Shown here: piece by piece, positions 1 through 54,883 of the stretch
Position numbering within the stretch: position 1 is the first letter of the stretch
Layout: every line of letters starts with the position of its first letter
Assembly: GCA_017623355.1 (NCBI GenBank)
Contig: JAGAPG010000012.1
Location: 1 to 54,883, forward strand
Source: Clostridia bacterium
GTDB lineage: Bacteria; Bacillota; Clostridia; Oscillospirales; CAG-272
Reading direction: 5' to 3'
DNA: 54,883 nt
Notes under the pieces: model-generated
Told to the model about the DNA's origin: nothing
What the model saw: the letters and a program-made list of their open reading frames with translations, nothing else
Databases searched by the model: none
Position numbers and translations under genes: made by a program

Positions 1-1
1 C

Positions 2-1120
2 AACGAGGAGATCGGTTCGGAGGGTGGCGATAGCAGAGAGCAGGTCAGGCGCTACGTTAGACTCACTTACCTTAGCAAGGACCTCTTGCATATGGTTGAT
101 GATGGGCGTATTGCTTTCCGTCCGGCTGTGGAGCTTTCTTATATTGATGATTCTCTTTCGCAAAACATACTTTATTATTGCTATGATGATGCACGCACAG
201 TCGAGGATATATCGAAGCTTTGCGGAGTGCCGGCATATTATATTGAGGAACGCATTGATAATCTTTTGAAAAGAGAGGCAATTATAGAATCAGTTAAAGG
301 AAAATATCAAACCAATTTTGTCATCTTTTCTGATAAATACGGAATTTATTGTGAAGAAAACGCAGAAAAAGTGTTGCTTCCTATCGTTGATGAAATAATA
401 GAGGCGTTAAAGAAAATTTCAAAGGAAGCGATGTCGATAAGTTTTTATAAGGCAGATAGAAGTGAGCAGGATCTGTTTTATCTTTTTGGAGCTATGGCAT
501 TTTCATATGCATCGAAAAAATATTGTAAGCTTCCTTATCCGTGGTTCAAGAAAAGATATGACGGAAACGAGTGGAGCTATCTCGGTAATATGGAAACTGG
601 TAAGCATAAACGCATCACGATGGGAATACAACAGTGTGCTAATCTCGGAAGCAGAGGAGGATATAGTCATACATCATACAACCTTATTCCGGGAATTAAA
701 TTCAGACAGATGATGTATGATAATTATATAAATGCTTGCGAGGATATTTTATATACGGGAAGCTGCGATGATGTTGATTCCGTGGCAAACGCAGTAAATG
801 ACGGATATATAGTTAGAAAAGAAGACGGAAGCTTTTTTGTAACATCACCCTCATTCACGCTTGAGCAAAATCATCAATTTGAAAATATAGTTGAAAAGTA
901 TCTATCTCCAATTATGCCTGCATACTCGAATGCGATAGAAAGCTTTGTAGCGGGCTATAAAAAGCTTTTTCCCAAGCATTTGAATGATGATGCAGATAGA
1001 CTTTGTCAAAATATATTTATGGGGATGTATTCAGAGATTATAAAGCACGCTCAAAAAACGGAGAAGATAACAGCGCCTTCAAGCAACTGCTACTGTGATG
1101 TTATGGTTCAGTTCAAATAA
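2..1120 (+). CDS. 5'-partial chimeric protein: ParB-like helix-turn-helix fragment joined to a sigma-associated winged-helix domain
   Basis: The frame is open from base 2, so the true start lies off the left edge; the TTG at 86 is only an internal codon. The first ~45 residues (motifs REQVRRYVRLT, VDDGRIAFRPAVELSY) match the DNA-binding region of ParB/RepB/Spo0J partition proteins of clostridial mobile elements. From about base 145 the protein instead aligns by eye with residues 192-538 of the next gene: both have YI-x-D, then a winged-helix stretch with YIE(E/D)(K/R), then GKY/NKY. The first 60 bases are about 60% GC, the rest near 35%. The fusion may come from recombination or a misassembled contig edge. 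The ~325-residue distal domain has no function I recognise. Confidence 0.6.
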   Translation, partial: NEEIGSEGGDSREQVRRYVRLTYLSKDLLHMVDDGRIAFRPAVELSYIDDSLSQNILYYCYDDARTVEDISKLCGVPAYYIEERIDNLLKREAIIESVKGKYQTNFVIFSDKYGIYCEENAEKVLLPIVDEIIEALKKISKEAMSISFYKADRSEQDLFYLFGAMAFSYASKKYCKLPYPWFKKRYDGNEWSYLGNMETGKHKRITMGIQQCANLGSRGGYSHTSYNLIPGIKFRQMMYDNYINACEDILYTGSCDDVDSVANAVNDGYIVRKEDGSFFVTSPSFTLEQNHQFENIVEKYLSPIMPAYSNAIESFVAGYKKLFPKHLNDDADRLCQNIFMGMYSEIIKHAQKTEKITAPSSNCYCDVMVQFK

Positions 1121-1131
1121 AAATCGAAGAA

Positions 1132-1161
1132 AAAAGCACAGATGAAAATCTGTGCTTTTTG
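1132..1161 (+). terminator. Intrinsic terminator after the first gene
   Basis: An 8-bp perfect GC-containing stem (GCACAGAT/ATCTGTGC, 1136-1143 and 1148-1155) with a GAAA loop is followed by six T; A-T pairs extend the stem. It lies 11 bases after the stop at 1120. Confidence 0.9.
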
Positions 1162-1202
1162 CATAATCTAATGCGAAATTTGCCGTACATTAATAAAAAC
1201 TC

Positions 1203-1231
1203 TTGGAAAATAATATGATTTATGATATTAT
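1203..1231 (+). promoter_or_regulatory. Vegetative-type promoter for the sigma-like gene
   Basis: TTGGAA (1203-1208), 17-base spacer, TATTAT (1226-1231) with an extended -10 TGA just before it. The leader to the ATG at 1323 is about 85 bases and holds an A-rich tract but no clear structure. Confidence 0.65.
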
Positions 1232-1322
1232 TTAATAAAAAAATGAAAAAACAAAAAAAAATCGCCAACCTTTTTTAATTGCTTTGCACTATATATTCAA
1301 ACGGCGCCGGAGAAAATAAAAT

Positions 1323-2939
1323 ATGGAAAAAGAAAAAGTTGATAGGATCATTACCGATTACCTTCAGAAGATATATGGTTTTTCTGTAAAAAAATCACAC
1401 TCGTATGATGAGGCAGAGGAAATTTGTTCTCAGATAGTAGAGCAGATGTACATATCACTGCTCAGAGCAGATGAAATAATAAATATCGAAGGATATATAT
1501 GGCGGATAAGCGAGCATACATATGCAAAATATGTTTCTAATAAAAAGAAGCACGAGGGCATCTCGCTTGACGGAATACAGATTCCCTATTACGATAAATA
1601 TTCATTTGAGAATAATAGCGAGGAAATATACCGTTTGCGCGAGGAAGTGGCTTTCTTATCACAAAAGCGACGTCAGATAGTATATGATTTTTATTACAAA
1701 AATAAATCTATAGAATTAATCTCCAAGCAGCTTGAAATTCCTGAGGGAACGGTGAAATGGCACTTAAACAAAGCAAGAAATGATTTAAAGGAGGGCTTTT
1801 CAATGGAAAGAAAAATAGGAGAATTGGGTCTTAACCCAATAAAAGCAATATCATACGGACATAGCGGAAATCCGGGTAATAACGAAGGTCCGGAAACGTA
1901 TATCGGTGATAAAATTAATCTTAATATCGTGTATAGCGTATATTGGGAGCCAAAAACCTTACAGCAAATTGCCGAGGAGCTTGGTCTCACCCCTGTTTAT
2001 ATAGAGGATAAGGTAAGCTATTTGGAAGCAAACGGATTTTTAGTAAAAACAACGGGTAACAAATACACAACATATGTTAATTTTACACCTACCAAGTATT
2101 CAAAAGAAACTAACGAAAATCATAGGAAAGCGCAACTTAAAATAGCAGAGGCGCTTGTTAAAAAATATGTACCGCTTATAAGAAAAGCAGTTGAGGATAT
2201 TAAGGATGTTTATATTCCAAGCGGAAACAGAGAATTGCTTGAGGCGGCAGCTATATTTTACGCGATATCAAATAAATGCTCGATATCATCGGGAAAGGAT
2301 CTTTCAAAATACGATATAAAAACGACCGCAGGTGGAGACTTTATAGCTACAATAGAGCTCGAAAGCAAGGCTATTGATCCGGATTTCACGCCTACTCTTG
2401 ATCTACCATCATATTATGCGTGCGGAAGTATGACAAGAACATCGAAAAAATACCCTATCTATTCATGGTCTATAGATACAAGATATGATAGCCGCAAGGG
2501 CGCGTGGAAGAATAATATCTATACCGACTATGAATATGTATATGAATTTATAAAGGGTATGATAAGCGACACTTCTGCCAACAGCGAAAAGTTTGCGCGC
2601 CTTAAAGAAAGAGAATTTGTAACAGATAATAAAGTAAACCTTATGGTTCTAAAGGGTGACGCACACGAGTTTTTTGACAAGATTCCTTCGCTTGATGAAG
2701 ATATTAAAAACGAGCTTGTTAAGGGTGCGCTTGAATATGCTACTATTGAAGCAAAATATTATCCAACTCAAATGCAGGATCTTGTAATAGCGTGGACTTT
2801 AGGTGGATTTATAGGGACTACAGTTGCTTTAATGGTAATGGACATTCTTTATAGCGACGGCACTTTTAAGCCTCTTACGGAAAAAGAAAAAATAACTGCA
2901 AACAACATCTTGTTTAGCGACACTCTCCCCAACGAATAA
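1323..2939 (+). CDS. ECF-like sigma-70 factor with long C-terminal winged-helix/sensor extension
   Basis: 538 residues. Residues ~8-75 resemble sigma region 2 and ~105-158 resemble region 4 (motifs RRQIVYDFYY and IPEGTVKWHLNKAR, the DNA-reading helix). ECF sigma factors are usually under 200 residues; here a linker (~160-192) leads into a winged-helix-like segment (~197-250) and a ~285-residue domain shared with the preceding gene. The likely role is a sigma factor whose C-terminal part senses a signal or binds a second DNA site; that part is inference. GGAG lies 12 bases before the ATG. The gene is monocistronic, with its own promoter and terminator. The region-2 part is divergent, so a sigma-like transcription factor is the safer name. 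Confidence 0.75.
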   Translation: MEKEKVDRIITDYLQKIYGFSVKKSHSYDEAEEICSQIVEQMYISLLRADEIINIEGYIWRISEHTYAKYVSNKKKHEGISLDGIQIPYYDKYSFENNSEEIYRLREEVAFLSQKRRQIVYDFYYKNKSIELISKQLEIPEGTVKWHLNKARNDLKEGFSMERKIGELGLNPIKAISYGHSGNPGNNEGPETYIGDKINLNIVYSVYWEPKTLQQIAEELGLTPVYIEDKVSYLEANGFLVKTTGNKYTTYVNFTPTKYSKETNENHRKAQLKIAEALVKKYVPLIRKAVEDIKDVYIPSGNRELLEAAAIFYAISNKCSISSGKDLSKYDIKTTAGGDFIATIELESKAIDPDFTPTLDLPSYYACGSMTRTSKKYPIYSWSIDTRYDSRKGAWKNNIYTDYEYVYEFIKGMISDTSANSEKFARLKEREFVTDNKVNLMVLKGDAHEFFDKIPSLDEDIKNELVKGALEYATIEAKYYPTQMQDLVIAWTLGGFIGTTVALMVMDILYSDGTFKPLTEKEKITANNILFSDTLPNE

Positions 2940-2941
2940 AT

Positions 2942-2985
2942 AAAAAAGCCTTCTGCTGAGCTTCAGCGGAAGGCTTTCCTTTTTT
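2942..2985. terminator. Bidirectional intrinsic terminator
   Basis: A 14-bp stem (2946-2959 with 2963-2976, one G-T pair) with a 3-base loop has T runs on one side and A runs on the other. It ends the sigma-like gene rightward and the rubredoxin operon leftward. Confidence 0.9.
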
Positions 2986-3021
2986 ATATTAATTAAAATG
3001 ATTTTGATGGGGGAGTGTCGA

Positions 3022-3183
3022 TTATTCAGCTAAACTGAAATTATCCTTGTCAACTCCGCAAAGGGGGCAAACAAAATCGTCACCGAGATCCTCGAATTTG
3101 GTTCCGGGGGCAATTCCGTTTTCGGGATCACCCTTAGCCTCATCGTATTCCCAACCGCAAACCTCACAAACGTATTTTTTCAT
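3022..3183 (-). CDS. Rubredoxin
   Basis: 53 residues, short enough to be missed by length-filtered gene calls. It has the two rubredoxin knuckles CEVCGW (Cys 6, 9) and CPLCGV (Cys 39, 42) that bind one Fe(Cys)4 iron, with the typical [12 protein letters not shown] segment between them. It is a small cytoplasmic one-electron carrier; in anaerobes rubredoxin feeds flavodiiron oxygen/NO reductases and rubrerythrins. It is the last gene of the leftward ldh-flavodiiron-ferritin-rubredoxin operon, 26 bases after ferritin, with a good ribosome site (AAGGAGAT) before the ATG. Its neighbour encodes a flavodiiron protein with its own rubredoxin domain, so this free copy may serve other partners as well. 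Confidence 0.95.
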
Positions 3184-3209
3184 AATAAAATCTCCTTTTC
3201 TTCTTATAA

Positions 3210-3719
3210 TTACAGCACCAATGAAGGAGCAGTGTAAACTCTTCCTGCAAGCTCTTGATTAAGCATATAAAGACTTCTCGGATCAGCACCAAAAAGCTCC
3301 ATTTTTGAAATGAGGTCGTTGGCGTTTGTTTCCTCCTCGCCTTGCTCCTTTACGAACCAATCGAGAAATTGCATAGTGCGAAAATCCTTAACCTCGTACG
3401 CCGCACCATAAATATCATTAATGAGAGCTGTAACGTATTTTTCGTGCTCAAGACCTGCCTCAAGTACTTCCATGTGGCTGTTAAATACCTTGTCGGGCTT
3501 ATCAATAGCCTCAAGAGTTACCGGCATATTTTCGTTTTGCAGGTATGTATAGAAGAGCATTGCGTGATCACGCTCCTCTTGCGCCTGAACCATATACCAA
3601 TTGGCGAAGCCGTCAAGTCCCTTTGCCTTAAAGTAATTTGAAAAATCAAGGTAAAGGTATGCTGAATAAAATTCCTTATTGATCTGTTGATTTAAAAGGT
3701 GATGTACTTTTTCATTCAT
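3210..3719 (-). CDS. ftnA: Non-haem bacterial ferritin
   Basis: 169 residues, the normal length of bacterial FtnA. The four-helix ferritin fold carries the ferroxidase ligands in their expected places: Glu16, Glu49 and His52 (motif EERDHAM), Glu93, Gln126 and the Glu128-130 cluster (EQGEEE). It oxidises Fe(II) with O2 or peroxide and stores ferric mineral in a 24-mer shell in the cytoplasm. It lies 19 bases after the flavodiiron gene and 26 bases before rubredoxin on the same strand, so the three are almost certainly cotranscribed. Removing both oxygen and free iron limits Fenton chemistry in an anaerobe. Confidence 0.95.
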
Positions 3720-3738
3720 AAAATTTATCCTCCAAAAA

Positions 3739-5529
3739 TTATTTTATTTCTTCAAAATCAGAAGCTCCGTGCTTGCAAAGCGGGCAAATTATGTCCTCGG
3801 GTAATACATCGCCCTCATAAATATAACCGCATACCTTGCACACAAAGCCTTTTTTACCCTCTGTTTCGGGCTTGGGCTTAACATTGTTTTGATAATAGGT
3901 GTAGCTCATGGTCTCCTTGTCGGAAAGAACCCTTGCTTCTGTTACCGAGCAAATAAACATACCGTGAGTATCAAGATCAATATATTGCTCAACCTTAAGC
4001 GACATAAAGGAATTTATATATCTGGGAAGAACAATAAGACCGTTATCGGAGCGCATAGGCTCACAATCTGCAAATTTATCTGTATTTCTTCCGCTCTTGA
4101 AGCCAAATGCCTCAAATACCTTAAAAGGAGCATCAGTGCTTAAGCAGTTTATATTCATAACACCGGTTTGCTTTATGATATGATGAGAATAATTCTCTTT
4201 GTTTATAGTAACAGCAAGCCTGTTGGGAGTATTAGTTACCTGAGTAACGGTATTTACTATAAGACCGTTGTCCTTTTTTCCGTCGTTTGATGTGATAACA
4301 TAAAGACCGTAGCCGATATTGAAAAGGGCGGAAAGATCGTTTTTGTTGGCGGTAGAATCCTGTCTTGCGAGGTATTCCTTGCAAAGCTCGTTTACCAAGG
4401 AATCAAGCTGCTTTGCGCTATCATCGTTAAGAGCAGAAAGAATTTTCACAGTGGTGTCGGTGAAGGAGATGTTTTTGCAATTTTCAAGCATACCCTTCAT
4501 TACCTTGGCAGCCAAAGGAGCCCAGCTTCCGTTTTCGATAAGAGCAACTGTGCGGTTGCTAAAGCTTCTTTCAACAAGATGATCAATGAATTCACGCATA
4601 AATGGGAATATTTCCGCGTTGTATGTTGTAGTTGCCAGAACAAGCTTGCTGTAACGGAAAGCATCCGAAACCGCCTCTGCCATATCACATCTTGCAAGAT
4701 CATGAATAATAACCTTGGGGCATCCGTTCGAGCTTAATTTTTCAGCAAGCTGGATAACTGCCTTTTTCGTGTTTCCGTAAACCGATGTGTATGCTATTAC
4801 AACGCCTTCTTCTTCAGGCTGATAGCTTGACCATGTGTTGTAAAGATTTATATAGTATCCAAGATTTTCTTTAAGAACAGGTCCATGCAATGGGCAAATC
4901 ATTTGTATATCAAGCGAAGAAGCCTTCTTCAAAAGATTTTGAACCTGAGCACCGTACTTTCCAACTATACCGATGTAATAGCGTCTTGCTTCGTCAGCCC
5001 AAGGCTCGCTTACATCAAGTGCACCGAACTTTCCAAATCCGTCAGCGGAGAAAAGCACCTTATCCGTACTATCGTAAGTAACTATAACCTCCGGCCAGTG
5101 AACCATAGGTGCAGCAACAAAATTCAAGATATGCTTTCCGAGAGAAAGTGAATCTCCCTCTCCTACAACCACCTGTTTTTCGGCAAAATCAGTTCCAAAG
5201 AAATTCTTCATCATTGTAAAAGCCTTTGATGAGGAAACGATTTTTGCTTCCGGATAAGCCCTTAAGAAGCTGACAATATTCGCAGAATGATCAGGCTCCA
5301 TATGCTGAACCACCAGATAATCGGGCTTTCTTGAACCTAAAGTGTTTTGAATATTGTCAAGCCATTCGTGTGTGAAGGCCACATCAACAGTGTCCATAAT
5401 AGCGATCTTTTCATCAATTATCGCATAAGAATTATATGAAATTCCGTTAGGAACAGAATACTGTCCTTCAAACAGATCGATCTTGTGATCGTTAACGCCG
5501 ATATATTTTATATCGTTTGTGATAATCAT
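3739..5529 (-). CDS. Flavodiiron protein fused to flavin reductase and rubredoxin domains
   Basis: 596 residues with four modules. A metallo-beta-lactamase-type diiron domain (1-240) has ligands HxExDH (His76, Glu78, Asp80, His81), His144, Asp163 and His215. A flavodoxin domain (242-390) has the FMN loop TSVYGNT. A flavin reductase-like domain (~400-545) follows, and a C-terminal rubredoxin domain (561-596) has Cys564, 567, 582 and 585. The family reduces O2 to water (or NO to N2O) without releasing reactive species. The fusion puts the NAD(P)H-linked flavin reductase, rubredoxin relay and catalytic core in one chain, so it may need no separate electron donor. It sits 28 bases after ldhA in the same operon. 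Confidence 0.93.
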   Translation of the reverse strand: MIITNDIKYIGVNDHKIDLFEGQYSVPNGISYNSYAIIDEKIAIMDTVDVAFTHEWLDNIQNTLGSRKPDYLVVQHMEPDHSANIVSFLRAYPEAKIVSSSKAFTMMKNFFGTDFAEKQVVVGEGDSLSLGKHILNFVAAPMVHWPEVIVTYDSTDKVLFSADGFGKFGALDVSEPWADEARRYYIGIVGKYGAQVQNLLKKASSLDIQMICPLHGPVLKENLGYYINLYNTWSSYQPEEEGVVIAYTSVYGNTKKAVIQLAEKLSSNGCPKVIIHDLARCDMAEAVSDAFRYSKLVLATTTYNAEIFPFMREFIDHLVERSFSNRTVALIENGSWAPLAAKVMKGMLENCKNISFTDTTVKILSALNDDSAKQLDSLVNELCKEYLARQDSTANKNDLSALFNIGYGLYVITSNDGKKDNGLIVNTVTQVTNTPNRLAVTINKENYSHHIIKQTGVMNINCLSTDAPFKVFEAFGFKSGRNTDKFADCEPMRSDNGLIVLPRYINSFMSLKVEQYIDLDTHGMFICSVTEARVLSDKETMSYTYYQNNVKPKPETEGKKGFVCKVCGYIYEGDVLPEDIICPLCKHGASDFEEIK

Positions 5530-5557
5530 AATAAAGTACCTCTGATTTATATTTTAA

Positions 5558-6598
5558 TTAAAAGCATTTTCCGTTTTTGCAATCCTCAGCTCCACCCGAG
5601 CGATAGCAAAGCTCGTTTGGACATTGATCGTTTGCAAAAAAGTCAACAATATTTTTAACCGTTGTTTCGGCTATATTTGAAAGAGCTTCCTCTGTAAGAA
5701 ATGCTTGATGCGATGTTACTATTACATTAGGCATGGAAATGAGTCTTGCAAGAGTATCGTCCTCCATAATATGACCTGAATTGTCCTCGAAGAAAAGATC
5801 GGATTCTTCTTCGTAAACATCAAGACACGCAGCCCCGACCTTACGGGATTTAATACCTGACAGAAGAGCATCGGCATCTACAAGCGCACCTCTTGATGTG
5901 TTAAGAATAACTACTCCGCGCTTGCATTTGTCAAGAGCGTCCTTGTCAATTATATGATGCGTTTCCTCGGTGAGAGGGCAGTGTAGAGATATTATGTCGC
6001 TCTTTGAGAGTAGCTCGTCTATCTCCACGTATTTTATTGTGTCGCCGTTATCAAGATCTTTTGCGGGAAATTTGTCGTATGCAAGTACGCGCATTCCAAA
6101 TCCGCGGCAAATGTCAATAAAAACGCGCCCTATACGTCCCGTGCCTATAACACCTACCGTTTTGCCATAAAGATCAAAGCCGGTGAGTCCCGAAAGACTG
6201 AAGTTGAAATCTCTTGAACGTATATATGCCTTGTGTATTCTGCGTATTGATGTCAAAAGAAGCGCCATTGTATGCTCGGCTACCGCATAAGGCGAATAAG
6301 CCGGAACTCTTAGAACGTGAAGCTTTCCGTATGCATGCTTCATGTCAACGTTATTAAATCCGGCGCAACGCAACGCAAGAACCCGTATTCCCATTTCGCA
6401 TAAGCGATCGATAACCGTTGCATTTACAGTATCATTAACGAAAGCGCAAACTCCGTCAAATCCGTGAGCAAGCTCGGCGGTATCCTCGTTAAGCTTGGTT
6501 TCAAAAAACTTAAACGTAATTCCATATTGATTTCCGAATTTTTCAAAAGAAGGAATATCATAGGATTTTGTATCAAAAAACGCGATCTTCATATTCAT
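5558..6598 (-). CDS. ldhA: D-2-hydroxyacid dehydrogenase, probably D-lactate dehydrogenase
   Basis: 346 residues. The NAD-binding motif GTGRIG lies at ~155, followed by the catalytic Arg (NTSRGALVD), Glu (DVYEEE) and His (TSHQAFLTEEA) of the D-isomer-specific 2-hydroxyacid dehydrogenase family; RCAGFNNVD is typical of the D-LDH branch. It reduces pyruvate to D-lactate and regenerates NAD+. The C-terminus ends in a CX4C pair, which is unusual and could be redox-sensitive. The start at 6598 has GGAGG seven bases upstream; an ATG two codons later is possible. It is the first gene of the oxygen-defence operon and divergent from a Crp/Fnr regulator, suggesting that fermentation and oxygen response are switched together. 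Another 2-hydroxyacid substrate cannot be excluded. Confidence 0.85.
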   Translation of the reverse strand: MNMKIAFFDTKSYDIPSFEKFGNQYGITFKFFETKLNEDTAELAHGFDGVCAFVNDTVNATVIDRLCEMGIRVLALRCAGFNNVDMKHAYGKLHVLRVPAYSPYAVAEHTMALLLTSIRRIHKAYIRSRDFNFSLSGLTGFDLYGKTVGVIGTGRIGRVFIDICRGFGMRVLAYDKFPAKDLDNGDTIKYVEIDELLSKSDIISLHCPLTEETHHIIDKDALDKCKRGVVILNTSRGALVDADALLSGIKSRKVGAACLDVYEEESDLFFEDNSGHIMEDDTLARLISMPNVIVTSHQAFLTEEALSNIAETTVKNIVDFFANDQCPNELCYRSGGAEDCKNGKCF

Positions 6599-6610
6599 AT
6601 CAAGACCTCC

Positions 6611-6639
6611 TTGACTTTCTTAAATAATTATAGTATAAT
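6611..6639 (+). promoter_or_regulatory. Promoter of the Crp/Fnr regulator gene
   Basis: TTGACT (6611-6616), 17-base spacer, TATAAT (6634-6639). The start point would be near 6646, just upstream of the palindrome at 6655. Confidence 0.75.
6627..6632 (-). promoter_or_regulatory. Leftward -10 box of the ldhA operon
   Basis: TATAAT on the minus strand (overlapped by TATACT) lies about 30 bases before the ldhA ATG. No good -35 is found 17 bases upstream, which is what an activator-dependent promoter looks like. Confidence 0.5.
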
Positions 6640-6654
6640 TTAAATATAAAATCT

Positions 6655-6668
6655 GTTGAATTTTCAAC
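6655..6668. promoter_or_regulatory. Palindromic operator candidate between ldhA and the Crp/Fnr gene
   Basis: GTTGAA-TT-TTCAAC is a perfect inverted repeat. It resembles Crp/Fnr-type TTGA...TCAA sites, but with 4 rather than 6 bases between TTGA and TCAA. Its centre is about 41.5 bases upstream of the predicted ldhA start and about 16 downstream of the predicted regulator start, so one site could activate the operon and repress the regulator. Confidence 0.5.
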
Positions 6669-6682
6669 AAAATGGAGAGAAA

Positions 6683-7342
6683 ATGAAAAAATATTCAAGA
6701 ATTTTAAAAAAATGTCCTCTTTTTGATGGCATCGAAGAGGATGATCTTTTCAGAATGCTCAATTGTCTTGGTGCTACAGTGAAATCCTTTGATAAAAAAT
6801 ATGCGATTTTCGCAGAAGGAGATCCGGCAAAATATATAGGAATAGTATTGTCAGGTTCTGTTCAAATAATTCAAAATGATTATTACGGAAACAGAAGTAT
6901 TCTGAGCAGTATAGAAAGTGCGCAGGTATTTGCCGAGGCATTCGCTTGTGCTGGACTTTCCACAATTCCGGTAACAGTTATAGCAAATGAGCCCTGCGAG
7001 ATCATGCTTATAGATTGTAATCACATACTTCAGGTCTGCTCAAATAATTGTAAATTTCATAATAAGCTGATATTTAATTTGATGAAGGATATTGCAGTGA
7101 AAACGATAATATTTCATCAAAAAATAGATGTGATTTCAAAGCGCTCAACGAGAGAAAAGCTGGTAACATATCTGTTTCAGCAATCTAAAAAAGCCCAAAG
7201 TGATAGCTTTGATATACCGTTTAACAGACAGGAGCTGGCTGATTATTTAGAGGTTGACAGGAGCGGACTGTCGGTTGAAATAAGTAAACTGAAAAAAGAA
7301 GGAATAATTAATAACCAAAAAAGGCATTTTGTACTGTTATGA
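6683..7342 (+). CDS. Crp/Fnr-family transcriptional regulator, Cys-rich
   Basis: 219 residues. A cyclic-nucleotide-binding-like beta roll spans ~8-125, then a dimer helix, then a winged helix with RQELADYLEVDRSGLSVEISKL (172-193) as the DNA reader. The protein has seven cysteines (11, 28, 89, 105, 112, 119, 123), so an Fe-S, haem or thiol sensor is plausible; the spacing does not match the classic E. coli FNR N-terminal cluster. The ATG at 6683 has GGAG close upstream; the longer TTG start at 6656 would put the operator inside the coding region and is less likely. It is divergent from the oxygen-defence operon and is its likely regulator. Confidence 0.85.
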   Translation: MKKYSRILKKCPLFDGIEEDDLFRMLNCLGATVKSFDKKYAIFAEGDPAKYIGIVLSGSVQIIQNDYYGNRSILSSIESAQVFAEAFACAGLSTIPVTVIANEPCEIMLIDCNHILQVCSNNCKFHNKLIFNLMKDIAVKTIIFHQKIDVISKRSTREKLVTYLFQQSKKAQSDSFDIPFNRQELADYLEVDRSGLSVEISKLKKEGIINNQKRHFVLL

Positions 7343-7375
7343 TTGTATTTTCATCTGAAATTCAGAATATATTCA

Positions 7376-7404
7376 TTGATGAAAAGGCGTATTGGATGTA
7401 TAAT
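7376..7404 (+). promoter_or_regulatory. Promoter of the zinc metallopeptidase gene
   Basis: TTGATG (7376-7381), 17-base spacer, TATAAT (7399-7404), 50 bases before the chosen ATG. Confidence 0.6.
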
Positions 7405-7454
7405 ATTCATTAATAGAAATCATTCTATAAATGATAAAGCGAATGGAGGAGCTT

Positions 7455-8189
7455 ATGTATTTACAGGATTATATAGTTTTTTTGGCTGCAATACTTGTGT
7501 GTATGATAATTTCGGGTATAGCCAGCGGAAGGGTTAGATCAATGTTTGCGAAGCACAATAATAATATTTGTTATTCCAGATTGACAGGTCGCGATACAGT
7601 TCTTAGACTGATGAATGCAAACGGTGTGAAAAATATTTCTGTCGGATCAGTAAGAGGTTTTTTGACGGATCATTATCATCCAACCAAAGCAGTAGTGAAT
7701 CTTTCCGAAAGCACATATTCCAATAATTCAGTAGCTGCAGTTGCTGTTGCGGCTCACGAAATGGGACACGTTATGCAAAAGCAAAAGGGATATGCATTTT
7801 ATAAGCTTCGTACAGCTCTTGTTCCTGTAGTTAATTTTGGGACAGGATTAGCAATGCCGCTTGTGTTAGTAGGGCTTTTGCTTGATCTTGCCGTTACATC
7901 GGCGGATTCAAATATAGGCTTTTATATAGCTATGGTAGGCGTAATTTTGTATGGAGGCGCCTTGCTTTTTGCTCTCGTTACGTTACCTGTAGAGCTTAAT
8001 GCCAGTCGTAGAGCCAAAAAGATGCTTTTGGCAGAGGGAATAATTTCGGACGAAGAGCTACCGGCGGTTAGCGAGGTATTATCTGCTGCCGCGATGACGT
8101 ATTTGGCATCCTTGCTTACCTCACTTGTTTATTTTATGAGATTTTTACTCCGCGTTTTAACACTCTTTGGAAGAAGAAATAACAGATGA
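7455..8189 (+). CDS. YugP-type membrane zinc metallopeptidase
   Basis: 244 residues. It matches the putative neutral zinc metallopeptidase family (YugP of Bacillus). One membrane helix lies at the N-terminus; the zinc motif HEMGH is in AVAAHEMGHVMQ (~104-108), and two more helices at ~130-185 flank the conserved LPVELNASRRA segment, where the Glu is a likely third ligand. The active site probably faces the cytoplasmic membrane surface; the substrate is unknown. GGAGGA lies four bases before the ATG at 7455, so this start is preferred over the ATG at 7431. It has its own promoter and is not obviously linked to its neighbours. Confidence 0.88.
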   Translation: MYLQDYIVFLAAILVCMIISGIASGRVRSMFAKHNNNICYSRLTGRDTVLRLMNANGVKNISVGSVRGFLTDHYHPTKAVVNLSESTYSNNSVAAVAVAAHEMGHVMQKQKGYAFYKLRTALVPVVNFGTGLAMPLVLVGLLLDLAVTSADSNIGFYIAMVGVILYGGALLFALVTLPVELNASRRAKKMLLAEGIISDEELPAVSEVLSAAAMTYLASLLTSLVYFMRFLLRVLTLFGRRNNR

Positions 8190-8327
8190 CAGTAAAAAAT
8201 GATTCATCGCCTTATAACGCAAAAATAGAAAAGAAAAATAGCATTTCATTAAGAACTTTTTTGGAATATCATATATTGTAATAAAGACAAAATTAAAAAT
8301 TTGTACGAGTTTATTGTTTTAGTTATA

Positions 8328-8366
8328 AAACAAAATGCCGATGAGGTTTATCAATTCCTCATCGGC
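8328..8366 (-). terminator. Terminator of the DUF6512-like gene
   Basis: A perfect 10-bp stem (GCCGATGAGG, 8337-8346, with 8357-8366) and 10-base loop is followed leftward by a T-rich tract on the minus strand. The 180 bases between the peptidase gene (ending 8189) and this site hold nothing else I can identify. Confidence 0.85.
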
Positions 8367-8371
8367 GTTGT

Positions 8372-8896
8372 TTATATACCATAAGATCCTGTTAAAGGAT
8401 CTTTAAAGATCCCAATCTCAGGCGTAGCGAATGTGAACACAACAAAAAGAAGGGCGATCACCAAGAGTGCCGCAATCACCAATTTAGGCGATCTACAATG
8501 TAGCTTCTTGACATTAAAGAGCCTTGTCTCGTACAAAAATGCTATAGCAGCAGAAATGAAGAAAATCACAATATTTAGCCAATCAGGCGACTTCCCAACT
8601 ACGCCGTTATAAGTATAAAAGAGAATAGGAATCAATACAAGACCAAGAAGAATTCCGCGTAGCTTAACGCACCAAAAATCCGTACGGTCTTTAAAGAATA
8701 AGCTCTGCACGATGGCAAAGATGAGCATCGGCCAAAAGAGTAGCTTCATATGTTCCCAAGTCGATTCGTTTACGCCCGAAAACGGAGCGATCCATACCGC
8801 CTCACCGAGCCATCCGTATAGAAAATGCAAAATCGTACCGCCGAGCGAGGTCACGGCAAAGCCCATAAGCTGCCAAAGTCCGATCTGTCGTTTCAT
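8372..8896 (-). CDS. DUF6512-like integral membrane protein
   Basis: 174 residues with about five hydrophobic segments. The N-terminal stretch with GGTILHFLYGW, the ESTWEHMKLLFWPML segment and FYTYNGVVGKSPDWLN are recognisable as the DUF6512 membrane family of Firmicutes; no function is known. The ATG at 8896 follows GGGTGGGTG at a workable distance; a GTG at 8908 is possible. Base use (more GC at third positions, e.g. CGG and GCG codons) differs from neighbouring genes, hinting at a foreign origin. It stands alone, with a terminator right after it. Confidence 0.7.
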   Translation of the reverse strand: MKRQIGLWQLMGFAVTSLGGTILHFLYGWLGEAVWIAPFSGVNESTWEHMKLLFWPMLIFAIVQSLFFKDRTDFWCVKLRGILLGLVLIPILFYTYNGVVGKSPDWLNIVIFFISAAIAFLYETRLFNVKKLHCRSPKLVIAALLVIALLFVVFTFATPEIGIFKDPLTGSYGI

Positions 8897-9281
8897 AAAA
8901 TCACCCACCCAAAAATATTCTTATAGAAAATATATTCGGGAGCTGAGAAGTATATACCAAGCACCGACATTTTTAAAATCTTGAGTAATATAAAATATAG
9001 AAAAACTCTTTGCTGTTAATTGAATTTTGTTGAAAGAAAAAATTTTGTGGTATAATTTAGCTGTAAATGATCGAAGAAAAAGCAAAGAAAAAAGAATGAA
9101 CAGGCTTTTATATATTAGACAAAAATCAATATTTCAATAAAAACACAATGTTTGAAAATGAATTGCAAAATTCGCCGAAAAATACAGAAAAATCCTTTTA
9201 TACAGTGGTCTTTGCGAATAATTGCCCAAAAATCAGCAAAATAAAAATGTAATATTATTCCTGCAGAGAGGGGGAACGGTT
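8897..9281. other. Gene-poor interval of 385 bases
   Basis: The interval is AT-rich. Besides the promoter at 9028-9057 I see no RNA gene, long reading frame or strong repeat. The ~215-base leader after the promoter has only very short frames of 10-14 codons. Confidence 0.5.
9028..9057 (+). promoter_or_regulatory. Promoter of the DUF6514-like gene
   Basis: TATAAT (9052-9057) with extended TGG before it. The -35 is TTGTTG (18-base spacer) or TTGAAA (15-base spacer). Confidence 0.55.
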
Positions 9282-9515
9282 TTGGAAATACAGTATTGTG
9301 TTATTAAAGAAAGCTACGAAAAAGCAGAAATAAAAGCGGTATCATATGGTATTTGTGCATATAGAATAGAAGACGAAACACTTGTGGTTTTAGAGTCTGT
9401 ACACAACATAACAAACGATTATTGCAAAATATGTGATTTGTGCGACAAATGCAATGAAGAGCATCTTGAAATATGTCATTTGAAGGACGTAAGCGAGGAT
9501 TTTATTCTTGCTTGA
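9282..9515 (+). CDS. Small DUF6514-like protein
   Basis: 77 residues from a TTG start at 9282, chosen because GAGGGGGA lies seven bases upstream; a longer frame from 9222 has no ribosome site. The pattern YGI(C/E)...DETLVVLESVHNITND...CNEEHLEICHLKDVSEDFIL resembles the DUF6514 family of clostridia, whose members end in a conserved H-L-x-D-V-x-E-D-F. It has four closely spaced Cys in CKICDLCDKC (plus others), absent from the usual family pattern as I know it, which could bind a metal. Function is unknown. Confidence 0.6.
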   Translation: MEIQYCVIKESYEKAEIKAVSYGICAYRIEDETLVVLESVHNITNDYCKICDLCDKCNEEHLEICHLKDVSEDFILA

Positions 9516-9534
9516 TGAAAAAGGGTTAAAGGTA

Positions 9535-9563
9535 TTGACTTGTGAATATTTGTGTGTTAGAAT
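9535..9563 (+). promoter_or_regulatory. Promoter of the TIM-barrel gene
   Basis: TTGACT (9535-9540), 17-base spacer, TAGAAT (9558-9563), 24 bases before the ATG, so the leader is short. Confidence 0.7.
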
Positions 9564-9587
9564 TTAATAAAAAACTGGAGAGAAAAT

Positions 9588-10436
9588 ATGTTTGAAATAG
9601 GATTATCAACACCCGGATATGTAAATGAAGAGCTTTTTAAGCAATATAGAGAATCAAAAATCAAGTATATGGAAATATCTCCTTCATCTGACAAATATAA
9701 GGATCTTGATTTTGTAAAATTAAAGGAATGGTCTGAAAAATACGGGGTGAAGCTTTGGTCTTTTCATTTGCCGTTTCTACCGTTTGATAAAATAGATATT
9801 TCAAAAGAATCGTTGGCTGAGCAAAGTGTAGAATATTTATGCTCATTTATAAAAAAAGGAGCAGAGATCGGCGTTGATAAATTCATTATTCACGCAAGCG
9901 GAGAGCCGATTGACGATTGCGAAAGAGCAGAAAGAATGGAATGTGCAAAGCGCAGTCTTGCGTTCCTTGCAGATTATTCTGCTCGATATGGAGCTGTTAT
10001 TGCTATTGAGGATCTCCCTCGTACATGCTTAGGCAGAAATTCAGATGAAATTAAGGAGCTTTTAAGCGCACACAAATCTTTAAGAGTTTGTCTTGATACA
10101 AATCATTTGCTCACAGGAGAAGAATTGGCTCATTTTGTTGAAGCACTTGGGGACAAAATAATTACAACACACATATCAGATTATGATTTCGTAAACGAAA
10201 GACATTGGCTGCCCGGAGAGGGAAAAATAGATTGGAATGAGCTTATAAGCATTCTTGAGAATATAAATTATAAGGGTATATGGCTTTATGAGATCGATTT
10301 CGGATGTCCTAAAACAATAATTCGTCCAAGAGATCTTACGTGTGAGGATTTCGTGTTAAATGCAGATGAGCTTTTCAATAATAAGCCTTTAACAGTAATA
10401 TCTACTCCGAAGAAGGGGCTTGGATATTGGGATTAA
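9588..10436 (+). CDS. Sugar phosphate isomerase/epimerase (xylose isomerase-like TIM barrel)
   Basis: 282 residues. It is an AP_endonuc_2 / xylose isomerase-like TIM barrel. Metal-site residues are visible at strand ends: Glu in AIEDLPR (~142), Asp-x-x-His in CLDTNH (~168-171), His in TTHISDYD (~195) and Glu in WLYEIDFG (~238). The family isomerises or epimerises sugars, inositols or related polyols using a divalent metal; sequence alone does not give the substrate. GGAG lies seven bases before the ATG. The gene has its own promoter and terminator and no pathway neighbours, so its substrate stays open. Confidence 0.8.
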   Translation: MFEIGLSTPGYVNEELFKQYRESKIKYMEISPSSDKYKDLDFVKLKEWSEKYGVKLWSFHLPFLPFDKIDISKESLAEQSVEYLCSFIKKGAEIGVDKFIIHASGEPIDDCERAERMECAKRSLAFLADYSARYGAVIAIEDLPRTCLGRNSDEIKELLSAHKSLRVCLDTNHLLTGEELAHFVEALGDKIITTHISDYDFVNERHWLPGEGKIDWNELISILENINYKGIWLYEIDFGCPKTIIRPRDLTCEDFVLNADELFNNKPLTVISTPKKGLGYWD

Positions 10437-10451
10437 AATAATATTTTATAC

Positions 10452-10495
10452 AAAAAAGCAGGAATTTTTTTTAAAATTCCTGCTTTTTCAACTTT
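10452..10495. terminator. Bidirectional terminator between convergent genes
   Basis: A ~15-bp stem (AAAAGCAGGAATTTT with AAAATTCCTGCTTTT) spans about 10453-10487. It sits between the TIM-barrel gene and the leftward ABC permease gene. Confidence 0.88.
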
Positions 10496-11293
10496 TTATT
10501 TTATGTCCTTTTTCTTGAAAACGGTTATTCCTAAGAAAACGAAGAGAGAAGTGCCTATAATAGGAGTAAGAACGATGTACATAATATCCTTAAATTCATA
10601 AGAGCTTCCTGTTCCAATAAGCGAAGAGGTAAATATATTTATATTGTGCAAGAACTCTAAAATTATATTTTTTTCCTCTGCAATAAGAGATGCAACCATA
10701 ACAATAGAGCCTATTATGGTGAAAATAAAGTTTATAGCTATATACATAACGATTGCAAGCCCTACGTTTTTCATAAATACCGACAAAAAAGATATAAGTG
10801 CGGCAATAAAGATATAGACAAGCATTTCAAAAAGAATAGATAACATAAGATATCCGAAATCACCCGCTGTAAATTGCCCCGCTTGATAATCAAAAAAGAT
10901 AAGTGAGATAAAAAGTGTGAGCAGAGCGTGTGCTAAGACTGTAGCGCATAAAACGGTAGCGCTGGATATGAACATTGATAAAAATATTGAAACTCTTGAT
11001 TTGCCTATAATTATTTTGTTTCTTATAGTTCCAAAGCTAAAATCCTTGCAAATTATGATAGACAAAAGAACAGGAACGATAAGACCGAAATTGCTGCCGG
11101 GTAAAAAAGCTTCAAAGAAAATGCTTTTAGCCGATGTAACAGCTCCCAAGAGCTCTTCAGCATCTATAGCGGAAAAAAGAACCTTGTAAAGCAACGGAGT
11201 AACAAGAGCGAAAGCTCCGCCAATTATACAAACAATCATAAATAGCTTATCCTTGAAAATTCTCTTAAAATCTGTTTTCAATAGATTAGTCAT
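10496..11293 (-). CDS. ABC-2-type transporter permease
   Basis: 265 residues with six predicted membrane helices in the ABC-2 arrangement (helix 1 at ~20-40; a cluster at ~100-205; the last at ~235-258). It is similar to BcrB/LanE-G self-immunity or multidrug exporter permeases. The start ATG at 11293 has GGAGGT eight bases upstream; a longer upstream frame has no ribosome site. It overlaps the ATPase gene by 8 bases, indicating translational coupling. Export of a peptide or drug is likely; the cargo is unknown. Confidence 0.82.
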   Translation of the reverse strand: MTNLLKTDFKRIFKDKLFMIVCIIGGAFALVTPLLYKVLFSAIDAEELLGAVTSAKSIFFEAFLPGSNFGLIVPVLLSIIICKDFSFGTIRNKIIIGKSRVSIFLSMFISSATVLCATVLAHALLTLFISLIFFDYQAGQFTAGDFGYLMLSILFEMLVYIFIAALISFLSVFMKNVGLAIVMYIAINFIFTIIGSIVMVASLIAEEKNIILEFLHNINIFTSSLIGTGSSYEFKDIMYIVLTPIIGTSLFVFLGITVFKKKDIK

Positions 11294-12209
11294 GGCGAGC
11301 ACCTCCTGCAACAGAAAGATAGAAGTCCTCAATATTTGCATCATTACAATTTACGGAAAGTATATTTATTCCGGATTTGATAATAGCAGCAAACAAAATA
11401 TTAAGGTCGGTATCTCCGTAAATTTTTGCGCCGTTGGGCAATAAAGAAATATCCTTGAATTTTACGAATTCGGGTAATATTTGCGATAGCTTGAAAGGAT
11501 TATCAACCTCTATAAGCGTAGAGCGCCTAAATTCATGACGAAGCTCGTCGGCGGTTATCTCGCGAACTATCCTTCCCTTAGAGATGATTCCGTATTTGGT
11601 AGCTACAAGAGCGAGCTCTGTAAGAATATGAGATGATATTAAGAAAGTGATGCTTTTTGTTTTATTTAACTTTAATATAAGCTCTCTTATTTCTACGATT
11701 CCCGCAGGATCAAGACCGTTCATGGGCTCGTCTAATATAAGAAATTCAGGATCGCCAAGCAGAGCCATCGCAATTCCAAGACGCTGCCTCATTCCAAGAG
11801 AGAAATTTCCCACCTTTTTCGGATTGCTATAAAGATCTATAAGACCAACCTCAAAAAGAGCTTCCTTGATTTTATTATCGTCATTTATTCCTATTATTGC
11901 GCTTTGCATCTTTAAATTGTCGTAAGCGGACATATTTTGATATATAGATGGCGTTTCTACGATAGCACCAACCTTGCGTCGAGCTTTTAAAATGTCGGGC
12001 GATTTATTCGGTATACCAAAAAGCTCATAGCTTCCCGAGGTTGCGGAAATAAGACCTGTAATAAGACGGATAATGGTTGTTTTTCCTGATCCGTTTTCGC
12101 CAACAAAGCCGTAAATATCACCTTTTTGAATATTCATACAAGCTTTATCAAGAGCATAATGATTTTTGTATCGTTTGCTAAGACCGAATGTTCTTAATAT
12201 ATATTCCAT
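11286..12209 (-). CDS. ABC transporter ATPase, bacitracin/lantibiotic-export type
   Basis: 307 residues. Walker A GENGSGKTT (~37-45), Q-loop region VETPSIYQNMSAYDNL, signature FSLGMRQRLGIA (~136), Walker B FLILDEP (~158) and H-loop SSH (~190) are all present, so it should be active. The ~90-residue C-terminal extension is typical of BcrA/LanF-type ATPases. The start at 12209 follows AGGAGG. It pairs with the overlapping permease gene to form an exporter. No dedicated two-component system or precursor peptide is next to it, so a self-immunity role is not shown. Confidence 0.87.
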   Translation of the reverse strand: MEYILRTFGLSKRYKNHYALDKACMNIQKGDIYGFVGENGSGKTTIIRLITGLISATSGSYELFGIPNKSPDILKARRKVGAIVETPSIYQNMSAYDNLKMQSAIIGINDDNKIKEALFEVGLIDLYSNPKKVGNFSLGMRQRLGIAMALLGDPEFLILDEPMNGLDPAGIVEIRELILKLNKTKSITFLISSHILTELALVATKYGIISKGRIVREITADELRHEFRRSTLIEVDNPFKLSQILPEFVKFKDISLLPNGAKIYGDTDLNILFAAIIKSGINILSVNCNDANIEDFYLSVAGGARHD

Positions 12210-12231
12210 ATAACATCCTCCTTTATATAGT

Positions 12232-12250
12232 ATTATAATAACATAGTTAT
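12232..12250 (-). promoter_or_regulatory. -10 box and inverted repeat upstream of the ABC exporter
   Basis: TATAAT on the minus strand (12232-12237) is directly preceded by ATAAC-ATA-GTTAT (12238-12250), a 5-bp inverted repeat that could be an operator. No good -35 is seen at 17 bases. Confidence 0.4.
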
Positions 12251-12295
12251 GCCGAAAAATCAATATTTATATATAAAAACAATAGGTATGATTCG

Positions 12296-12324
12296 TTGAC
12301 AAACGGACAGATATATGTTAAAAT
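12296..12324 (+). promoter_or_regulatory. Promoter of the HAD-glycerate kinase pair
   Basis: TTGACA (12296-12301), 17-base spacer, TAAAAT (12319-12324) with extended TGT. Confidence 0.7.
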
Positions 12325-12363
12325 AACATAACACATTTCAAACAATAAAAAAGAGGTATAGAT

Positions 12364-13074
12364 ATGAAAATAAAAACGGTTTTGTTTGATCTTGACGGTA
12401 CACTCTTGCCAATGGATCAAGACGTATTTATAAAAACATACTTTGGACTTCTTGCAGATAAGATGATAAATTACGGATACGATTCTGAATTTTTTATAAA
12501 GAGTATGTGAAAATGTATTCACGATATGATAAAAAATGACGGAAGCAAAACAAACGAGCAGATATTTTGGGGTAGCTTTTTCGGAATATATAAGGAAAAG
12601 GCACAAGTTGCGGTTGATGAATTGGAAAAATTCTATAGAAATACTTTTATAGAGGCTAAGGTTGCTTGCGGATATAATAAAATGGCAAAAAATATAATAG
12701 AAATGCTTAAAGAGAAGGGCGTCGGAGCTGTTTTGGCTACCAATCCAGTTTTCCCTAAAATAGCTACATATGCTCGCGCATCTTGGGCAGGATTAGATAC
12801 TGACGATTTTATGTATATCACTACATATGAGAATTCAAGACACTGTAAGCCTAACATAGAATACTATAAAGATATATTGAATGAGCTTTCTTTAAATCCC
12901 GAGGAGTGCCTTATGGTCGGAAATGATGTAAGAGATGATATGATAGCCGAAAGGCTTGGAATGAAGGTCTTTTTGCTTACGGATTGTCTTATAAACAGCG
13001 AAAACGCAGATATATCCGTATATCCTCAAGGAAATTTTTCAAAGCTTAAGGAGTATATAGATAAATTATGTTAA
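12364..13074 (+). pseudogene. HAD-superfamily hydrolase gene interrupted by one in-frame TGA
   Basis: Starting at ATG 12364 after GAGG, the frame encodes a HAD phosphatase: DLDGT motif I (Asp at ~9 and 11), ATNPVFP motif II, KPNIEYY motif III and GNDVRDDM motif IV. It has one internal stop, TGA at 12508-12510 (codon 49), between SM and KCIHDMIKND. In relatives I recall, this spot holds Trp (pattern IW-x-G...MVKNDG), so a single TGG to TGA change explains it. The rest of the frame is intact. The enzyme may be lost, made by readthrough, or restarted at ATG 12526, though that product lacks the catalytic Asp. Its end overlaps the glycerate kinase start by 7 bases. The substrate is unknown. Confidence 0.75.
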
Positions 13075-14303
13075 GAGAAGATGCTAAGGAAATATATACA
13101 TACGCTATTAATCAATCTTTGCCAAAGCAAGCGGTATCAAAGGCGCTTGAGAGCTTTGAGCCTGATGGGAAAATATATTTGGTTGCTATAGGAAAAGCAT
13201 CGTGGCAGATGGCAAAATATGCGTACGATATATTAAAGGAGAGGATTACTAAGGGAATAGTGATAACTAAATACGGTCATTCCCTTGGGGATATTTCAAA
13301 TTTTGATATATATGAGGCAGCACATCCCGTTCCCGATGAAAATACACTCCGTGCAACAAATGCAGTGTTGAATTTAACAAATGAGCTTGACGAGAGGGAT
13401 ACGGTTTTGTTTTTGGTATCCGGCGGAGGCTCGGCATTGTTTGAAAGCGTAGATTGCTCGCTTGATCAGCTCCAAGGCATAACCTCTGAACTTTTAGCAA
13501 GCGGAGCTTCTATTGATGAGATAAATGTTATAAGAAAGCATCTTTCAAACGTAAAGGGCGGACGCTTTGCAGAGCACTGTATGCCTGCTCGCGTATATAC
13601 CGTTTTGCTTTCAGATGTTTTGGGTGACAGACTTGATACGATAGCGTCAGGACCGTCTGTGCCTGATGCTTCAACGGTTGACGATGTTAAAAATATACTT
13701 GAAAAATACGGAATTTCCATAGAAACTGAGATGCGTAAGCTTTTAAGCAGAGAAACACCTAAAAGAATCAATAATTCTACCTATTATATCGGGGGGAGTG
13801 TCAGGGAACTTTGTAAATATGCTATGGAAAAGGCTCGCGCTTTAGGTTATAAGACAGAGCTTTTAACGGATAATATGTCGTGTGAGGCAAGCAAGGCGGG
13901 ATGCTATCTTGCAGATATTGCAAAAAAGAATAAGGATACAAATATTCCTCTTGCATTTGTAGCCGGTGGCGAAACGGTTGTAAAATTAAAAGGAAATGGC
14001 AAAGGCGGCAGAAATCAGGAGATAGCTCTTTCGGCCGCAATAGAATTGCAAGGGATTGATAACGTTGCGATTTTTTCAGTAGGCTCTGATGGAACAGACG
14101 GACCGACAGACGCGGCAGGAGGATATGCTGACGGAAATACTGTTAAAGCTCTTACTCAGAAATCGGTAGATGCACACGAGATGCTTCTAAATAATGATTC
14201 ATATAATGCGTTGATGGAATGCGACGGATTAATATTTACGGGACCGACAGGAACGAATGTAAATGATGTTTCAGTGATTTTGATAAGACCTGCAAATATT
14301 TGA
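13068..14303 (+). CDS. Glycerate 2-kinase (GckA/DUF4147 type)
   Basis: 411 residues, normal for the MOFRL/DUF4147 class II glycerate kinases that make 2-phosphoglycerate from D-glycerate and ATP. Visible family motifs are VAIGKASWQMA (~38), the AAHPVPDE segment, FLVSGGGSALFE (~115), INVIRKHLSNVKGGR, LLSDVLGDRLDTIASGPS, and the C-terminal GGRNQE and SVGSDGTDGPTDAAGG stretches. It overlaps the upstream HAD frame by 7 bases, so translation may depend on coupling across a gene that now has a premature stop. Neighbours do not reveal the glycerate source. Confidence 0.9.
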   Translation: MLREDAKEIYTYAINQSLPKQAVSKALESFEPDGKIYLVAIGKASWQMAKYAYDILKERITKGIVITKYGHSLGDISNFDIYEAAHPVPDENTLRATNAVLNLTNELDERDTVLFLVSGGGSALFESVDCSLDQLQGITSELLASGASIDEINVIRKHLSNVKGGRFAEHCMPARVYTVLLSDVLGDRLDTIASGPSVPDASTVDDVKNILEKYGISIETEMRKLLSRETPKRINNSTYYIGGSVRELCKYAMEKARALGYKTELLTDNMSCEASKAGCYLADIAKKNKDTNIPLAFVAGGETVVKLKGNGKGGRNQEIALSAAIELQGIDNVAIFSVGSDGTDGPTDAAGGYADGNTVKALTQKSVDAHEMLLNNDSYNALMECDGLIFTGPTGTNVNDVSVILIRPANI

Positions 14304-14309
14304 AATAAC

Positions 14310-14334
14310 GGAGAAGTTTTCGCTTCTCCTTTTT
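14310..14334 (+). terminator. Terminator after glycerate kinase
   Basis: A 7-bp stem GGAGAAG/CTTCTCC (14310-14316 and 14323-14329) with TTTTCG loop, followed by five T. Confidence 0.88.
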
Positions 14335-14384
14335 CAAAATATGACAAAAAACGAAAAAAATTTTAATAGATATAATATTTACTA

Positions 14385-14413
14385 TTGATAAATTCGTGTG
14401 TGTGTGTTATAAT
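14385..14413 (+). promoter_or_regulatory. Promoter of the acyl ligase/acyltransferase operon
   Basis: TTGATA (14385-14390), 17-base spacer rich in GT repeats, TATAAT (14408-14413). It is the only good promoter for the seven genes from 14483 to 22439. Confidence 0.72.
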
Positions 14414-14482
14414 GTGTATAAATATTGTTCATTTTTTGTTAAGAACTATGAAGCCAATTATTATTACAGCGAGGATTGATTT

Positions 14483-16429
14483 ATGCAAGTATTTGGAATA
14501 GGTAACTGTAAAACGATAGATCAGTTTGTCGATATGCAAATGTCTGCATTGAGAGGCAGAGATCAAACATTTGAGTCTGTATATGAGATCATGTTCTCAA
14601 TGCGCGATAATATAATGTTTGAAACCACTGACGGAAATAAAATTTTCAAGACTACTTACGGAGAGGTTTATGATAGGATATCCGTAATATCTTCACTTAT
14701 AAAAAATAGATTTTCTTATTGTGATCACGGTACCGTTATAGGCATCTATATGGATAATTCAATCGAGTGGATAGAAATATTCTGGTCCTTATTGAAAGCA
14801 GGCTTTGTGCCGCTTATTATAAATAAGCGATTGGATATAGAAAGACTTGAGACATTACTGAAATCAAATTCTGTAAAGGCGGTAATTACCGATTCAAGAG
14901 AATTTTCTGTTGAAACCGTACACTTTGAAGAAATTATAAACAGCTCTTGCGAAAGAATAGAGAGTAATTGGGAGGATGAAATAATTCTAATGTCCTCAGG
15001 TTCGTCAGACGACGTGAAGCTTTGCTATTACAACGGCGCTACCATATGCGAGCAAATTTATAATTCTGCGGATATAGTAAGAAAAAGCGATCTTATAAAA
15101 GCGCATTATGAGGGTTATATAAAGCAGCTTACATTCTTGCCGTTTTATCACGTTTTCGGACTTGTAGCTTGCTATATGTGGTTCGCGTTTTTCGGAAGAA
15201 CATTTGTGCTTCTTAAAAACATTTCCGGCGAAACTATACTTAATACGGTTAGAAAGCATAAGGTAACTCACATTTTTGCAGTTCCTATGCTTTGGGAAAA
15301 AATAAGAAAAAGCGCAACGAAAATAATGGAGCAAAGAAGACCGCAGCTTGTAGATAAATTCAAAAAAGGCTTGAAAATATCAAATGCGCTTCAAAGCAAA
15401 TTTTCATCCGTCGGCAGAGCATTTGCTAAAAAAGCATTTAAGGAAGTAAGAGATAATCTTTTCGGTGATAGCGTTCAGTTCCTTATAACAGGAGGCGGAG
15501 CAGTAACTACAAAGACCTTACAATTCTTTAACGGTATCGGATATCGCTTGGCAAATGGCTACGGTATGACGGAAATAGGTATAGCATCAGTGGAGCTTGG
15601 TAATTCCTCAAAGGTGCTTAACAGCGGATCTGTAGGACGGGCTTTTGGATCTGTTCAATATAGAATAAACGACAAAGGGCTTTTAGAGGTTCGTTCTAAA
15701 TCAATAGCCAAAAAAATTGTTACAAGGGGAGAAACGGTTTTATATACCGGAAACGATTGGTTTGAAACGGGCGACAGCGCGAAAATACAAAACGGACGTC
15801 TTTATATTATGGGCAGGAGCGACGATCTTATAGTAAGCTCAGCTGGAGAAAATATTTCGCCAAGCACAATAGAGGATAGAATATCGATTCCTGATACGAG
15901 TGTTTGTATGCTTGGACTCGAAAGGAAAGGAAAAATAAAGGCAACGCTAATAATTGGCGTAAGCAAATATTTTTCAAAGCAGAAGATCGCATCTATCAAG
16001 GAAGAGCTGTTTAATATAATAAAGCAAAACGGATATACCTCACTTATAGATGATGTTTGTTTTACTTATGATCCGATAATGACAGAAAACGAATTTAAGC
16101 TCAATCGCAACAATATAAGAAAAAGAATTGTTTCGGGAGACCTTAAATTGATATACCCCGAGCATTTTGAAAATGAGGAGCACGAGGAAAATATAAACGA
16201 GGAATTAAGAGAAAAGATCATTAATATGTTTTCGGATGTTTTGGAAAAGGAGATATTACCAAGCCAATGCTCGCAAAACTTCTTTTTTGAGCTTGGTGGA
16301 TCATCGCTTGCATATTTTCAGCTTATTGAAAATATAAAAGCGGAATTTAACGTTCCATTCCCTATTGTAGAGGAACAGTCAATAGCAACAGTAAATGATT
16401 TCTGCATATATTTGCAGGATAGAATTTAA
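14483..16429 (+). CDS. Adenylate-forming acyl ligase with C-terminal acyl carrier domain
   Basis: 648 residues. Residues ~20-545 form an acyl-CoA/acyl-ACP synthetase-like AMP-binding domain (YGMTEIG at ~363, FETGDSA, and the hinge stretch GRSDDLIVSSAGENISP). The nucleotide loop is degenerate: SSGSSDDVKLC replaces the usual SGTTGxPKG, keeping the Lys but losing the glycines; the C-terminal catalytic Lys region (ENEFKLNR) remains. Residues ~575-648 are an acyl carrier domain with FFELGGSSLAYF; Ser608 is the expected 4'-phosphopantetheine site. The protein may activate a fatty acid and load its own arm, or use the ligase part mainly as a transfer scaffold. It is the first gene of the lipid operon; the leader is ~60 bases. 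Confidence 0.85.
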   Translation: MQVFGIGNCKTIDQFVDMQMSALRGRDQTFESVYEIMFSMRDNIMFETTDGNKIFKTTYGEVYDRISVISSLIKNRFSYCDHGTVIGIYMDNSIEWIEIFWSLLKAGFVPLIINKRLDIERLETLLKSNSVKAVITDSREFSVETVHFEEIINSSCERIESNWEDEIILMSSGSSDDVKLCYYNGATICEQIYNSADIVRKSDLIKAHYEGYIKQLTFLPFYHVFGLVACYMWFAFFGRTFVLLKNISGETILNTVRKHKVTHIFAVPMLWEKIRKSATKIMEQRRPQLVDKFKKGLKISNALQSKFSSVGRAFAKKAFKEVRDNLFGDSVQFLITGGGAVTTKTLQFFNGIGYRLANGYGMTEIGIASVELGNSSKVLNSGSVGRAFGSVQYRINDKGLLEVRSKSIAKKIVTRGETVLYTGNDWFETGDSAKIQNGRLYIMGRSDDLIVSSAGENISPSTIEDRISIPDTSVCMLGLERKGKIKATLIIGVSKYFSKQKIASIKEELFNIIKQNGYTSLIDDVCFTYDPIMTENEFKLNRNNIRKRIVSGDLKLIYPEHFENEEHEENINEELREKIINMFSDVLEKEILPSQCSQNFFFELGGSSLAYFQLIENIKAEFNVPFPIVEEQSIATVNDFCIYLQDRI

Positions 16430-16454
16430 ACATAATTTTGGAGAGATGTGAATT

Positions 16455-18377
16455 ATGTCAAAAGTAAAAAGCTTAGATAAAAAATGGAAAGAGGTCGTTT
16501 TTGCCGCATCGGGCTTTGGACCTAATCTTATGATGATACTTATGGGTGCATACTTTACAGATGCGATAAATCCGGCAGGATTGAATCTTGCAGACAATCC
16601 GTATCACGCAATATCAACTATTTGTTATATTCTTCCCGCGATATTTCCGATACTTTGGGCAATATCAAAGGCTTTCGACGGAATTATAGATATTCCGTTC
16701 GCAAAATTGACGGACAGTCTTAATACCAAATGGGGCAGACGTCGCCCCCCAATACTCATATGCTTTATTCCTATGGTGATAAGCTATATTCTTTGCTGGA
16801 TACCGTTTGGAAGCTATGTGGTATTTAAAGCAGATCCTGCAGGACATAGCGCGCAATTGTTTAATACGATCTGGATAGTGGTATTTGCTCTTATATTCTT
16901 TAGTACATATACAATGTGCTTGATCGCGTTTTACGGTAGCTTGTCTACTGTATGTGACGGAGAAAAGCAACGACTTCGCGTTTCAAGCTATAAGGCCACG
17001 TTTGATACGATTACGTATGCAATAGTATACGCGCTCGTCCCCCTTATATTTGCTCTTACTAAGCAGCACGTAGATAAAATAGCGATATTCGGCTCTGTTT
17101 TGATGCTTACTATGCTTATCCCTCTATTTATGATAAAAGAGGGTGAAAAATACGGATATCCCGAAAAGGACGGCTTATCAGAGGAGCACGTTTCGATAAT
17201 TCAAAGTATAAAAACCACATTTGGAAACAAGGTGTTTTCCTCTTGGCTTGTAGTAAACTGTACCGCATTCTTCGGTCTTCAGATGTTCTTGGTTTCCATG
17301 AACGCGCTTTTAAGCGGAAGCATGGAATTTAACAATCTTGAAATAGCACTTGTTGAAACCTGTGCATTTGCTCCGGTTCCTATGATGCTGTATTTGTTTA
17401 ACAAGGTAAAGCAAAGAAAGGGTGTTAGATTTACATATCAAACCTGTCTTATTGCGTTTGCAATAGCTATTCTTTCATTTGATATTGCAAGCGTATATGT
17501 AAGCGGTGGAAACAAGCCGTTCCAAATGACAGTTTCAATAGTCGGGGCTCTTATCGGAAGCTGGGAAATAGGCGCATTCTTTATGATGCCTCTTATGGTT
17601 CCCGCTCAGGTATCAAGCGTAGAGGAAAAGCTTACAAAAAGAAATAATTCAGCAATGTATTTTGCAGCTCAAGCCGTTACAACTTCTGTAATCGGCGCAA
17701 TTGCATCGTCACTTGTTTATGAAAACATAAAAATGCTTTTTATAAGCAAGGAAGCAGGCGGTATCGTTTGGGCAGACGGTACAACTGAAAACGGAGTATT
17801 TATTGGAATTAAAGAGGAGGCGGCGCTTCTTCTTAACTCAAACATAGATAATGTTTATAATTTTGGTACACTTTTAGTACCTATAATCGTTTCCGTAATG
17901 TGCCTTTTTGGATTTATTATGGCGTTCAGAATGCCAAAGGATTTCACTCCGGAGCTTGTTGCCAAGGAGCTTAAAAGACAAAATCCCAACCTTGATATAT
18001 CCGCAGCAGTAACAGAGGAAGCAGATATTGCAAAGGAAAAGGACGTAACCTTCGTAAACGTAGCATATTGGATTCTTTCAGGCTCTATTTTCGGATTTAT
18101 CTGGAGCGCCTTCCAGCTTAGATCATTCAAAAATAAGAACACTCTTATTGCTAACAGCACGCCGCTTACATGGATGCTTTCAGCAATAATACCGTTCTTC
18201 TCGATATTCACATTCAAAAAGCTTTATGGCAATTTGAAGAAACAAGCGGAAGAAAAGAATGTGAAAATAACAGATGTAAGAGTTCTTATGGTTCTTTCTG
18301 TTATCTTCCCGATACTTCCTGTAAACGTAATATCTTTAGCGTTGCTTCAAAGAGATATGAACAAGGTAGACGCATAA
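16455..18377 (+). CDS. MFS_2 (GPH-type) transporter with extra C-terminal membrane domain
   Basis: 640 residues. The first ~500 form a 12-helix MFS_2/glycoside-pentoside-hexuronide-type transporter, with the signature KAFDGIIDIPFAKLTD and NTKWGRRRP between helices 2 and 3. MFS_2 members move sugars with cations, but the superfamily also includes lysophospholipid carriers of the MFSD2A type. After a soluble linker (~500-535), two or three more hydrophobic segments begin with VAYWILSGSIFGFIWSAFQ, resembling the DUF4234 pattern; that resemblance is tentative. Setting within an acyl-transfer operon, 25 bases after the ligase, suggests it moves the lipid product or its acceptor. GGAGAG precedes the ATG. 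Confidence 0.8.
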   Translation: MSKVKSLDKKWKEVVFAASGFGPNLMMILMGAYFTDAINPAGLNLADNPYHAISTICYILPAIFPILWAISKAFDGIIDIPFAKLTDSLNTKWGRRRPPILICFIPMVISYILCWIPFGSYVVFKADPAGHSAQLFNTIWIVVFALIFFSTYTMCLIAFYGSLSTVCDGEKQRLRVSSYKATFDTITYAIVYALVPLIFALTKQHVDKIAIFGSVLMLTMLIPLFMIKEGEKYGYPEKDGLSEEHVSIIQSIKTTFGNKVFSSWLVVNCTAFFGLQMFLVSMNALLSGSMEFNNLEIALVETCAFAPVPMMLYLFNKVKQRKGVRFTYQTCLIAFAIAILSFDIASVYVSGGNKPFQMTVSIVGALIGSWEIGAFFMMPLMVPAQVSSVEEKLTKRNNSAMYFAAQAVTTSVIGAIASSLVYENIKMLFISKEAGGIVWADGTTENGVFIGIKEEAALLLNSNIDNVYNFGTLLVPIIVSVMCLFGFIMAFRMPKDFTPELVAKELKRQNPNLDISAAVTEEADIAKEKDVTFVNVAYWILSGSIFGFIWSAFQLRSFKNKNTLIANSTPLTWMLSAIIPFFSIFTFKKLYGNLKKQAEEKNVKITDVRVLMVLSVIFPILPVNVISLALLQRDMNKVDA

Positions 18378-18379
18378 TA

Positions 18380-19036
18380 ATGGGTAGAATTTTTTCAGGG
18401 TTCGTAAAGCTTACAGCTTATCCCGCGGAGCTTGTATGCTTTCGTACAAAGATACATTATGAGGATAAAAAAGAGCAGGGACGAAAAATAAAGGGCGCGG
18501 CAATTCTGATATGCAATCATACTGCGGTTTGGGATTTTGCTCAGCTTATGCAGATTTTTTTTGGAAGACATATTCGTTGCCTTACAGCAGATCTTATGTT
18601 TAAAAAGAATAAGGCTATGAATTTTTTGATGACACACCTTGATATGATAAAAATAAGCCGTGAGAGCAAGAACTTTTCCTTTATTGAAGAATCCTTAGAT
18701 GTGCTTAATGAGGGCGGAGTTATAGAGATTTATCCCGAATCAAGAATATTAAAACCCGGTGAGCAATTTCCATTGGAATTCAAACCAAGCGCGGCGTATA
18801 TAGCTCTTTTGTCAAGAGCTCCCGTTATTCCTGTTTATACAGACGGAAATTATTTTGGCAAAGGCAGAGCGAATGTTATTATTGGCAAAAAGATAGACGT
18901 AAATACGCTTATTGATGAAGATGCCGATGTTTCGGAAAATATCAAGCGAATAAACGATCATATGAGAAATAGGATAGTGGAACTGAAAAATGAGCTCGAA
19001 AAACGAAAAGAAGAAAAACAAAGGAAAAAAATATAG
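18380..19036 (+). CDS. PlsC-type acyltransferase A
   Basis: 218 residues from ATG 18380, two bases after the transporter stop; a longer upstream frame overlaps the transporter and is not credible. The HX4D catalytic motif is present as NHTAVWD (~53-58). The second PlsC block, usually FPEG, reads IYPESR, so the Gly is replaced. AAYIALLSRAPVIPVY is the typical third block. The family transfers acyl groups from CoA, ACP or acyl-phosphate to lysophospholipid or, in some branches, to amino acids. The basic tail (KRKEEKQRKK) and N-terminal hydrophobic stretch suggest membrane-surface binding. The end overlaps the next acyltransferase by 47 bases. Confidence 0.85.
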   Translation: MGRIFSGFVKLTAYPAELVCFRTKIHYEDKKEQGRKIKGAAILICNHTAVWDFAQLMQIFFGRHIRCLTADLMFKKNKAMNFLMTHLDMIKISRESKNFSFIEESLDVLNEGGVIEIYPESRILKPGEQFPLEFKPSAAYIALLSRAPVIPVYTDGNYFGKGRANVIIGKKIDVNTLIDEDADVSENIKRINDHMRNRIVELKNELEKRKEEKQRKKI

Positions 19037-19691
19037 GACTTTTTCGATAAAGCGTTTATTTTATGACTTTGTGAAATGGACCGGCGTTATACCTATGGCA
19101 ATATTTTTTAGAATGAAAATATTCAGAATAGGTAAAAAAGAAAAATTCAAGGGTGCTATTATGATGTCGAATCACATCGGTATGCTTGATCCTATAGTAA
19201 TTCAATTTGTATATCCGTTTCGCAGGCTTTGGTGTCTTGCGATGAAGGAGCTTTTCAGAAGCCCTCTTTTGACAGCGTTTTTAAAGGGCGTAAACTGTAT
19301 TCCTGTAGACAGACAGAACGTTACCATAGATATGTATCACAGTGTAGCGGATGTTTTAAGCTCCGGAAAGATAGTCGCTATGTTCCCCGAGGGACAGATA
19401 AATTTCGATAAAGAAGCGGAGATAAAAAATTTCAAGGGAGGAGCAGCGCTTTTTGCTATCTTGAATAAAGTGCCTGTAATTCCTGTATATATTGTAAAAA
19501 AGACAAAAAAACTTGAAAGACAAAAAATTATTGTTGGTGAGCTTATACATCTTGAAAATGTATGTGGACGGACACCTACTCTTGCTGATCTTGAAGTGAT
19601 AAGCGAGCATCTTCATCAAAAGGAGAAAGAGCTTGAGCAATATTATTTAAAAAATATAAAAAGGGAGAAAACGAATGCAAATCAAGGCTAA
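18990..19691 (+). CDS. PlsC-type acyltransferase B
   Basis: 233 residues. It has the canonical motifs: SNHIGMLD (HX4D, ~60-65), FPEGQIN (~131) and GGAALFAILNKVPVIPVYI. It is therefore expected to be catalytically intact, unlike its neighbour with the altered second motif. The N-terminus is very basic (SSKNEKKKNKGKK), fitting a peripheral membrane enzyme. Two PlsC enzymes in tandem suggest two successive acylations, or one acylation plus a modified partner. It overlaps the upstream acyltransferase by 47 bases and the downstream ligase by 17 bases, so the operon is tightly coupled. Confidence 0.88.
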   Translation: MSSKNEKKKNKGKKYRTFSIKRLFYDFVKWTGVIPMAIFFRMKIFRIGKKEKFKGAIMMSNHIGMLDPIVIQFVYPFRRLWCLAMKELFRSPLLTAFLKGVNCIPVDRQNVTIDMYHSVADVLSSGKIVAMFPEGQINFDKEAEIKNFKGGAALFAILNKVPVIPVYIVKKTKKLERQKIIVGELIHLENVCGRTPTLADLEVISEHLHQKEKELEQYYLKNIKREKTNANQG

Positions 19692-21204
19692 TTTGTTAGA
19701 GGAACGCTTTACCTCAAAGGAAACAGCTCAAAAAATGAAGAAATTTTCCTGCATATCGGAAATGGCTGATCATATTTTTGAAGAGTATAAAGAAAAAATA
19801 GCACTTGTAGACAATGGTATAGAGTATACATATTCTGACATCGAAAAAAAGGTTGGAGCAATAAGAAATGCGCTTAATGAAAATGGAATAAAGGAAGGGG
19901 ATAAGGTCGGAATTTTTTATCCCAACTCTGCGGATTTTGTAATTGCTGCTATGGCTGTCACCTCTTACGGAGCAGTTGTTGTTGCTTTACCGTATCATCT
20001 TGATGAAAAAACTCTTTACGGATGTACATTGAAATTCCAAATTTCTGCTTTGATATACGACAGTATGTCAGAGGAAAAGGTAGAACTTGCGTATAAGCTT
20101 AACTCGAATCTTAAAAAAATACTTTCCGATAAGATAGCCGATGGATTCGCTCCTTCCAATAAGGTATCACCCGATGCTCCATGCGCAATAGTATTTACAG
20201 CAGGAACAACGGGACAAAGTAAGGGCGCGCTTCTTTCTCATAAGGCTATTTTGGCAGGAACGATGAACGGATGTATGGGATTCAGAGACTACGACGTTTT
20301 CGGTCAAAGATATTTTCTCGTGCTTCCTCTTACTCATATTTTCGGATACGTTCGTAATATGATGACAGCACTTTATACGGGTAGCTCTATGTATATTTGC
20401 CGAGATACCAAAAATATGTTCAGAGAGATCCCTACATATAATCCTACAATTATGATAATGGTTCCCGCACTTGCAGAAATGGCTCTTGGACTAACCAAAA
20501 TGCTTGGCACAAAAATACTTGGAAACTCGCTTAAGCATATAGTAGCAGGCGCAGCAGTGGTAGCTCCGCGTCTTGCAAAGGAATACAATAAGCTTGGTGT
20601 AACGCTTCTTGCAGGCTACGGTCTTACCGAATCCGCAAATCTCGTTACAGGGAACCCGGACACCTTAGAAAATCCTACATCTGTAGGCTTCCTTTATCCA
20701 AATCAGGAAATAAAGGTTGTAGACGGTGAGCTTTGGCTTAAGGGTGATAATGTATTCACTGAATATTATAACGATCCCGAGGAGACCGCAAAGTCGTTCG
20801 AGGACGGGTACTTTAAGACAGGAGATCTTGTAAAATTCGATGATAACGGATATATGTATATCGTGGGAAGAATAAAGGATATAATAGTTCTTTCAAGCGG
20901 AGAAAACGTAGCTCCCGAGGAGCTTGAATCAAAATTCCGCGAGATCGATTGCGTTCGTGATTGTCTTATTTATAAAGGAACGAACGAAAGCGGAAACGAG
21001 GCTCTTATATTTGAAATGACACCTCGTATGGACGTTATAAAGGAGCTTGGCATCGAGGATGTCGGAGCATACTGTACTCAAAAGGTAACTGAGGTAAATA
21101 ATACGCTTTTGAATTATCAAAAGGTATCTAAGATAATAATAAGAACAGAAGATTTTGAAAGAACTCCAAGTATGAAAATAAAGAGGCCAAAGAACATATT
21201 ATGA
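19675..21204 (+). CDS. Acyl-CoA/acyl-ACP synthetase (AMP-binding ligase)
   Basis: 509 residues with a complete set of AMP-binding motifs: TAGTTGQSKG (175-184), AGYGLTES (~319), YFKTGDL (~380), VGRIKDIIVLSSGENVAPEELE and the C-terminal catalytic Lys region TPSMKIKR. It should adenylate a carboxylic acid, probably a fatty acid, and pass it to a pantetheine thiol. The ACP gene follows with an ATGA overlap, so the free ACP is the likely acceptor (compare AasS-type acyl-ACP synthetases). GGGAG lies seven bases before the ATG. It is the intact counterpart of the carrier-fused ligase at the head of the operon. Confidence 0.9.
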   Translation: MQIKANLLEERFTSKETAQKMKKFSCISEMADHIFEEYKEKIALVDNGIEYTYSDIEKKVGAIRNALNENGIKEGDKVGIFYPNSADFVIAAMAVTSYGAVVVALPYHLDEKTLYGCTLKFQISALIYDSMSEEKVELAYKLNSNLKKILSDKIADGFAPSNKVSPDAPCAIVFTAGTTGQSKGALLSHKAILAGTMNGCMGFRDYDVFGQRYFLVLPLTHIFGYVRNMMTALYTGSSMYICRDTKNMFREIPTYNPTIMIMVPALAEMALGLTKMLGTKILGNSLKHIVAGAAVVAPRLAKEYNKLGVTLLAGYGLTESANLVTGNPDTLENPTSVGFLYPNQEIKVVDGELWLKGDNVFTEYYNDPEETAKSFEDGYFKTGDLVKFDDNGYMYIVGRIKDIIVLSSGENVAPEELESKFREIDCVRDCLIYKGTNESGNEALIFEMTPRMDVIKELGIEDVGAYCTQKVTEVNNTLLNYQKVSKIIIRTEDFERTPSMKIKRPKNIL

Positions 21205-21443
21205 CAAGAGAAATGATAATCGAAAAGCTCCGGAATATATTCAAAATGGTTAATGGAAACGATAATATTGAGGTTGATGAAGCAACAGATCTTCGCACAG
21301 GACTCGGACTTAATTCAATAGGTATGCTTTATATGATAATAGCTATTGAGGAGAATTTCGGAGTGCGCTTTGAAAATGTATCTATGGGCGATTTCAATAC
21401 CGTTTCCGATGTGATTAATTATATAGAGGAGCAGAAGAAATAA
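21201..21443 (+). CDS. Acyl carrier protein
   Basis: 80 residues, normal ACP length, acidic and helical. The phosphopantetheine site is GLGLNSIGM with Ser39 (Asn replaces the usual Asp of DSL). It starts inside the stop of the upstream ligase gene (ATGA) and ends one base before the LRAT-PPTase gene, giving the order ligase, carrier, carrier-activating enzyme. It differs from a housekeeping fatty acid ACP by context and by the divergent motif, so it is probably dedicated to this pathway. Confidence 0.9.
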   Translation: MTREMIIEKLRNIFKMVNGNDNIEVDEATDLRTGLGLNSIGMLYMIIAIEENFGVRFENVSMGDFNTVSDVINYIEEQKK

Positions 21444-22439
21444 ATGAAGTGGGTTTTGAAGGAGATAAAACCTGCCGATATGGTTCGTGTTCCGTCGGGA
21501 AGCTTTTATCATTACGGTATTTGCGTAGACGAGGATTCTATTGTTCAGTTTGGAGAGAGTGTTGTAAATCCGCTTGTCGATCCAAACACAGTAGAGGTGA
21601 ATAAAACCGACATAAATGACTTTTTAAGAGGTCGCTTTGCAGAGGTTGCCGAATACGATAAAAAAGAGCTCAAAAGGAAAAATCCTGACGAAAAAATAAT
21701 TGAATATGCAAATAAAAGTATAGGGAAAAAAGGCTATCATATCCTCTATAATAACTGCGAGCATTTTGCAAATGAATGCGTGTTTAATGTTCACTCCTGC
21801 TCGCAAACTGATGATTTTAGAGAAAGCTTATCAAAAAAATTTCCTATGGTTGATGTCTATATTGCGAGTGTTGACAGATTTAAAAGCAACAAGATCTTGC
21901 CTAAATACGCAAAGACAGAGTTGAAGGCTGTAAAAAACGAGTCCTTGGCAGAGCAAAAAAGAGCCGTTTACGGACTTTTACAGTATGCTGTGAAAAATTC
22001 CTTTGGTAAGGATGTTAATATTAAATCAATGTCAAAGGATGAAAGAGGAAAGCCGCATATGCAGGATTATAGCTTTTCTGTTTCGCATACAAGGGAGCTT
22101 GTTTGTGTTGCGGTTTCAAAATCGAATATAGGCGCAGACCTTGAGGAAATAAAGGAGCATAGCGCAACGTCACCGCTTAAAACGCATATTCTTTCGGAAA
22201 GCGAAAAAGACAAAGAATATACAAAAGAAGAGCTTTTAGAGCTTTGGACCAAAAAAGAGTCTATATACAAGTTTGATGACGGTATAAAAAGCTATATTCC
22301 AAAGGAAATAGACACAAATCTGTATCAAACCAAATCTGTAAAAATAGATTTTGAGAAAAAGCAATATAGCCTTTCTGTAACTGCAGTATCTGTAATGAAT
22401 GTGAATATTTTAACATTAGATGGAAGAAAAGCGACTTAA
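21444..22439 (+). CDS. LRAT-like acyltransferase domain fused to Sfp-type 4'-phosphopantetheinyl transferase
   Basis: 331 residues with two parts. Residues 1-~120 show the NlpC/P60-related LRAT pattern: PSGSFYHYGICV (His23), a beta-rich core and NNCEHFANECVF (Cys105, His107), the catalytic Cys motif of lecithin:retinol acyltransferase-like enzymes. Residues ~136-331 are a phosphopantetheinyl transferase: SVSHTRELV (His215), GADLEE (Asp232, Glu234, metal site) and LWTKKES (Trp268, Lys271, Glu272). The second half would activate the ACP and the carrier domain of this operon; the first could take an acyl group onto Cys105 and move it to an amine or alcohol, or hydrolyse it. It is the last gene; its stop lies in the terminator stem. 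Confidence 0.85.
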   Translation: MKWVLKEIKPADMVRVPSGSFYHYGICVDEDSIVQFGESVVNPLVDPNTVEVNKTDINDFLRGRFAEVAEYDKKELKRKNPDEKIIEYANKSIGKKGYHILYNNCEHFANECVFNVHSCSQTDDFRESLSKKFPMVDVYIASVDRFKSNKILPKYAKTELKAVKNESLAEQKRAVYGLLQYAVKNSFGKDVNIKSMSKDERGKPHMQDYSFSVSHTRELVCVAVSKSNIGADLEEIKEHSATSPLKTHILSESEKDKEYTKEELLELWTKKESIYKFDDGIKSYIPKEIDTNLYQTKSVKIDFEKKQYSLSVTAVSVMNVNILTLDGRKAT

Positions 22440-22456
22440 GTCGCTTTTTCTTTTTT
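22427..22456 (+). terminator. Terminator of the lipid operon
   Basis: AAAAGCGACT and its mirror AGTCGCTTTT form a 10-bp palindrome (22427-22446) followed by a T-rich run. The TAA stop at 22437 is in the stem, so the last gene and the terminator overlap. Confidence 0.8.
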
Positions 22457-22517
22457 AAATAATTCATTCTCCAAATGCTTACGATTATGGCGCGAATTTA
22501 TATATTTGTTTATGCAA

Positions 22518-22559
22518 TTTGCACAAAAATGTCGGGGGGGGGCAGTGTTTTTGTGCAAA
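22518..22559. repeat. 12-bp perfect inverted repeat with a nine-G loop
   Basis: TTTGCACAAAAA (22518-22529) and TTTTTGTGCAAA (22548-22559) flank an 18-base loop with an uninterrupted run of nine G (22534-22542). It lies just upstream of the -35 box at 22565. There is no T tract, so it is not a standard terminator. Confidence 0.85.
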
Positions 22560-22564
22560 ATCAC

Positions 22565-22593
22565 TTGACAAAGTAGAAATATAATATTATAAT
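22565..22593 (+). promoter_or_regulatory. Promoter of the secreted protein gene
   Basis: TTGACA (22565-22570), 17-base spacer, TATAAT (22588-22593), a near-consensus pair. Confidence 0.85.
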
Positions 22594-22642
22594 ATCTGTA
22601 ACACTACTATACAACTATATAAAAATTATAAAAGGAGAATTT

Positions 22643-24391
22643 ATGAGAAAAAAATTATTCTTATTTGTCGCTATGGCAGCAATGCTTATGTGTCTTTTTG
22701 CTATCACGTCAAGCGCGGCAGAGCCGAGCTATAAGGATGGCGAGTGGATATATGCCAGCGACGGAACAACAAAGCTCGCAATAAGAGATACAGACGGCAA
22801 CCCGCTTATTTGGTATATGAATGGCGACGAGCTCAAATGGGTAAGAGCAGACCAAACAGACATAACTCAGCCTGTTTATGTTAAATATAAAATAGAGGCA
22901 GGCGGAAGCGGCTTTAGCGGAGTTTCACCTCAAAAAACACTTAAAGACATCGATATTTACGATAACAGTACTCAAATTGAATGCGCCGGTATCAATTCGG
23001 CTTTAGTTCTTATTAATTTGGAAAAGCTTGATATTGATGCTTTAAACGGTTGGTTGTGGGGCAACAAACACGGTTGTTGTCTATTGATGAGAGGAATAGT
23101 ACTTCCTTCTTCTCTTAAATATATAGGTCAAGAAGGCTTTACTAACACGAGGCTCGTTCAAATTTGGAATCTTGAAAACACGCAGCTTGAGTATATAAAT
23201 AATTCTAGCTTTGCGACTACAGTAACACTTACCCAAGAGGCAACTAATGGAGTTTTCAAAAGTCCTCAAACAATGCCCATTTCGGCACAAAATTCATCTA
23301 TAAAGCAATATTATATGCATCCTATGTGTACATTCAACACATGTCAAAAATGGTATCAGTTATTTAGAAATTGTAAGCAATTAGAGAAGATAATAGTTCC
23401 GTCTCATTTTGAAATCGGTTTTGGCGAAGAGGCGTTTTACGAAACTCCCAAACAGTATATTTTGTTTATTACAGGAACAGAGGAACAGGCAACAAATTTG
23501 AGAGATAATACTCAATCATATCGTAATGGTAATTTTACATCAGCTAAAGTAATTTCCTATGAAATATATTTGGCTGATCAAACAACATATGATAATGCTA
23601 CAAATCAAGTGTATATTGTTTATGGATATAACTTCTGCGATGCCTTTTATGAGGGAGCACACGATCTTAGTAACGACGACGGACTTTGCTCGACGGAAAC
23701 AAAATGTGCAAGAAAAGACTGCGGAATAGTTGCAATAGAGGCGCAAGAGCATAAGCTTAATATAACGATGTCATATAACGACGGATACGGAGCAGCAGGC
23801 ACAAAGGTTTGTGACTGTCCTAATGAAAACTGCACAAAGGAAGACGGAACATTCACCCTTGATCCTATCTTCGTAGCAGAGGGATACTCCATAAGAGAAG
23901 ACGGCAAGTCACTCCTTGGCGGATATAGAATAAATAGCGACGCTCTTAAGGCGTATAACGAATATACCGGTACGAAGCTCACATACGGTATCGTAATGTC
24001 AAACGCAGCAAACGTGGTTATCACAAACGGTAAATATACGGGCGGCAAGGGCTTGATGGTATCCGAAAGCAACGAGAGCTACACTACCGTTAAATACGTA
24101 GTAAGCGGCTTTAGCGCGACGAAGGAGCTTACAGACCTTGGTCTTGTAATATCACTTTACGTAGTAGATGGTAACGGAATGAGCTTTATTCAAAACGATA
24201 CCGCATACGATAGCGCAAATGCTAATGTAGACGGCGCAAATACTGCAATAAATGCTATAACCTTCGGCTACATAGCTCAAAAGACTCTTAACGAGGATGA
24301 AGCTATCGGCGAAGACTACAAATCAATTCTTGAAGCAATAATCAAGGTTTCCGAAACTACAGCTTTGCCTGTACAGTCTGATGATGAATAA
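22643..24391 (+). CDS. Secreted BspA-like cell-surface protein
   Basis: 582 residues with a Sec signal peptide (MRKK, hydrophobic core, cleavage near SSAAEP at ~25). Residues ~100-280 contain degenerate leucine-rich repeats of the BspA/TpLRR kind (e.g. LPSSLKYIGQEGF, CKQLEKIIVPSHF). A Cys-rich stretch follows (~350-395, about eight Cys, e.g. CSTETKCARKDCG and CDCPNENC), then a ~190-residue C-terminal domain with no cell-wall sorting signal I can see. Such proteins act in adhesion or surface recognition. It is monocistronic with a strong promoter and a terminator. The C-terminal third seems richer in GC than the repeat part, suggesting modular assembly. Confidence 0.75.
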   Translation: MRKKLFLFVAMAAMLMCLFAITSSAAEPSYKDGEWIYASDGTTKLAIRDTDGNPLIWYMNGDELKWVRADQTDITQPVYVKYKIEAGGSGFSGVSPQKTLKDIDIYDNSTQIECAGINSALVLINLEKLDIDALNGWLWGNKHGCCLLMRGIVLPSSLKYIGQEGFTNTRLVQIWNLENTQLEYINNSSFATTVTLTQEATNGVFKSPQTMPISAQNSSIKQYYMHPMCTFNTCQKWYQLFRNCKQLEKIIVPSHFEIGFGEEAFYETPKQYILFITGTEEQATNLRDNTQSYRNGNFTSAKVISYEIYLADQTTYDNATNQVYIVYGYNFCDAFYEGAHDLSNDDGLCSTETKCARKDCGIVAIEAQEHKLNITMSYNDGYGAAGTKVCDCPNENCTKEDGTFTLDPIFVAEGYSIREDGKSLLGGYRINSDALKAYNEYTGTKLTYGIVMSNAANVVITNGKYTGGKGLMVSESNESYTTVKYVVSGFSATKELTDLGLVISLYVVDGNGMSFIQNDTAYDSANANVDGANTAINAITFGYIAQKTLNEDEAIGEDYKSILEAIIKVSETTALPVQSDDE

Positions 24392-24396
24392 AAACC

Positions 24397-24427
24397 AAAA
24401 GCAAGCTTGGTAACAAGCTTGCTTTTT
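24397..24427 (+). terminator. Terminator after the secreted protein gene
   Basis: A 9-bp stem GCAAGCTTG/CAAGCTTGC (24401-24409 and 24414-24422) with GTAA loop, then TTTTT. Confidence 0.9.
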
Positions 24428-24473
24428 GTATAGTGTTATATTAAAAAATAAATAAAAAAATTATAAAATTCTA

Positions 24474-24502
24474 TTGACAAATAATAATTATTATGATATT
24501 AT
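24474..24502 (+). promoter_or_regulatory. Promoter of the pyrimidine operon
   Basis: TTGACA (24474-24479), 17-base spacer, TATTAT (24497-24502) with extended TGA. The leader before pyrC is only ~30 bases, too short for a PyrR attenuator. Confidence 0.78.
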
Positions 24503-24537
24503 TAATTGAATAAAAATAGAGCAAGGGAGGACTACTA

Positions 24538-25713
24538 ATGAAAATTGTTTTTTCCGGGGCTACTGTTTTTCAAAAGGGAATACTTAAGAAGGGTGGAAGC
24601 GATTTTGTTGCAGAAACACCCCTTTTTAAAGATTTCTCCTTTAATTCTTCCGAATACTTTATATTTCCCGCGTTCGCTGATATGCATGTGCATTTTCGTG
24701 AGCCGGGTTTTTCTTATAAAGAAACAATAAAAAGCGGAAGTATGGCAGCAGCGCACGGCGGATATACGACCGTATGCACTATGCCTAATTTAAATCCTGC
24801 CCCCGACAGTATTGAAAATCTTAAAATCCAACTTGATATTATAAATAAAGATGCAAGCATAAGAGTTTTGCCTTTTGGAACGATAACGAAGGGAGAAAAG
24901 GGTACTGAGCTTTCTGATATAGAGATGCTTGCACCGTATGTTTGCGGTTTCTCCGATGACGGAGTCGGTGTAAACGATAACGGACTTATGCAAGAGGCTA
25001 TGCAAAGAGCCAAGGCGGTAGACAAAATAATTTCCGCTCACTGCGAGGATGGAAGCTGTATTAAGGATTCTCCCGAGGCAGAATGGAAGCAGATAGAGCG
25101 CGATATAAAATTGGTAGATAAGATAAAATGTAAATATCACGTTTGCCACATTTCAACAAAGGAGAGCGTTGAGCTTATAAGAGATGCTAAGAAAAGCGGA
25201 GTTAATATCACCTGTGAAACAGCGCCGCATTATCTTACTCTTTCTCAAAAGAATGTTAAGGACGACGGAAGATTCAGAATGAATCCGCCGCTTAGAGAGG
25301 AAAAGGATCGTATAGCTCTAATTGAAGGAATTTGCGACGGTACGGTGGATATGATAGCGACCGACCACGCTCCTCACTCTGCCGAGGAGAAAAGCAGAGG
25401 ACTGAAAAGCTTAAACGGAATAGTCGGACTTGAAACGGCGTTTCCCGTTTTATATACGAAGCTTGTAAGGGAAGGCGTAATTTCGCTCGAAAAGCTTATA
25501 GATCTTATGTCAGTTGCACCTTATGAAAGATTTGGTCTTGAAGTTAACGGCTATACGGTGTATAATTTAAATAAGGAATATACTATTGATTCAAATGAAT
25601 TTTATTCAAAGGGTCGTTCAACACCGTTTGACAGAGAAAAGGTTTTTGGAAAAACCGTAGCAACGGTATGCGACGGAAAGCTCGTATATATTGATAAAGA
25701 GATAATTATGTAA
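24538..25713 (+). CDS. pyrC: Dihydroorotase
   Basis: 391 residues, a cyclic amidohydrolase that closes N-carbamoyl-aspartate to dihydroorotate. Zinc-site motifs are visible: DMHVHFREPG (~48-57), SAHCEDG (~166), HVCHIST (~202) and the catalytic Asp in ATDHAPH (~278). The type I (bacterial PyrC/Bacillus-like) form is clear from length and motif spacing. GGGAGG precedes the ATG. It is the first gene of the eight-gene pyrimidine operon and 14 bases before carB. Confidence 0.95.
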   Translation: MKIVFSGATVFQKGILKKGGSDFVAETPLFKDFSFNSSEYFIFPAFADMHVHFREPGFSYKETIKSGSMAAAHGGYTTVCTMPNLNPAPDSIENLKIQLDIINKDASIRVLPFGTITKGEKGTELSDIEMLAPYVCGFSDDGVGVNDNGLMQEAMQRAKAVDKIISAHCEDGSCIKDSPEAEWKQIERDIKLVDKIKCKYHVCHISTKESVELIRDAKKSGVNITCETAPHYLTLSQKNVKDDGRFRMNPPLREEKDRIALIEGICDGTVDMIATDHAPHSAEEKSRGLKSLNGIVGLETAFPVLYTKLVREGVISLEKLIDLMSVAPYERFGLEVNGYTVYNLNKEYTIDSNEFYSKGRSTPFDREKVFGKTVATVCDGKLVYIDKEIIM

Positions 25714-25727
25714 CGGAGGATAGATAA

Positions 25728-28700
25728 ATGGCAAAAAGAACGGACATTAAAAGAGTAATGATCATAGGCTCAGGACCTATCGTAATAGGACAGGCAGCTG
25801 AATTTGATTATGCAGGAACACAGGCGTGCCTCGCGCTTAAAGAGGAAGGCTATGAGGTAATTCTCGTAAACTCCAACCCTGCAACGATTATGACTGACAC
25901 AACGATAGCTGATAAGGTTTATATGGAGCCCTTGACGCTTGAATATGTTGCAAAAATAATAAGATATGAGCGTCCCGATGCAATAGTTCCCGGAATTGGT
26001 GGACAAACAGGACTTAATATGGCTATGCTTCTTGAAAAGAAGGGTGTTCTTAAGGAAAGCGGAGTTGAGCTTCTCGGAACATCGAGCCGCAGTATTGAAA
26101 GAGCAGAGGACAGAGAGCTTTTCAAGGAGCTTTGCGAATCCATTGGAGAGCCTGTTATTCCCTCGGAAATAGCAAATACTCTTGATGAAGCTATCGCGGC
26201 TGCTGAAAAGATCGGCTTCCCATTGGTTCTCCGTCCTGCATTTACTCTCGGCGGAACAGGCGGCGGCTTTGCTTATAATATGGACGAGCTTGTAGAGATC
26301 GCTCAAGGTGCTCTTACGGCATCTCCCGTTCATCAGGTGCTTGTTGAGCGCAGTGTAAAGGGCTTTAAGGAAATAGAATTTGAGGTTATGCGCGACGGCG
26401 AGGATAATGCTATAACAATTTGCGGCATGGAGAATATAGATCCTGTCGGAGTTCATACAGGTGACAGTATAGTTGTTGCTCCTATAATGACTCTTTCCGA
26501 TCACGACCTTAAAATGCTTAACGATAGCGCAATAAAAATCATAAGAGAGCTTAAGATAGAGGGCGGATGCAACGTTCAGTTTGCCCTTAACCCTGAATCC
26601 TCCGAATATTATCTCATCGAGGTAAACCCACGTGTTTCCCGTAGTTCCGCACTCGCTTCTAAGGCAAGCGGATACCCTATAGCAAGAGTAACCGCTAAGA
26701 TCGCAGTAGGTATGACTCTTGATGAGATAGACGTAGCAGGAACAAAAGCTTCATTTGAGCCCTCTCTTGATTATGTAGTTGCAAAATTCCCGCGTTTCCC
26801 ATTTGATAAATTTACAACAGTTCCCAACAAGCTTGGAACGCAAATGAAGGCAACAGGCGAATGTATGGGCATTGGCTCAAATCTTGAGGAATGTATCCTT
26901 AAGTCAGCAAGATCTCTCGAGATCGGAGTATGCCATATTCATATGAATAAATTTGATAACTACACCGATGGCGAGCTTCTCGAATATATTAAGGAATTCC
27001 ACGACGATAATATATTCGCTATAGCTGAGCTTTTCAGAAAAGGTCATTCTGTTGAGGAGCTTCACGAAATAACAAAGATAACATCATTCTTCCTTGAATC
27101 CTTCAAAAAGATAACCGATATGGAAAAAACGCTTTCCGAAAACGTTAAAAATGCGACCGTTCTAAAGGAAGCAAAAATAATGGGCTTTTCGGATAAATAT
27201 ATAGCAAAGCTTTGGGGATGCGCCGAGCTTGATGTTGTTGCAGTGCGTAAGGAAAACGGTATAATACCTATATTCAAGATGGTAGATACTGCTCACGTAG
27301 GTGCATATATTCCTTACTTCTATTCGTCATATAGCGGAGAAAACGCATCAATACACACAGACCGTAAAAAGATAGTAGTTCTCGGTGCAGGTCCTATCCG
27401 TATCGGACAAGGCGTAGAGTTTGACTATTCAACAGTACATGCTGTAAATACTATCCGTAATTGCGGATATGAGGCTATCATAATAAATAATAACCCTGAA
27501 ACAGTATCGACTGACTATACAACCTCGGACAAGCTTTATTTTGAGCCTCTTACAGTTGAGGATGTAATGAGTGTTATTGAATTTGAAAAGCCTGACGGAG
27601 TTATAGCATCTCTTGGAGGACAAACAGCAATAAACCTTGCAGCTCCTTTGGCGGCGCGCGGAGTTAAGATCATAGGCACGGACTGTGACGCTATCGAAAG
27701 AGCAGAAAACCGTGATGCATTTGAAAAAATACTTGAGGAGCTTAATGTTCCTCAGCCTAAAGGACGTGCAGTTACTAAAATAGAGGATGGAGTTAAGGTT
27801 GCAAAGGAAATAGGCTATCCCGTTTTGGTTCGTCCCAGCTTCGTTCTTGGCGGACGTGCAATGCAGCTTGTAGGAAATGAACAGCAGCTTCGTCATTATC
27901 TCAGAACCGCAGTTGAGATTGACGAGGATAAGCCGGTTCTTGTAGACCATTATATCCAAGGTAAAGAGGTTGAGGTAGACGCTATTTGTGATGGACGCGA
28001 CGTATTTGTTGCGGGCATTATGGAGCTTGTAGAAAGAACGGGCGTACACAGCGGAGACAGTATAAGTGTATATCCCGCATTCAGCATTTCCGATAAAGTA
28101 AAAGGAAAGATACTTACTTACTCTAAGCAGCTTGGACTTGGCATAGGCATTGTCGGACTCTTTAATATTCAGTTTATAGTAGACGAGCACGATGATGTTT
28201 ATATAATTGAGGTAAATCCCCGTTCATCAAGAACTGTTCCGTTCCTTTCAAAGGCAACAGGATTTTCACTTGCCGATATAGCAACAGAGGTTATTCTCGG
28301 CAAATCATTGAAGGAACTCGGAATATTCGATCTCTATCCGCAGGAGAAGAAGCGTTGGTACTGCAAGGTTCCCGTATTCTCTTACAAAAAGATAAACGGA
28401 GTTGACGCGTATCTTTCACCCGAAATGAAATCCACAGGTGAAGCAATAGGATACGACGATTCGCTTAACCGCGCATTCTACAAAGCACTTCAGGCGGCTG
28501 ATATGACCGTTCAAAATTACGGTACAATTCTTGTTACGATAGCTGATGCTGATAAAGAGGAAGCACTTCCGCTTATTCGCAGATTTTATAATCTCGGTTT
28601 TAATATCGAAGCGACCGCAGGTACTGCGAAATTTTTAAAGGAGCACGGAATAAGAACCAGAGCAAAGGCTAAGATCAGTGATGGAAGCAGTGATATTCCC

Positions 28701-28901
28701 GATGCTATGCGTCAAGGACATATCGCATATGTTATAAATACGAGCGATCTTGGTGCAATGCAGCAGCAAAAGGACGGATATGAGATCCGCCATCTTGCAG
28801 TAGAAAACAACATAACAATGTTCACATCGCTTGATACAGTAAGAGTATTGCTCGATGTTTTGGAAGAAATCACAATAACAATTTCAACAATAGATGCTTA
28901 A
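25728..28901 (+). CDS. carB: Carbamoyl phosphate synthase large subunit
   Basis: 1057 residues, close to the usual ~1070. It has the duplicated ATP-grasp architecture: first carboxyphosphate half (~1-400, GSGPIVIGQAAEFDYAG), oligomerisation domain, second carbamoyl phosphate half (~545-930, GAGPIRIGQGVEFDYS) and a C-terminal MGS-like allosteric domain (~935-1057). It makes carbamoyl phosphate from bicarbonate, ATP and ammonia delivered by the small subunit. No carA/pyrAA gene is adjacent or anywhere in the window, which is unusual. The start has GGAGG upstream; the stop lies next to or overlaps the pyrK start. Confidence 0.96.
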   Translation: MAKRTDIKRVMIIGSGPIVIGQAAEFDYAGTQACLALKEEGYEVILVNSNPATIMTDTTIADKVYMEPLTLEYVAKIIRYERPDAIVPGIGGQTGLNMAMLLEKKGVLKESGVELLGTSSRSIERAEDRELFKELCESIGEPVIPSEIANTLDEAIAAAEKIGFPLVLRPAFTLGGTGGGFAYNMDELVEIAQGALTASPVHQVLVERSVKGFKEIEFEVMRDGEDNAITICGMENIDPVGVHTGDSIVVAPIMTLSDHDLKMLNDSAIKIIRELKIEGGCNVQFALNPESSEYYLIEVNPRVSRSSALASKASGYPIARVTAKIAVGMTLDEIDVAGTKASFEPSLDYVVAKFPRFPFDKFTTVPNKLGTQMKATGECMGIGSNLEECILKSARSLEIGVCHIHMNKFDNYTDGELLEYIKEFHDDNIFAIAELFRKGHSVEELHEITKITSFFLESFKKITDMEKTLSENVKNATVLKEAKIMGFSDKYIAKLWGCAELDVVAVRKENGIIPIFKMVDTAHVGAYIPYFYSSYSGENASIHTDRKKIVVLGAGPIRIGQGVEFDYSTVHAVNTIRNCGYEAIIINNNPETVSTDYTTSDKLYFEPLTVEDVMSVIEFEKPDGVIASLGGQTAINLAAPLAARGVKIIGTDCDAIERAENRDAFEKILEELNVPQPKGRAVTKIEDGVKVAKEIGYPVLVRPSFVLGGRAMQLVGNEQQLRHYLRTAVEIDEDKPVLVDHYIQGKEVEVDAICDGRDVFVAGIMELVERTGVHSGDSISVYPAFSISDKVKGKILTYSKQLGLGIGIVGLFNIQFIVDEHDDVYIIEVNPRSSRTVPFLSKATGFSLADIATEVILGKSLKELGIFDLYPQEKKRWYCKVPVFSYKKINGVDAYLSPEMKSTGEAIGYDDSLNRAFYKALQAADMTVQNYGTILVTIADADKEEALPLIRRFYNLGFNIEATAGTAKFLKEHGIRTRAKAKISDGSSDIPDAMRQGHIAYVINTSDLGAMQQQKDGYEIRHLAVENNITMFTSLDTVRVLLDVLEEITITISTIDA

Positions 28902-28902
28902 T

Positions 28903-29631
28903 ATGAAAAATACAGTATTTGAATTAATAACAAACAAAAAAATAGCGAAGAACACTTACGAAAGTGTTCTTCGCGGAGATGTTTCCGATATAAAATGCGG
29001 ACAGTTCGTAAATATAAAAATAGACGGCTTTTATCTTCGCCGTCCGATATCCGTATGTAATATCGAGAATGACGAGCTCACGATAATTTATAAGGTAGTG
29101 GGCGAGGGCACAAAGGTTATGGCTGAAATGCAAAGCGGAACAAAGCTTGATGTTTTGACAGGTCTCGGTAACGGATACGATCTTTCAAAATCGGGCGCAA
29201 CTCCGCTTCTTGTAGGCGGTGGCGCGGGAGTTCCGCCTATGTATCTGCTTTGCCGTGAGCTTGTAAAGATGGGCAAAACACCCAGCGTTATATTAGGCTT
29301 TGGCTCAAAGGACGAGATATTTTATGAGGAAGAATTTTCAAAGCTTGGAGCTAAGGTTTATGTAACTACCGTTGACGGATCTTACGGAACAAAGGGATTT
29401 GTTACCGATGCTTTTGATAAGGTAGATTATACATATTTCTACACTTGCGGTCCCGAGCCTATGCTCAAAGCAGTTTACGATAAAAGCGTAACCGGTGGAG
29501 AATTCAGCTTTGAAGAAAGAATGGGCTGCGGATTTGGAGCATGTATGGGCTGTAGCTGCAAAACCAAATACGGAAATAAGCGTATATGTAAGGACGGTCC
29601 TGTTCTTGTTAAGGAGGAGATTATATGGTAA
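28903..29631 (+). CDS. pyrK: Dihydroorotate dehydrogenase electron transfer subunit
   Basis: About 242 residues from ATG 28903 (ATG 28894 would add three residues and overlap carB by 8 bases; neither has a good ribosome site). It has ferredoxin-reductase-like FAD (YLRRPISVCN) and NAD (GGGAGVPPMYLLCREL) parts and the C-terminal [2Fe-2S] cysteine cluster MGCGFGACMGCSCKT. It partners PyrD class 1B, passing electrons from dihydroorotate to NAD+. The start region of the mRNA contains a 13-bp hairpin (28945-28974). The end overlaps pyrD by 7 bases. Confidence 0.95.
   Translation: MKNTVFELITNKKIAKNTYESVLRGDVSDIKCGQFVNIKIDGFYLRRPISVCNIENDELTIIYKVVGEGTKVMAEMQSGTKLDVLTGLGNGYDLSKSGATPLLVGGGAGVPPMYLLCRELVKMGKTPSVILGFGSKDEIFYEEEFSKLGAKVYVTTVDGSYGTKGFVTDAFDKVDYTYFYTCGPEPMLKAVYDKSVTGGEFSFEERMGCGFGACMGCSCKTKYGNKRICKDGPVLVKEEIIW
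28945..28974 (+). other. Perfect 13-bp stem-loop inside the start of pyrK
   Basis: GCGAAGAACACTT (28945-28957) pairs with AAGTGTTCTTCGC (28962-28974) around ACGA. It encodes part of pyrK about 40 bases into the gene and has no T tract, so it is an RNA structure candidate (processing, stability or translation control), not a terminator. Confidence 0.85.
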
Positions 29632-30536
29632 ACACAAAGATAAACCTTTGCGGTATCGAAATTGATAACCCTATAATTCCCGCCAGCGGAACCTTTGGAT
29701 TTGGATATGAGTTCGCGGAGATATACGATATAAACAAGCTCGGTACATTTTCTTTTAAAGGAACTACAAAGGATCCTCGCTTCGGAAACCCTACGCCAAG
29801 AATAGCGGAGACACCAATGGGTATGCTTAACTCAGTAGGACTTCAAAATCCGGGAGTTGATAAGGTTATCGCAGAGGAACTCCCTAAGCTTGCAAAGGTA
29901 TTTAATAAGCCCGTTATGGCGAATGTAAGCGGATTTGCAATAGATGATTACGCATACACCTGCGAAAAGCTTGATAAAGAGGATCAGGTAGGATGGATAG
30001 AGGTAAATATAAGCTGTCCTAACGTACACGGTGGAGGAATGAGCTTTGGTACTGATGCGAAAAACGCAGCAGCGGTAACCAAGGCAGTAAAGGCAGTAAC
30101 TACAAAGCCGATAATTATAAAGCTTACACCTAACGTTACAAATATATCAGAAATTGCAAAGGCGGTAGAGAGCGAAGGCGCAGATGGCGTATCACTTATA
30201 AACACTCTTTCAGGTATGAGAATATCATTGACTAAAAAGCAACCTATTCTCAAAAATGTTACCGGAGGACTTTCCGGTCCCGCAGTTTTTCCTGTTGCGC
30301 TTCGTTGTGTATGGCAGGTTTATGACGCGGTAAAAATACCGATCGTTGGAATGGGCGGTGTTTCGAGTGCCGAGGATGCTATTGAAATGATGCTTGCAGG
30401 AGCAACAGCAATAGAGGTAGGCGCGGCAAATCTTGTTGATCCGTATGCTTGCGAGAAGATAATAGATTCCTTTGAGCAAGTAATGGCAAAATATCATATA
30501 AACAGTCTTGAAGAAATAATAGGAGGAGCACACTGA
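29625..30536 (+). CDS. pyrD: Dihydroorotate dehydrogenase, class 1B catalytic subunit
   Basis: 303 residues, an FMN TIM barrel. [11 protein letters not shown] (~128) has the catalytic Cys of class 1 enzymes; [23 protein letters not shown] and the phosphate-binding [11 protein letters not shown] are also present. With PyrK it oxidises dihydroorotate to orotate. The start overlaps the pyrK stop (ATGGTAA) and the TGA stop overlaps the pyrF ATG by one base, consistent with fixed subunit ratios. Confidence 0.97.
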
Positions 30537-31234
30537 TGGGAAAAGACGTAATTATCGCTTGCGATTTTGCAAGCAAGGAGCAGGTATTTGATTTTCTTGC
30601 AAAATTTAAGGATGAAAAGCCTTTTGTAAAGATAGGAATGGAGCTTTTCAATGCTGAAGGTCCTGAAATCGTTCGTGAAATAAAAAGAAGAGGACACAAA
30701 ATATTCCTCGATCTTAAGCTTCACGATATTCCTAACACCGTTAAAAAAGCAATGGCAGTGCTTTCTCGTCTTGATGTAGATATGACAAACATTCATGCAT
30801 CGGGAACAATAGCAATGATGGAAGCAGCTCTTGAGGGGCTTACAAGAGAGGACGGAACTCGTCCGCTTCTTATCGCGGTAACTCAGCTCACATCTACAAG
30901 TGAAGAAAGAATGAGAGAGGATCTTCTTATAAACGAGCCTATAGATAAGGTAGTAATGCATTACGCTATGAACGCTAAAAAGGCAGGTCTTGACGGAGTA
31001 GTTTGCTCACCTCTTGAGGCTGAGAAGGTTCATAATACCTGTGGACAAGGCTTTATGACAGTAACACCCGGTGTTCGCTTCGCCGACGGAGATAAGGGCG
31101 ATCAAGCAAGAGTTATGACTCCTGAGGAGGCAAAGAAGATTGGTTCTGATTATATAGTTGTAGGTAGACCTATTACAGCTGCGGCAGATCCTGTCGAGGC
31201 ATATCGTCGTTGTGTAAGAGAATTTGTTGATTAA
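30536..31234 (+). CDS. pyrF: Orotidine 5'-phosphate decarboxylase
   Basis: 232 residues. The catalytic motif [11 protein letters not shown] (~62-72) with its Lys-Asp array, the substrate loop with [20 protein letters not shown] and [12 protein letters not shown] are all present. It converts OMP to UMP, the last step of the pathway. It is the short bacterial form of family 1. The start shares one base with the pyrD stop; the gap to pyrE is 11 bases with AAGGAG before the next ATG. Confidence 0.97.
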
Positions 31235-31245
31235 GGAGAATAAAA

Positions 31246-31902
31246 ATGGAAAGCTATAAGAGAGAATTTATAGAGTTTTTGCAAAGCGCAGGCGTTTTGA
31301 AATTCGGTGATTTCACTGCTAAAAGCGGAAGAAAGATTCCATATTTCATCAACGCAGGAGAAATAAAAACAGGTGAGCACATTTCAAAGCTCGGTGAATT
31401 TTATGCAAAAGCATATTTTGAAAAAATAGGAAATAAAAAAACAGTATTGTACGGTCCTGCATATAAGGGTATTCCGATTGCAGTTTCTGCATCTGTAGCT
31501 CTTGCTAAGAACGGTCTTGATGTTCCATTCTTCTTTAACAGAAAGGAAGCAAAGGATCACGGTGAGGGCGGAGTATTCGTTGGATATAAGCCGCAAGCAG
31601 GTGAAGAGGTTGTTATCGTTGAGGACGTTATTACCGCCGGAACTGCTATTCGCGAAACTATGGAGATTATGAAGAATGTTGAGGGTGTAAAGGTTGCCGC
31701 AACGTTCGTAATGGTAGACCGTAAGGAAAAGGGTAAAGGCGAAAAGGGCGCTATGGTAGAGATCGAGGAGGAATTTGGCTTCCCCGTATATTCCGTAGTT
31801 GATGTATACGATATTATCGAATACCTTGAGGAAGACAAGGCAAACGAGGAAAACGTAACCAGAATCAAGAAATATCTTGAGGTAAACGGAGCAAAAGCAT
31901 AA
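31246..31902 (+). CDS. pyrE: Orotate phosphoribosyltransferase
   Basis: 218 residues. It has the PRPP loop VVIVEDVITAGTAIRE (~123-138), YGPAYKGIP and FFFNRKEAKDHGEGG, which match bacterial PyrE of the E. coli-like length. It joins orotate and PRPP to form OMP, feeding PyrF encoded just upstream. AAGGAG lies before the ATG. The 26-base gap to pyrB contains a good ribosome site and no terminator, so transcription continues. Confidence 0.97.
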   Translation: MESYKREFIEFLQSAGVLKFGDFTAKSGRKIPYFINAGEIKTGEHISKLGEFYAKAYFEKIGNKKTVLYGPAYKGIPIAVSASVALAKNGLDVPFFFNRKEAKDHGEGGVFVGYKPQAGEEVVIVEDVITAGTAIRETMEIMKNVEGVKVAATFVMVDRKEKGKGEKGAMVEIEEEFGFPVYSVVDVYDIIEYLEEDKANEENVTRIKKYLEVNGAKA

Positions 31903-31928
31903 AATAACGCAGAGAAAGGAAGGCTTAT

Positions 31929-32849
31929 ATGAGACATCTTATAGGAATTGAAGATTTTTCAAACGAAGAGATCGATAGCCTTATAGCAACTGCCGAGGAT
32001 ATAATAGCAGATCCTAAAAAATACAGCGAGGTATGTCACGGCAAAAAACTGGCAACACTTTTTTACGAACCGTCTACCCGTACCCGTCTTTCATTTGAGG
32101 CCGCAATGATGGAGCTTGGCGGAGGGATTTTGGGATTTTCTGAGGCGCAAAGCAGCTCAGCCGCAAAGGGAGAAAGCGTAGCTGATACGGCAAAGGTAAT
32201 CTCTTGCTTTGCTGATATTATGGTAATGCGTCATTTTAAAGAGGGTGCGCCGATGGTAGCATCTCTTAATTCTACCATTCCTGTAATAAACGCAGGAGAC
32301 GGAGGACATAATCATCCGACACAAACACTTACAGACCTTCTTACCATAAAGCGTGAAAAGGGCAGACTTGATAACATGACAATAGGTCTTTGCGGAGATC
32401 TTAAATTTGGACGCACCGTTCATTCACTTATAAGCGCTATGTCACGCTATACGGGGATAAAATTTATTCTTATATCTCCTGATGAGCTTAAGATACCAAG
32501 CTATATAAAGGATGAAGTTCTTGATAAAAAAAGAATCCCTTACAAGGAGACAAACAGTCTTGATGAGGCGATGCCTGAGCTTGATGTTCTTTATATGACA
32601 AGAGTTCAAAGAGAAAGATTTTTCAATGAGCAGGATTATATAAGGCTTAAGGACAGTTATATCTTAACTCCCGAAAAGCTTGTAGATGCAAAGGAAAGCC
32701 TTTCAATACTTCATCCGCTTCCCAGAGTCAATGAGATATCAGTAGGAGTTGACAAAGATCCAAGAGCTTGCTATTTCAGACAGGTACTTAACGGGAAATA
32801 TATAAGAATGTCGCTTATAAAATTCTTACTTGAGGAGGCAGCAAAATGA
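31929..32849 (+). CDS. pyrB: Aspartate carbamoyltransferase catalytic subunit
   Basis: 306 residues. The carbamoyl phosphate site [13 protein letters not shown] (~47-59), [14 protein letters not shown] (~125), [11 protein letters not shown] and the HPLPRVNEI aspartate loop are intact. It condenses carbamoyl phosphate and aspartate to N-carbamoyl-aspartate. It is followed, with ATGA overlap, by the regulatory subunit gene pyrI, so the enzyme is probably the allosteric dodecamer, not the simple trimer of Bacillus. Confidence 0.97.
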
Positions 32850-33265
32850 CGGTTGACGAAATCAAAACAGGCGTTGTTATCGATCATATAGAGGCTGGAA
32901 AGGCAATGGAAATATATCGTTTTCTTGGACTTGATAAGCTTGATTGTCCGATTGCCATTATAAAAAACGCGCTCAGTAAGAGAATGGGACGCAAGGATAT
33001 AATAAAGATAGATCATAATGAAATGATAAACCTTAGCGTTCTTGGATATATAGCTCCCAATGTTACAGTAAACGTTATCGAAAGCTCTAAGATCGTAAAG
33101 AAATTTCATCCGGAGCTTCCCGAGGAGATAGTTGATATAGTGAAATGCAAAAATCCCCGTTGTATAACATCAACAGAGCAAGAGCTTTCTCATATCTTCA
33201 AACTGACAGATAAAGAAAATCATATTTACAGATGTATCTATTGCGAAAGTAAAGCTAAAAATTAA
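32846..33265 (+). CDS. pyrI: Aspartate carbamoyltransferase regulatory subunit
   Basis: 139 residues, slightly shorter than E. coli PyrI (153). The N-terminal nucleotide-binding domain has [15 protein letters not shown], and the C-terminal zinc domain has CKNPRC (CX4C) and CIYC (CX2C), giving the four structural ligands. It binds CTP/ATP and connects catalytic trimers. It ends the pyrimidine operon, just before a terminator. End-product control through PyrI may make up for the absence of a visible PyrR attenuator. Confidence 0.96.
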
Positions 33266-33270
33266 AAGAA

Positions 33271-33302
33271 AAAAAGGACTAAAGATTTTAGTCCTTTTTC
33301 GA
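33271..33302 (+). terminator. Terminator of the pyrimidine operon
   Basis: A 13-bp stem AAAAAGGACTAAA/TTTAGTCCTTTTT (33271-33283 and 33287-33299), loop GAT. Confidence 0.92.
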
Positions 33303-33341
33303 TTGAAATCTTGTAAAAATGCGATTTTTTTAATAAATGTC

Positions 33342-33380
33342 TTGACAAATCAAATATCATATGTTACTATATTTGTAACA
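33342..33380 (+). promoter_or_regulatory. Promoter of the lysine operon with overlapping inverted repeat
   Basis: TTGACA (33342-33347), 17-base spacer, TACTAT (33365-33370) with extended TGT. TGTTAC (33362-33367) and GTAACA (33375-33380) form an inverted repeat over the -10; part of it also belongs to the riboswitch P1 stem, so a protein operator is not required. Confidence 0.7.
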
Positions 33381-33541
33381 TCATAGAGGCGCATCTCGAA
33401 AAAAGTAGTATTGTCCGCTAACCTTGGCGAAAAGGTTGGATGATATGAAAGGTTCTGATGCCGAAAGAATGGGTCGCATCCTTTCTTGGACCGCCAAATA
33501 AGATTTGTCGGGCTGTCGTTTTTACGGAGTGCTATGTGTTG
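33377..33541 (+). ncRNA. Lysine riboswitch (L box)
   Basis: The leader has the conserved order AGAGGCGC (33385), AAGTA (33403), TGAAAGG, GATGCCGAAAG, CGGGCTGTC and ACGGAG, typical of the lysine aptamer. P1 can form between AACATCATAG (33377-33386) and CTATGTGTT (33532-33540). It controls dapA-dapB-lysA, the lysine branch, which confirms the class. Lysine binding should favour the terminator at 33584. Confidence 0.9.
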
Positions 33542-33583
33542 GAATATGGAATAATTGTTTTTTATATTGCCAATAGTATTTTC

Positions 33584-33611
33584 AGCATCCGTAAATTCGG
33601 ATGCTTTTATT
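33584..33611 (+). terminator. Expression-platform terminator of the lysine riboswitch
   Basis: An 8-bp stem AGCATCCG/CGGATGCT (33584-33591 and 33598-33605) followed by a T-rich tract, 30 bases before the dapA ATG. Confidence 0.85.
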
Positions 33612-33641
33612 TGTTAATTTATTATTCAAGGAGATAAAAAT

Positions 33642-34532
33642 ATGAAAAACACTATTTTTACCGGCGCAGCAACCGCCCTTATTACACCATTTGATAAAAA
33701 CGGAAAGATAGATTATAAAAAATTTGCTGAGCTTGTTGAGTTTCAAATAAACGAGGGAATAAATGCTCTTGTAGTTTGCGGAACAACAGGAGAGGCTTCG
33801 ACTCTTACCGATGACGAGCATAGAGATGCTATCGCATTTGTTGTAAAGCAAGTAAATGGCAGAGTTCCTGTAATCGCAGGAACGGGAAGTAACGATACAG
33901 AATATGCGATTTCGCTTACACAGCACGCTTGCGAGGCAGGTGCTGATGCTGTATTGGTAGTTACACCTTATTATAATAAAGCTACTCAAAAGGGTCTTAT
34001 AAAAATGTATACAGAGATAGCAGATGCTTCAACGAAGCCTGTTATAATTTATAATGTTCCTTCAAGAACAGGCGTTAACATCGAGCCAAAAACATATCTT
34101 GCTCTTGCCGACCATCCAAATATTGTAGGAATCAAGGAAGCAAACGGAAATATAAGCAAGATAGCCGAGGCTATGGCGCTTGTAGGAGATAAGCTTGATA
34201 TTTATAGTGGAAATGATGATCAGATAATTCCTATTCTTGCGCTTGGCGGAAAAGGAGTTATATCCGTTCTTTCCAATCCGCTTCCTGCTAAGACTGTTGA
34301 AATATGCGATAAGTTCTTCGCAGGTGATGTGGCTGGTGCTTGTAAGCTTCAGCTTGAGCTTTTGCCTCTTATAAACGCTTTGTTCTGTGAGGTAAATCCT
34401 ATTCCTGCAAAGGCGGCTATGGCACATATGGGATACACGGAAAACGTTTTGCGTTCACCTCTTTATCCTATTGAGCCTGAGCACGACGAAATTCTTGTAA
34501 AATGTATGAAGGAACAAGGAATAAACATATGA
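33642..34532 (+). CDS. dapA: 4-hydroxy-tetrahydrodipicolinate synthase
   Basis: 296 residues, a class I aldolase TIM barrel. The signature CGTTGEASTLTDDEH (~46-60), the catalytic Tyr in YNVPSRTGVN (~134), the Schiff-base Lys in GIKEANG (~162) and SGNDD are present. It condenses pyruvate with aspartate semialdehyde, the first committed step of diaminopimelate and lysine synthesis. AAGGAG precedes the ATG. It lies under the lysine riboswitch and overlaps dapB (ATGA). Confidence 0.97.
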   Translation: MKNTIFTGAATALITPFDKNGKIDYKKFAELVEFQINEGINALVVCGTTGEASTLTDDEHRDAIAFVVKQVNGRVPVIAGTGSNDTEYAISLTQHACEAGADAVLVVTPYYNKATQKGLIKMYTEIADASTKPVIIYNVPSRTGVNIEPKTYLALADHPNIVGIKEANGNISKIAEAMALVGDKLDIYSGNDDQIIPILALGGKGVISVLSNPLPAKTVEICDKFFAGDVAGACKLQLELLPLINALFCEVNPIPAKAAMAHMGYTENVLRSPLYPIEPEHDEILVKCMKEQGINI

Positions 34533-35269
34533 AGGCTTTAGTAGTAGGTGCTCTTGGCGTAATGGGTGAGCATATTATAAACAAACTCAAAGCCTCAGAT
34601 AATGAGCCGTGCGCTCTTGTTGACATAAGATACGCTAACGACGCAAAAAATAACGAGTACCAAAAGATTGCAGATGTTAAAGAAAAATGTGACGTTATAA
34701 TTGATTTTTCATTTCACGGAGTTGTTTCCGAAGTGCTTGAATATGCGGAAAAAACAAACACTCCCGCAATAATCGCAACAACAGGACATACCGATGAAGA
34801 AAAGGAAATGATAAAAAATGCTTCGCAAAATGTCGCTATATTTTATACAGGAAATATGTCTGTCGGTATAGCAACTCTTTGCGATGCCGTAAAAAGAGTT
34901 GTTTCTGCGTTTCCCGATGCAGATGTAGAAATTATAGAAACTCATCACACGCGCAAGCTTGATGCTCCGAGCGGCACCGCAAAAATGATTTTTGATGCCG
35001 TTAAGGAAATAAGACCCGATGCGGTTGCTAATTATGGTAGAAACGGGCTTTGTAAGCGCGAAAAGAATGAGATAGGTATAAATTCCTTACGTATAGGCAA
35101 TATAGTTGGAATTCACGAGATAAGAATAGGAACTGATACCGAGCAGATAACCTTGAAGCACGAGGCTTACGATAGAGCGCTATTTGCAGACGGAGCTGTA
35201 AAAGCGGCGCAATTTATGGTTGGTAAGGGCGCAGGCCTTTATACAATGAAAGAACTTTTAAAGGACTGA
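34529..35269 (+). CDS. dapB: 4-hydroxy-tetrahydrodipicolinate reductase
   Basis: 246 residues from ATG 34529, overlapping the dapA stop by 4 bases. The N-terminal Rossmann motif is GALGVMG and the catalytic stretch ETHHTRKLDAPSGTA (~140-154) contains the His and Lys of the active site. It reduces the DapA product with NAD(P)H. A longer frame from 34502 begins inside dapA and has no support. Next is lysA, 4 bases downstream. Confidence 0.96.
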   Translation: MKALVVGALGVMGEHIINKLKASDNEPCALVDIRYANDAKNNEYQKIADVKEKCDVIIDFSFHGVVSEVLEYAEKTNTPAIIATTGHTDEEKEMIKNASQNVAIFYTGNMSVGIATLCDAVKRVVSAFPDADVEIIETHHTRKLDAPSGTAKMIFDAVKEIRPDAVANYGRNGLCKREKNEIGINSLRIGNIVGIHEIRIGTDTEQITLKHEAYDRALFADGAVKAAQFMVGKGAGLYTMKELLKD

Positions 35270-35273
35270 AAAA

Positions 35274-36572
35274 ATGTTACACGAAAATCTCTCTGTAAAT
35301 GAGAAAAATCATCTTTGTATAGCAGGCAGAGATACTGTAGAGCTTGCTGAAAAATATGCTACTCCTCTTATGGTCATTGACGAGGAAAGAATAAGAAGAA
35401 ATGCAAGAATATATAAGGACGCTATGAAGGAATTTTTCGGCGAGAAATCGCATCCTTTGTTTGCTTCTAAGGCTCTTTCCTGCAAATATGTATATAGAAT
35501 AGCTAAGGAAGAAAACATAGGAATTGATCTTGTTTCCTCAGGCGAATTATATACGGCTCTTGCGGCAGGATTTGATGTTTCAAAGGCGTATTTTCACGGA
35601 AACAACAAGACCGATCTTGATATAAGCTACGGAATTGAAAGCGGTGTCGGTCATTTTGTTGTAGATAATATGAACGAGCTTGATGTTATCGATAGGATTG
35701 CAGGCGAAAAAGGAATAATTCAAGGAATAATAATAAGATTGACTCCGGGAATTGATCCACATACTCACGCGTCTATTTCTACAGGAAAGGTAGACAGTAA
35801 ATTCGGTATTGCAATTGAAACCGGACAGGCTACCGATGCTGTAAAATACACGCTTTCAAAGAAAAATATTCGCTTGGATGGCTTCCACTGCCATATAGGC
35901 TCACAAATATTTGATATAAAACCGTTTTGTGATGCGGCAAGACTTATGATAAAATATGTTGCAGAGCTAAAAAAAGAGCTTGATTTTGATACAGAAATAC
36001 TCAATCTTGGCGGTGGCTTTGGCGTAAGATATATTGAAAGCCAGCCTGAGCTTGATTATAGAGAATTTATAAGACTAATTTCTCAGTTTATTAAAGAAGA
36101 GGTAGAGCGCTCCAATATAAAAATGCCTGTAATTCTTATGGAGCCCGGAAGGAGTATGGTTGCGGATTCGTGTCTTACTCTTTATACGGTGGGTGGAACA
36201 AAGGAAATTCCGGGATTTAAAAACTACGTTTCCGTTGACGGAGGAATGCCAGATAATCCAAGATATGCGCTTTATCAATCGGATTATACAGTCTGTTTGG
36301 CATCAAGAATGAATGATAAAGCGGATTTTAACTGTACAGTTGCGGGCAGATGCTGTGAAAGCGGAGATCTTTTGCAGGAAAATGTAACGATACCAAAGCC
36401 AAAGAGAGGAGAGATACTTTCTGTTTTGGTAACGGGTGCGTATAATTATTCTATGGCTAGCAATTATAATAGAATACCACGTCCGGCTGTTGTTGCTATC
36501 AACAAGAACGGAGAAGATTTTTTAGTTATAAAGCGCGAAAGCTTTGAGGATCTTGTTAAAAATGATCTTTGA
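35274..36572 (+). CDS. lysA: Diaminopimelate decarboxylase
   Basis: 432 residues, a fold III PLP enzyme. The PLP Lys is in FASKALSCKYV (~64); HCHIGSQI, LGGGFGVRY and the EPGRS phosphate motif follow, and CCESGDLL (~363) supplies the active-site Cys of the partner subunit. It decarboxylates meso-diaminopimelate to L-lysine. Thus dapA, dapB and lysA, but not the middle DAP steps, are grouped here; the others must be elsewhere. It ends at a terminator. Confidence 0.97.
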   Translation: MLHENLSVNEKNHLCIAGRDTVELAEKYATPLMVIDEERIRRNARIYKDAMKEFFGEKSHPLFASKALSCKYVYRIAKEENIGIDLVSSGELYTALAAGFDVSKAYFHGNNKTDLDISYGIESGVGHFVVDNMNELDVIDRIAGEKGIIQGIIIRLTPGIDPHTHASISTGKVDSKFGIAIETGQATDAVKYTLSKKNIRLDGFHCHIGSQIFDIKPFCDAARLMIKYVAELKKELDFDTEILNLGGGFGVRYIESQPELDYREFIRLISQFIKEEVERSNIKMPVILMEPGRSMVADSCLTLYTVGGTKEIPGFKNYVSVDGGMPDNPRYALYQSDYTVCLASRMNDKADFNCTVAGRCCESGDLLQENVTIPKPKRGEILSVLVTGAYNYSMASNYNRIPRPAVVAINKNGEDFLVIKRESFEDLVKNDL

Positions 36573-36584
36573 TATAAAATACAA

Positions 36585-36613
36585 GAAATCGGAATTAATT
36601 TTCCGATTTTTTA
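36585..36613 (+). terminator. Terminator after lysA
   Basis: AAATCGGAA (36586-36594) pairs with TTCCGATTT (36601-36609), followed by a T-rich tail. Confidence 0.85.
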
Positions 36614-36734
36614 TTTTGAGAAACATTATCAAAAACTCTCAAATCTCTTTGTTTAAAAGGTTTTTAAGGATATATTCAATTAGAATAAATACATTAACAT
36701 ATTTACATATGTTCATTTATGATATAAGAATTGC

Positions 36735-36766
36735 AAGCAAAAAGGCGGGAAAACCGCCTTTTTGCT
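36735..36766 (-). terminator. Terminator of thrS
   Basis: A 12-bp stem GCAAAAAGGCGG/CCGCCTTTTTGC (36737-36748 and 36754-36765) lies directly downstream of the leftward thrS stop. The ~120 bases between this and the lysA terminator show nothing else. Confidence 0.85.
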
Positions 36767-36769
36767 TTA

Positions 36770-38536
36770 TTAAATTCTTTCCTTTGTTTCTTTTACGATT
36801 TTTGCTACAAACTCTTCAGCAGTCATAGCTTCAGTTTGGGCAGTATCGCGGTAACGGATAGAAACCGTATTTGTTTCAACTTCTTTTTGACCGATGATAA
36901 CCATATAAGGAACTCTGTCAACGGTTTGAGCCTCTCTTATCATATAACCGATTTTTTCATTTCTGTTATCAAGCTCACATCTGATACCCGCTTCGCGAAG
37001 CATATTGTAAACCTTATCAGCCATTTCTGCGCTCTTTTCGGAAACAAGAAGTACCTTAGCCTGAACAGGAGCGAGCCAAACGGGGAATTTACCGGCGAAA
37101 TGCTCTGTAAGAATACCTATAAATCTTTCGATAGATCCAAAGCATACGCGATGTATCATAATAGGACGCTGTTTTTCATTGTTTTCATCAGTATATTCAA
37201 GCTCGAAATTGATAGGCATTTGGAAATCAAGTTGAATAGTACCGCACTGCCATGTTCTTCCGAGAGAATCTTCAAGGTGGAAGTCGATCTTAGGACCGTA
37301 GAAGGCACCGTCGCCCTCGTTGATGATGTAATCAAGACCGAGCTTTTCAAGAGCATTCTTAAGTCCGTTAGTTGCAGCCTCCCAATCCTCGTCACTACCC
37401 ATTGAATCCTCAGGACGAGTAGAAAGCTCTATAAAATACTTGAATCCGAATTTTGTATATACTTCATTTATAAGATGAACAACTCCCATGATCTCGTCTG
37501 TGATCTGCTCACGACGCATAAAGATATGAGCATCATCCTGAGTAAAGCAACGAACTCTGAAAAGTCCGTGCAAAGCGCCCTTAAGCTCATGACGGTGAAC
37601 TATACCAAGCTCGCCAACACGCATAGGAAGCTCGCGGTAGGAGTGGGGACGAGAACGGTATACCATAACTCCGCCGGGACAGTTCATAGGCTTAACACAA
37701 TATGTTTCGTCATCTATGATGGTGGAGTACATATTGTCCTTGTAGTGATCCCAGTGACCGCTGGTTTCCCAAAGCTTTCTGTTCATGATAAGAGGAGTTT
37801 GAACCTCTACGTAATTATCTCTTGTATGAATTTGACGCCAATAATCTATAAGAGCATTTTTAAGAGCCATACCCTTTGGCAAGAAGAATGGGAAACCGGG
37901 GCCTTCCTCGCACATCATAAAGAGATTCATTTCTTTACCGATTTTACGGTGATCGCGTCTTTCAGCCTCTTCCATAAGCTTTGTGTAAGCATCAAGCTCC
38001 TCTTGAGAAGAGAAGGCAACACCGTTTATACGGGTAAGCATTTTATTGTTTTTATCGTTCTTCCAATAAGCGCCAGATTGCTGAGTAACCTTGAAAGCCT
38101 TGAGTGCCTTAGTGTAGCAAAGGTGAGGGCCTACGCACATATCAATGTAATCACCCTGCTGATAGAAGCTTATAATAGCATCCTCAGCAAGATCGCCTAT
38201 ATGCTCAACCTTGTATTTTTCTCCACGGCTCTCCATAAGAGCAATAGATTCCTCGCGGGAAAGAATAAACGGCTTAATAGGCAAGTTTTCCTTAACTATT
38301 TTACGCATTTCCTTTTCGATAGCCGCAAGATCCTCGTCTGTAAGCTTACGCTCGCCGAGATCTACATCATAGAAAAATCCCTTTTCTGTAGCAGGGCCGT
38401 AAGCAAAAATTGCATCAGGAAAAAGTCTTTTTATAGCTTGTGCCATTATGTGTGCAGCGGAGTGGCGTATAACGTGAAGCTCCTCTTCCTTATCAACGCA
38501 TTCGCGTACAGTTCCGTCGTTCATTATGATCTTCAT
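36770..38536 (-). CDS. thrS: Threonyl-tRNA synthetase lacking the N-terminal TGS domain
   Basis: 588 residues; full-length ThrRS is ~640. The usual ~60-residue TGS domain is almost absent: the editing domain begins near residue 22 with RHSAAHIMAQA (HX3H) and MCVGPHL (Cys and His), so editing of mischarged Ser should remain. The class II core has motif 2 (RVGELGIVHRHE), zinc ligands (Cys in PMNCPGG, His in DDAHIF, His in MIHRVCFGS) and motif 3; the anticodon-binding domain covers ~490-588. The start follows AGGAGG. A T-box leader with an ACC specifier controls it. The gene is monocistronic. Confidence 0.96.
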   Translation of the reverse strand: MKIIMNDGTVRECVDKEEELHVIRHSAAHIMAQAIKRLFPDAIFAYGPATEKGFFYDVDLGERKLTDEDLAAIEKEMRKIVKENLPIKPFILSREESIALMESRGEKYKVEHIGDLAEDAIISFYQQGDYIDMCVGPHLCYTKALKAFKVTQQSGAYWKNDKNNKMLTRINGVAFSSQEELDAYTKLMEEAERRDHRKIGKEMNLFMMCEEGPGFPFFLPKGMALKNALIDYWRQIHTRDNYVEVQTPLIMNRKLWETSGHWDHYKDNMYSTIIDDETYCVKPMNCPGGVMVYRSRPHSYRELPMRVGELGIVHRHELKGALHGLFRVRCFTQDDAHIFMRREQITDEIMGVVHLINEVYTKFGFKYFIELSTRPEDSMGSDEDWEAATNGLKNALEKLGLDYIINEGDGAFYGPKIDFHLEDSLGRTWQCGTIQLDFQMPINFELEYTDENNEKQRPIMIHRVCFGSIERFIGILTEHFAGKFPVWLAPVQAKVLLVSEKSAEMADKVYNMLREAGIRCELDNRNEKIGYMIREAQTVDRVPYMVIIGQKEVETNTVSIRYRDTAQTEAMTAEEFVAKIVKETKERI

Positions 38537-38570
38537 AAAAACCTCCTATATTTAAAACGAAAATTTATAA

Positions 38571-38787
38571 AAATAAAAAGCCTTAACAATGCCGAAAGCA
38601 ATGCTAAGGGTGCAAAAGCACGGTTCCACCTTAAGTTTAACTCATTATCTTTAACGCAGAAAACGTCGAAAATTGTTACCTTTTCGAAACTCGGGAATGG
38701 TATTCACATCTTACCGCACAAGGACTTTCACCAAACGTCCTCTCTCTGAAATGCGACAGAGATGCTACTGTTTCCGTCACAGTTTAT
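38571..38787 (-). ncRNA. Threonine T-box riboswitch
   Basis: Upstream of thrS the minus strand contains the T-box sequence AAGGTGGAACC (complement near 38622-38632) and a terminator hairpin CCTTAGCATTGC...GGCATTGTTAAGG (38581-38609) with T tail. The Stem I specifier in GAATACCATTCCCGAG reads ACC (complement of 38699-38701), a Thr codon. Uncharged tRNA-Thr should pair with it and allow thrS readthrough. Confidence 0.92.
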
Positions 38788-38793
38788 GCTGAT

Positions 38794-38822
38794 ATTATAG
38801 CACTACATATAAAAAAAGTCAA
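38794..38822 (-). promoter_or_regulatory. Promoter of the T-box-thrS transcript
   Basis: On the minus strand: TTGACT, 17-base spacer, TATAAT with extended TGC. Confidence 0.85.
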
Positions 38823-38858
38823 GAAAAAACAAAAAAATATATAAAAAGTCTAATATTA

Positions 38859-38887
38859 TTGACTTTTTAAAATAAAAATGATAAAAT
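38859..38887 (+). promoter_or_regulatory. Promoter of the small membrane protein gene
   Basis: TTGACT (38859-38864), 17-base spacer, TAAAAT (38882-38887) with extended TGA. Confidence 0.65.
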
Positions 38888-38935
38888 TAAAACATAAAAA
38901 ATATTGTATTAAAAATAAAATGAGGAATTTGAAAA

Positions 38936-39355
38936 ATGTATAAAAAGCATTTTTTTGTAATATTGCTTGCACATCTTGTGACGCCTATTTCGCTTCTTTT
39001 GCCGATTTTAAGGGTCGAGGAAACAAGGATAGGCTACGGTGGAAAAATGAGCATAGAAACATCGTATACAAATATTTTCGGATATGCTTCAAATGATGTT
39101 TATTTAACTATAGGAATATTTATAATCGTACTTTCTTTTATAACCTTTGCTGCTATAGCTATGGATATTATTGCGATGAATAAAAAGGAATATACACTCA
39201 TATATGCCAAGCTATCATTCTTTTTAACACTTTCAATAGCTATGATGGGCGCGATGTCTGTTGGCGTGGGATCATATCTTTTTTCAGCTATATGCGTGTT
39301 ATCATTTGTTATAAGCTCTGTGCTTCTTATAAGAGTAATAAAACGCGTTATGTAA
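38936..39355 (+). CDS. Small integral membrane protein, function unknown
   Basis: 139 residues with four hydrophobic segments (~6-25, ~58-80, ~90-108 and ~112-133) separated by short basic or polar loops; the first loop (~26-55, VEETRIGYGGKMSIETSY) is probably outside. I do not recognise a family. GAGG precedes the ATG at 38936. It has its own promoter, divergent from thrS, and a terminator shared with the leftward metal operon; neither neighbour suggests a role. Confidence 0.65.
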   Translation: MYKKHFFVILLAHLVTPISLLLPILRVEETRIGYGGKMSIETSYTNIFGYASNDVYLTIGIFIIVLSFITFAAIAMDIIAMNKKEYTLIYAKLSFFLTLSIAMMGAMSVGVGSYLFSAICVLSFVISSVLLIRVIKRVM

Positions 39356-39371
39356 AAAACAATCAAAATAA

Positions 39372-39411
39372 AAAACAGGAATTTCTGAAAATTCCTGTTT
39401 TTGTTTTTTAG
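39372..39411. terminator. Bidirectional terminator between convergent units
   Basis: A 13-bp stem AAAACAGGAATTT/AAATTCCTGTTTT (39372-39384 and 39389-39401), with T-rich sequence to the right and A-rich to the left. Confidence 0.9.
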
Positions 39412-39414
39412 TAT

Positions 39415-40335
39415 TTAGATTTCCCAGCTTCCGAGCCAGTGAGAGAAGAAGGACCAAAGACCATCCATCTTTTTCTCAAGAGCATCCTGCTTGTGTAGCT
39501 TGTATTGAATTCTTCCGTCATTGAATTTTCCTGAATATTCCTTCGTTGCGGAATAATTTCCGGAATTGAATTCATCAAGAGCTTCCTTTGCAAGAGCCTT
39601 TGCATCTTCTATGTTTGATATAAGATCGGCAAAGGCGTTTTCATCAACGCTTTTTACGGTAGTAATTATATCGTCGAAATATTTATCACCCTTGTCGTAA
39701 GCATAAGCAAATTGAGCAGTATAATTTTCACTGTGCAAGAAATTCATAACATCACCTGCATGAATGTAATCCTTGCCGCTGTCCCAGTCTACGGAATAAG
39801 TAGCCCACATACAAAGGAAGTTAACATAATCATACATAGCATAAATATCCGATATAACATCGGTAGACGCAAGAGCTTGCCATAGCCTGAGGCTTTCATC
39901 CATATCGGAAGTATCAAGAATCTCGTATGTAGCGTCAGCTATTCTGAAGGAGTATTTGTAGCCGTAATAATCGTTGTAATTTCCTATTTGAAGAGTACCG
40001 GTAACCTTTATAGCTCTGTCTGTAAATTCAAATTCATCACCTTTTTTTGCGTAAACAGCAATGGTGTTTGAAAGCTCGTTATCCGAATTTGGAATACAGA
40101 ACGGACAGCTTTGATACGGCATATTCATAAGATACATAAAAGAGCCGTCAACAGGGGATAGAGTAGACATATATCCTATGATAGAAACCTGAGAATTATT
40201 AAGCTCGGATAAGTTTGATATATTTGTGGTTTGAGCAAAGCTCAAAAGCTGAGATGGTCCGTCATCTTTGCACGAAACAATAGAGGGAAGAAGCAGAAAT
40301 AAGCATAGAATAATTGCAGATAGCTTTTTTATCAT
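39415..40335 (-). CDS. DUF3299-like lipoprotein of a metal transport operon
   Basis: 306 residues. A signal peptide ends in the lipobox SIVSC (Cys22), so it should be lipid-anchored outside the membrane. Residues ~45-140 resemble the OB-like DUF3299 pattern (VSIIGYM...PVDGSFMYLMNMPYQSCPFCIPN), with a CPFC pair that could bind metal or be a disulfide. The C-terminal ~150 residues are acidic/aromatic and helical. In proteobacteria DUF3299 lipoproteins accompany FtsX-type ABC permeases in zinc-regulated loci; the same partners lie just upstream here. The ATG overlaps the permease stop (ATGA), so the two are coupled. Confidence 0.7.
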   Translation of the reverse strand: MIKKLSAIILCLFLLLPSIVSCKDDGPSQLLSFAQTTNISNLSELNNSQVSIIGYMSTLSPVDGSFMYLMNMPYQSCPFCIPNSDNELSNTIAVYAKKGDEFEFTDRAIKVTGTLQIGNYNDYYGYKYSFRIADATYEILDTSDMDESLRLWQALASTDVISDIYAMYDYVNFLCMWATYSVDWDSGKDYIHAGDVMNFLHSENYTAQFAYAYDKGDKYFDDIITTVKSVDENAFADLISNIEDAKALAKEALDEFNSGNYSATKEYSGKFNDGRIQYKLHKQDALEKKMDGLWSFFSHWLGSWEI

Positions 40336-41540
40336 TCCTCAATACCGTCCTTTCTTGACATAGAGAATGTACATATAACAGTTGGGATTATGCTAATAAC
40401 AAAGACAGCCGCCATTATAACCCATTCAAAGGAGAAGATAGCACCTGCGTTAAGTACTATTCCCATGCTTGAAACATATTCCTTCATAGCAATAAGGCAT
40501 ATGCGCGATACACCAAAGGCTAAGACCGTTGATATAAAACCAACGATAGCATTTTGAATGATGTAAAGAAGATTTATTTTTTTCATACCGACTCCGATAA
40601 GTCGCATAAGAGCAATTTCTTTTTTTGAATCGTACATATTCAAAAGAGTAATTATAGAAATGATAAATATGTTCATTAAGAGAATGATAACGCAGAGAAT
40701 AAGAACTATATGAGAGCTCATATCAACATTGTCAAGAATGTCGCGCATTACCTCGCTTGTGCTTATAGCGGAAAGGCTAATTTCCTCTCCGTCCTCATTT
40801 ACATAATCAGCGTTTTGATACTTGCTTTGGACAGAAGTAAATTTACCCATGTTGGAGAGGTTTACCAAAACTGCGCAGATTTCTCCGTGCTCGTGATCAT
40901 GCTCGTGCTCGGAATGATCATCTTCCGAATGTGAATGAGTTTTCCAAACTGTTTCAACAGGCGTGAATATCACATTATCGTAATTTGTATTTGTTTTATC
41001 AAGTATCCCTACAACATTTAGCGCAGCAGAATCGCCGTGAGAATGACCGCCCTCACCTATCCCGTGTGATGTAACGAGCTTGTCACCTACCTTAAGACCG
41101 TATTTTTCAGCGACACCATAACCTACAACAGCTTCGAATGCAACACTGCTTTCGAACATTCTTCCGTCGGAAACGGTTTTATCATTTAAAAATTCATTAG
41201 ATGTGCCGACTATCTTTGCGGAATTATATGAATCTCCCATAGTAAATGGAATAGCAACAGCAACATCGGGATCGTTTTTTATATCCTCATACACCTCATA
41301 TGGAATGGTTCCAACGGGCTTATCTGTGAAGAACATGGTATTCATAGCAAGCTGAGTTGAGCTTCCGGAAGGGCCTATTATCATAGTGTATTTTGCAGTG
41401 GTAGTCTTTAACCCGTCATCTACCTGCTGAGAAATATTATAAGCCAAAATAGCAACGGAGGCGGAGATAACAATCGAAAGAACGATAAGGATTATCTTAA
41501 CCTTCTTGATCATCATATTTTTAAGAGCAAACTTAAACAT
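40332..41540 (-). CDS. FtsX/MacB-type ABC permease with histidine-rich extracellular loop
   Basis: 402 residues. One N-terminal helix (~12-35), a large external domain (~40-265) and three C-terminal helices (~275-295, ~325-345, ~370-392) give the FtsX/MacB topology. The external domain carries two His-rich runs, GGHSHGDSA and THSHSEDDHSEHEHDHEHGE, typical of zinc- or other metal-binding loops. The start at 41540 follows GGGAGG; a longer frame begins within the ATPase gene. With the ATPase it forms a type VII-like transporter that probably pulls on or loads the lipoprotein rather than moving ions through the membrane. Confidence 0.8.
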   Translation of the reverse strand: MFKFALKNMMIKKVKIILIVLSIVISASVAILAYNISQQVDDGLKTTTAKYTMIIGPSGSSTQLAMNTMFFTDKPVGTIPYEVYEDIKNDPDVAVAIPFTMGDSYNSAKIVGTSNEFLNDKTVSDGRMFESSVAFEAVVGYGVAEKYGLKVGDKLVTSHGIGEGGHSHGDSAALNVVGILDKTNTNYDNVIFTPVETVWKTHSHSEDDHSEHEHDHEHGEICAVLVNLSNMGKFTSVQSKYQNADYVNEDGEEISLSAISTSEVMRDILDNVDMSSHIVLILCVIILLMNIFIISIITLLNMYDSKKEIALMRLIGVGMKKINLLYIIQNAIVGFISTVLAFGVSRICLIAMKEYVSSMGIVLNAGAIFSFEWVIMAAVFVISIIPTVICTFSMSRKDGIEE

Positions 41541-42174
41541 CTCTGCGACCTCCCGTAACCTCATTCATATCGATCGTATGATCGAAATATTTAGAAAGAC
41601 GTTCATCATGAGTAACGGCGATAAGCGTTTTTCCCTTTGAAATTTGTACAAGCTCTTTTATTACAGCCTCTCCGATAGCAAAATTTAAATTTCCGGTGGG
41701 CTCGTCCGCAAGGATAATATCAGGCTTTTTTACAATAGCTCTTGCAATAGCAACTCTTTGCTTTTCACCGCCGGAAAGATGCTTTACTTTTTTGTTTTTC
41801 TTATCAAGAATACTGAGTTTATCTAAAATTTCATCCATTGATGAGGTGTCAACACCCTCAAGCTTTAAAATATTTATATTATCAGCCACTGTCATTTCCG
41901 GAATCAACTTGAAATCCTGGAATATGTATCCTATTTTTTTGATTCTGAAAAGATCCTTTTCCTTTTGAGATTTACGGATAATATCCTCGCCGTTTATTTC
42001 AATACTTCCGCTTTCGGGAGAGAGAATACCCGCTATCATATTTAAAAGAGTTGATTTTCCGCATCCGGATGCGCCCAAAAGCATATAAGCTTTGCCGTCC
42101 TCGAATGTTATGTCATTGTAATCAATGGCAGTTTCGTTTTTGAAATGCTTCGATACATTTTTTACATTTATCAT
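41533..42174 (-). CDS. ABC transporter ATPase, LolD/MacB type
   Basis: 213 residues. Walker A GASGCGKST (~34-42), Q-loop (YIFQDFKL), signature LSGGEKQRVAIA (~134), Walker B IILADEPTGNL (~155) and H-loop (THDE) are complete. LolD-type ATPases partner FtsX-like permeases, which matches the next gene; the two genes overlap by 8 bases. AGGAGG precedes the ATG, and 15 bases separate it from the upstream ArsP-type permease gene. Confidence 0.9.
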   Translation of the reverse strand: MINVKNVSKHFKNETAIDYNDITFEDGKAYMLLGASGCGKSTLLNMIAGILSPESGSIEINGEDIIRKSQKEKDLFRIKKIGYIFQDFKLIPEMTVADNINILKLEGVDTSSMDEILDKLSILDKKNKKVKHLSGGEKQRVAIARAIVKKPDIILADEPTGNLNFAIGEAVIKELVQISKGKTLIAVTHDERLSKYFDHTIDMNEVTGGRRDV

Positions 42175-42189
42175 AATAAAACCTCCTAA

Positions 42190-43071
42190 TTAAAATCCCA
42201 TTAACATAAGCAAAAATCCAAAAAGTGATGATATACCGTATAAAATAACGATAATTCGTATATTTTCCTTTAAGCATTTGTTGGTTTTAAAAAGTACTGC
42301 GAGTCCAATACCTGCTCCTGAGCAGAGGCCTGCTATTGCAGAACCGAACGATAAAGAGCCGGCAACATAAAGCTCGGTTATAGCCACGGAAATAGCGCAA
42401 TTCGGGATCAATCCAACCAATGCGGTAATAAACGGTTGAGCATAGCTTCCGCTTAATAATATGTTGTTTAAAGTATCATTTGGCACAAGTATCATAACAG
42501 CTTCAAGAATTAAGTTGATTATCAAAATAAAAACAGCTATTTTTACTGTGTGCTTGATAGCAGGCTTCAAAATTCCGCTTTCTTCCTCACAACCGCAATC
42601 CTCGCACATTTCTATGGGAGTTTTTTTTATTTTTAGTATCTTGTAGCTGAAGTCAATCGCAAGCCCTGCAAGGATGGCGATAATAAGCTTACAGAGGATG
42701 AATTTCCATATGGACGAGTGCATTTCGGGAGAACCGAGCAAAATAGGAATAGCCTCATCGGAGGTCGCCAAGAATACTGCCAAAAGAGTACCCTCCGTTA
42801 TCATTCCTGCCGTATAAAGATTTGACGCGGTAGCAGAAAATCCGCATTGAGGTATACACCCAAGCGGCGCCCCGATAAGAGGACCTAAGCGTCCGTATTT
42901 TTTAAGTGAGCCTTCCATTTTTGATGATGCTTTATGCTCGATAAACTCCATAAGCAGATATGCAATGAATAAAAAAGGTATTGCTATTAGTGTATCCTTG
43001 AGAGCATGCAATAAGGCATGGAGTATATCGTGCCACGGATTTGTAAGATGTATGTAGAGAAGACTGTTCAT
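42190..43071 (-). CDS. ArsP_2-like putative metal permease
   Basis: 293 residues from ATG 43071 (AAAGGA upstream; the longer frame would start inside the operator). About eight to ten membrane helices form two internal repeats, each with a G-x-(I/L)-P-x-C motif: APLGCIPQCGFS (~79) and VGLIPNCAISVA (~225). This fits the putative manganese transporter/arsenic efflux family (PF11449-like). A cytoplasmic loop has CEDCGCEEE, another possible metal ligand. As first gene of an operon under a Fur-family box, it probably moves Zn, Mn or another divalent ion; direction is not known. Confidence 0.72.
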   Translation of the reverse strand: MNSLLYIHLTNPWHDILHALLHALKDTLIAIPFLFIAYLLMEFIEHKASSKMEGSLKKYGRLGPLIGAPLGCIPQCGFSATASNLYTAGMITEGTLLAVFLATSDEAIPILLGSPEMHSSIWKFILCKLIIAILAGLAIDFSYKILKIKKTPIEMCEDCGCEEESGILKPAIKHTVKIAVFILIINLILEAVMILVPNDTLNNILLSGSYAQPFITALVGLIPNCAISVAITELYVAGSLSFGSAIAGLCSGAGIGLAVLFKTNKCLKENIRIIVILYGISSLFGFLLMLMGF

Positions 43072-43096
43072 TATATATCCTTTCAAAAGTATAATC

Positions 43097-43134
43097 ATTC
43101 TCAAATTCAATCTCAAATTGAGAATCGTTCTCAA
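43097..43134. promoter_or_regulatory. Fur-family (Zur-like) operator
   Basis: TTGAGAATCGTTCTCAA (43118-43134) is a 7-3-7 inverted repeat, also readable as the 7-1-7 Fur-family form TGAGAAT-C-GTTCTCA. ATTCTCAA (43097-43104) is a further half-site that mirrors TTGAGAAT (43118-43125). The array lies between the leftward start point and the first gene, fit for repression. Confidence 0.65.
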
Positions 43135-43145
43135 ATTACATCTAA

Positions 43146-43174
43146 ATTATATACTTCAAAAAGAAGATTGTCAA
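43146..43174 (-). promoter_or_regulatory. Promoter of the metal operon
   Basis: On the minus strand: TTGACA (43174-43169), 17-base spacer, TATAAT (43151-43146). Both boxes are consensus, as expected of a promoter held off by a repressor. Confidence 0.88.
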
Positions 43175-43213
43175 TAGTTTTTATGTAAATAAAAAACGAA
43201 TTTTGAAAAAGTA

Positions 43214-43242
43214 TTGAAAAAAACAATCAAATGTGCTAACAT
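43214..43242 (+). promoter_or_regulatory. Promoter of the THF riboswitch-folT-folC transcript
   Basis: TTGAAA (43214-43219), 17-base spacer, TAACAT (43237-43242) with extended TGC. It is divergent from the metal operon. Confidence 0.65.
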
Positions 43243-43261
43243 ATGTGGTATAAAAGATTTT

Positions 43262-43406
43262 ACAGAGTAAATATATGTGCGTTAAGTGTCAAAAGGACGG
43301 GGAGTTGCCTTTTGAACGAAGACCTCGGTTGCGGTACATATATTGCATCCCGCTGGACTCATCTCCAAAATGGTTGCTTAAAATCTGTATATCATTTTAG
43401 GAGGTG
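43262..43406 (+). ncRNA. Tetrahydrofolate riboswitch with putative anti-Shine-Dalgarno
   Basis: The aptamer (43262-43355) has the THF conserved blocks AGAGTAAAT, GCGTTAAGTGT, GAACGAAGACCTCGGTTGCGG (in part) and TTGCATCC followed by CGCTG. Downstream, CATCTCC (43360-43366) can pair with GGAGGTG (43400-43406), the ribosome site of the next gene, with one G-U pair. This suggests translational control by folate. Confidence 0.88.
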
Positions 43407-43413
43407 TTTTTTT

Positions 43414-45267
43414 ATGAAAAAAATTTCAGAAACTTCAATCAAAAACGATATTTATGCTTTCGGAAATCTTAAGATTTTGATTTCTGCGGCGCTTATGGTG
43501 GCATTAAGCATAATCTGCGGCAAATTTTTAGCTATAAGAGGCGGAAATATCCTTAGATTCAGCTTTGAAAATATGCCAATACTTTTTACTTCGATAGCCT
43601 TTGGACCTCTTATGGGAGCTGCATGCGCTGTCTGCGCAGATCTTATCGGATGTCTTATGGTTGGATATGAGATAAACCCTATCGTGACCTTGGGAGCTGC
43701 TGCAATAGGATTTTTTGGAGGCTTGATTTATAGGCTTTGTTTTAGATTGCCCGAGGTTGTAAAAATAATAATTTCAGTGTCTGTAGCGCATATTATCGGC
43801 TCTGTTGTTATAAAAACGTTCGGTCTTGCTAAGTTTTATAGCATTCCGTTTGCAGAGCTTATGCTATGGAGACTCTTGAATTATATAATAATAGGATTAT
43901 TGGAAATATTGATACTTTGGTATCTATTCAAAAATAAAGCAGTTATGAATCAGATAAAAAATATCAAATTATCAAATAAGATCAGAAGGGCGACGCCGAT
44001 GAACTATAATGATGCACTTGAATATATACACAAAATAAATTGGTGCTTCTGCAAGCCCGGGCTTGAAAGAATAACCGAGCTTTGTGAGAAGCTTGGAAAT
44101 CCTCAGGATAAGCTCAAATTTATTCATGTCGCCGGTACGAACGGAAAGGGCTCGTTTTGTGCAATGCTTTCATCAGTATTAAAGGCGAACGGATATAAGG
44201 TTGGTATGTATACGTCTCCGTATGTAAGGGTGTTCAATGAAAGAATGGCTATAAACGGAGAAATGATACAGGATGATGAGCTTGCAAAAATAACGGAGTA
44301 TGTAAAGCCGTTTGCAGATGAAATGTCGGATAAGCCAACAGAATTTGAACTCATAACAGCAATCGCGTTTGAATATTTTGCAAGAAATAATTGTGAATAC
44401 GTCGTTCTTGAATGCGGTCTTGGCGGACGTCTTGATTCTACGAATGTAATAAAGACTCCTGTTTTAAGCGTTATTACGGGTATATCTATCGATCACGTCT
44501 CGATATTGGGGGATACTGTTGAAAAAATAGCTTTTGAAAAAGCAGGAATTATAAAGCCCGGAATACCGTGCCTTTGGTGTGGAGAGAATGAGCTTGCATA
44601 TCGGGTTATAGAAAGAAGAGCAAAAGAGCTTAATGCTCCTCTTGTTACTGTATCTCACCGCGATACCAATATTAATAGAATGGATATAAACGGAACAGAA
44701 TTCGATTATAAGCACTACAAGAATGTAAAAATAAATCTTTTGGGAGAGTATCAGCCGTTTAATGCTACTAACGTGCTTTCTGCTATTGACATTTTGATAG
44801 AGCAGGGAATATCATTGAATAAAGAGCATATATTTGAGGGATTTTCTTCAGTAGAATGGCATGCCAGATTTGAAATTCTTTCTAAATCACCGCTTGTAAT
44901 CGCTGATGGTGGGCATAATATAGAGGGAGTAAGGGCTGCTGTAAACAGTGTGAAAAGATATTTTCCTCAGGAAAAGATCAATGTTGTCAGCGGAGTTATG
45001 GCTGACAAGGATTATGATATGATCGCTGATATAATAGGAGAAATAGCGCATGAGGTTTATTGCTTAACACCCAACAATCCGCGCGCCTTATCTGCAGAGG
45101 AATATTCAAGGGTATATCTTGAAAAAGGAATACAGTCATCTCATTATTCTGATGTCAGAGACGCGCTTTCTGCGGCAATAGAAAATGCTAAGATAAATGG
45201 GCGTAAGGTCATTTGCTTGGGCTCGCTTTATATGTACTCTGAGGTTTGTGAATTTTTTGAAAAATGA
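43414..45267 (+). CDS. Fusion of folate ECF transporter S component (FolT) and folylpolyglutamate/dihydrofolate synthase (FolC)
   Basis: 617 residues. Residues 1-~190 are an ECF S component with about six helices (e.g. SFENMPILFTSIAFGPLMGAA), FolT by context and riboswitch. Residues 196-617 are a full FolC: HVAGTNGKGS (P-loop), EFELITAIAF, ISIDHVSILGDT, FEKAGIIKPG and VIADGGHN. FolC adds glutamate to folates, which traps them in the cell; tying it to the importer would couple uptake and retention. The ATG 43414 follows AGGAGG. An internal ATG at 43999 with AAGGG upstream could also make free FolC. The energising EcfA/EcfT genes are not in the window. Confidence 0.9.
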   Translation: MKKISETSIKNDIYAFGNLKILISAALMVALSIICGKFLAIRGGNILRFSFENMPILFTSIAFGPLMGAACAVCADLIGCLMVGYEINPIVTLGAAAIGFFGGLIYRLCFRLPEVVKIIISVSVAHIIGSVVIKTFGLAKFYSIPFAELMLWRLLNYIIIGLLEILILWYLFKNKAVMNQIKNIKLSNKIRRATPMNYNDALEYIHKINWCFCKPGLERITELCEKLGNPQDKLKFIHVAGTNGKGSFCAMLSSVLKANGYKVGMYTSPYVRVFNERMAINGEMIQDDELAKITEYVKPFADEMSDKPTEFELITAIAFEYFARNNCEYVVLECGLGGRLDSTNVIKTPVLSVITGISIDHVSILGDTVEKIAFEKAGIIKPGIPCLWCGENELAYRVIERRAKELNAPLVTVSHRDTNINRMDINGTEFDYKHYKNVKINLLGEYQPFNATNVLSAIDILIEQGISLNKEHIFEGFSSVEWHARFEILSKSPLVIADGGHNIEGVRAAVNSVKRYFPQEKINVVSGVMADKDYDMIADIIGEIAHEVYCLTPNNPRALSAEEYSRVYLEKGIQSSHYSDVRDALSAAIENAKINGRKVICLGSLYMYSEVCEFFEK

Positions 45268-45307
45268 GTGAAGAAAAGCCGAAAAATCATATAAAAATAT
45301 TTTAATG

Positions 45308-45336
45308 TTGACAAAATAGCATAAATTTGGTACAAT
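45308..45336 (+). promoter_or_regulatory. Promoter of the polysaccharide operon
   Basis: TTGACA (45308-45313), 17-base spacer, TACAAT (45331-45336) with extended TGG. A small hairpin GTGTTTTT-ACG-AAAAACAC sits in the ~70-base leader. Confidence 0.8.
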
Positions 45337-45411
45337 AGAATTGTATATGACAAATTTCGTGTTTTTACGAAAAACACCTTCTATTATAAAAATGTGAAAA
45401 GAGAACTTTAA

Positions 45412-46332
45412 ATGAACATGTCAAAATCACCCAAGTTTGAAAGCGTAAAGACCTTTTTTTCTCACATGAAAAGAGAATTTATAAAAAATAAGAATATAGT
45501 TGGTCAGCTTGTAAAACGTAATGTAAAGGTTCAGTACCGCAATTCGGCTATAGGAATTGTGTGGACCGTTCTTAATCCGTTGCTTAATATGCTTGTTATG
45601 TATCTTGTATTCGGTACTATATTTGGATATAGCAGTGATAAAACATACGTTTTATATCTTCTTTGCGGAAACATAATATTCAATACTATGAGAGGTGCAA
45701 CAACGCAATCAATGACCTCTTTGGTCAATAACAGAGGACTTTTGACTAAAAATAAAATAGCCTTTCAGGTATTTCCGCTTTCATGTAATATAAGCGCGAT
45801 AGTTAACTTTGCGTTTTCATATGTAGCGCTTCTTATTGTTATGATGGTCGTTGATACATCAAGCCCGTTTATGCATGTTTTCAGCGCACACATGCTCAAG
45901 GCAATATTGATGATGCCGGCGTTTTTCCTCTTTATATACGGTGTTTCACTCGTTCTTGCAGCCGCATATGTCTATTTTAGAGATATACTTCATTTTTATA
46001 ATATATTCCTCACTCTTTGGATGTATATGACACCTATATTTTATAAGGTAAATACGATTTCCGGCTCTTTTGGAAAATTCTTTGTCTTTATTTTGAAATG
46101 TAATCCTATGGTTCATTTTGTTGAATATTTCAGACAGGTTACCTATAGAACTGTTGCCGAGACCTCTATTACAGAAACGAGCGATGAGGCAATAAAGCAG
46201 ATTATGGCTATTCAGGATAGCGTGATAATAGATACCAATCTTGCCACATTATATATTTTGGGAATCGCGTTTTTCGCAGTGGGATTACTTATATTCTCAG
46301 TATCGAAACGAAACTTTATGTACAAGATTTAA
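45412..46332 (+). CDS. Polysaccharide ABC exporter permease (Wzm/TagG type)
   Basis: 306 residues with six helices in ABC-2 form. The N-terminal LVKRNVKVQYRNSAIGIVWTVLNPLL segment marks the Wzm/TagG/RfbA family, which exports O-antigen, teichoic acid or capsule chains linked to undecaprenyl diphosphate. AAGAGAAC before the ATG is a weak ribosome site; a second ATG lies two codons on. The ATPase gene follows 18 bases later, as usual for the pair. Confidence 0.92.
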   Translation: MNMSKSPKFESVKTFFSHMKREFIKNKNIVGQLVKRNVKVQYRNSAIGIVWTVLNPLLNMLVMYLVFGTIFGYSSDKTYVLYLLCGNIIFNTMRGATTQSMTSLVNNRGLLTKNKIAFQVFPLSCNISAIVNFAFSYVALLIVMMVVDTSSPFMHVFSAHMLKAILMMPAFFLFIYGVSLVLAAAYVYFRDILHFYNIFLTLWMYMTPIFYKVNTISGSFGKFFVFILKCNPMVHFVEYFRQVTYRTVAETSITETSDEAIKQIMAIQDSVIIDTNLATLYILGIAFFAVGLLIFSVSKRNFMYKI

Positions 46333-46350
46333 GTATCAAAAGAGGTTTAT

Positions 46351-47157
46351 ATGAAGAAAAATAAAATGGATGAATTGGAGTTAAGCCAATCCGCTATAGA
46401 TATAAATGAAGAATTACCTGTGATCGAATTCAATGATGTTGAGATGGAATTCTATATGGGCTCTGAAAAGATTGACGGTCTAAAGGAATTTTTCATAAAA
46501 TTCATAAAGGGAAAAATAGACAGAACAAAGAAAAAAGTACTTGACGGCATCTCTTTTAGTGTGAAAAAAGGCGAATCTATTGCAATAATAGGTCATAACG
46601 GAGCAGGAAAAAGTACTACTCTTAAAATAATAACCGGTATTTTAAAGCCTACCAAGGGAAGCGTAAAGGTGCGTGGAAACGTAGCTCCTCTTCTAAATCT
46701 TGGTGCAGGATTTGATTACGAGGCAACAGCTAAAGAAAATATATATCTTAACGGTGCTATTTTAGGGCATTCTAAAAAAGAGCTTGAGAAGAAATATAAC
46801 GACATTGTTGAGTTTTCAGAGCTTCATGATTATATGAATGTTCCGCTTAAAAACTTTTCTTCAGGAATGGTAGCAAGGCTTGGATTTGCAATAGCAATAG
46901 ATGTTGAGCCTGATATATTGCTTATAGACGAGGTTTTGTCTGTAGGTGATGAAAATTTCCGTCAAAAATGCTCGGCTAAGATAAAAGAGCTAAAGGAAAA
47001 GGGAGCAACATTTGTTGTTGTATCTCATTCAATCGGTCAGATAAAGCAGCTTTGTCAAAGAGCTATATGGATAGAAAATTCAAAGCTTGTTGCCGATGGA
47101 CCAGTTGATGAGGTTTGCGCTAAATACGAAGAATATTGCAAAAACAATAAGCACTGA
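46351..47157 (+). CDS. Polysaccharide ABC exporter ATPase (Wzt/TagH type)
   Basis: 268 residues. Walker A IGHNGAGKST (~85), signature NFSSGMVARLGFA (~166), Walker B ILLIDEVLSVGD (~188) and SHS H-loop are intact. An N-terminal extension (~1-45) with EFYMGSEKIDGLKEFF is typical of the family; the C-terminal carbohydrate-binding domain found in long Wzt proteins is absent, so the exporter does not recognise a terminal sugar cap that way. AGAGG precedes the ATG. Its stop lies within a hairpin terminator (47149-47177). Confidence 0.92.
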   Translation: MKKNKMDELELSQSAIDINEELPVIEFNDVEMEFYMGSEKIDGLKEFFIKFIKGKIDRTKKKVLDGISFSVKKGESIAIIGHNGAGKSTTLKIITGILKPTKGSVKVRGNVAPLLNLGAGFDYEATAKENIYLNGAILGHSKKELEKKYNDIVEFSELHDYMNVPLKNFSSGMVARLGFAIAIDVEPDILLIDEVLSVGDENFRQKCSAKIKELKEKGATFVVVSHSIGQIKQLCQRAIWIENSKLVADGPVDEVCAKYEEYCKNNKH

Positions 47158-47177
47158 CGAAACGTTAGTGCTTTTTG
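47149..47177 (+). terminator. Intrinsic terminator inside the polysaccharide operon
   Basis: AAGCACTGACG (47149-47159) pairs with CGTTAGTGCTT (47163-47173, one G-T pair), loop AAA, then a T run. It overlaps the ATPase stop and lies 20 bases before the next start, so it would reduce downstream expression. Confidence 0.8.
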
Positions 47178-47196
47178 CAAAATGGGAGGGTTGCGT

Positions 47197-48567
47197 ATGA
47201 ATAATGATAGAATATCAACGAGATATATCGGAGCATTTACCGATTTTATCATTAACATTTTCGTCGTGCTTTTTTCATATAAAATATCTTATATAAGCGA
47301 TTTTTTTAAATTAACAGAAACCTCTGTTATAATCGGCGCGCTTCTTGTATTTGTAGCAAGCTTTGTTTATTTCCTTTTTGATGTGTATTCGATAAAGCCT
47401 TATGAAAAGCTCATATCCTTGCTTGTGAAAATATTTATAGCACAGCTTTTCGTAATTACGATTTCTATGGTGGCAGTAGCTTTGTTTGCTGCAAATGTAG
47501 CATCAAATTATATTTTTGCAATTGCAATTTGCGGTATATCTTATGCTTGTATTGCCGTTAAAAAGATAATAGTAACTAAAATATTGCACCGCATACGTAT
47601 GAATAAGAAAAATCAAAAGAATATTCTTATCGTAGGAAACAGTAACGGTGCGCTTGAATATGTAAATCAAATAAATGACAACAAGCATTACGGATATAAA
47701 ATAATCGGATGCGTTTGCGATTCTGAAAATCCTAAGCTTAATAAGCTCGGAGGCATGGATGAGCTTGATATGATAATTAAGGTGTATAAGCCCCAGGAGA
47801 TCGTTTTAGCATTGCACGCGCACGAGGATAAAAAAACTCTCGATATTCTTTCAATCTGTGATCAAAACGGTATAAGAACATCTATAGTTCCTGTAGAATA
47901 CAAGTATTTTAAATCTAAAAGTCAAATAGATATGGTGGGGAATATTCCTGTAATCAATACACGCGCTATACCGCTTGATAATATGGCAAACGCCGCATTA
48001 AAGCGTATAATGGACATAATAATATCTTTGATGGTAATAATTCTTACATTCCCGATTATGATAATAGCATTTATCGGTGTGAAGCTTTCATCAAAGGGTC
48101 CCGCTATATTTAAACAGAAACGAGTAGGAAAAAACAATAAGGAATTTACTATGTACAAATTCCGATCAATGAAGGTAAACGATCAAGAATCTACAGGCTG
48201 GACGACATCTGACGACCCGAGAAAAACTAAATTCGGCACATTTATGAGAAAAACGGGAATAGATGAGCTACCTCAATTTTTTAATGTTTTATTTGGGTCT
48301 ATGTCCATTGTAGGACCGCGTCCTGAGCTTCCTGTACACGTTGAAAAATACAAAAAAGAAATTCCTCTTTATATGGTAAAGCATCAGGTAAAGCCCGGGA
48401 TAACAGGGCTTGCTCAGATATATGGCTACAGAGGAGATACCTCTATCGAAAAGAGAATAGATCTTGATATAAAATATATCGAGGAATGGACTCTTTTTAA
48501 TGATATAAAAATTTTAATAGCAACTCCGTTTAAAATGTTTAATCGAAACGAAAAATATATAAAATAA
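47197..48567 (+). CDS. Undecaprenyl-phosphate sugar phosphotransferase (WcaJ/CpsE type)
   Basis: 456 residues from ATG 47197 (GGGAGG seven bases upstream; an ATG at 47182 overlaps that site). Four to five N-terminal helices (~10-125), a CoA-binding-like Rossmann domain (~140-265, IVGNSNGALEYV), then a membrane re-entrant helix and the bacterial sugar transferase domain (~270-456) with KRIMDIIIS, FKQKRVGKNNKEFTMYKFRSM, DELPQFFNVLFGSMSIVGPRPE and KPGITGLAQIYGYRG. It moves a hexose-1-phosphate to the lipid carrier and starts a polysaccharide unit. Confidence 0.93.
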   Translation: MNNDRISTRYIGAFTDFIINIFVVLFSYKISYISDFFKLTETSVIIGALLVFVASFVYFLFDVYSIKPYEKLISLLVKIFIAQLFVITISMVAVALFAANVASNYIFAIAICGISYACIAVKKIIVTKILHRIRMNKKNQKNILIVGNSNGALEYVNQINDNKHYGYKIIGCVCDSENPKLNKLGGMDELDMIIKVYKPQEIVLALHAHEDKKTLDILSICDQNGIRTSIVPVEYKYFKSKSQIDMVGNIPVINTRAIPLDNMANAALKRIMDIIISLMVIILTFPIMIIAFIGVKLSSKGPAIFKQKRVGKNNKEFTMYKFRSMKVNDQESTGWTTSDDPRKTKFGTFMRKTGIDELPQFFNVLFGSMSIVGPRPELPVHVEKYKKEIPLYMVKHQVKPGITGLAQIYGYRGDTSIEKRIDLDIKYIEEWTLFNDIKILIATPFKMFNRNEKYIK

Positions 48568-48571
48568 ATTT

Positions 48572-49609
48572 ATGAAGATACTTATTGTGGCATCTAATAT
48601 GGTGCATATAAAAAACTTTCATATGCCTTATGTGGACTCTCTGCGTCAAATGGGGCACAGTGTGTATATTATGGCATCCGGAGAGGGAGCGGATTTTAAT
48701 ATTCCTTTTAAGAAAAGATCTCTTTCTATAAAAAATCTCTCTTTAGTTCCTAAAATAAAAAAGATATTAAAGAAAGAACGCTTTGATGCTGTTCTTCTTC
48801 ATACCACTCTTGCTGCGTTTTGGGTAAGGATGGCGATAAGAAAGCTAAAAGACCGTCCTTATGTTATAAATACTGTTCACGGATATCTGTTCAATGAGCA
48901 CACCTCAGCTCTCAAATCCAAAGCATATATTTTATGCGAAAAGCTTGTTAGACGTGTAACTGATAATGTTGTTGTTATGAATAGCGAGGATGCCAAAATA
49001 GCATCAGAGCATAAATTGTGTATAGGCAGAGTTTTAGAGATAAACGGTATGGGTGTTGATTTTTCTCGCATATCGATTAATGAAAAGCAATCCTACGGCT
49101 TTACGGAATATAAAAATCTCGTTTTTGTCGGAGAGATCAGCAAAAGAAAAAATCAAATATTTTTGGTACGCGCATTAAGAAGACTTCCGGGATATTTTCT
49201 TACTCTTGTCGGAGACGGAGAAGAAAAGGATGCTATTATCAATGAAGCTAAAAAAATCGGTGTTTTAGAACGATTAAAAATAACCGGTTTCACTAAAAAT
49301 GTAAGTAAATATTTATCAGAGGCTGATATATATGTGTCTGCATCGCAAATAGAAGGTCTGCCGTTTAATGTAATGGAGGCTATGTATGCAAGGCTTCCTA
49401 TTGTAGCAAGCGATGTAAAGGGAAACAGAGATCTTTTGAAAGATGGACTGCTTTACAGGTATAATAACGAGGACGAATATGTAGATAAAGTAAGATCTAT
49501 ATCCGCATCACGCGTGGATTATGATATGGAAAAATATTCACTTGAAAGTGTTGTTCCTAAAAATATCGAAATGTATCTATCTTTAATAGGAAAAAAATCG
49601 GAGAAGTGA
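48572..49609 (+). CDS. GT4-family glycosyltransferase
   Basis: 345 residues. The GT-B fold is seen in the N-terminal acceptor half (SNMVHIKNFHMPY, HTTLAAFWVRMA, NTVHGYLF) and the nucleotide-sugar half (FVGEISKRKNQ, LVGDGEEKDAI, ITGFTKNVSKYL, ASQIEGLPFNVMEAMYARLPIVASDVKGNRDLL with the EX7E motif). It is close to CapM/PglA-type enzymes that add the second sugar to an undecaprenyl-linked unit. It is the only transferase in the locus besides the initiating one. The stop lies in the terminator stem. Confidence 0.9.
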   Translation: MKILIVASNMVHIKNFHMPYVDSLRQMGHSVYIMASGEGADFNIPFKKRSLSIKNLSLVPKIKKILKKERFDAVLLHTTLAAFWVRMAIRKLKDRPYVINTVHGYLFNEHTSALKSKAYILCEKLVRRVTDNVVVMNSEDAKIASEHKLCIGRVLEINGMGVDFSRISINEKQSYGFTEYKNLVFVGEISKRKNQIFLVRALRRLPGYFLTLVGDGEEKDAIINEAKKIGVLERLKITGFTKNVSKYLSEADIYVSASQIEGLPFNVMEAMYARLPIVASDVKGNRDLLKDGLLYRYNNEDEYVDKVRSISASRVDYDMEKYSLESVVPKNIEMYLSLIGKKSEK

Positions 49610-49623
49610 TTCTCCGATTTTTT
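49592..49623. terminator. Bidirectional terminator between the glycosyltransferase and mtaB
   Basis: A stem AAAAATCGGAGAA/TTCTCCGATTTTT of about 13 bp with GTGA loop covers the stop codons of both convergent genes. Confidence 0.9.
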
Positions 49624-50932
49624 ATATAATATCTGCATAGATATATTCTCCATCGTGTGATATAGGCATTACTGTTTTAAATTCGCCACTCATTTTCCTG
49701 TCGCTAAGGATCTTGATTTCTATAAAATTAGGAGAATGACCGCAAGCGTATTTTCCGTCAAATGTTTCAAAAAGCACCTCGATGCTTTTTTTAGAGGAAA
49801 CTATATTATCAAAAATAGCTTTTCTTGCGTTTTTTTCAATGGCTTCAAGACGTAACAAACGGTCTTTTTTTAGACATTCATCAACTTGGTTTGGCATAGT
49901 AGCTGCCTCAGTTCCTTTCCTTTTGGAATATGGAAAAATGTGAAGATGTAAAAATTGCTGTCTTGTAAAGAAATCCAGTGTTTCTTTAAAATCATCCTCT
50001 GTTTCACCGGGAAAGCCTGTTATAACATCTGCGGAAAGCATAAGATCGGGTATGCATTGTCTTAGATATGAAAGGTTTTTTTCAGCAATATCAATATTAT
50101 ATTTTCTCCGCATAAGATTCAATATTCTTGTACATCCGGTTTGCATAGAAATGTGAAAGTGCGGCATTACCTTATCAAGGGACATTATCTTGTCTGTAAA
50201 ATCCTTTGTTAGAGAAGCTGGGTCTAAAGATCCCAAGCGAATTCTTTTAAGACCGTCTATCTTGTTAATCTCACATAAAAGATCAGCAAGAGAATATCCG
50301 TTTTTAAAGTCTTTACCGTATGCAGCCGTTTCAATTCCCGTAAGAACTACCTCGCGGCACCCCTCTGAAACGATATTTTTAACTTCATTTATTATATTTT
50401 CTTTGGAGTTTGAGCGAACATTTCCACGAGCATATGGGATTATGCAATATGCACACTTAGATTCACATCCGTCCTCGATTTTTATAAACGCGCGAGTTCT
50501 TGTGAGCGGAGCTCCGACTGTCATCGTATCAAATAGGGAGTGTTGGATATCCGGTACAAAAAGCTCCTTTTTCTTTTTAGATCCTAAAAGTGAAATGGCT
50601 TTTTTGGCAATAATGGATTTTGCGTTGTTTCCGCAGACGAAATCAACGCCGTTAATAGCAAGAGCTTCCTCGGGATTTATTTGAGAATAGCATCCGGTGA
50701 CAATAATAACAGCTTGAGGGTTTTTAGAGACACATCTGCGGATGAATTGCTTAGATTTACGATCGCTTTCTGCGGTAACGGAGCAGGTGTTTATTATGTA
50801 AATGTCACATTTCTCTGAAGATGGCTTGATTTGAACGCCTGATTTTGAAAGCTCTTGCATAATAGCATCACTTTCATATTGGTTTACGCGGCATCCCAAA
50901 GTTATTATAGCAGCAGAAATCGCGTTATCCAT
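49622..50932 (-). CDS. mtaB: tRNA t6A37 methylthiotransferase
   Basis: 436 residues. The N-terminal MTTase domain has three cluster Cys (TLGCRVNQYESD, INTCSVT, TGCYSQ); the radical-SAM domain has CESKCAYCIIPYARG (CX3CX2C) and VITGFPGETEDDF; a C-terminal TRAM-like domain follows (~375-436). MtaB adds a methylthio group to t6A at position 37 of tRNAs reading ANN codons. The TLGCRVNQ start distinguishes MtaB from MiaB and RimO. It is monocistronic. Confidence 0.94.
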   Translation of the reverse strand: MDNAISAAIITLGCRVNQYESDAIMQELSKSGVQIKPSSEKCDIYIINTCSVTAESDRKSKQFIRRCVSKNPQAVIIVTGCYSQINPEEALAINGVDFVCGNNAKSIIAKKAISLLGSKKKKELFVPDIQHSLFDTMTVGAPLTRTRAFIKIEDGCESKCAYCIIPYARGNVRSNSKENIINEVKNIVSEGCREVVLTGIETAAYGKDFKNGYSLADLLCEINKIDGLKRIRLGSLDPASLTKDFTDKIMSLDKVMPHFHISMQTGCTRILNLMRRKYNIDIAEKNLSYLRQCIPDLMLSADVITGFPGETEDDFKETLDFFTRQQFLHLHIFPYSKRKGTEAATMPNQVDECLKKDRLLRLEAIEKNARKAIFDNIVSSKKSIEVLFETFDGKYACGHSPNFIEIKILSDRKMSGEFKTVMPISHDGEYIYADII

Positions 50933-50962
50933 GAATTTACCCCTTTTATAATAATTTTTATA

Positions 50963-50991
50963 ATTCTAACATATTTTTTTGTTTCTGTAAA
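50963..50991 (-). promoter_or_regulatory. Promoter of mtaB
   Basis: On the minus strand: TTTACA, 17-base spacer, TAGAAT with extended TGT. Confidence 0.65.
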
Positions 50992-51019
50992 CTCAAAATT
51001 AGAAATTTTTTAAATGCTA

Positions 51020-51048
51020 TTGAAAAAATCCTCTAAAACAATTATAAT
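51020..51048 (+). promoter_or_regulatory. Promoter of the pseudouridine synthase gene
   Basis: TTGAAA (51020-51025), 17-base spacer, TATAAT (51043-51048). Confidence 0.75.
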
Positions 51049-51094
51049 ATTTATATAAAGAATCTTAAATGTTTTTTGAATGGGGGTAGCTTTT

Positions 51095-52102
51095 GTGAGA
51101 GAATTTATTATTAATTCCAATGATTCAGGGCAACGGCTTGATAAATTCGTGCAAAAGACGGTAAAGGGAATACCGATTTCTCTCATGTATAAGGCTATAC
51201 GCTTGAAAAAAATAAAGGTCAATCGCAAAAGAGCAGAGCAGAAGCAAATGCTGAACACAGGCGATACTGTGCAGATGTTTTTGAACGAAGAGCTTTTTGA
51301 ATCTGCGGTGACTGATAACGAGCTTTATTCTGTAAAGCCTAACCTAAATATAATATATGAGGACCAAAATATTATAATTTGTGACAAAGCTCCCGGTATA
51401 TTGGTGCATAGCGGCGACGGTGACGGTAAAGTAAGCGGAATGGGCAGTGCCGATGACAGAAATACATTGATATATCACATTCAGGCGTATTTGGCTCAAA
51501 GGGGTGAATATGATCCGGGCAAGGAAAATTCATTTGCCCCCGCCCTGTGTAATAGAATTGATAGAAATACCGGTGGAATTGTAATTGGTGCCAAAACTGC
51601 TCAGGCACTTAGGGATATCAATGAACGCATAAGGGAAAACAGGATATCGAAATATTATATGTGTGCCGTAAACGGCAAATTGCCGAAGAAAAAAGATACT
51701 CTGCGGGACTTTTTGATAAAAGATTCTAAAAATAATACGGTAAGAGTGTTGAAAAAACGAATAAATGGCGCTAAAGAAATAATAACTGAATATGAGCTTT
51801 TGGAATATTCGGCAAGTAAAAATATTTCGTTAGTTGAAGTAAGGCTTGTCACCGGCAGAACCCATCAGATAAGAGCGCATATGTCATCAATAGGAAATCC
51901 TCTTTTGGGTGACGGAAAATATGGAAATATTTCCGATAATAAGAAAATGGGATATAAGCATCAAGCCCTGTATTCGTATAAACTTATATTTGAAGACTTT
52001 GATGATAGCTTGAGTTATTTGAACGGCAAGGAAATCAAAGCGGACGTGTCGAATATTTACTTTCTGAGGGAATTCGAAGTAAATCAAAAAAAATGCACAT
52101 AA
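51095..52102 (+). CDS. RluA-family pseudouridine synthase (RluC/RluD-like)
   Basis: 335 residues from GTG 51095, chosen because GGGGGT lies seven bases upstream and the protein then begins REFIINSNDSGQRLDKF as in the family; ATG 51080 is the alternative. An S4 RNA-binding domain (~12-75) is followed by the catalytic domain with NRIDRNTGGIVI (catalytic Asp; family HRLDxxTSG with His and Ser changed) and TGRTHQIRAHMS. It converts uridine to pseudouridine, probably in 23S rRNA. A ~15-residue insert after the LVHSGDGDG motif is slightly unusual. Confidence 0.9.
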   Translation: MREFIINSNDSGQRLDKFVQKTVKGIPISLMYKAIRLKKIKVNRKRAEQKQMLNTGDTVQMFLNEELFESAVTDNELYSVKPNLNIIYEDQNIIICDKAPGILVHSGDGDGKVSGMGSADDRNTLIYHIQAYLAQRGEYDPGKENSFAPALCNRIDRNTGGIVIGAKTAQALRDINERIRENRISKYYMCAVNGKLPKKKDTLRDFLIKDSKNNTVRVLKKRINGAKEIITEYELLEYSASKNISLVEVRLVTGRTHQIRAHMSSIGNPLLGDGKYGNISDNKKMGYKHQALYSYKLIFEDFDDSLSYLNGKEIKADVSNIYFLREFEVNQKKCT

Positions 52103-52127
52103 ACTGTCAAAAATATTTTTAAAAGTG

Positions 52128-52156
52128 TTGACAAGTGCGTAAAATTGATATATAAT
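52128..52156 (+). promoter_or_regulatory. Promoter of the LCP-like gene
   Basis: TTGACA (52128-52133), 17-base spacer, TATAAT (52151-52156): a consensus promoter. Confidence 0.88.
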
Positions 52157-52200
52157 TATTGTATAAGTGATAAATTATTTTTCATAGCAAAGGAGATATC

Positions 52201-53331
52201 ATGAGCAAAAATATTGACAACAAACCACGCGCATCTCTTACCGCTTCCGCAAAAAAGAGAAGCTCGGCTGGAAAAATCGTAGTTGTAGTACTTCTTGCAT
52301 TGGTTGCGATAGCTTCACTTTTGATGCTTATTGTTAAATTCCAAGCAGACGGATTGTATGACACTATTTCAAAAGGAATTGAATTTGATCCCGACAAGGT
52401 TGCTATAATAGAGAACACGGAAAAAGTAACATCTGCTCTTTCCAAGGATAAATATTATACCCAAGCAGATACTAACGAGGCTTATAAATCTGATATAGCG
52501 ATAGTAAAGGATAACTATATCGCCAACAGCACAAAGGCTTCTGAAAAGGAAAATATCTTTACATATGTATTGTACGGATTGGATGCCAATGAGGGCGGTC
52601 AAGCAGACATTATTACACTTATAAGTGTAAATAAAAAGGAAAATCAAATCCACTACGTATCTATAGCTCCCAATGCGCTTGTTTACATTCCCGATGTGGC
52701 AAACGGAGGCGTAGTTGGACCGCTTTATCATGCATATGATTTTGGTGGCGGTAACCTTCTTGTAAAGACAATTTCTCAAAACTTTGGCATTTACATTCAC
52801 GGATATGCAGAATTGAATTTGAAGGGTGCAGAAAACATTATTTCAGAGCTTGGTCCTGTGAAGATAAGTATGTCTGCCAAAGAGGTTGCAGAGTTTAACA
52901 AGGCAGTAGAGTCATACGACAACAGATATGATATAGAGGTTAACCCCATTGATTCTGCAACAGCAGGTGAATATGAGCTTGATGTTCAACAGGTTATGGC
53001 TTACATTCGCGGAGTTAATTCCGACAGACAAACCGCTGTATTTACGATAATGAAGGCAGCTGCTAAGAAAGCAATGAATGAGGGCTATGGCGAGTTCAAG
53101 GCTTTTGTTGAAAATATTCTTGGAGATGGAGTAACAGTTGCTATGGATAGAGACGATTATGATACTCTCGTTCAATCCGCTATGTTCTCTATGAGAAAGT
53201 ATCTTGAAAATGATATTGAAACATATATTTTCGGAGCTGAAACAAGAGAAAGCAAATCACTTGGTAACGTTTCATACTCAATGTATGATTATGAAGATGC
53301 TATCAATTCTCTTACAAAAGAAATCTATTAA
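52201..53331 (+). CDS. Degenerate LytR-CpsA-Psr-like membrane protein
   Basis: 376 residues: a basic cytoplasmic tail, one helix (~25-46) and an external domain. Residues ~121-300 follow the LCP fold order: TYVLYGLDAN...DIITLISVNKKENQIHYVSI, then IP, the LNLKGAENIISELGPVKI segment and VMAYIRGVNSDRQ. LCP enzymes attach teichoic acids or capsule to peptidoglycan using Asp and Arg residues. Here the usual GRSD is GQAD and the SIPRDT stretch is SIAPNA, so two Arg are lost while Asp128, Asp136 and a late Arg remain. It may bind but not transfer, or use another substrate. AAAGGAG precedes the ATG. Confidence 0.72.
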   Translation: MSKNIDNKPRASLTASAKKRSSAGKIVVVVLLALVAIASLLMLIVKFQADGLYDTISKGIEFDPDKVAIIENTEKVTSALSKDKYYTQADTNEAYKSDIAIVKDNYIANSTKASEKENIFTYVLYGLDANEGGQADIITLISVNKKENQIHYVSIAPNALVYIPDVANGGVVGPLYHAYDFGGGNLLVKTISQNFGIYIHGYAELNLKGAENIISELGPVKISMSAKEVAEFNKAVESYDNRYDIEVNPIDSATAGEYELDVQQVMAYIRGVNSDRQTAVFTIMKAAAKKAMNEGYGEFKAFVENILGDGVTVAMDRDDYDTLVQSAMFSMRKYLENDIETYIFGAETRESKSLGNVSYSMYDYEDAINSLTKEIY

Positions 53332-53335
53332 TAAT

Positions 53336-53362
53336 AAAAACGGCAGTATATCTGCCGTTTTC
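53336..53362 (+). terminator. Terminator after the LCP-like gene
   Basis: AAAACGGCAG (53337-53346) pairs with CTGCCGTTTT (53352-53361), loop TATAT. Confidence 0.88.
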
Positions 53363-53372
53363 TTATGAAAGG

Positions 53373-53405
53373 ATTGTCACCTTGATTCAAAGAAAAGGTG
53401 ACAAT
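53373..53405. promoter_or_regulatory. BirA operator candidate
   Basis: ATTGTCACC (53373-53381), exactly 15 bases, GGTGACAAT (53397-53405): a perfect 9-bp inverted repeat with the arrangement of known biotin operators (TTGTnAACC-N14/16-GGTTnACAA). The right arm overlaps the ribosome site of birA. Confidence 0.7.
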
Positions 53406-53411
53406 AATAAT

Positions 53412-54380
53412 ATGAATATCAAAGATAAGGTTTTAGAAATACTGTATACAAATATGGGTAAGAGCATTTCCGGTGAGGAAATCGCTGAAAAATTGAAAAT
53501 AAGCAGAAATAGTGTTTGGAAAGCAGTGAATACTCTAAGAAGCGAAGGAATAGAAATATCATCTCAAACTAATAAAGGATATATGTTATCGTTTGAAAAT
53601 GATGTTTTTTCCTCAGCTGCAATAAAAAAATATTTATATAGAGAGCATAATATAATTCTTATAGATGAGGTCATTTCCTCAAACACGGTTGCAAAGCAAT
53701 ATGCTTCCGAAAATGCAAAAGAGGGAACTGTAGTAATCGCAAAAAGACAGACATCCGGCAGAGGAAGAATGGGAAGAACGTTTATTTCTAATGAAGAAAA
53801 CGGACTTTATATGAGTATAATCTTGCGCCCGAACATATCTGTGCAGGAAAGTGTTTATATTACAGTTATGGGTGCGCTTGCTGTAACTAAGGCTATTGAA
53901 GAAACATCGAATAAAAAATGCGGAATAAAGTGGGTAAACGATATATTTATCGAAGAAAAAAAGGTCTGCGGTATTTTGACCGAGGCGTCGGTGAATTTTG
54001 AAAATGCTTCGTTAGAATATGCTGTTTTGGGGATTGGAGTTAATGTCGTACCACCCAAGGATGGATTTTCCGATGAAATTAAGGATATTGCCGGATCGAT
54101 ATTTTTTGATGCTCCAAAGGGATATAAGGCTCGCCTTTGCGCTCAAATAATAAATAATTTTTTTGATCTCTATTACAATGGTGATAAGAAAGAATATATA
54201 TCCTTATATCGGTCAAAATCAACTATTATAAATAAAAACATAGATGTTTATCGCGGTAATGAAATATTTTCGGGTAAATGTATAGATATAGATGAGGATG
54301 CAAATCTTGTAGTTGACATAGGAAACGGAGTTTTGAAATTTAATTCCGGAGAAGCGCGAGTGCGAAAAAATGAACCGTAA
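53412..54380 (+). CDS. birA: Bifunctional biotin ligase/biotin operon repressor
   Basis: 322 residues from ATG 53412 with AAAGGTGA upstream. The N-terminal winged helix (~1-60, ISGEEIAEKLKISRNSVWKAVNTLR) marks the regulatory BirA type. The ligase core has GRGRMGRTF (biotinyl-AMP loop, ~113-121), KWVNDIFI and KVCGILTE, and a C-terminal SH3-like domain completes it. It biotinylates carboxylase carrier proteins and, when loaded with biotinyl-AMP, binds operators. The candidate operator right before it suggests autorepression of birA-bioY. The stop overlaps bioY by 11 bases. A TTG start at 53382 would place the operator inside the gene. Confidence 0.95.
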   Translation: MNIKDKVLEILYTNMGKSISGEEIAEKLKISRNSVWKAVNTLRSEGIEISSQTNKGYMLSFENDVFSSAAIKKYLYREHNIILIDEVISSNTVAKQYASENAKEGTVVIAKRQTSGRGRMGRTFISNEENGLYMSIILRPNISVQESVYITVMGALAVTKAIEETSNKKCGIKWVNDIFIEEKKVCGILTEASVNFENASLEYAVLGIGVNVVPPKDGFSDEIKDIAGSIFFDAPKGYKARLCAQIINNFFDLYYNGDKKEYISLYRSKSTIINKNIDVYRGNEIFSGKCIDIDEDANLVVDIGNGVLKFNSGEARVRKNEP

Positions 54381-54883
54381 ATCCTTTAATATAAAAAACG
54401 TAGCTATTATCGGAATGCTTGTGGCGATAATATCTGTTGCTTCACAAATATCGATTCCTATGCCATCAATGGTTCCACTCACTGTTCAGATACTTCCTAT
54501 TGCTATTGCGGGATATTTGTTGGGAGCTAAATACGCAACGCTCACTGTAGTTGTATATATGTGTTTAGGTGCGTTGGGAGCCCCTGTATTTGCTTCGTTT
54601 AAAGGCGGAATATATGTTCTTTTTGGATACACCGGAGGATTTATATGGGGATTTATTATTATTGCAATAATCTGCGGTATTTTTAACGAGAAATCTATTC
54701 TGGCTTTGCCGCTTGGAATGATAGCGGTTATCCTGTCTCATATAATCGGAATTATTCAGTATATGATTATCGCAAAGGTTGATTTTATCAGAAGTTTTTT
54801 ATTAGTGTCATTACCTTATTTGATAAAGGATTTGCTACTTGTACCTATCGCATATTATATATCTCAAAAAATAAAAAAACAAA
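54370..54883 (+). CDS. bioY: Biotin ECF transporter S component, 3'-partial
   Basis: 171 codons to the window edge without a stop; BioY proteins are ~180-190 residues, so little is missing. The family pattern is clear: an N-terminal helix, PMPSMVPLTVQILPIAIAG, YMCLGALGAPVFASFKGG and LFGYTGGFIWGF, with six helices in total. BioY is the biotin-binding membrane subunit that works alone or with EcfA/EcfT. The ATG lies inside the end of birA, so ligase, repressor and transporter are cotranscribed: biotin import and use are under one control. Confidence 0.93.
   Translation, partial: MNRKSFNIKNVAIIGMLVAIISVASQISIPMPSMVPLTVQILPIAIAGYLLGAKYATLTVVVYMCLGALGAPVFASFKGGIYVLFGYTGGFIWGFIIIAIICGIFNEKSILALPLGMIAVILSHIIGIIQYMIIAKVDFIRSFLLVSLPYLIKDLLLVPIAYYISQKIKKQ

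Follow-up and report, generated by a model that had tools for sequence, protein, structure and literature searches.

Among the described systems closest to the operon reported here, Aas-LplT of E. coli brings together a transporter, a PlsC-type acyltransferase and an acyl-ACP synthetase, which cooperate on lysolipids, according to the accessible part of PMC13170283. In the FakAB-PlsX system of Gram-positive bacteria, exogenous fatty acids are turned into acyl-phosphate and acyl-ACP, the forms in which PlsY and PlsC receive them, as described in the available portion of PMC10146087. Bacteria of the gut that lack fatty acid synthesis are known already: for the uncultured order RF39, the accessible text of Nayfach et al. 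2019 (PMC6784871) calls the complete loss of fatty acid synthesis notable, and only suggests that exogenous fatty acids are incorporated via a Firmicutes route that was recent at the time.

The operon is found in a Clostridia bacterium (Oscillospirales; CAG-272), on contig JAGAPG010000012.1, of which a stretch of 54,883 nucleotides (hereafter, the window) was analysed. Its LIG2 and PLSC2 are homologous, at the family level, to the matching domains of Aas. However, the cassette consists of separate proteins, has two PlsC enzymes, a second, carrier-fused ligase, an ACP and a PPTase of its own and a PLAAT-like domain, and its transporter belongs to a different MFS family, with no match to LplT. 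Taking into account this difference between MFS2 and LplT, the cassette is not filed as an Aas-LplT member, although it may still act like one. The FakAB-PlsX system is echoed by the FakA, FakB and PlsX genes adjoining sister cassettes, whereas the cassette in the window carries ligases instead of Fak. No counterpart of the PLAAT-Sfp fusion or of the carrier-fused ligase was found in the literature covered, mostly outside subscription journals; the same literature yielded neither a description of this gene set, which agrees with its having been unfamiliar when the DNA was first annotated, nor an identical cluster with a known product.

It seems likely that the operon is a cassette for acyl-chain salvage and membrane-lipid assembly, standing in for a mostly lost fatty acid synthesis. 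On this best explanation, it is self-contained and works in a way analogous to Aas-LplT and FakAB-PlsX, but with components of the PLAAT and MelB/MFSD2A types.

Organisation and conservation of the operon

A preliminary description of this DNA had proposed a single promoter-to-terminator unit with ligases, carriers, a PlsC pair, an MFS_2 transporter and an LRAT-PPTase. The analysis confirms this arrangement: seven genes form a single transcription unit at 14385-22449, in the order LIG1-ACP, MFS2, PLSC1, PLSC2, LIG2, ACP and LRAT-PPTase fusion, all on the forward strand (Table 1). The -10 hexamer of the putative promoter is conserved in loci L002 and L003, the -35 hexamer being identical solely in L002, and no clear operator was seen in the upstream region inspected. 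None of the seven cassette proteins exceeded an NCBIfam cut-off among the matches listed, which for the ligases were the best 25 of 80 and the best 25 of 104.

Table 1. Features of the operon, with positions in the window.
Feature	Position	Strand	Length	Basis
Putative promoter, sigma-70-type	14385..14413	+		TTGATA-17-TATAAT, TG before second hexamer; 11/12 consensus match only
LIG1-ACP	14483..16429	+	648 aa	Pfam AMP-binding 9e-37, PP-binding 9e-7
MFS2, MFS_2/GPH-type transporter	16455..18377	+	640 aa	Pfam MFS_2 4.5e-31
PLSC1, PlsC-type acyltransferase	18380..19036	+	218 aa	Pfam Acyltransferase 2.5e-17
PLSC2, PlsC-type acyltransferase	18990..19691	+	233 aa	Pfam Acyltransferase 8e-22
LIG2, canonical acyl-CoA/acyl-ACP ligase	19675..21204	+	509 aa	Pfam AMP-binding 5e-62
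ACP, free acyl carrier protein	21201..21443	+	80 aa	Pfam PP-binding 7e-9
LRAT/PLAAT-like domain of fusion	21444..21840	+	about residues 1-132
Sfp-type phosphopantetheinyl transferase domain of fusion	21841..22439	+	about residues 133-331
Terminator-like site closing the unit	22426..22449	+		stem of 10 pairs, loop of 4 bases, T-rich tail

From 53 initial loci, 15 (L040-L054) with no other cassette gene were dropped before counting. The cassette is present, whole or partial, in 36 of the 38 loci compared, some cassettes lacking MFS2, LIG2, LIG1 or PLSC1, and the loci L011 and L038 are excluded from the 36 cassette genomes considered below. Co-occurrence in related genomes, proposed earlier as a check, was therefore observed, the genes being together and not scattered, and a chance neighbourhood was rejected. 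The catalytic residues are almost invariant in alignments across loci. Judging by record labels, its hosts span at least two classes, Clostridia and Bacilli. A phylum scan with the LRAT-PPTase profile matched 64 of 398 genomes, many of them through the PPTase or a partial LRAT alone; in three (G260, G083 and G308) the LRAT match reaches 1e-36 or better. Duplicate records exist: G411 and G634, whose PlsY and PlsX matches fall at identical places, are one genome, counted twice in the 73-genome set used below, and L114 is L003.

Catalytic and transport features of the encoded proteins

LIG1, a divergent member of the AMP-binding (adenylating) enzymes, carries an acyl-carrier domain at its C terminus. 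Residues K179, E364, D431, R445 and K539, as well as Ser608 of the fused carrier, are invariant (27/27), its adenylation loop is atypical (SSGSSDDVKLC), and the closest solved relatives of its profile are succinylbenzoate-CoA ligases. LIG2 keeps K501 in 29 of 29 sequences, and its profile scores 130 bits against the ligase domain of Aas from E. coli; its closest solved relatives are oxalate-CoA ligase and FadD13, an acyl-ACP synthetase appearing much lower in the list. Since these nearest relatives are CoA ligases, it is genetic linkage that points to ACP as the acceptor and, together with family and conserved residues, suggests that both ligases load fatty acids onto carriers.

The free ACP has its phosphopantetheine Ser39 in 37/37 sequences, and its gene lies before the LRAT gene in 36 of 38 loci. 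The LRAT half of the fusion resembles PLAAT2/3/4 by sequence and fold, and carries the catalytic dyad of His and Cys, in an NCEHF setting, and the conserved Tyr of LRAT/PLAAT (permuted NlpC/P60) proteins. The second His of PLAAT, at position 35, is replaced by Q (33/38), A (4/38) or E (1/38), and this Q, together with the fusion to Sfp, distinguishes the domain from the PLAAT/LRAT enzymes of mammals. Given that the third catalytic residue is polar, and perhaps dispensable, in LRAT, as stated in the accessible part of PMC3142127, the domain still belongs to the wider family. The PPTase half shows the pseudo-dimeric fold of Sfp-type enzymes, from which it differs in its fusion with LRAT and in having its coding sequence next to those of the carriers on which it presumably acts. 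When the fusion is told apart from other PPTases by ORF length rather than by contig, 20 of the 25 fusion genomes have an ORF of fusion size (331-354 aa) as their sole PPTase match, which in the window's genome is the fusion itself; LRAT-only genomes have a separate PPTase in 11 of 12 cases.

PLSC1 conserves HX4D and PE in all 28 rows aligned, six of which are PLSC1-PLSC2 fusions, and PLSC2 conserves HX4D and PEG (28/28). The PLSC2 profile scores 46 bits against the PlsC domain of Aas from E. coli, but another PlsC of its own genome fits as well (47 bits), and thus the likeness is one of family level only. Domains and residues together support the earlier suggestion of carrier-based acyl activation followed by acyl transfer.

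MFS2 belongs to the Pfam family MFS_2 (108 bits, with a cut-off of 27), and its C terminus extends past the transporter fold. Its profile matches MelB with 19.5 bits, in contrast to LplT (E 0.29, -2.1 bits), and a sequence search of the PDB with it found no MFS chain. The top Foldseek row for its predicted model (pLDDT 75.5) is MFSD2A, the mammalian lysophosphatidylcholine transporter, with LPC; MelB is matched equally well, and the fold does not separate lipid from sugar cargo. The MelB sugar-site residues, which include K18, D19, R149 and W342, are lost in MFS2, and a sugar transporter operon was rejected on account of their replacement. The accessible part of PMC8329300 names Asp124, Trp128 and Lys377 for the sugar site of MelB, and gives D55, D59, G117, T121 and K377 as its cation-site positions. 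In a MAFFT alignment, backed by the 19.5-bit profile match, MFS2 keeps D55 (18/18), D59 (17/18) and T121 (18/18), with G117 and K377 replaced at places where the alignment is unsure. We propose that MFS2 is an importer or flippase of lysolipid or another amphiphile, probably cation-coupled.

Fatty acid synthesis and lipid-linked gene context

Judged from two families in draft genomes, ketosynthase (PF00109) and FabZ, synthase is missing from most cassette hosts: ketosynthase is absent in 30 of the 36 cassette genomes and FabZ in 29 of those 30, and the window's genome (draft, 77% complete) has neither. In the controls, FabZ occurs in 10/10 ketosynthase-positive and 0/13 ketosynthase-negative genomes without a cassette, the cassette-free status of three of the 13 resting on a genome listing or on absence from it. 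A double ketosynthase is present in six cassette genomes, all Lachnospiraceae, and in the one read out it lies in an AccAD-FabD-FabZ-FabG cluster; in the window's order, G545 combines a reduced cassette with ketosynthase and FabZ. Of the two excluded loci, L011 belongs to a genome without ketosynthase but with one FabZ match, and L038 to one in which ketosynthase is matched weakly. A siderophore or polyketide cluster was rejected, there being no ketosynthase match in the window's genome and no tailoring gene in the operon.

The later steps of glycerolipid synthesis are mostly kept, with PlsY in 71 and PlsX in 65 of the 73 genomes searched (49 and 44 of the 50 of cassette kind, a subset in which G411/G634 is counted double and the L011 genome is present). 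FakA occurs in 67 of the 73, including the window's, so the cassette would rarely be the sole activation route; in the window's genome, FakA and a DegV/FakB lie on a contig other than that of the cassette. Sister cassettes adjoin fatty-acid kinase genes (FakA, FakB) and a second PlsX, FakA or FakB occurring at 17 and PlsX at 6 of 37 LIG1 loci. The second ligase and FakAB largely substitute for each other at these loci: LIG2 without Fak in 16, Fak without LIG2 in 15, both in 2 and neither in 4 (Fisher 5e-5, kinship ignored). Taking into account the scarcity of synthase markers, the retention of PlsY and mostly PlsX, and the FakA, FakB and PlsX genes beside sister cassettes, the operon would take part in supplying the synthesis of ordinary glycerolipids; this evidence does not support a specific product outside normal phospholipid synthesis, as the preliminary description had it.

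The same parts could serve membrane repair, in which the cell's own lysolipids are recovered and reacylated, as in E. coli, with no bulk acyl supply. LplT-Aas is mirrored by a transporter, PlsC domains, a ligase and an ACP in one operon (compare the accessible part of PMC13170283), the LIG2 and PLSC2 profiles match Aas, and PLAAT1 shifts acyl chains from phosphatidylcholine to monolysocardiolipin, according to the available portion of PMC9224490. Nevertheless, repair alone leaves unexplained both the missing synthase markers and the FakAB and PlsX genes near sister cassettes, and MFS2 has no similarity to LplT, so we regard this reading as possible but somewhat unlikely.

Clearly less probable is an indirect link, in which the cassette and synthase loss are both traits of certain gut lineages whose genomes are reduced. 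In favour of the salvage reading, ketosynthase is absent, in the window's order, in 12/13 genomes with strong LIG1 and in 122/282 others (Fisher 0.0008, kinship ignored). Eight further LIG1 matches (280-374 bits) were not called strong, by a cut chosen after inspection; seven of them, read out, have no other cassette gene, and the eighth is G693. With all 21 matches counted, the figures are 17/21 and 117/274 (Fisher 0.001). An indirect link is favoured by the 134 of 295 order genomes without ketosynthase, relatedness being uncorrected, since 122 of these 134 also lack strong LIG1, including G003, a genus mate of the window's genome; the cassette is thus not required for synthase-less life. Another genus mate, G004, has ketosynthase. 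Against such a link, the LIG1 tree places the order's cassettes in separate positions, Lachnospiraceae and Bacilli branching in between (its root is uncertain and several of its forks are weak), and the FakAB/PlsX linkage stands independently of synthase loss. Moreover, in family f6 ketosynthase is absent from G722, a cassette genome that is 100% complete, whereas 23 sampled members have one, a contrast that is not clean with regard to its genus mate G668, whose six ketosynthase matches lie mostly (at least five) in PKS-sized ORFs.

LRAT relatives are able to N-acylate amines. This ability would suit an acylated product to which the operon is dedicated, such as an N-acyl amine, an unusual glycerolipid or a signal, made apart from membrane lipid synthesis. 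So would the resemblance to biosynthetic gene clusters of two ligases that have carriers and a PPTase of their own, LIG1 with an unusual carrier fusion. Such a product is very improbable, as among the 16 of 36 recurring neighbour families scanned none has the look of an amine supplier or a tailoring enzyme, the lipid-tied ones are fatty acid kinase, DegV/FakB and also alpha/beta hydrolases, PlsX adjoins sister cassettes of the order, and hosts with mostly small, synthase-less genomes indicate a core role.

Proposed salvage pathway and its significance

In the salvage and assembly pathway that we favour, acyl chains from pre-formed gut lipids would pass through acyl-ACP into glycerolipids. The Sfp half, judging from its fold and its usual status as sole PPTase, would convert both cassette carriers to the holo form. 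LIG2 (FakAB-PlsX in sister cassettes) and LIG1 would then charge the free and fused carriers with fatty acids, and MFS2, its sugar site gone, would import or flip a lysophospholipid or another amphiphile. PLSC1 and PLSC2 could use acyl-ACP as donor to acylate lysolipid or lysophosphatidate. In the least certain step, the PLAAT-like LRAT domain might remove or shift chains among phospholipid, lysolipid and possibly ACP. PlsY, and PlsX where present, would join the cassette to phosphatidate synthesis.

A bolder version, unlikely though not far-fetched, is that the PLAAT-like domain pulls chains off imported phospholipid or lysolipid and passes them, through an acyl-cysteine, to the thiol of phosphopantetheine on the ACP, whose gene lies immediately upstream and which the fused PPTase would activate, giving acyl-ACP without ATP and, with the MFSD2A-like importer, a bacterial lipid-eating route. 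If true, direct transfer from LRAT to ACP would let the cell build membranes out of phospholipids from the host or the community, with need of neither free fatty acids nor fatty acid synthesis.

The operon offers enzymes such as the PLAAT-Sfp fusion and the carrier-fused ligase, and constitutes a concrete, testable gene set for the gap in synthase-less gut bacteria. It is predicted that synthase-less species bearing the cassette need lipid in the medium, which is relevant to their culturing. In sum, the cassette would probably help to explain the life of gut bacteria apparently unable to make fatty acids.

Organisation, variants and spread of the cassette

The preliminary description had presented the cassette as a single seven-gene unit, and this was borne out, the operon being read as one transcription unit (see table) with terminator-like sites separating it from a glycerate-kinase-like gene upstream and, downstream, from a gene that matches a leucine-rich repeat weakly and has its own promoter match. 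A scan of GTDB genomes with LRAT-PPTase gave 53 loci; in 15 of these (L040-L054) the other cassette genes were looked for and none was found. Of the remaining 38, 36 have an LRAT gene located behind an ACP, together with at least one ligase. The complete set was found in 16 of the 38, four of these having LRAT without the PPTase half. A contig end cuts the cassette in five of the 38.

Several variants exist: a single PLSC1-PLSC2 fusion protein in six Lachnospiraceae; LRAT without PPTase in the same six and in six other loci (L028, L029, L031, L032, L035, L039); and a reduced PLSC2-LIG2-ACP-LRAT-PPTase set in L014, L017, L019, L022 and L023. In the alignments of cassette proteins, the residues checked are invariant in PLSC1, PLSC2, ACP and LIG1 (the ligase with a fused carrier), and in LIG2 (the canonical ligase) except for two gapped rows at two sites, while the LRAT His-Cys dyad shows no variation across the aligned loci. 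L126-L131 and L109 contain remote homologues of LIG1, scoring 180-229 bits, without the rest of the cassette; two of these lie in ORFs of 922 and 1105 aa.

All hosts are draft genomes, with the labels Clostridia, Clostridiales, Oscillospiraceae, Lachnospiraceae, Bacilli, Bacillota or Erysipelotrichaceae, and come from ruminant gut wherever the record title gives a source. Since the LIG1 tree (root unsure, several deep forks weak) scatters the cassettes of the window's order over a number of distinct clades, between which Lachnospiraceae and Bacilli are placed, their distribution suggests that they were transferred or spread in ancient times and are not the oddity of one lineage.

Location and content of the features discussed
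Location	Content	Reading
window:14385-22449	LIG1-ACP, MFS2, PLSC1, PLSC2, LIG2, ACP, LRAT-PPTase	one transcription unit
window:22565-24391	directly behind the operon; signal-peptide-like start; 12-of-12 promoter match ahead; BspA-type leucine-rich repeat match slightly under cut-off	
window:43243-45267	674 aa; weak ECF-transporter S-component matches in one region, and Mur ligase domains	
L135:871-5986 (window's genome, contig C2)	alpha/beta hydrolase, PlsC, glycosyltransferase 8, then a 583 aa glycosyltransferase 8-PlsC fusion	possible acylated glycolipid cluster
L132:4491-10920 (Lachnospiraceae, G438)	double ketosynthase of about 805 aa within an AccAD-FabD-FabZ-FabG-KS-KS cluster	the one such locus read out

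Proposed carrier activation and acyl-chain supply

The cassette is treated here as a carrier system complete in itself. Of the 25 fusion-type genomes (L002-L026), 20 show a single match to the PPTase family, in an ORF of 331-354 aa that is equated with the fusion by its length; of the other five, three have an additional separate PPTase, a fourth shows a 235 aa PPTase alone, and in the fifth no match passed the threshold. In the window's genome no PPTase match other than the fusion was found. A separate PPTase is present in 11 of the 12 LRAT-only genomes, and the twelfth has none.

What is shown here is the gene set, with its conservation, domains, residues and co-occurrence; all reactions and substrates of the cassette are inferred. 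The PLAAT step, the least certain, could consist of hydrolysis, remodelling or ACP loading by the LRAT domain; loading of the cassette ACP is proposed, as a less likely case, because LRAT is constantly located behind the ACP gene and fused to the PPTase.

FakA, FakB, PlsX and alpha/beta hydrolases adjoin LIG1 cassettes in other families of the window's order, and FakA or FakB adjoins those of Lachnospiraceae and L035; a Hydrolase_4-kind alpha/beta hydrolase is present at 27 of 49 loci. FakAB yields acyl-phosphate, which PlsX converts to acyl-ACP, a substrate of PlsC, as outlined in PMC10146087. Over 37 loci with LIG1, 16 have LIG2 without Fak, 15 Fak without LIG2, two both and four neither (Fisher 5e-5, ignoring relatedness and counting short loci). 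Taking into account that one mostly occurs without the other, LIG2 and Fak are read as two exchangeable means of acyl-chain activation. FakA was found in 67 of 73 genomes, including the window's, and the cassette would thus seldom be the sole route.

FakAB-PlsX is the nearest known system by linkage and Aas-LplT, as presented in PMC13170283, by logic. A comparison of MFS2, the MFS_2-type transporter, with LplT found no similarity, and the cassette is therefore not claimed as an Aas-LplT member. No description of it was found in the open-licence papers searched.

Fatty acid and glycerolipid synthesis in cassette genomes

Cassette genomes retain glycerolipid synthesis. PlsY was detected in 71 of the 73 searched genomes (49 of the 50 cassette-kind rows) and PlsX in 65 (44 of those 50); PlsX was searched for and not found in the window's genome and in G410, its nearest relative by the LIG1 tree.

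Neither a PF00109 ketosynthase nor FabZ was found in the window's genome, which is only 77% complete. Among the 36 cassette genomes found through LRAT, no ketosynthase was found in 30, and no FabZ in 29 of these, the exception being G418, with one FabZ. The remaining six, all Lachnospiraceae, possess a synthase of an odd type, each having a double-ketosynthase ORF of 792-821 aa and a FabZ, with any other ketosynthase match weak or absent.

Many genomes of the window's order seem to have lost fatty acid synthesis: no ketosynthase match at 1e-20 was obtained in 134 of 295, among them 103 of the 252 with a completeness of 90% or more. Genomes lacking this pathway have been reported before, as reduced gut genomes from farm animals (PMC12306168) and in RF39 bacteria, for which Nayfach et al. 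suggested a route that was newly described in Firmicutes at the time (PMC6784871). Ketosynthase is missing in 12 of the 13 order genomes with a strong LIG1 match, versus 122 of the 282 others (Fisher 0.0008, ignoring relatedness). G003, of the window's genus, is one of these 122, and G004, another genus mate, has a ketosynthase. Thus, the cassette accompanies the loss of synthesis, and this loss does not require the cassette, because 122 of the 134 ketosynthase-less genomes do without it; other solutions must therefore exist in the order.
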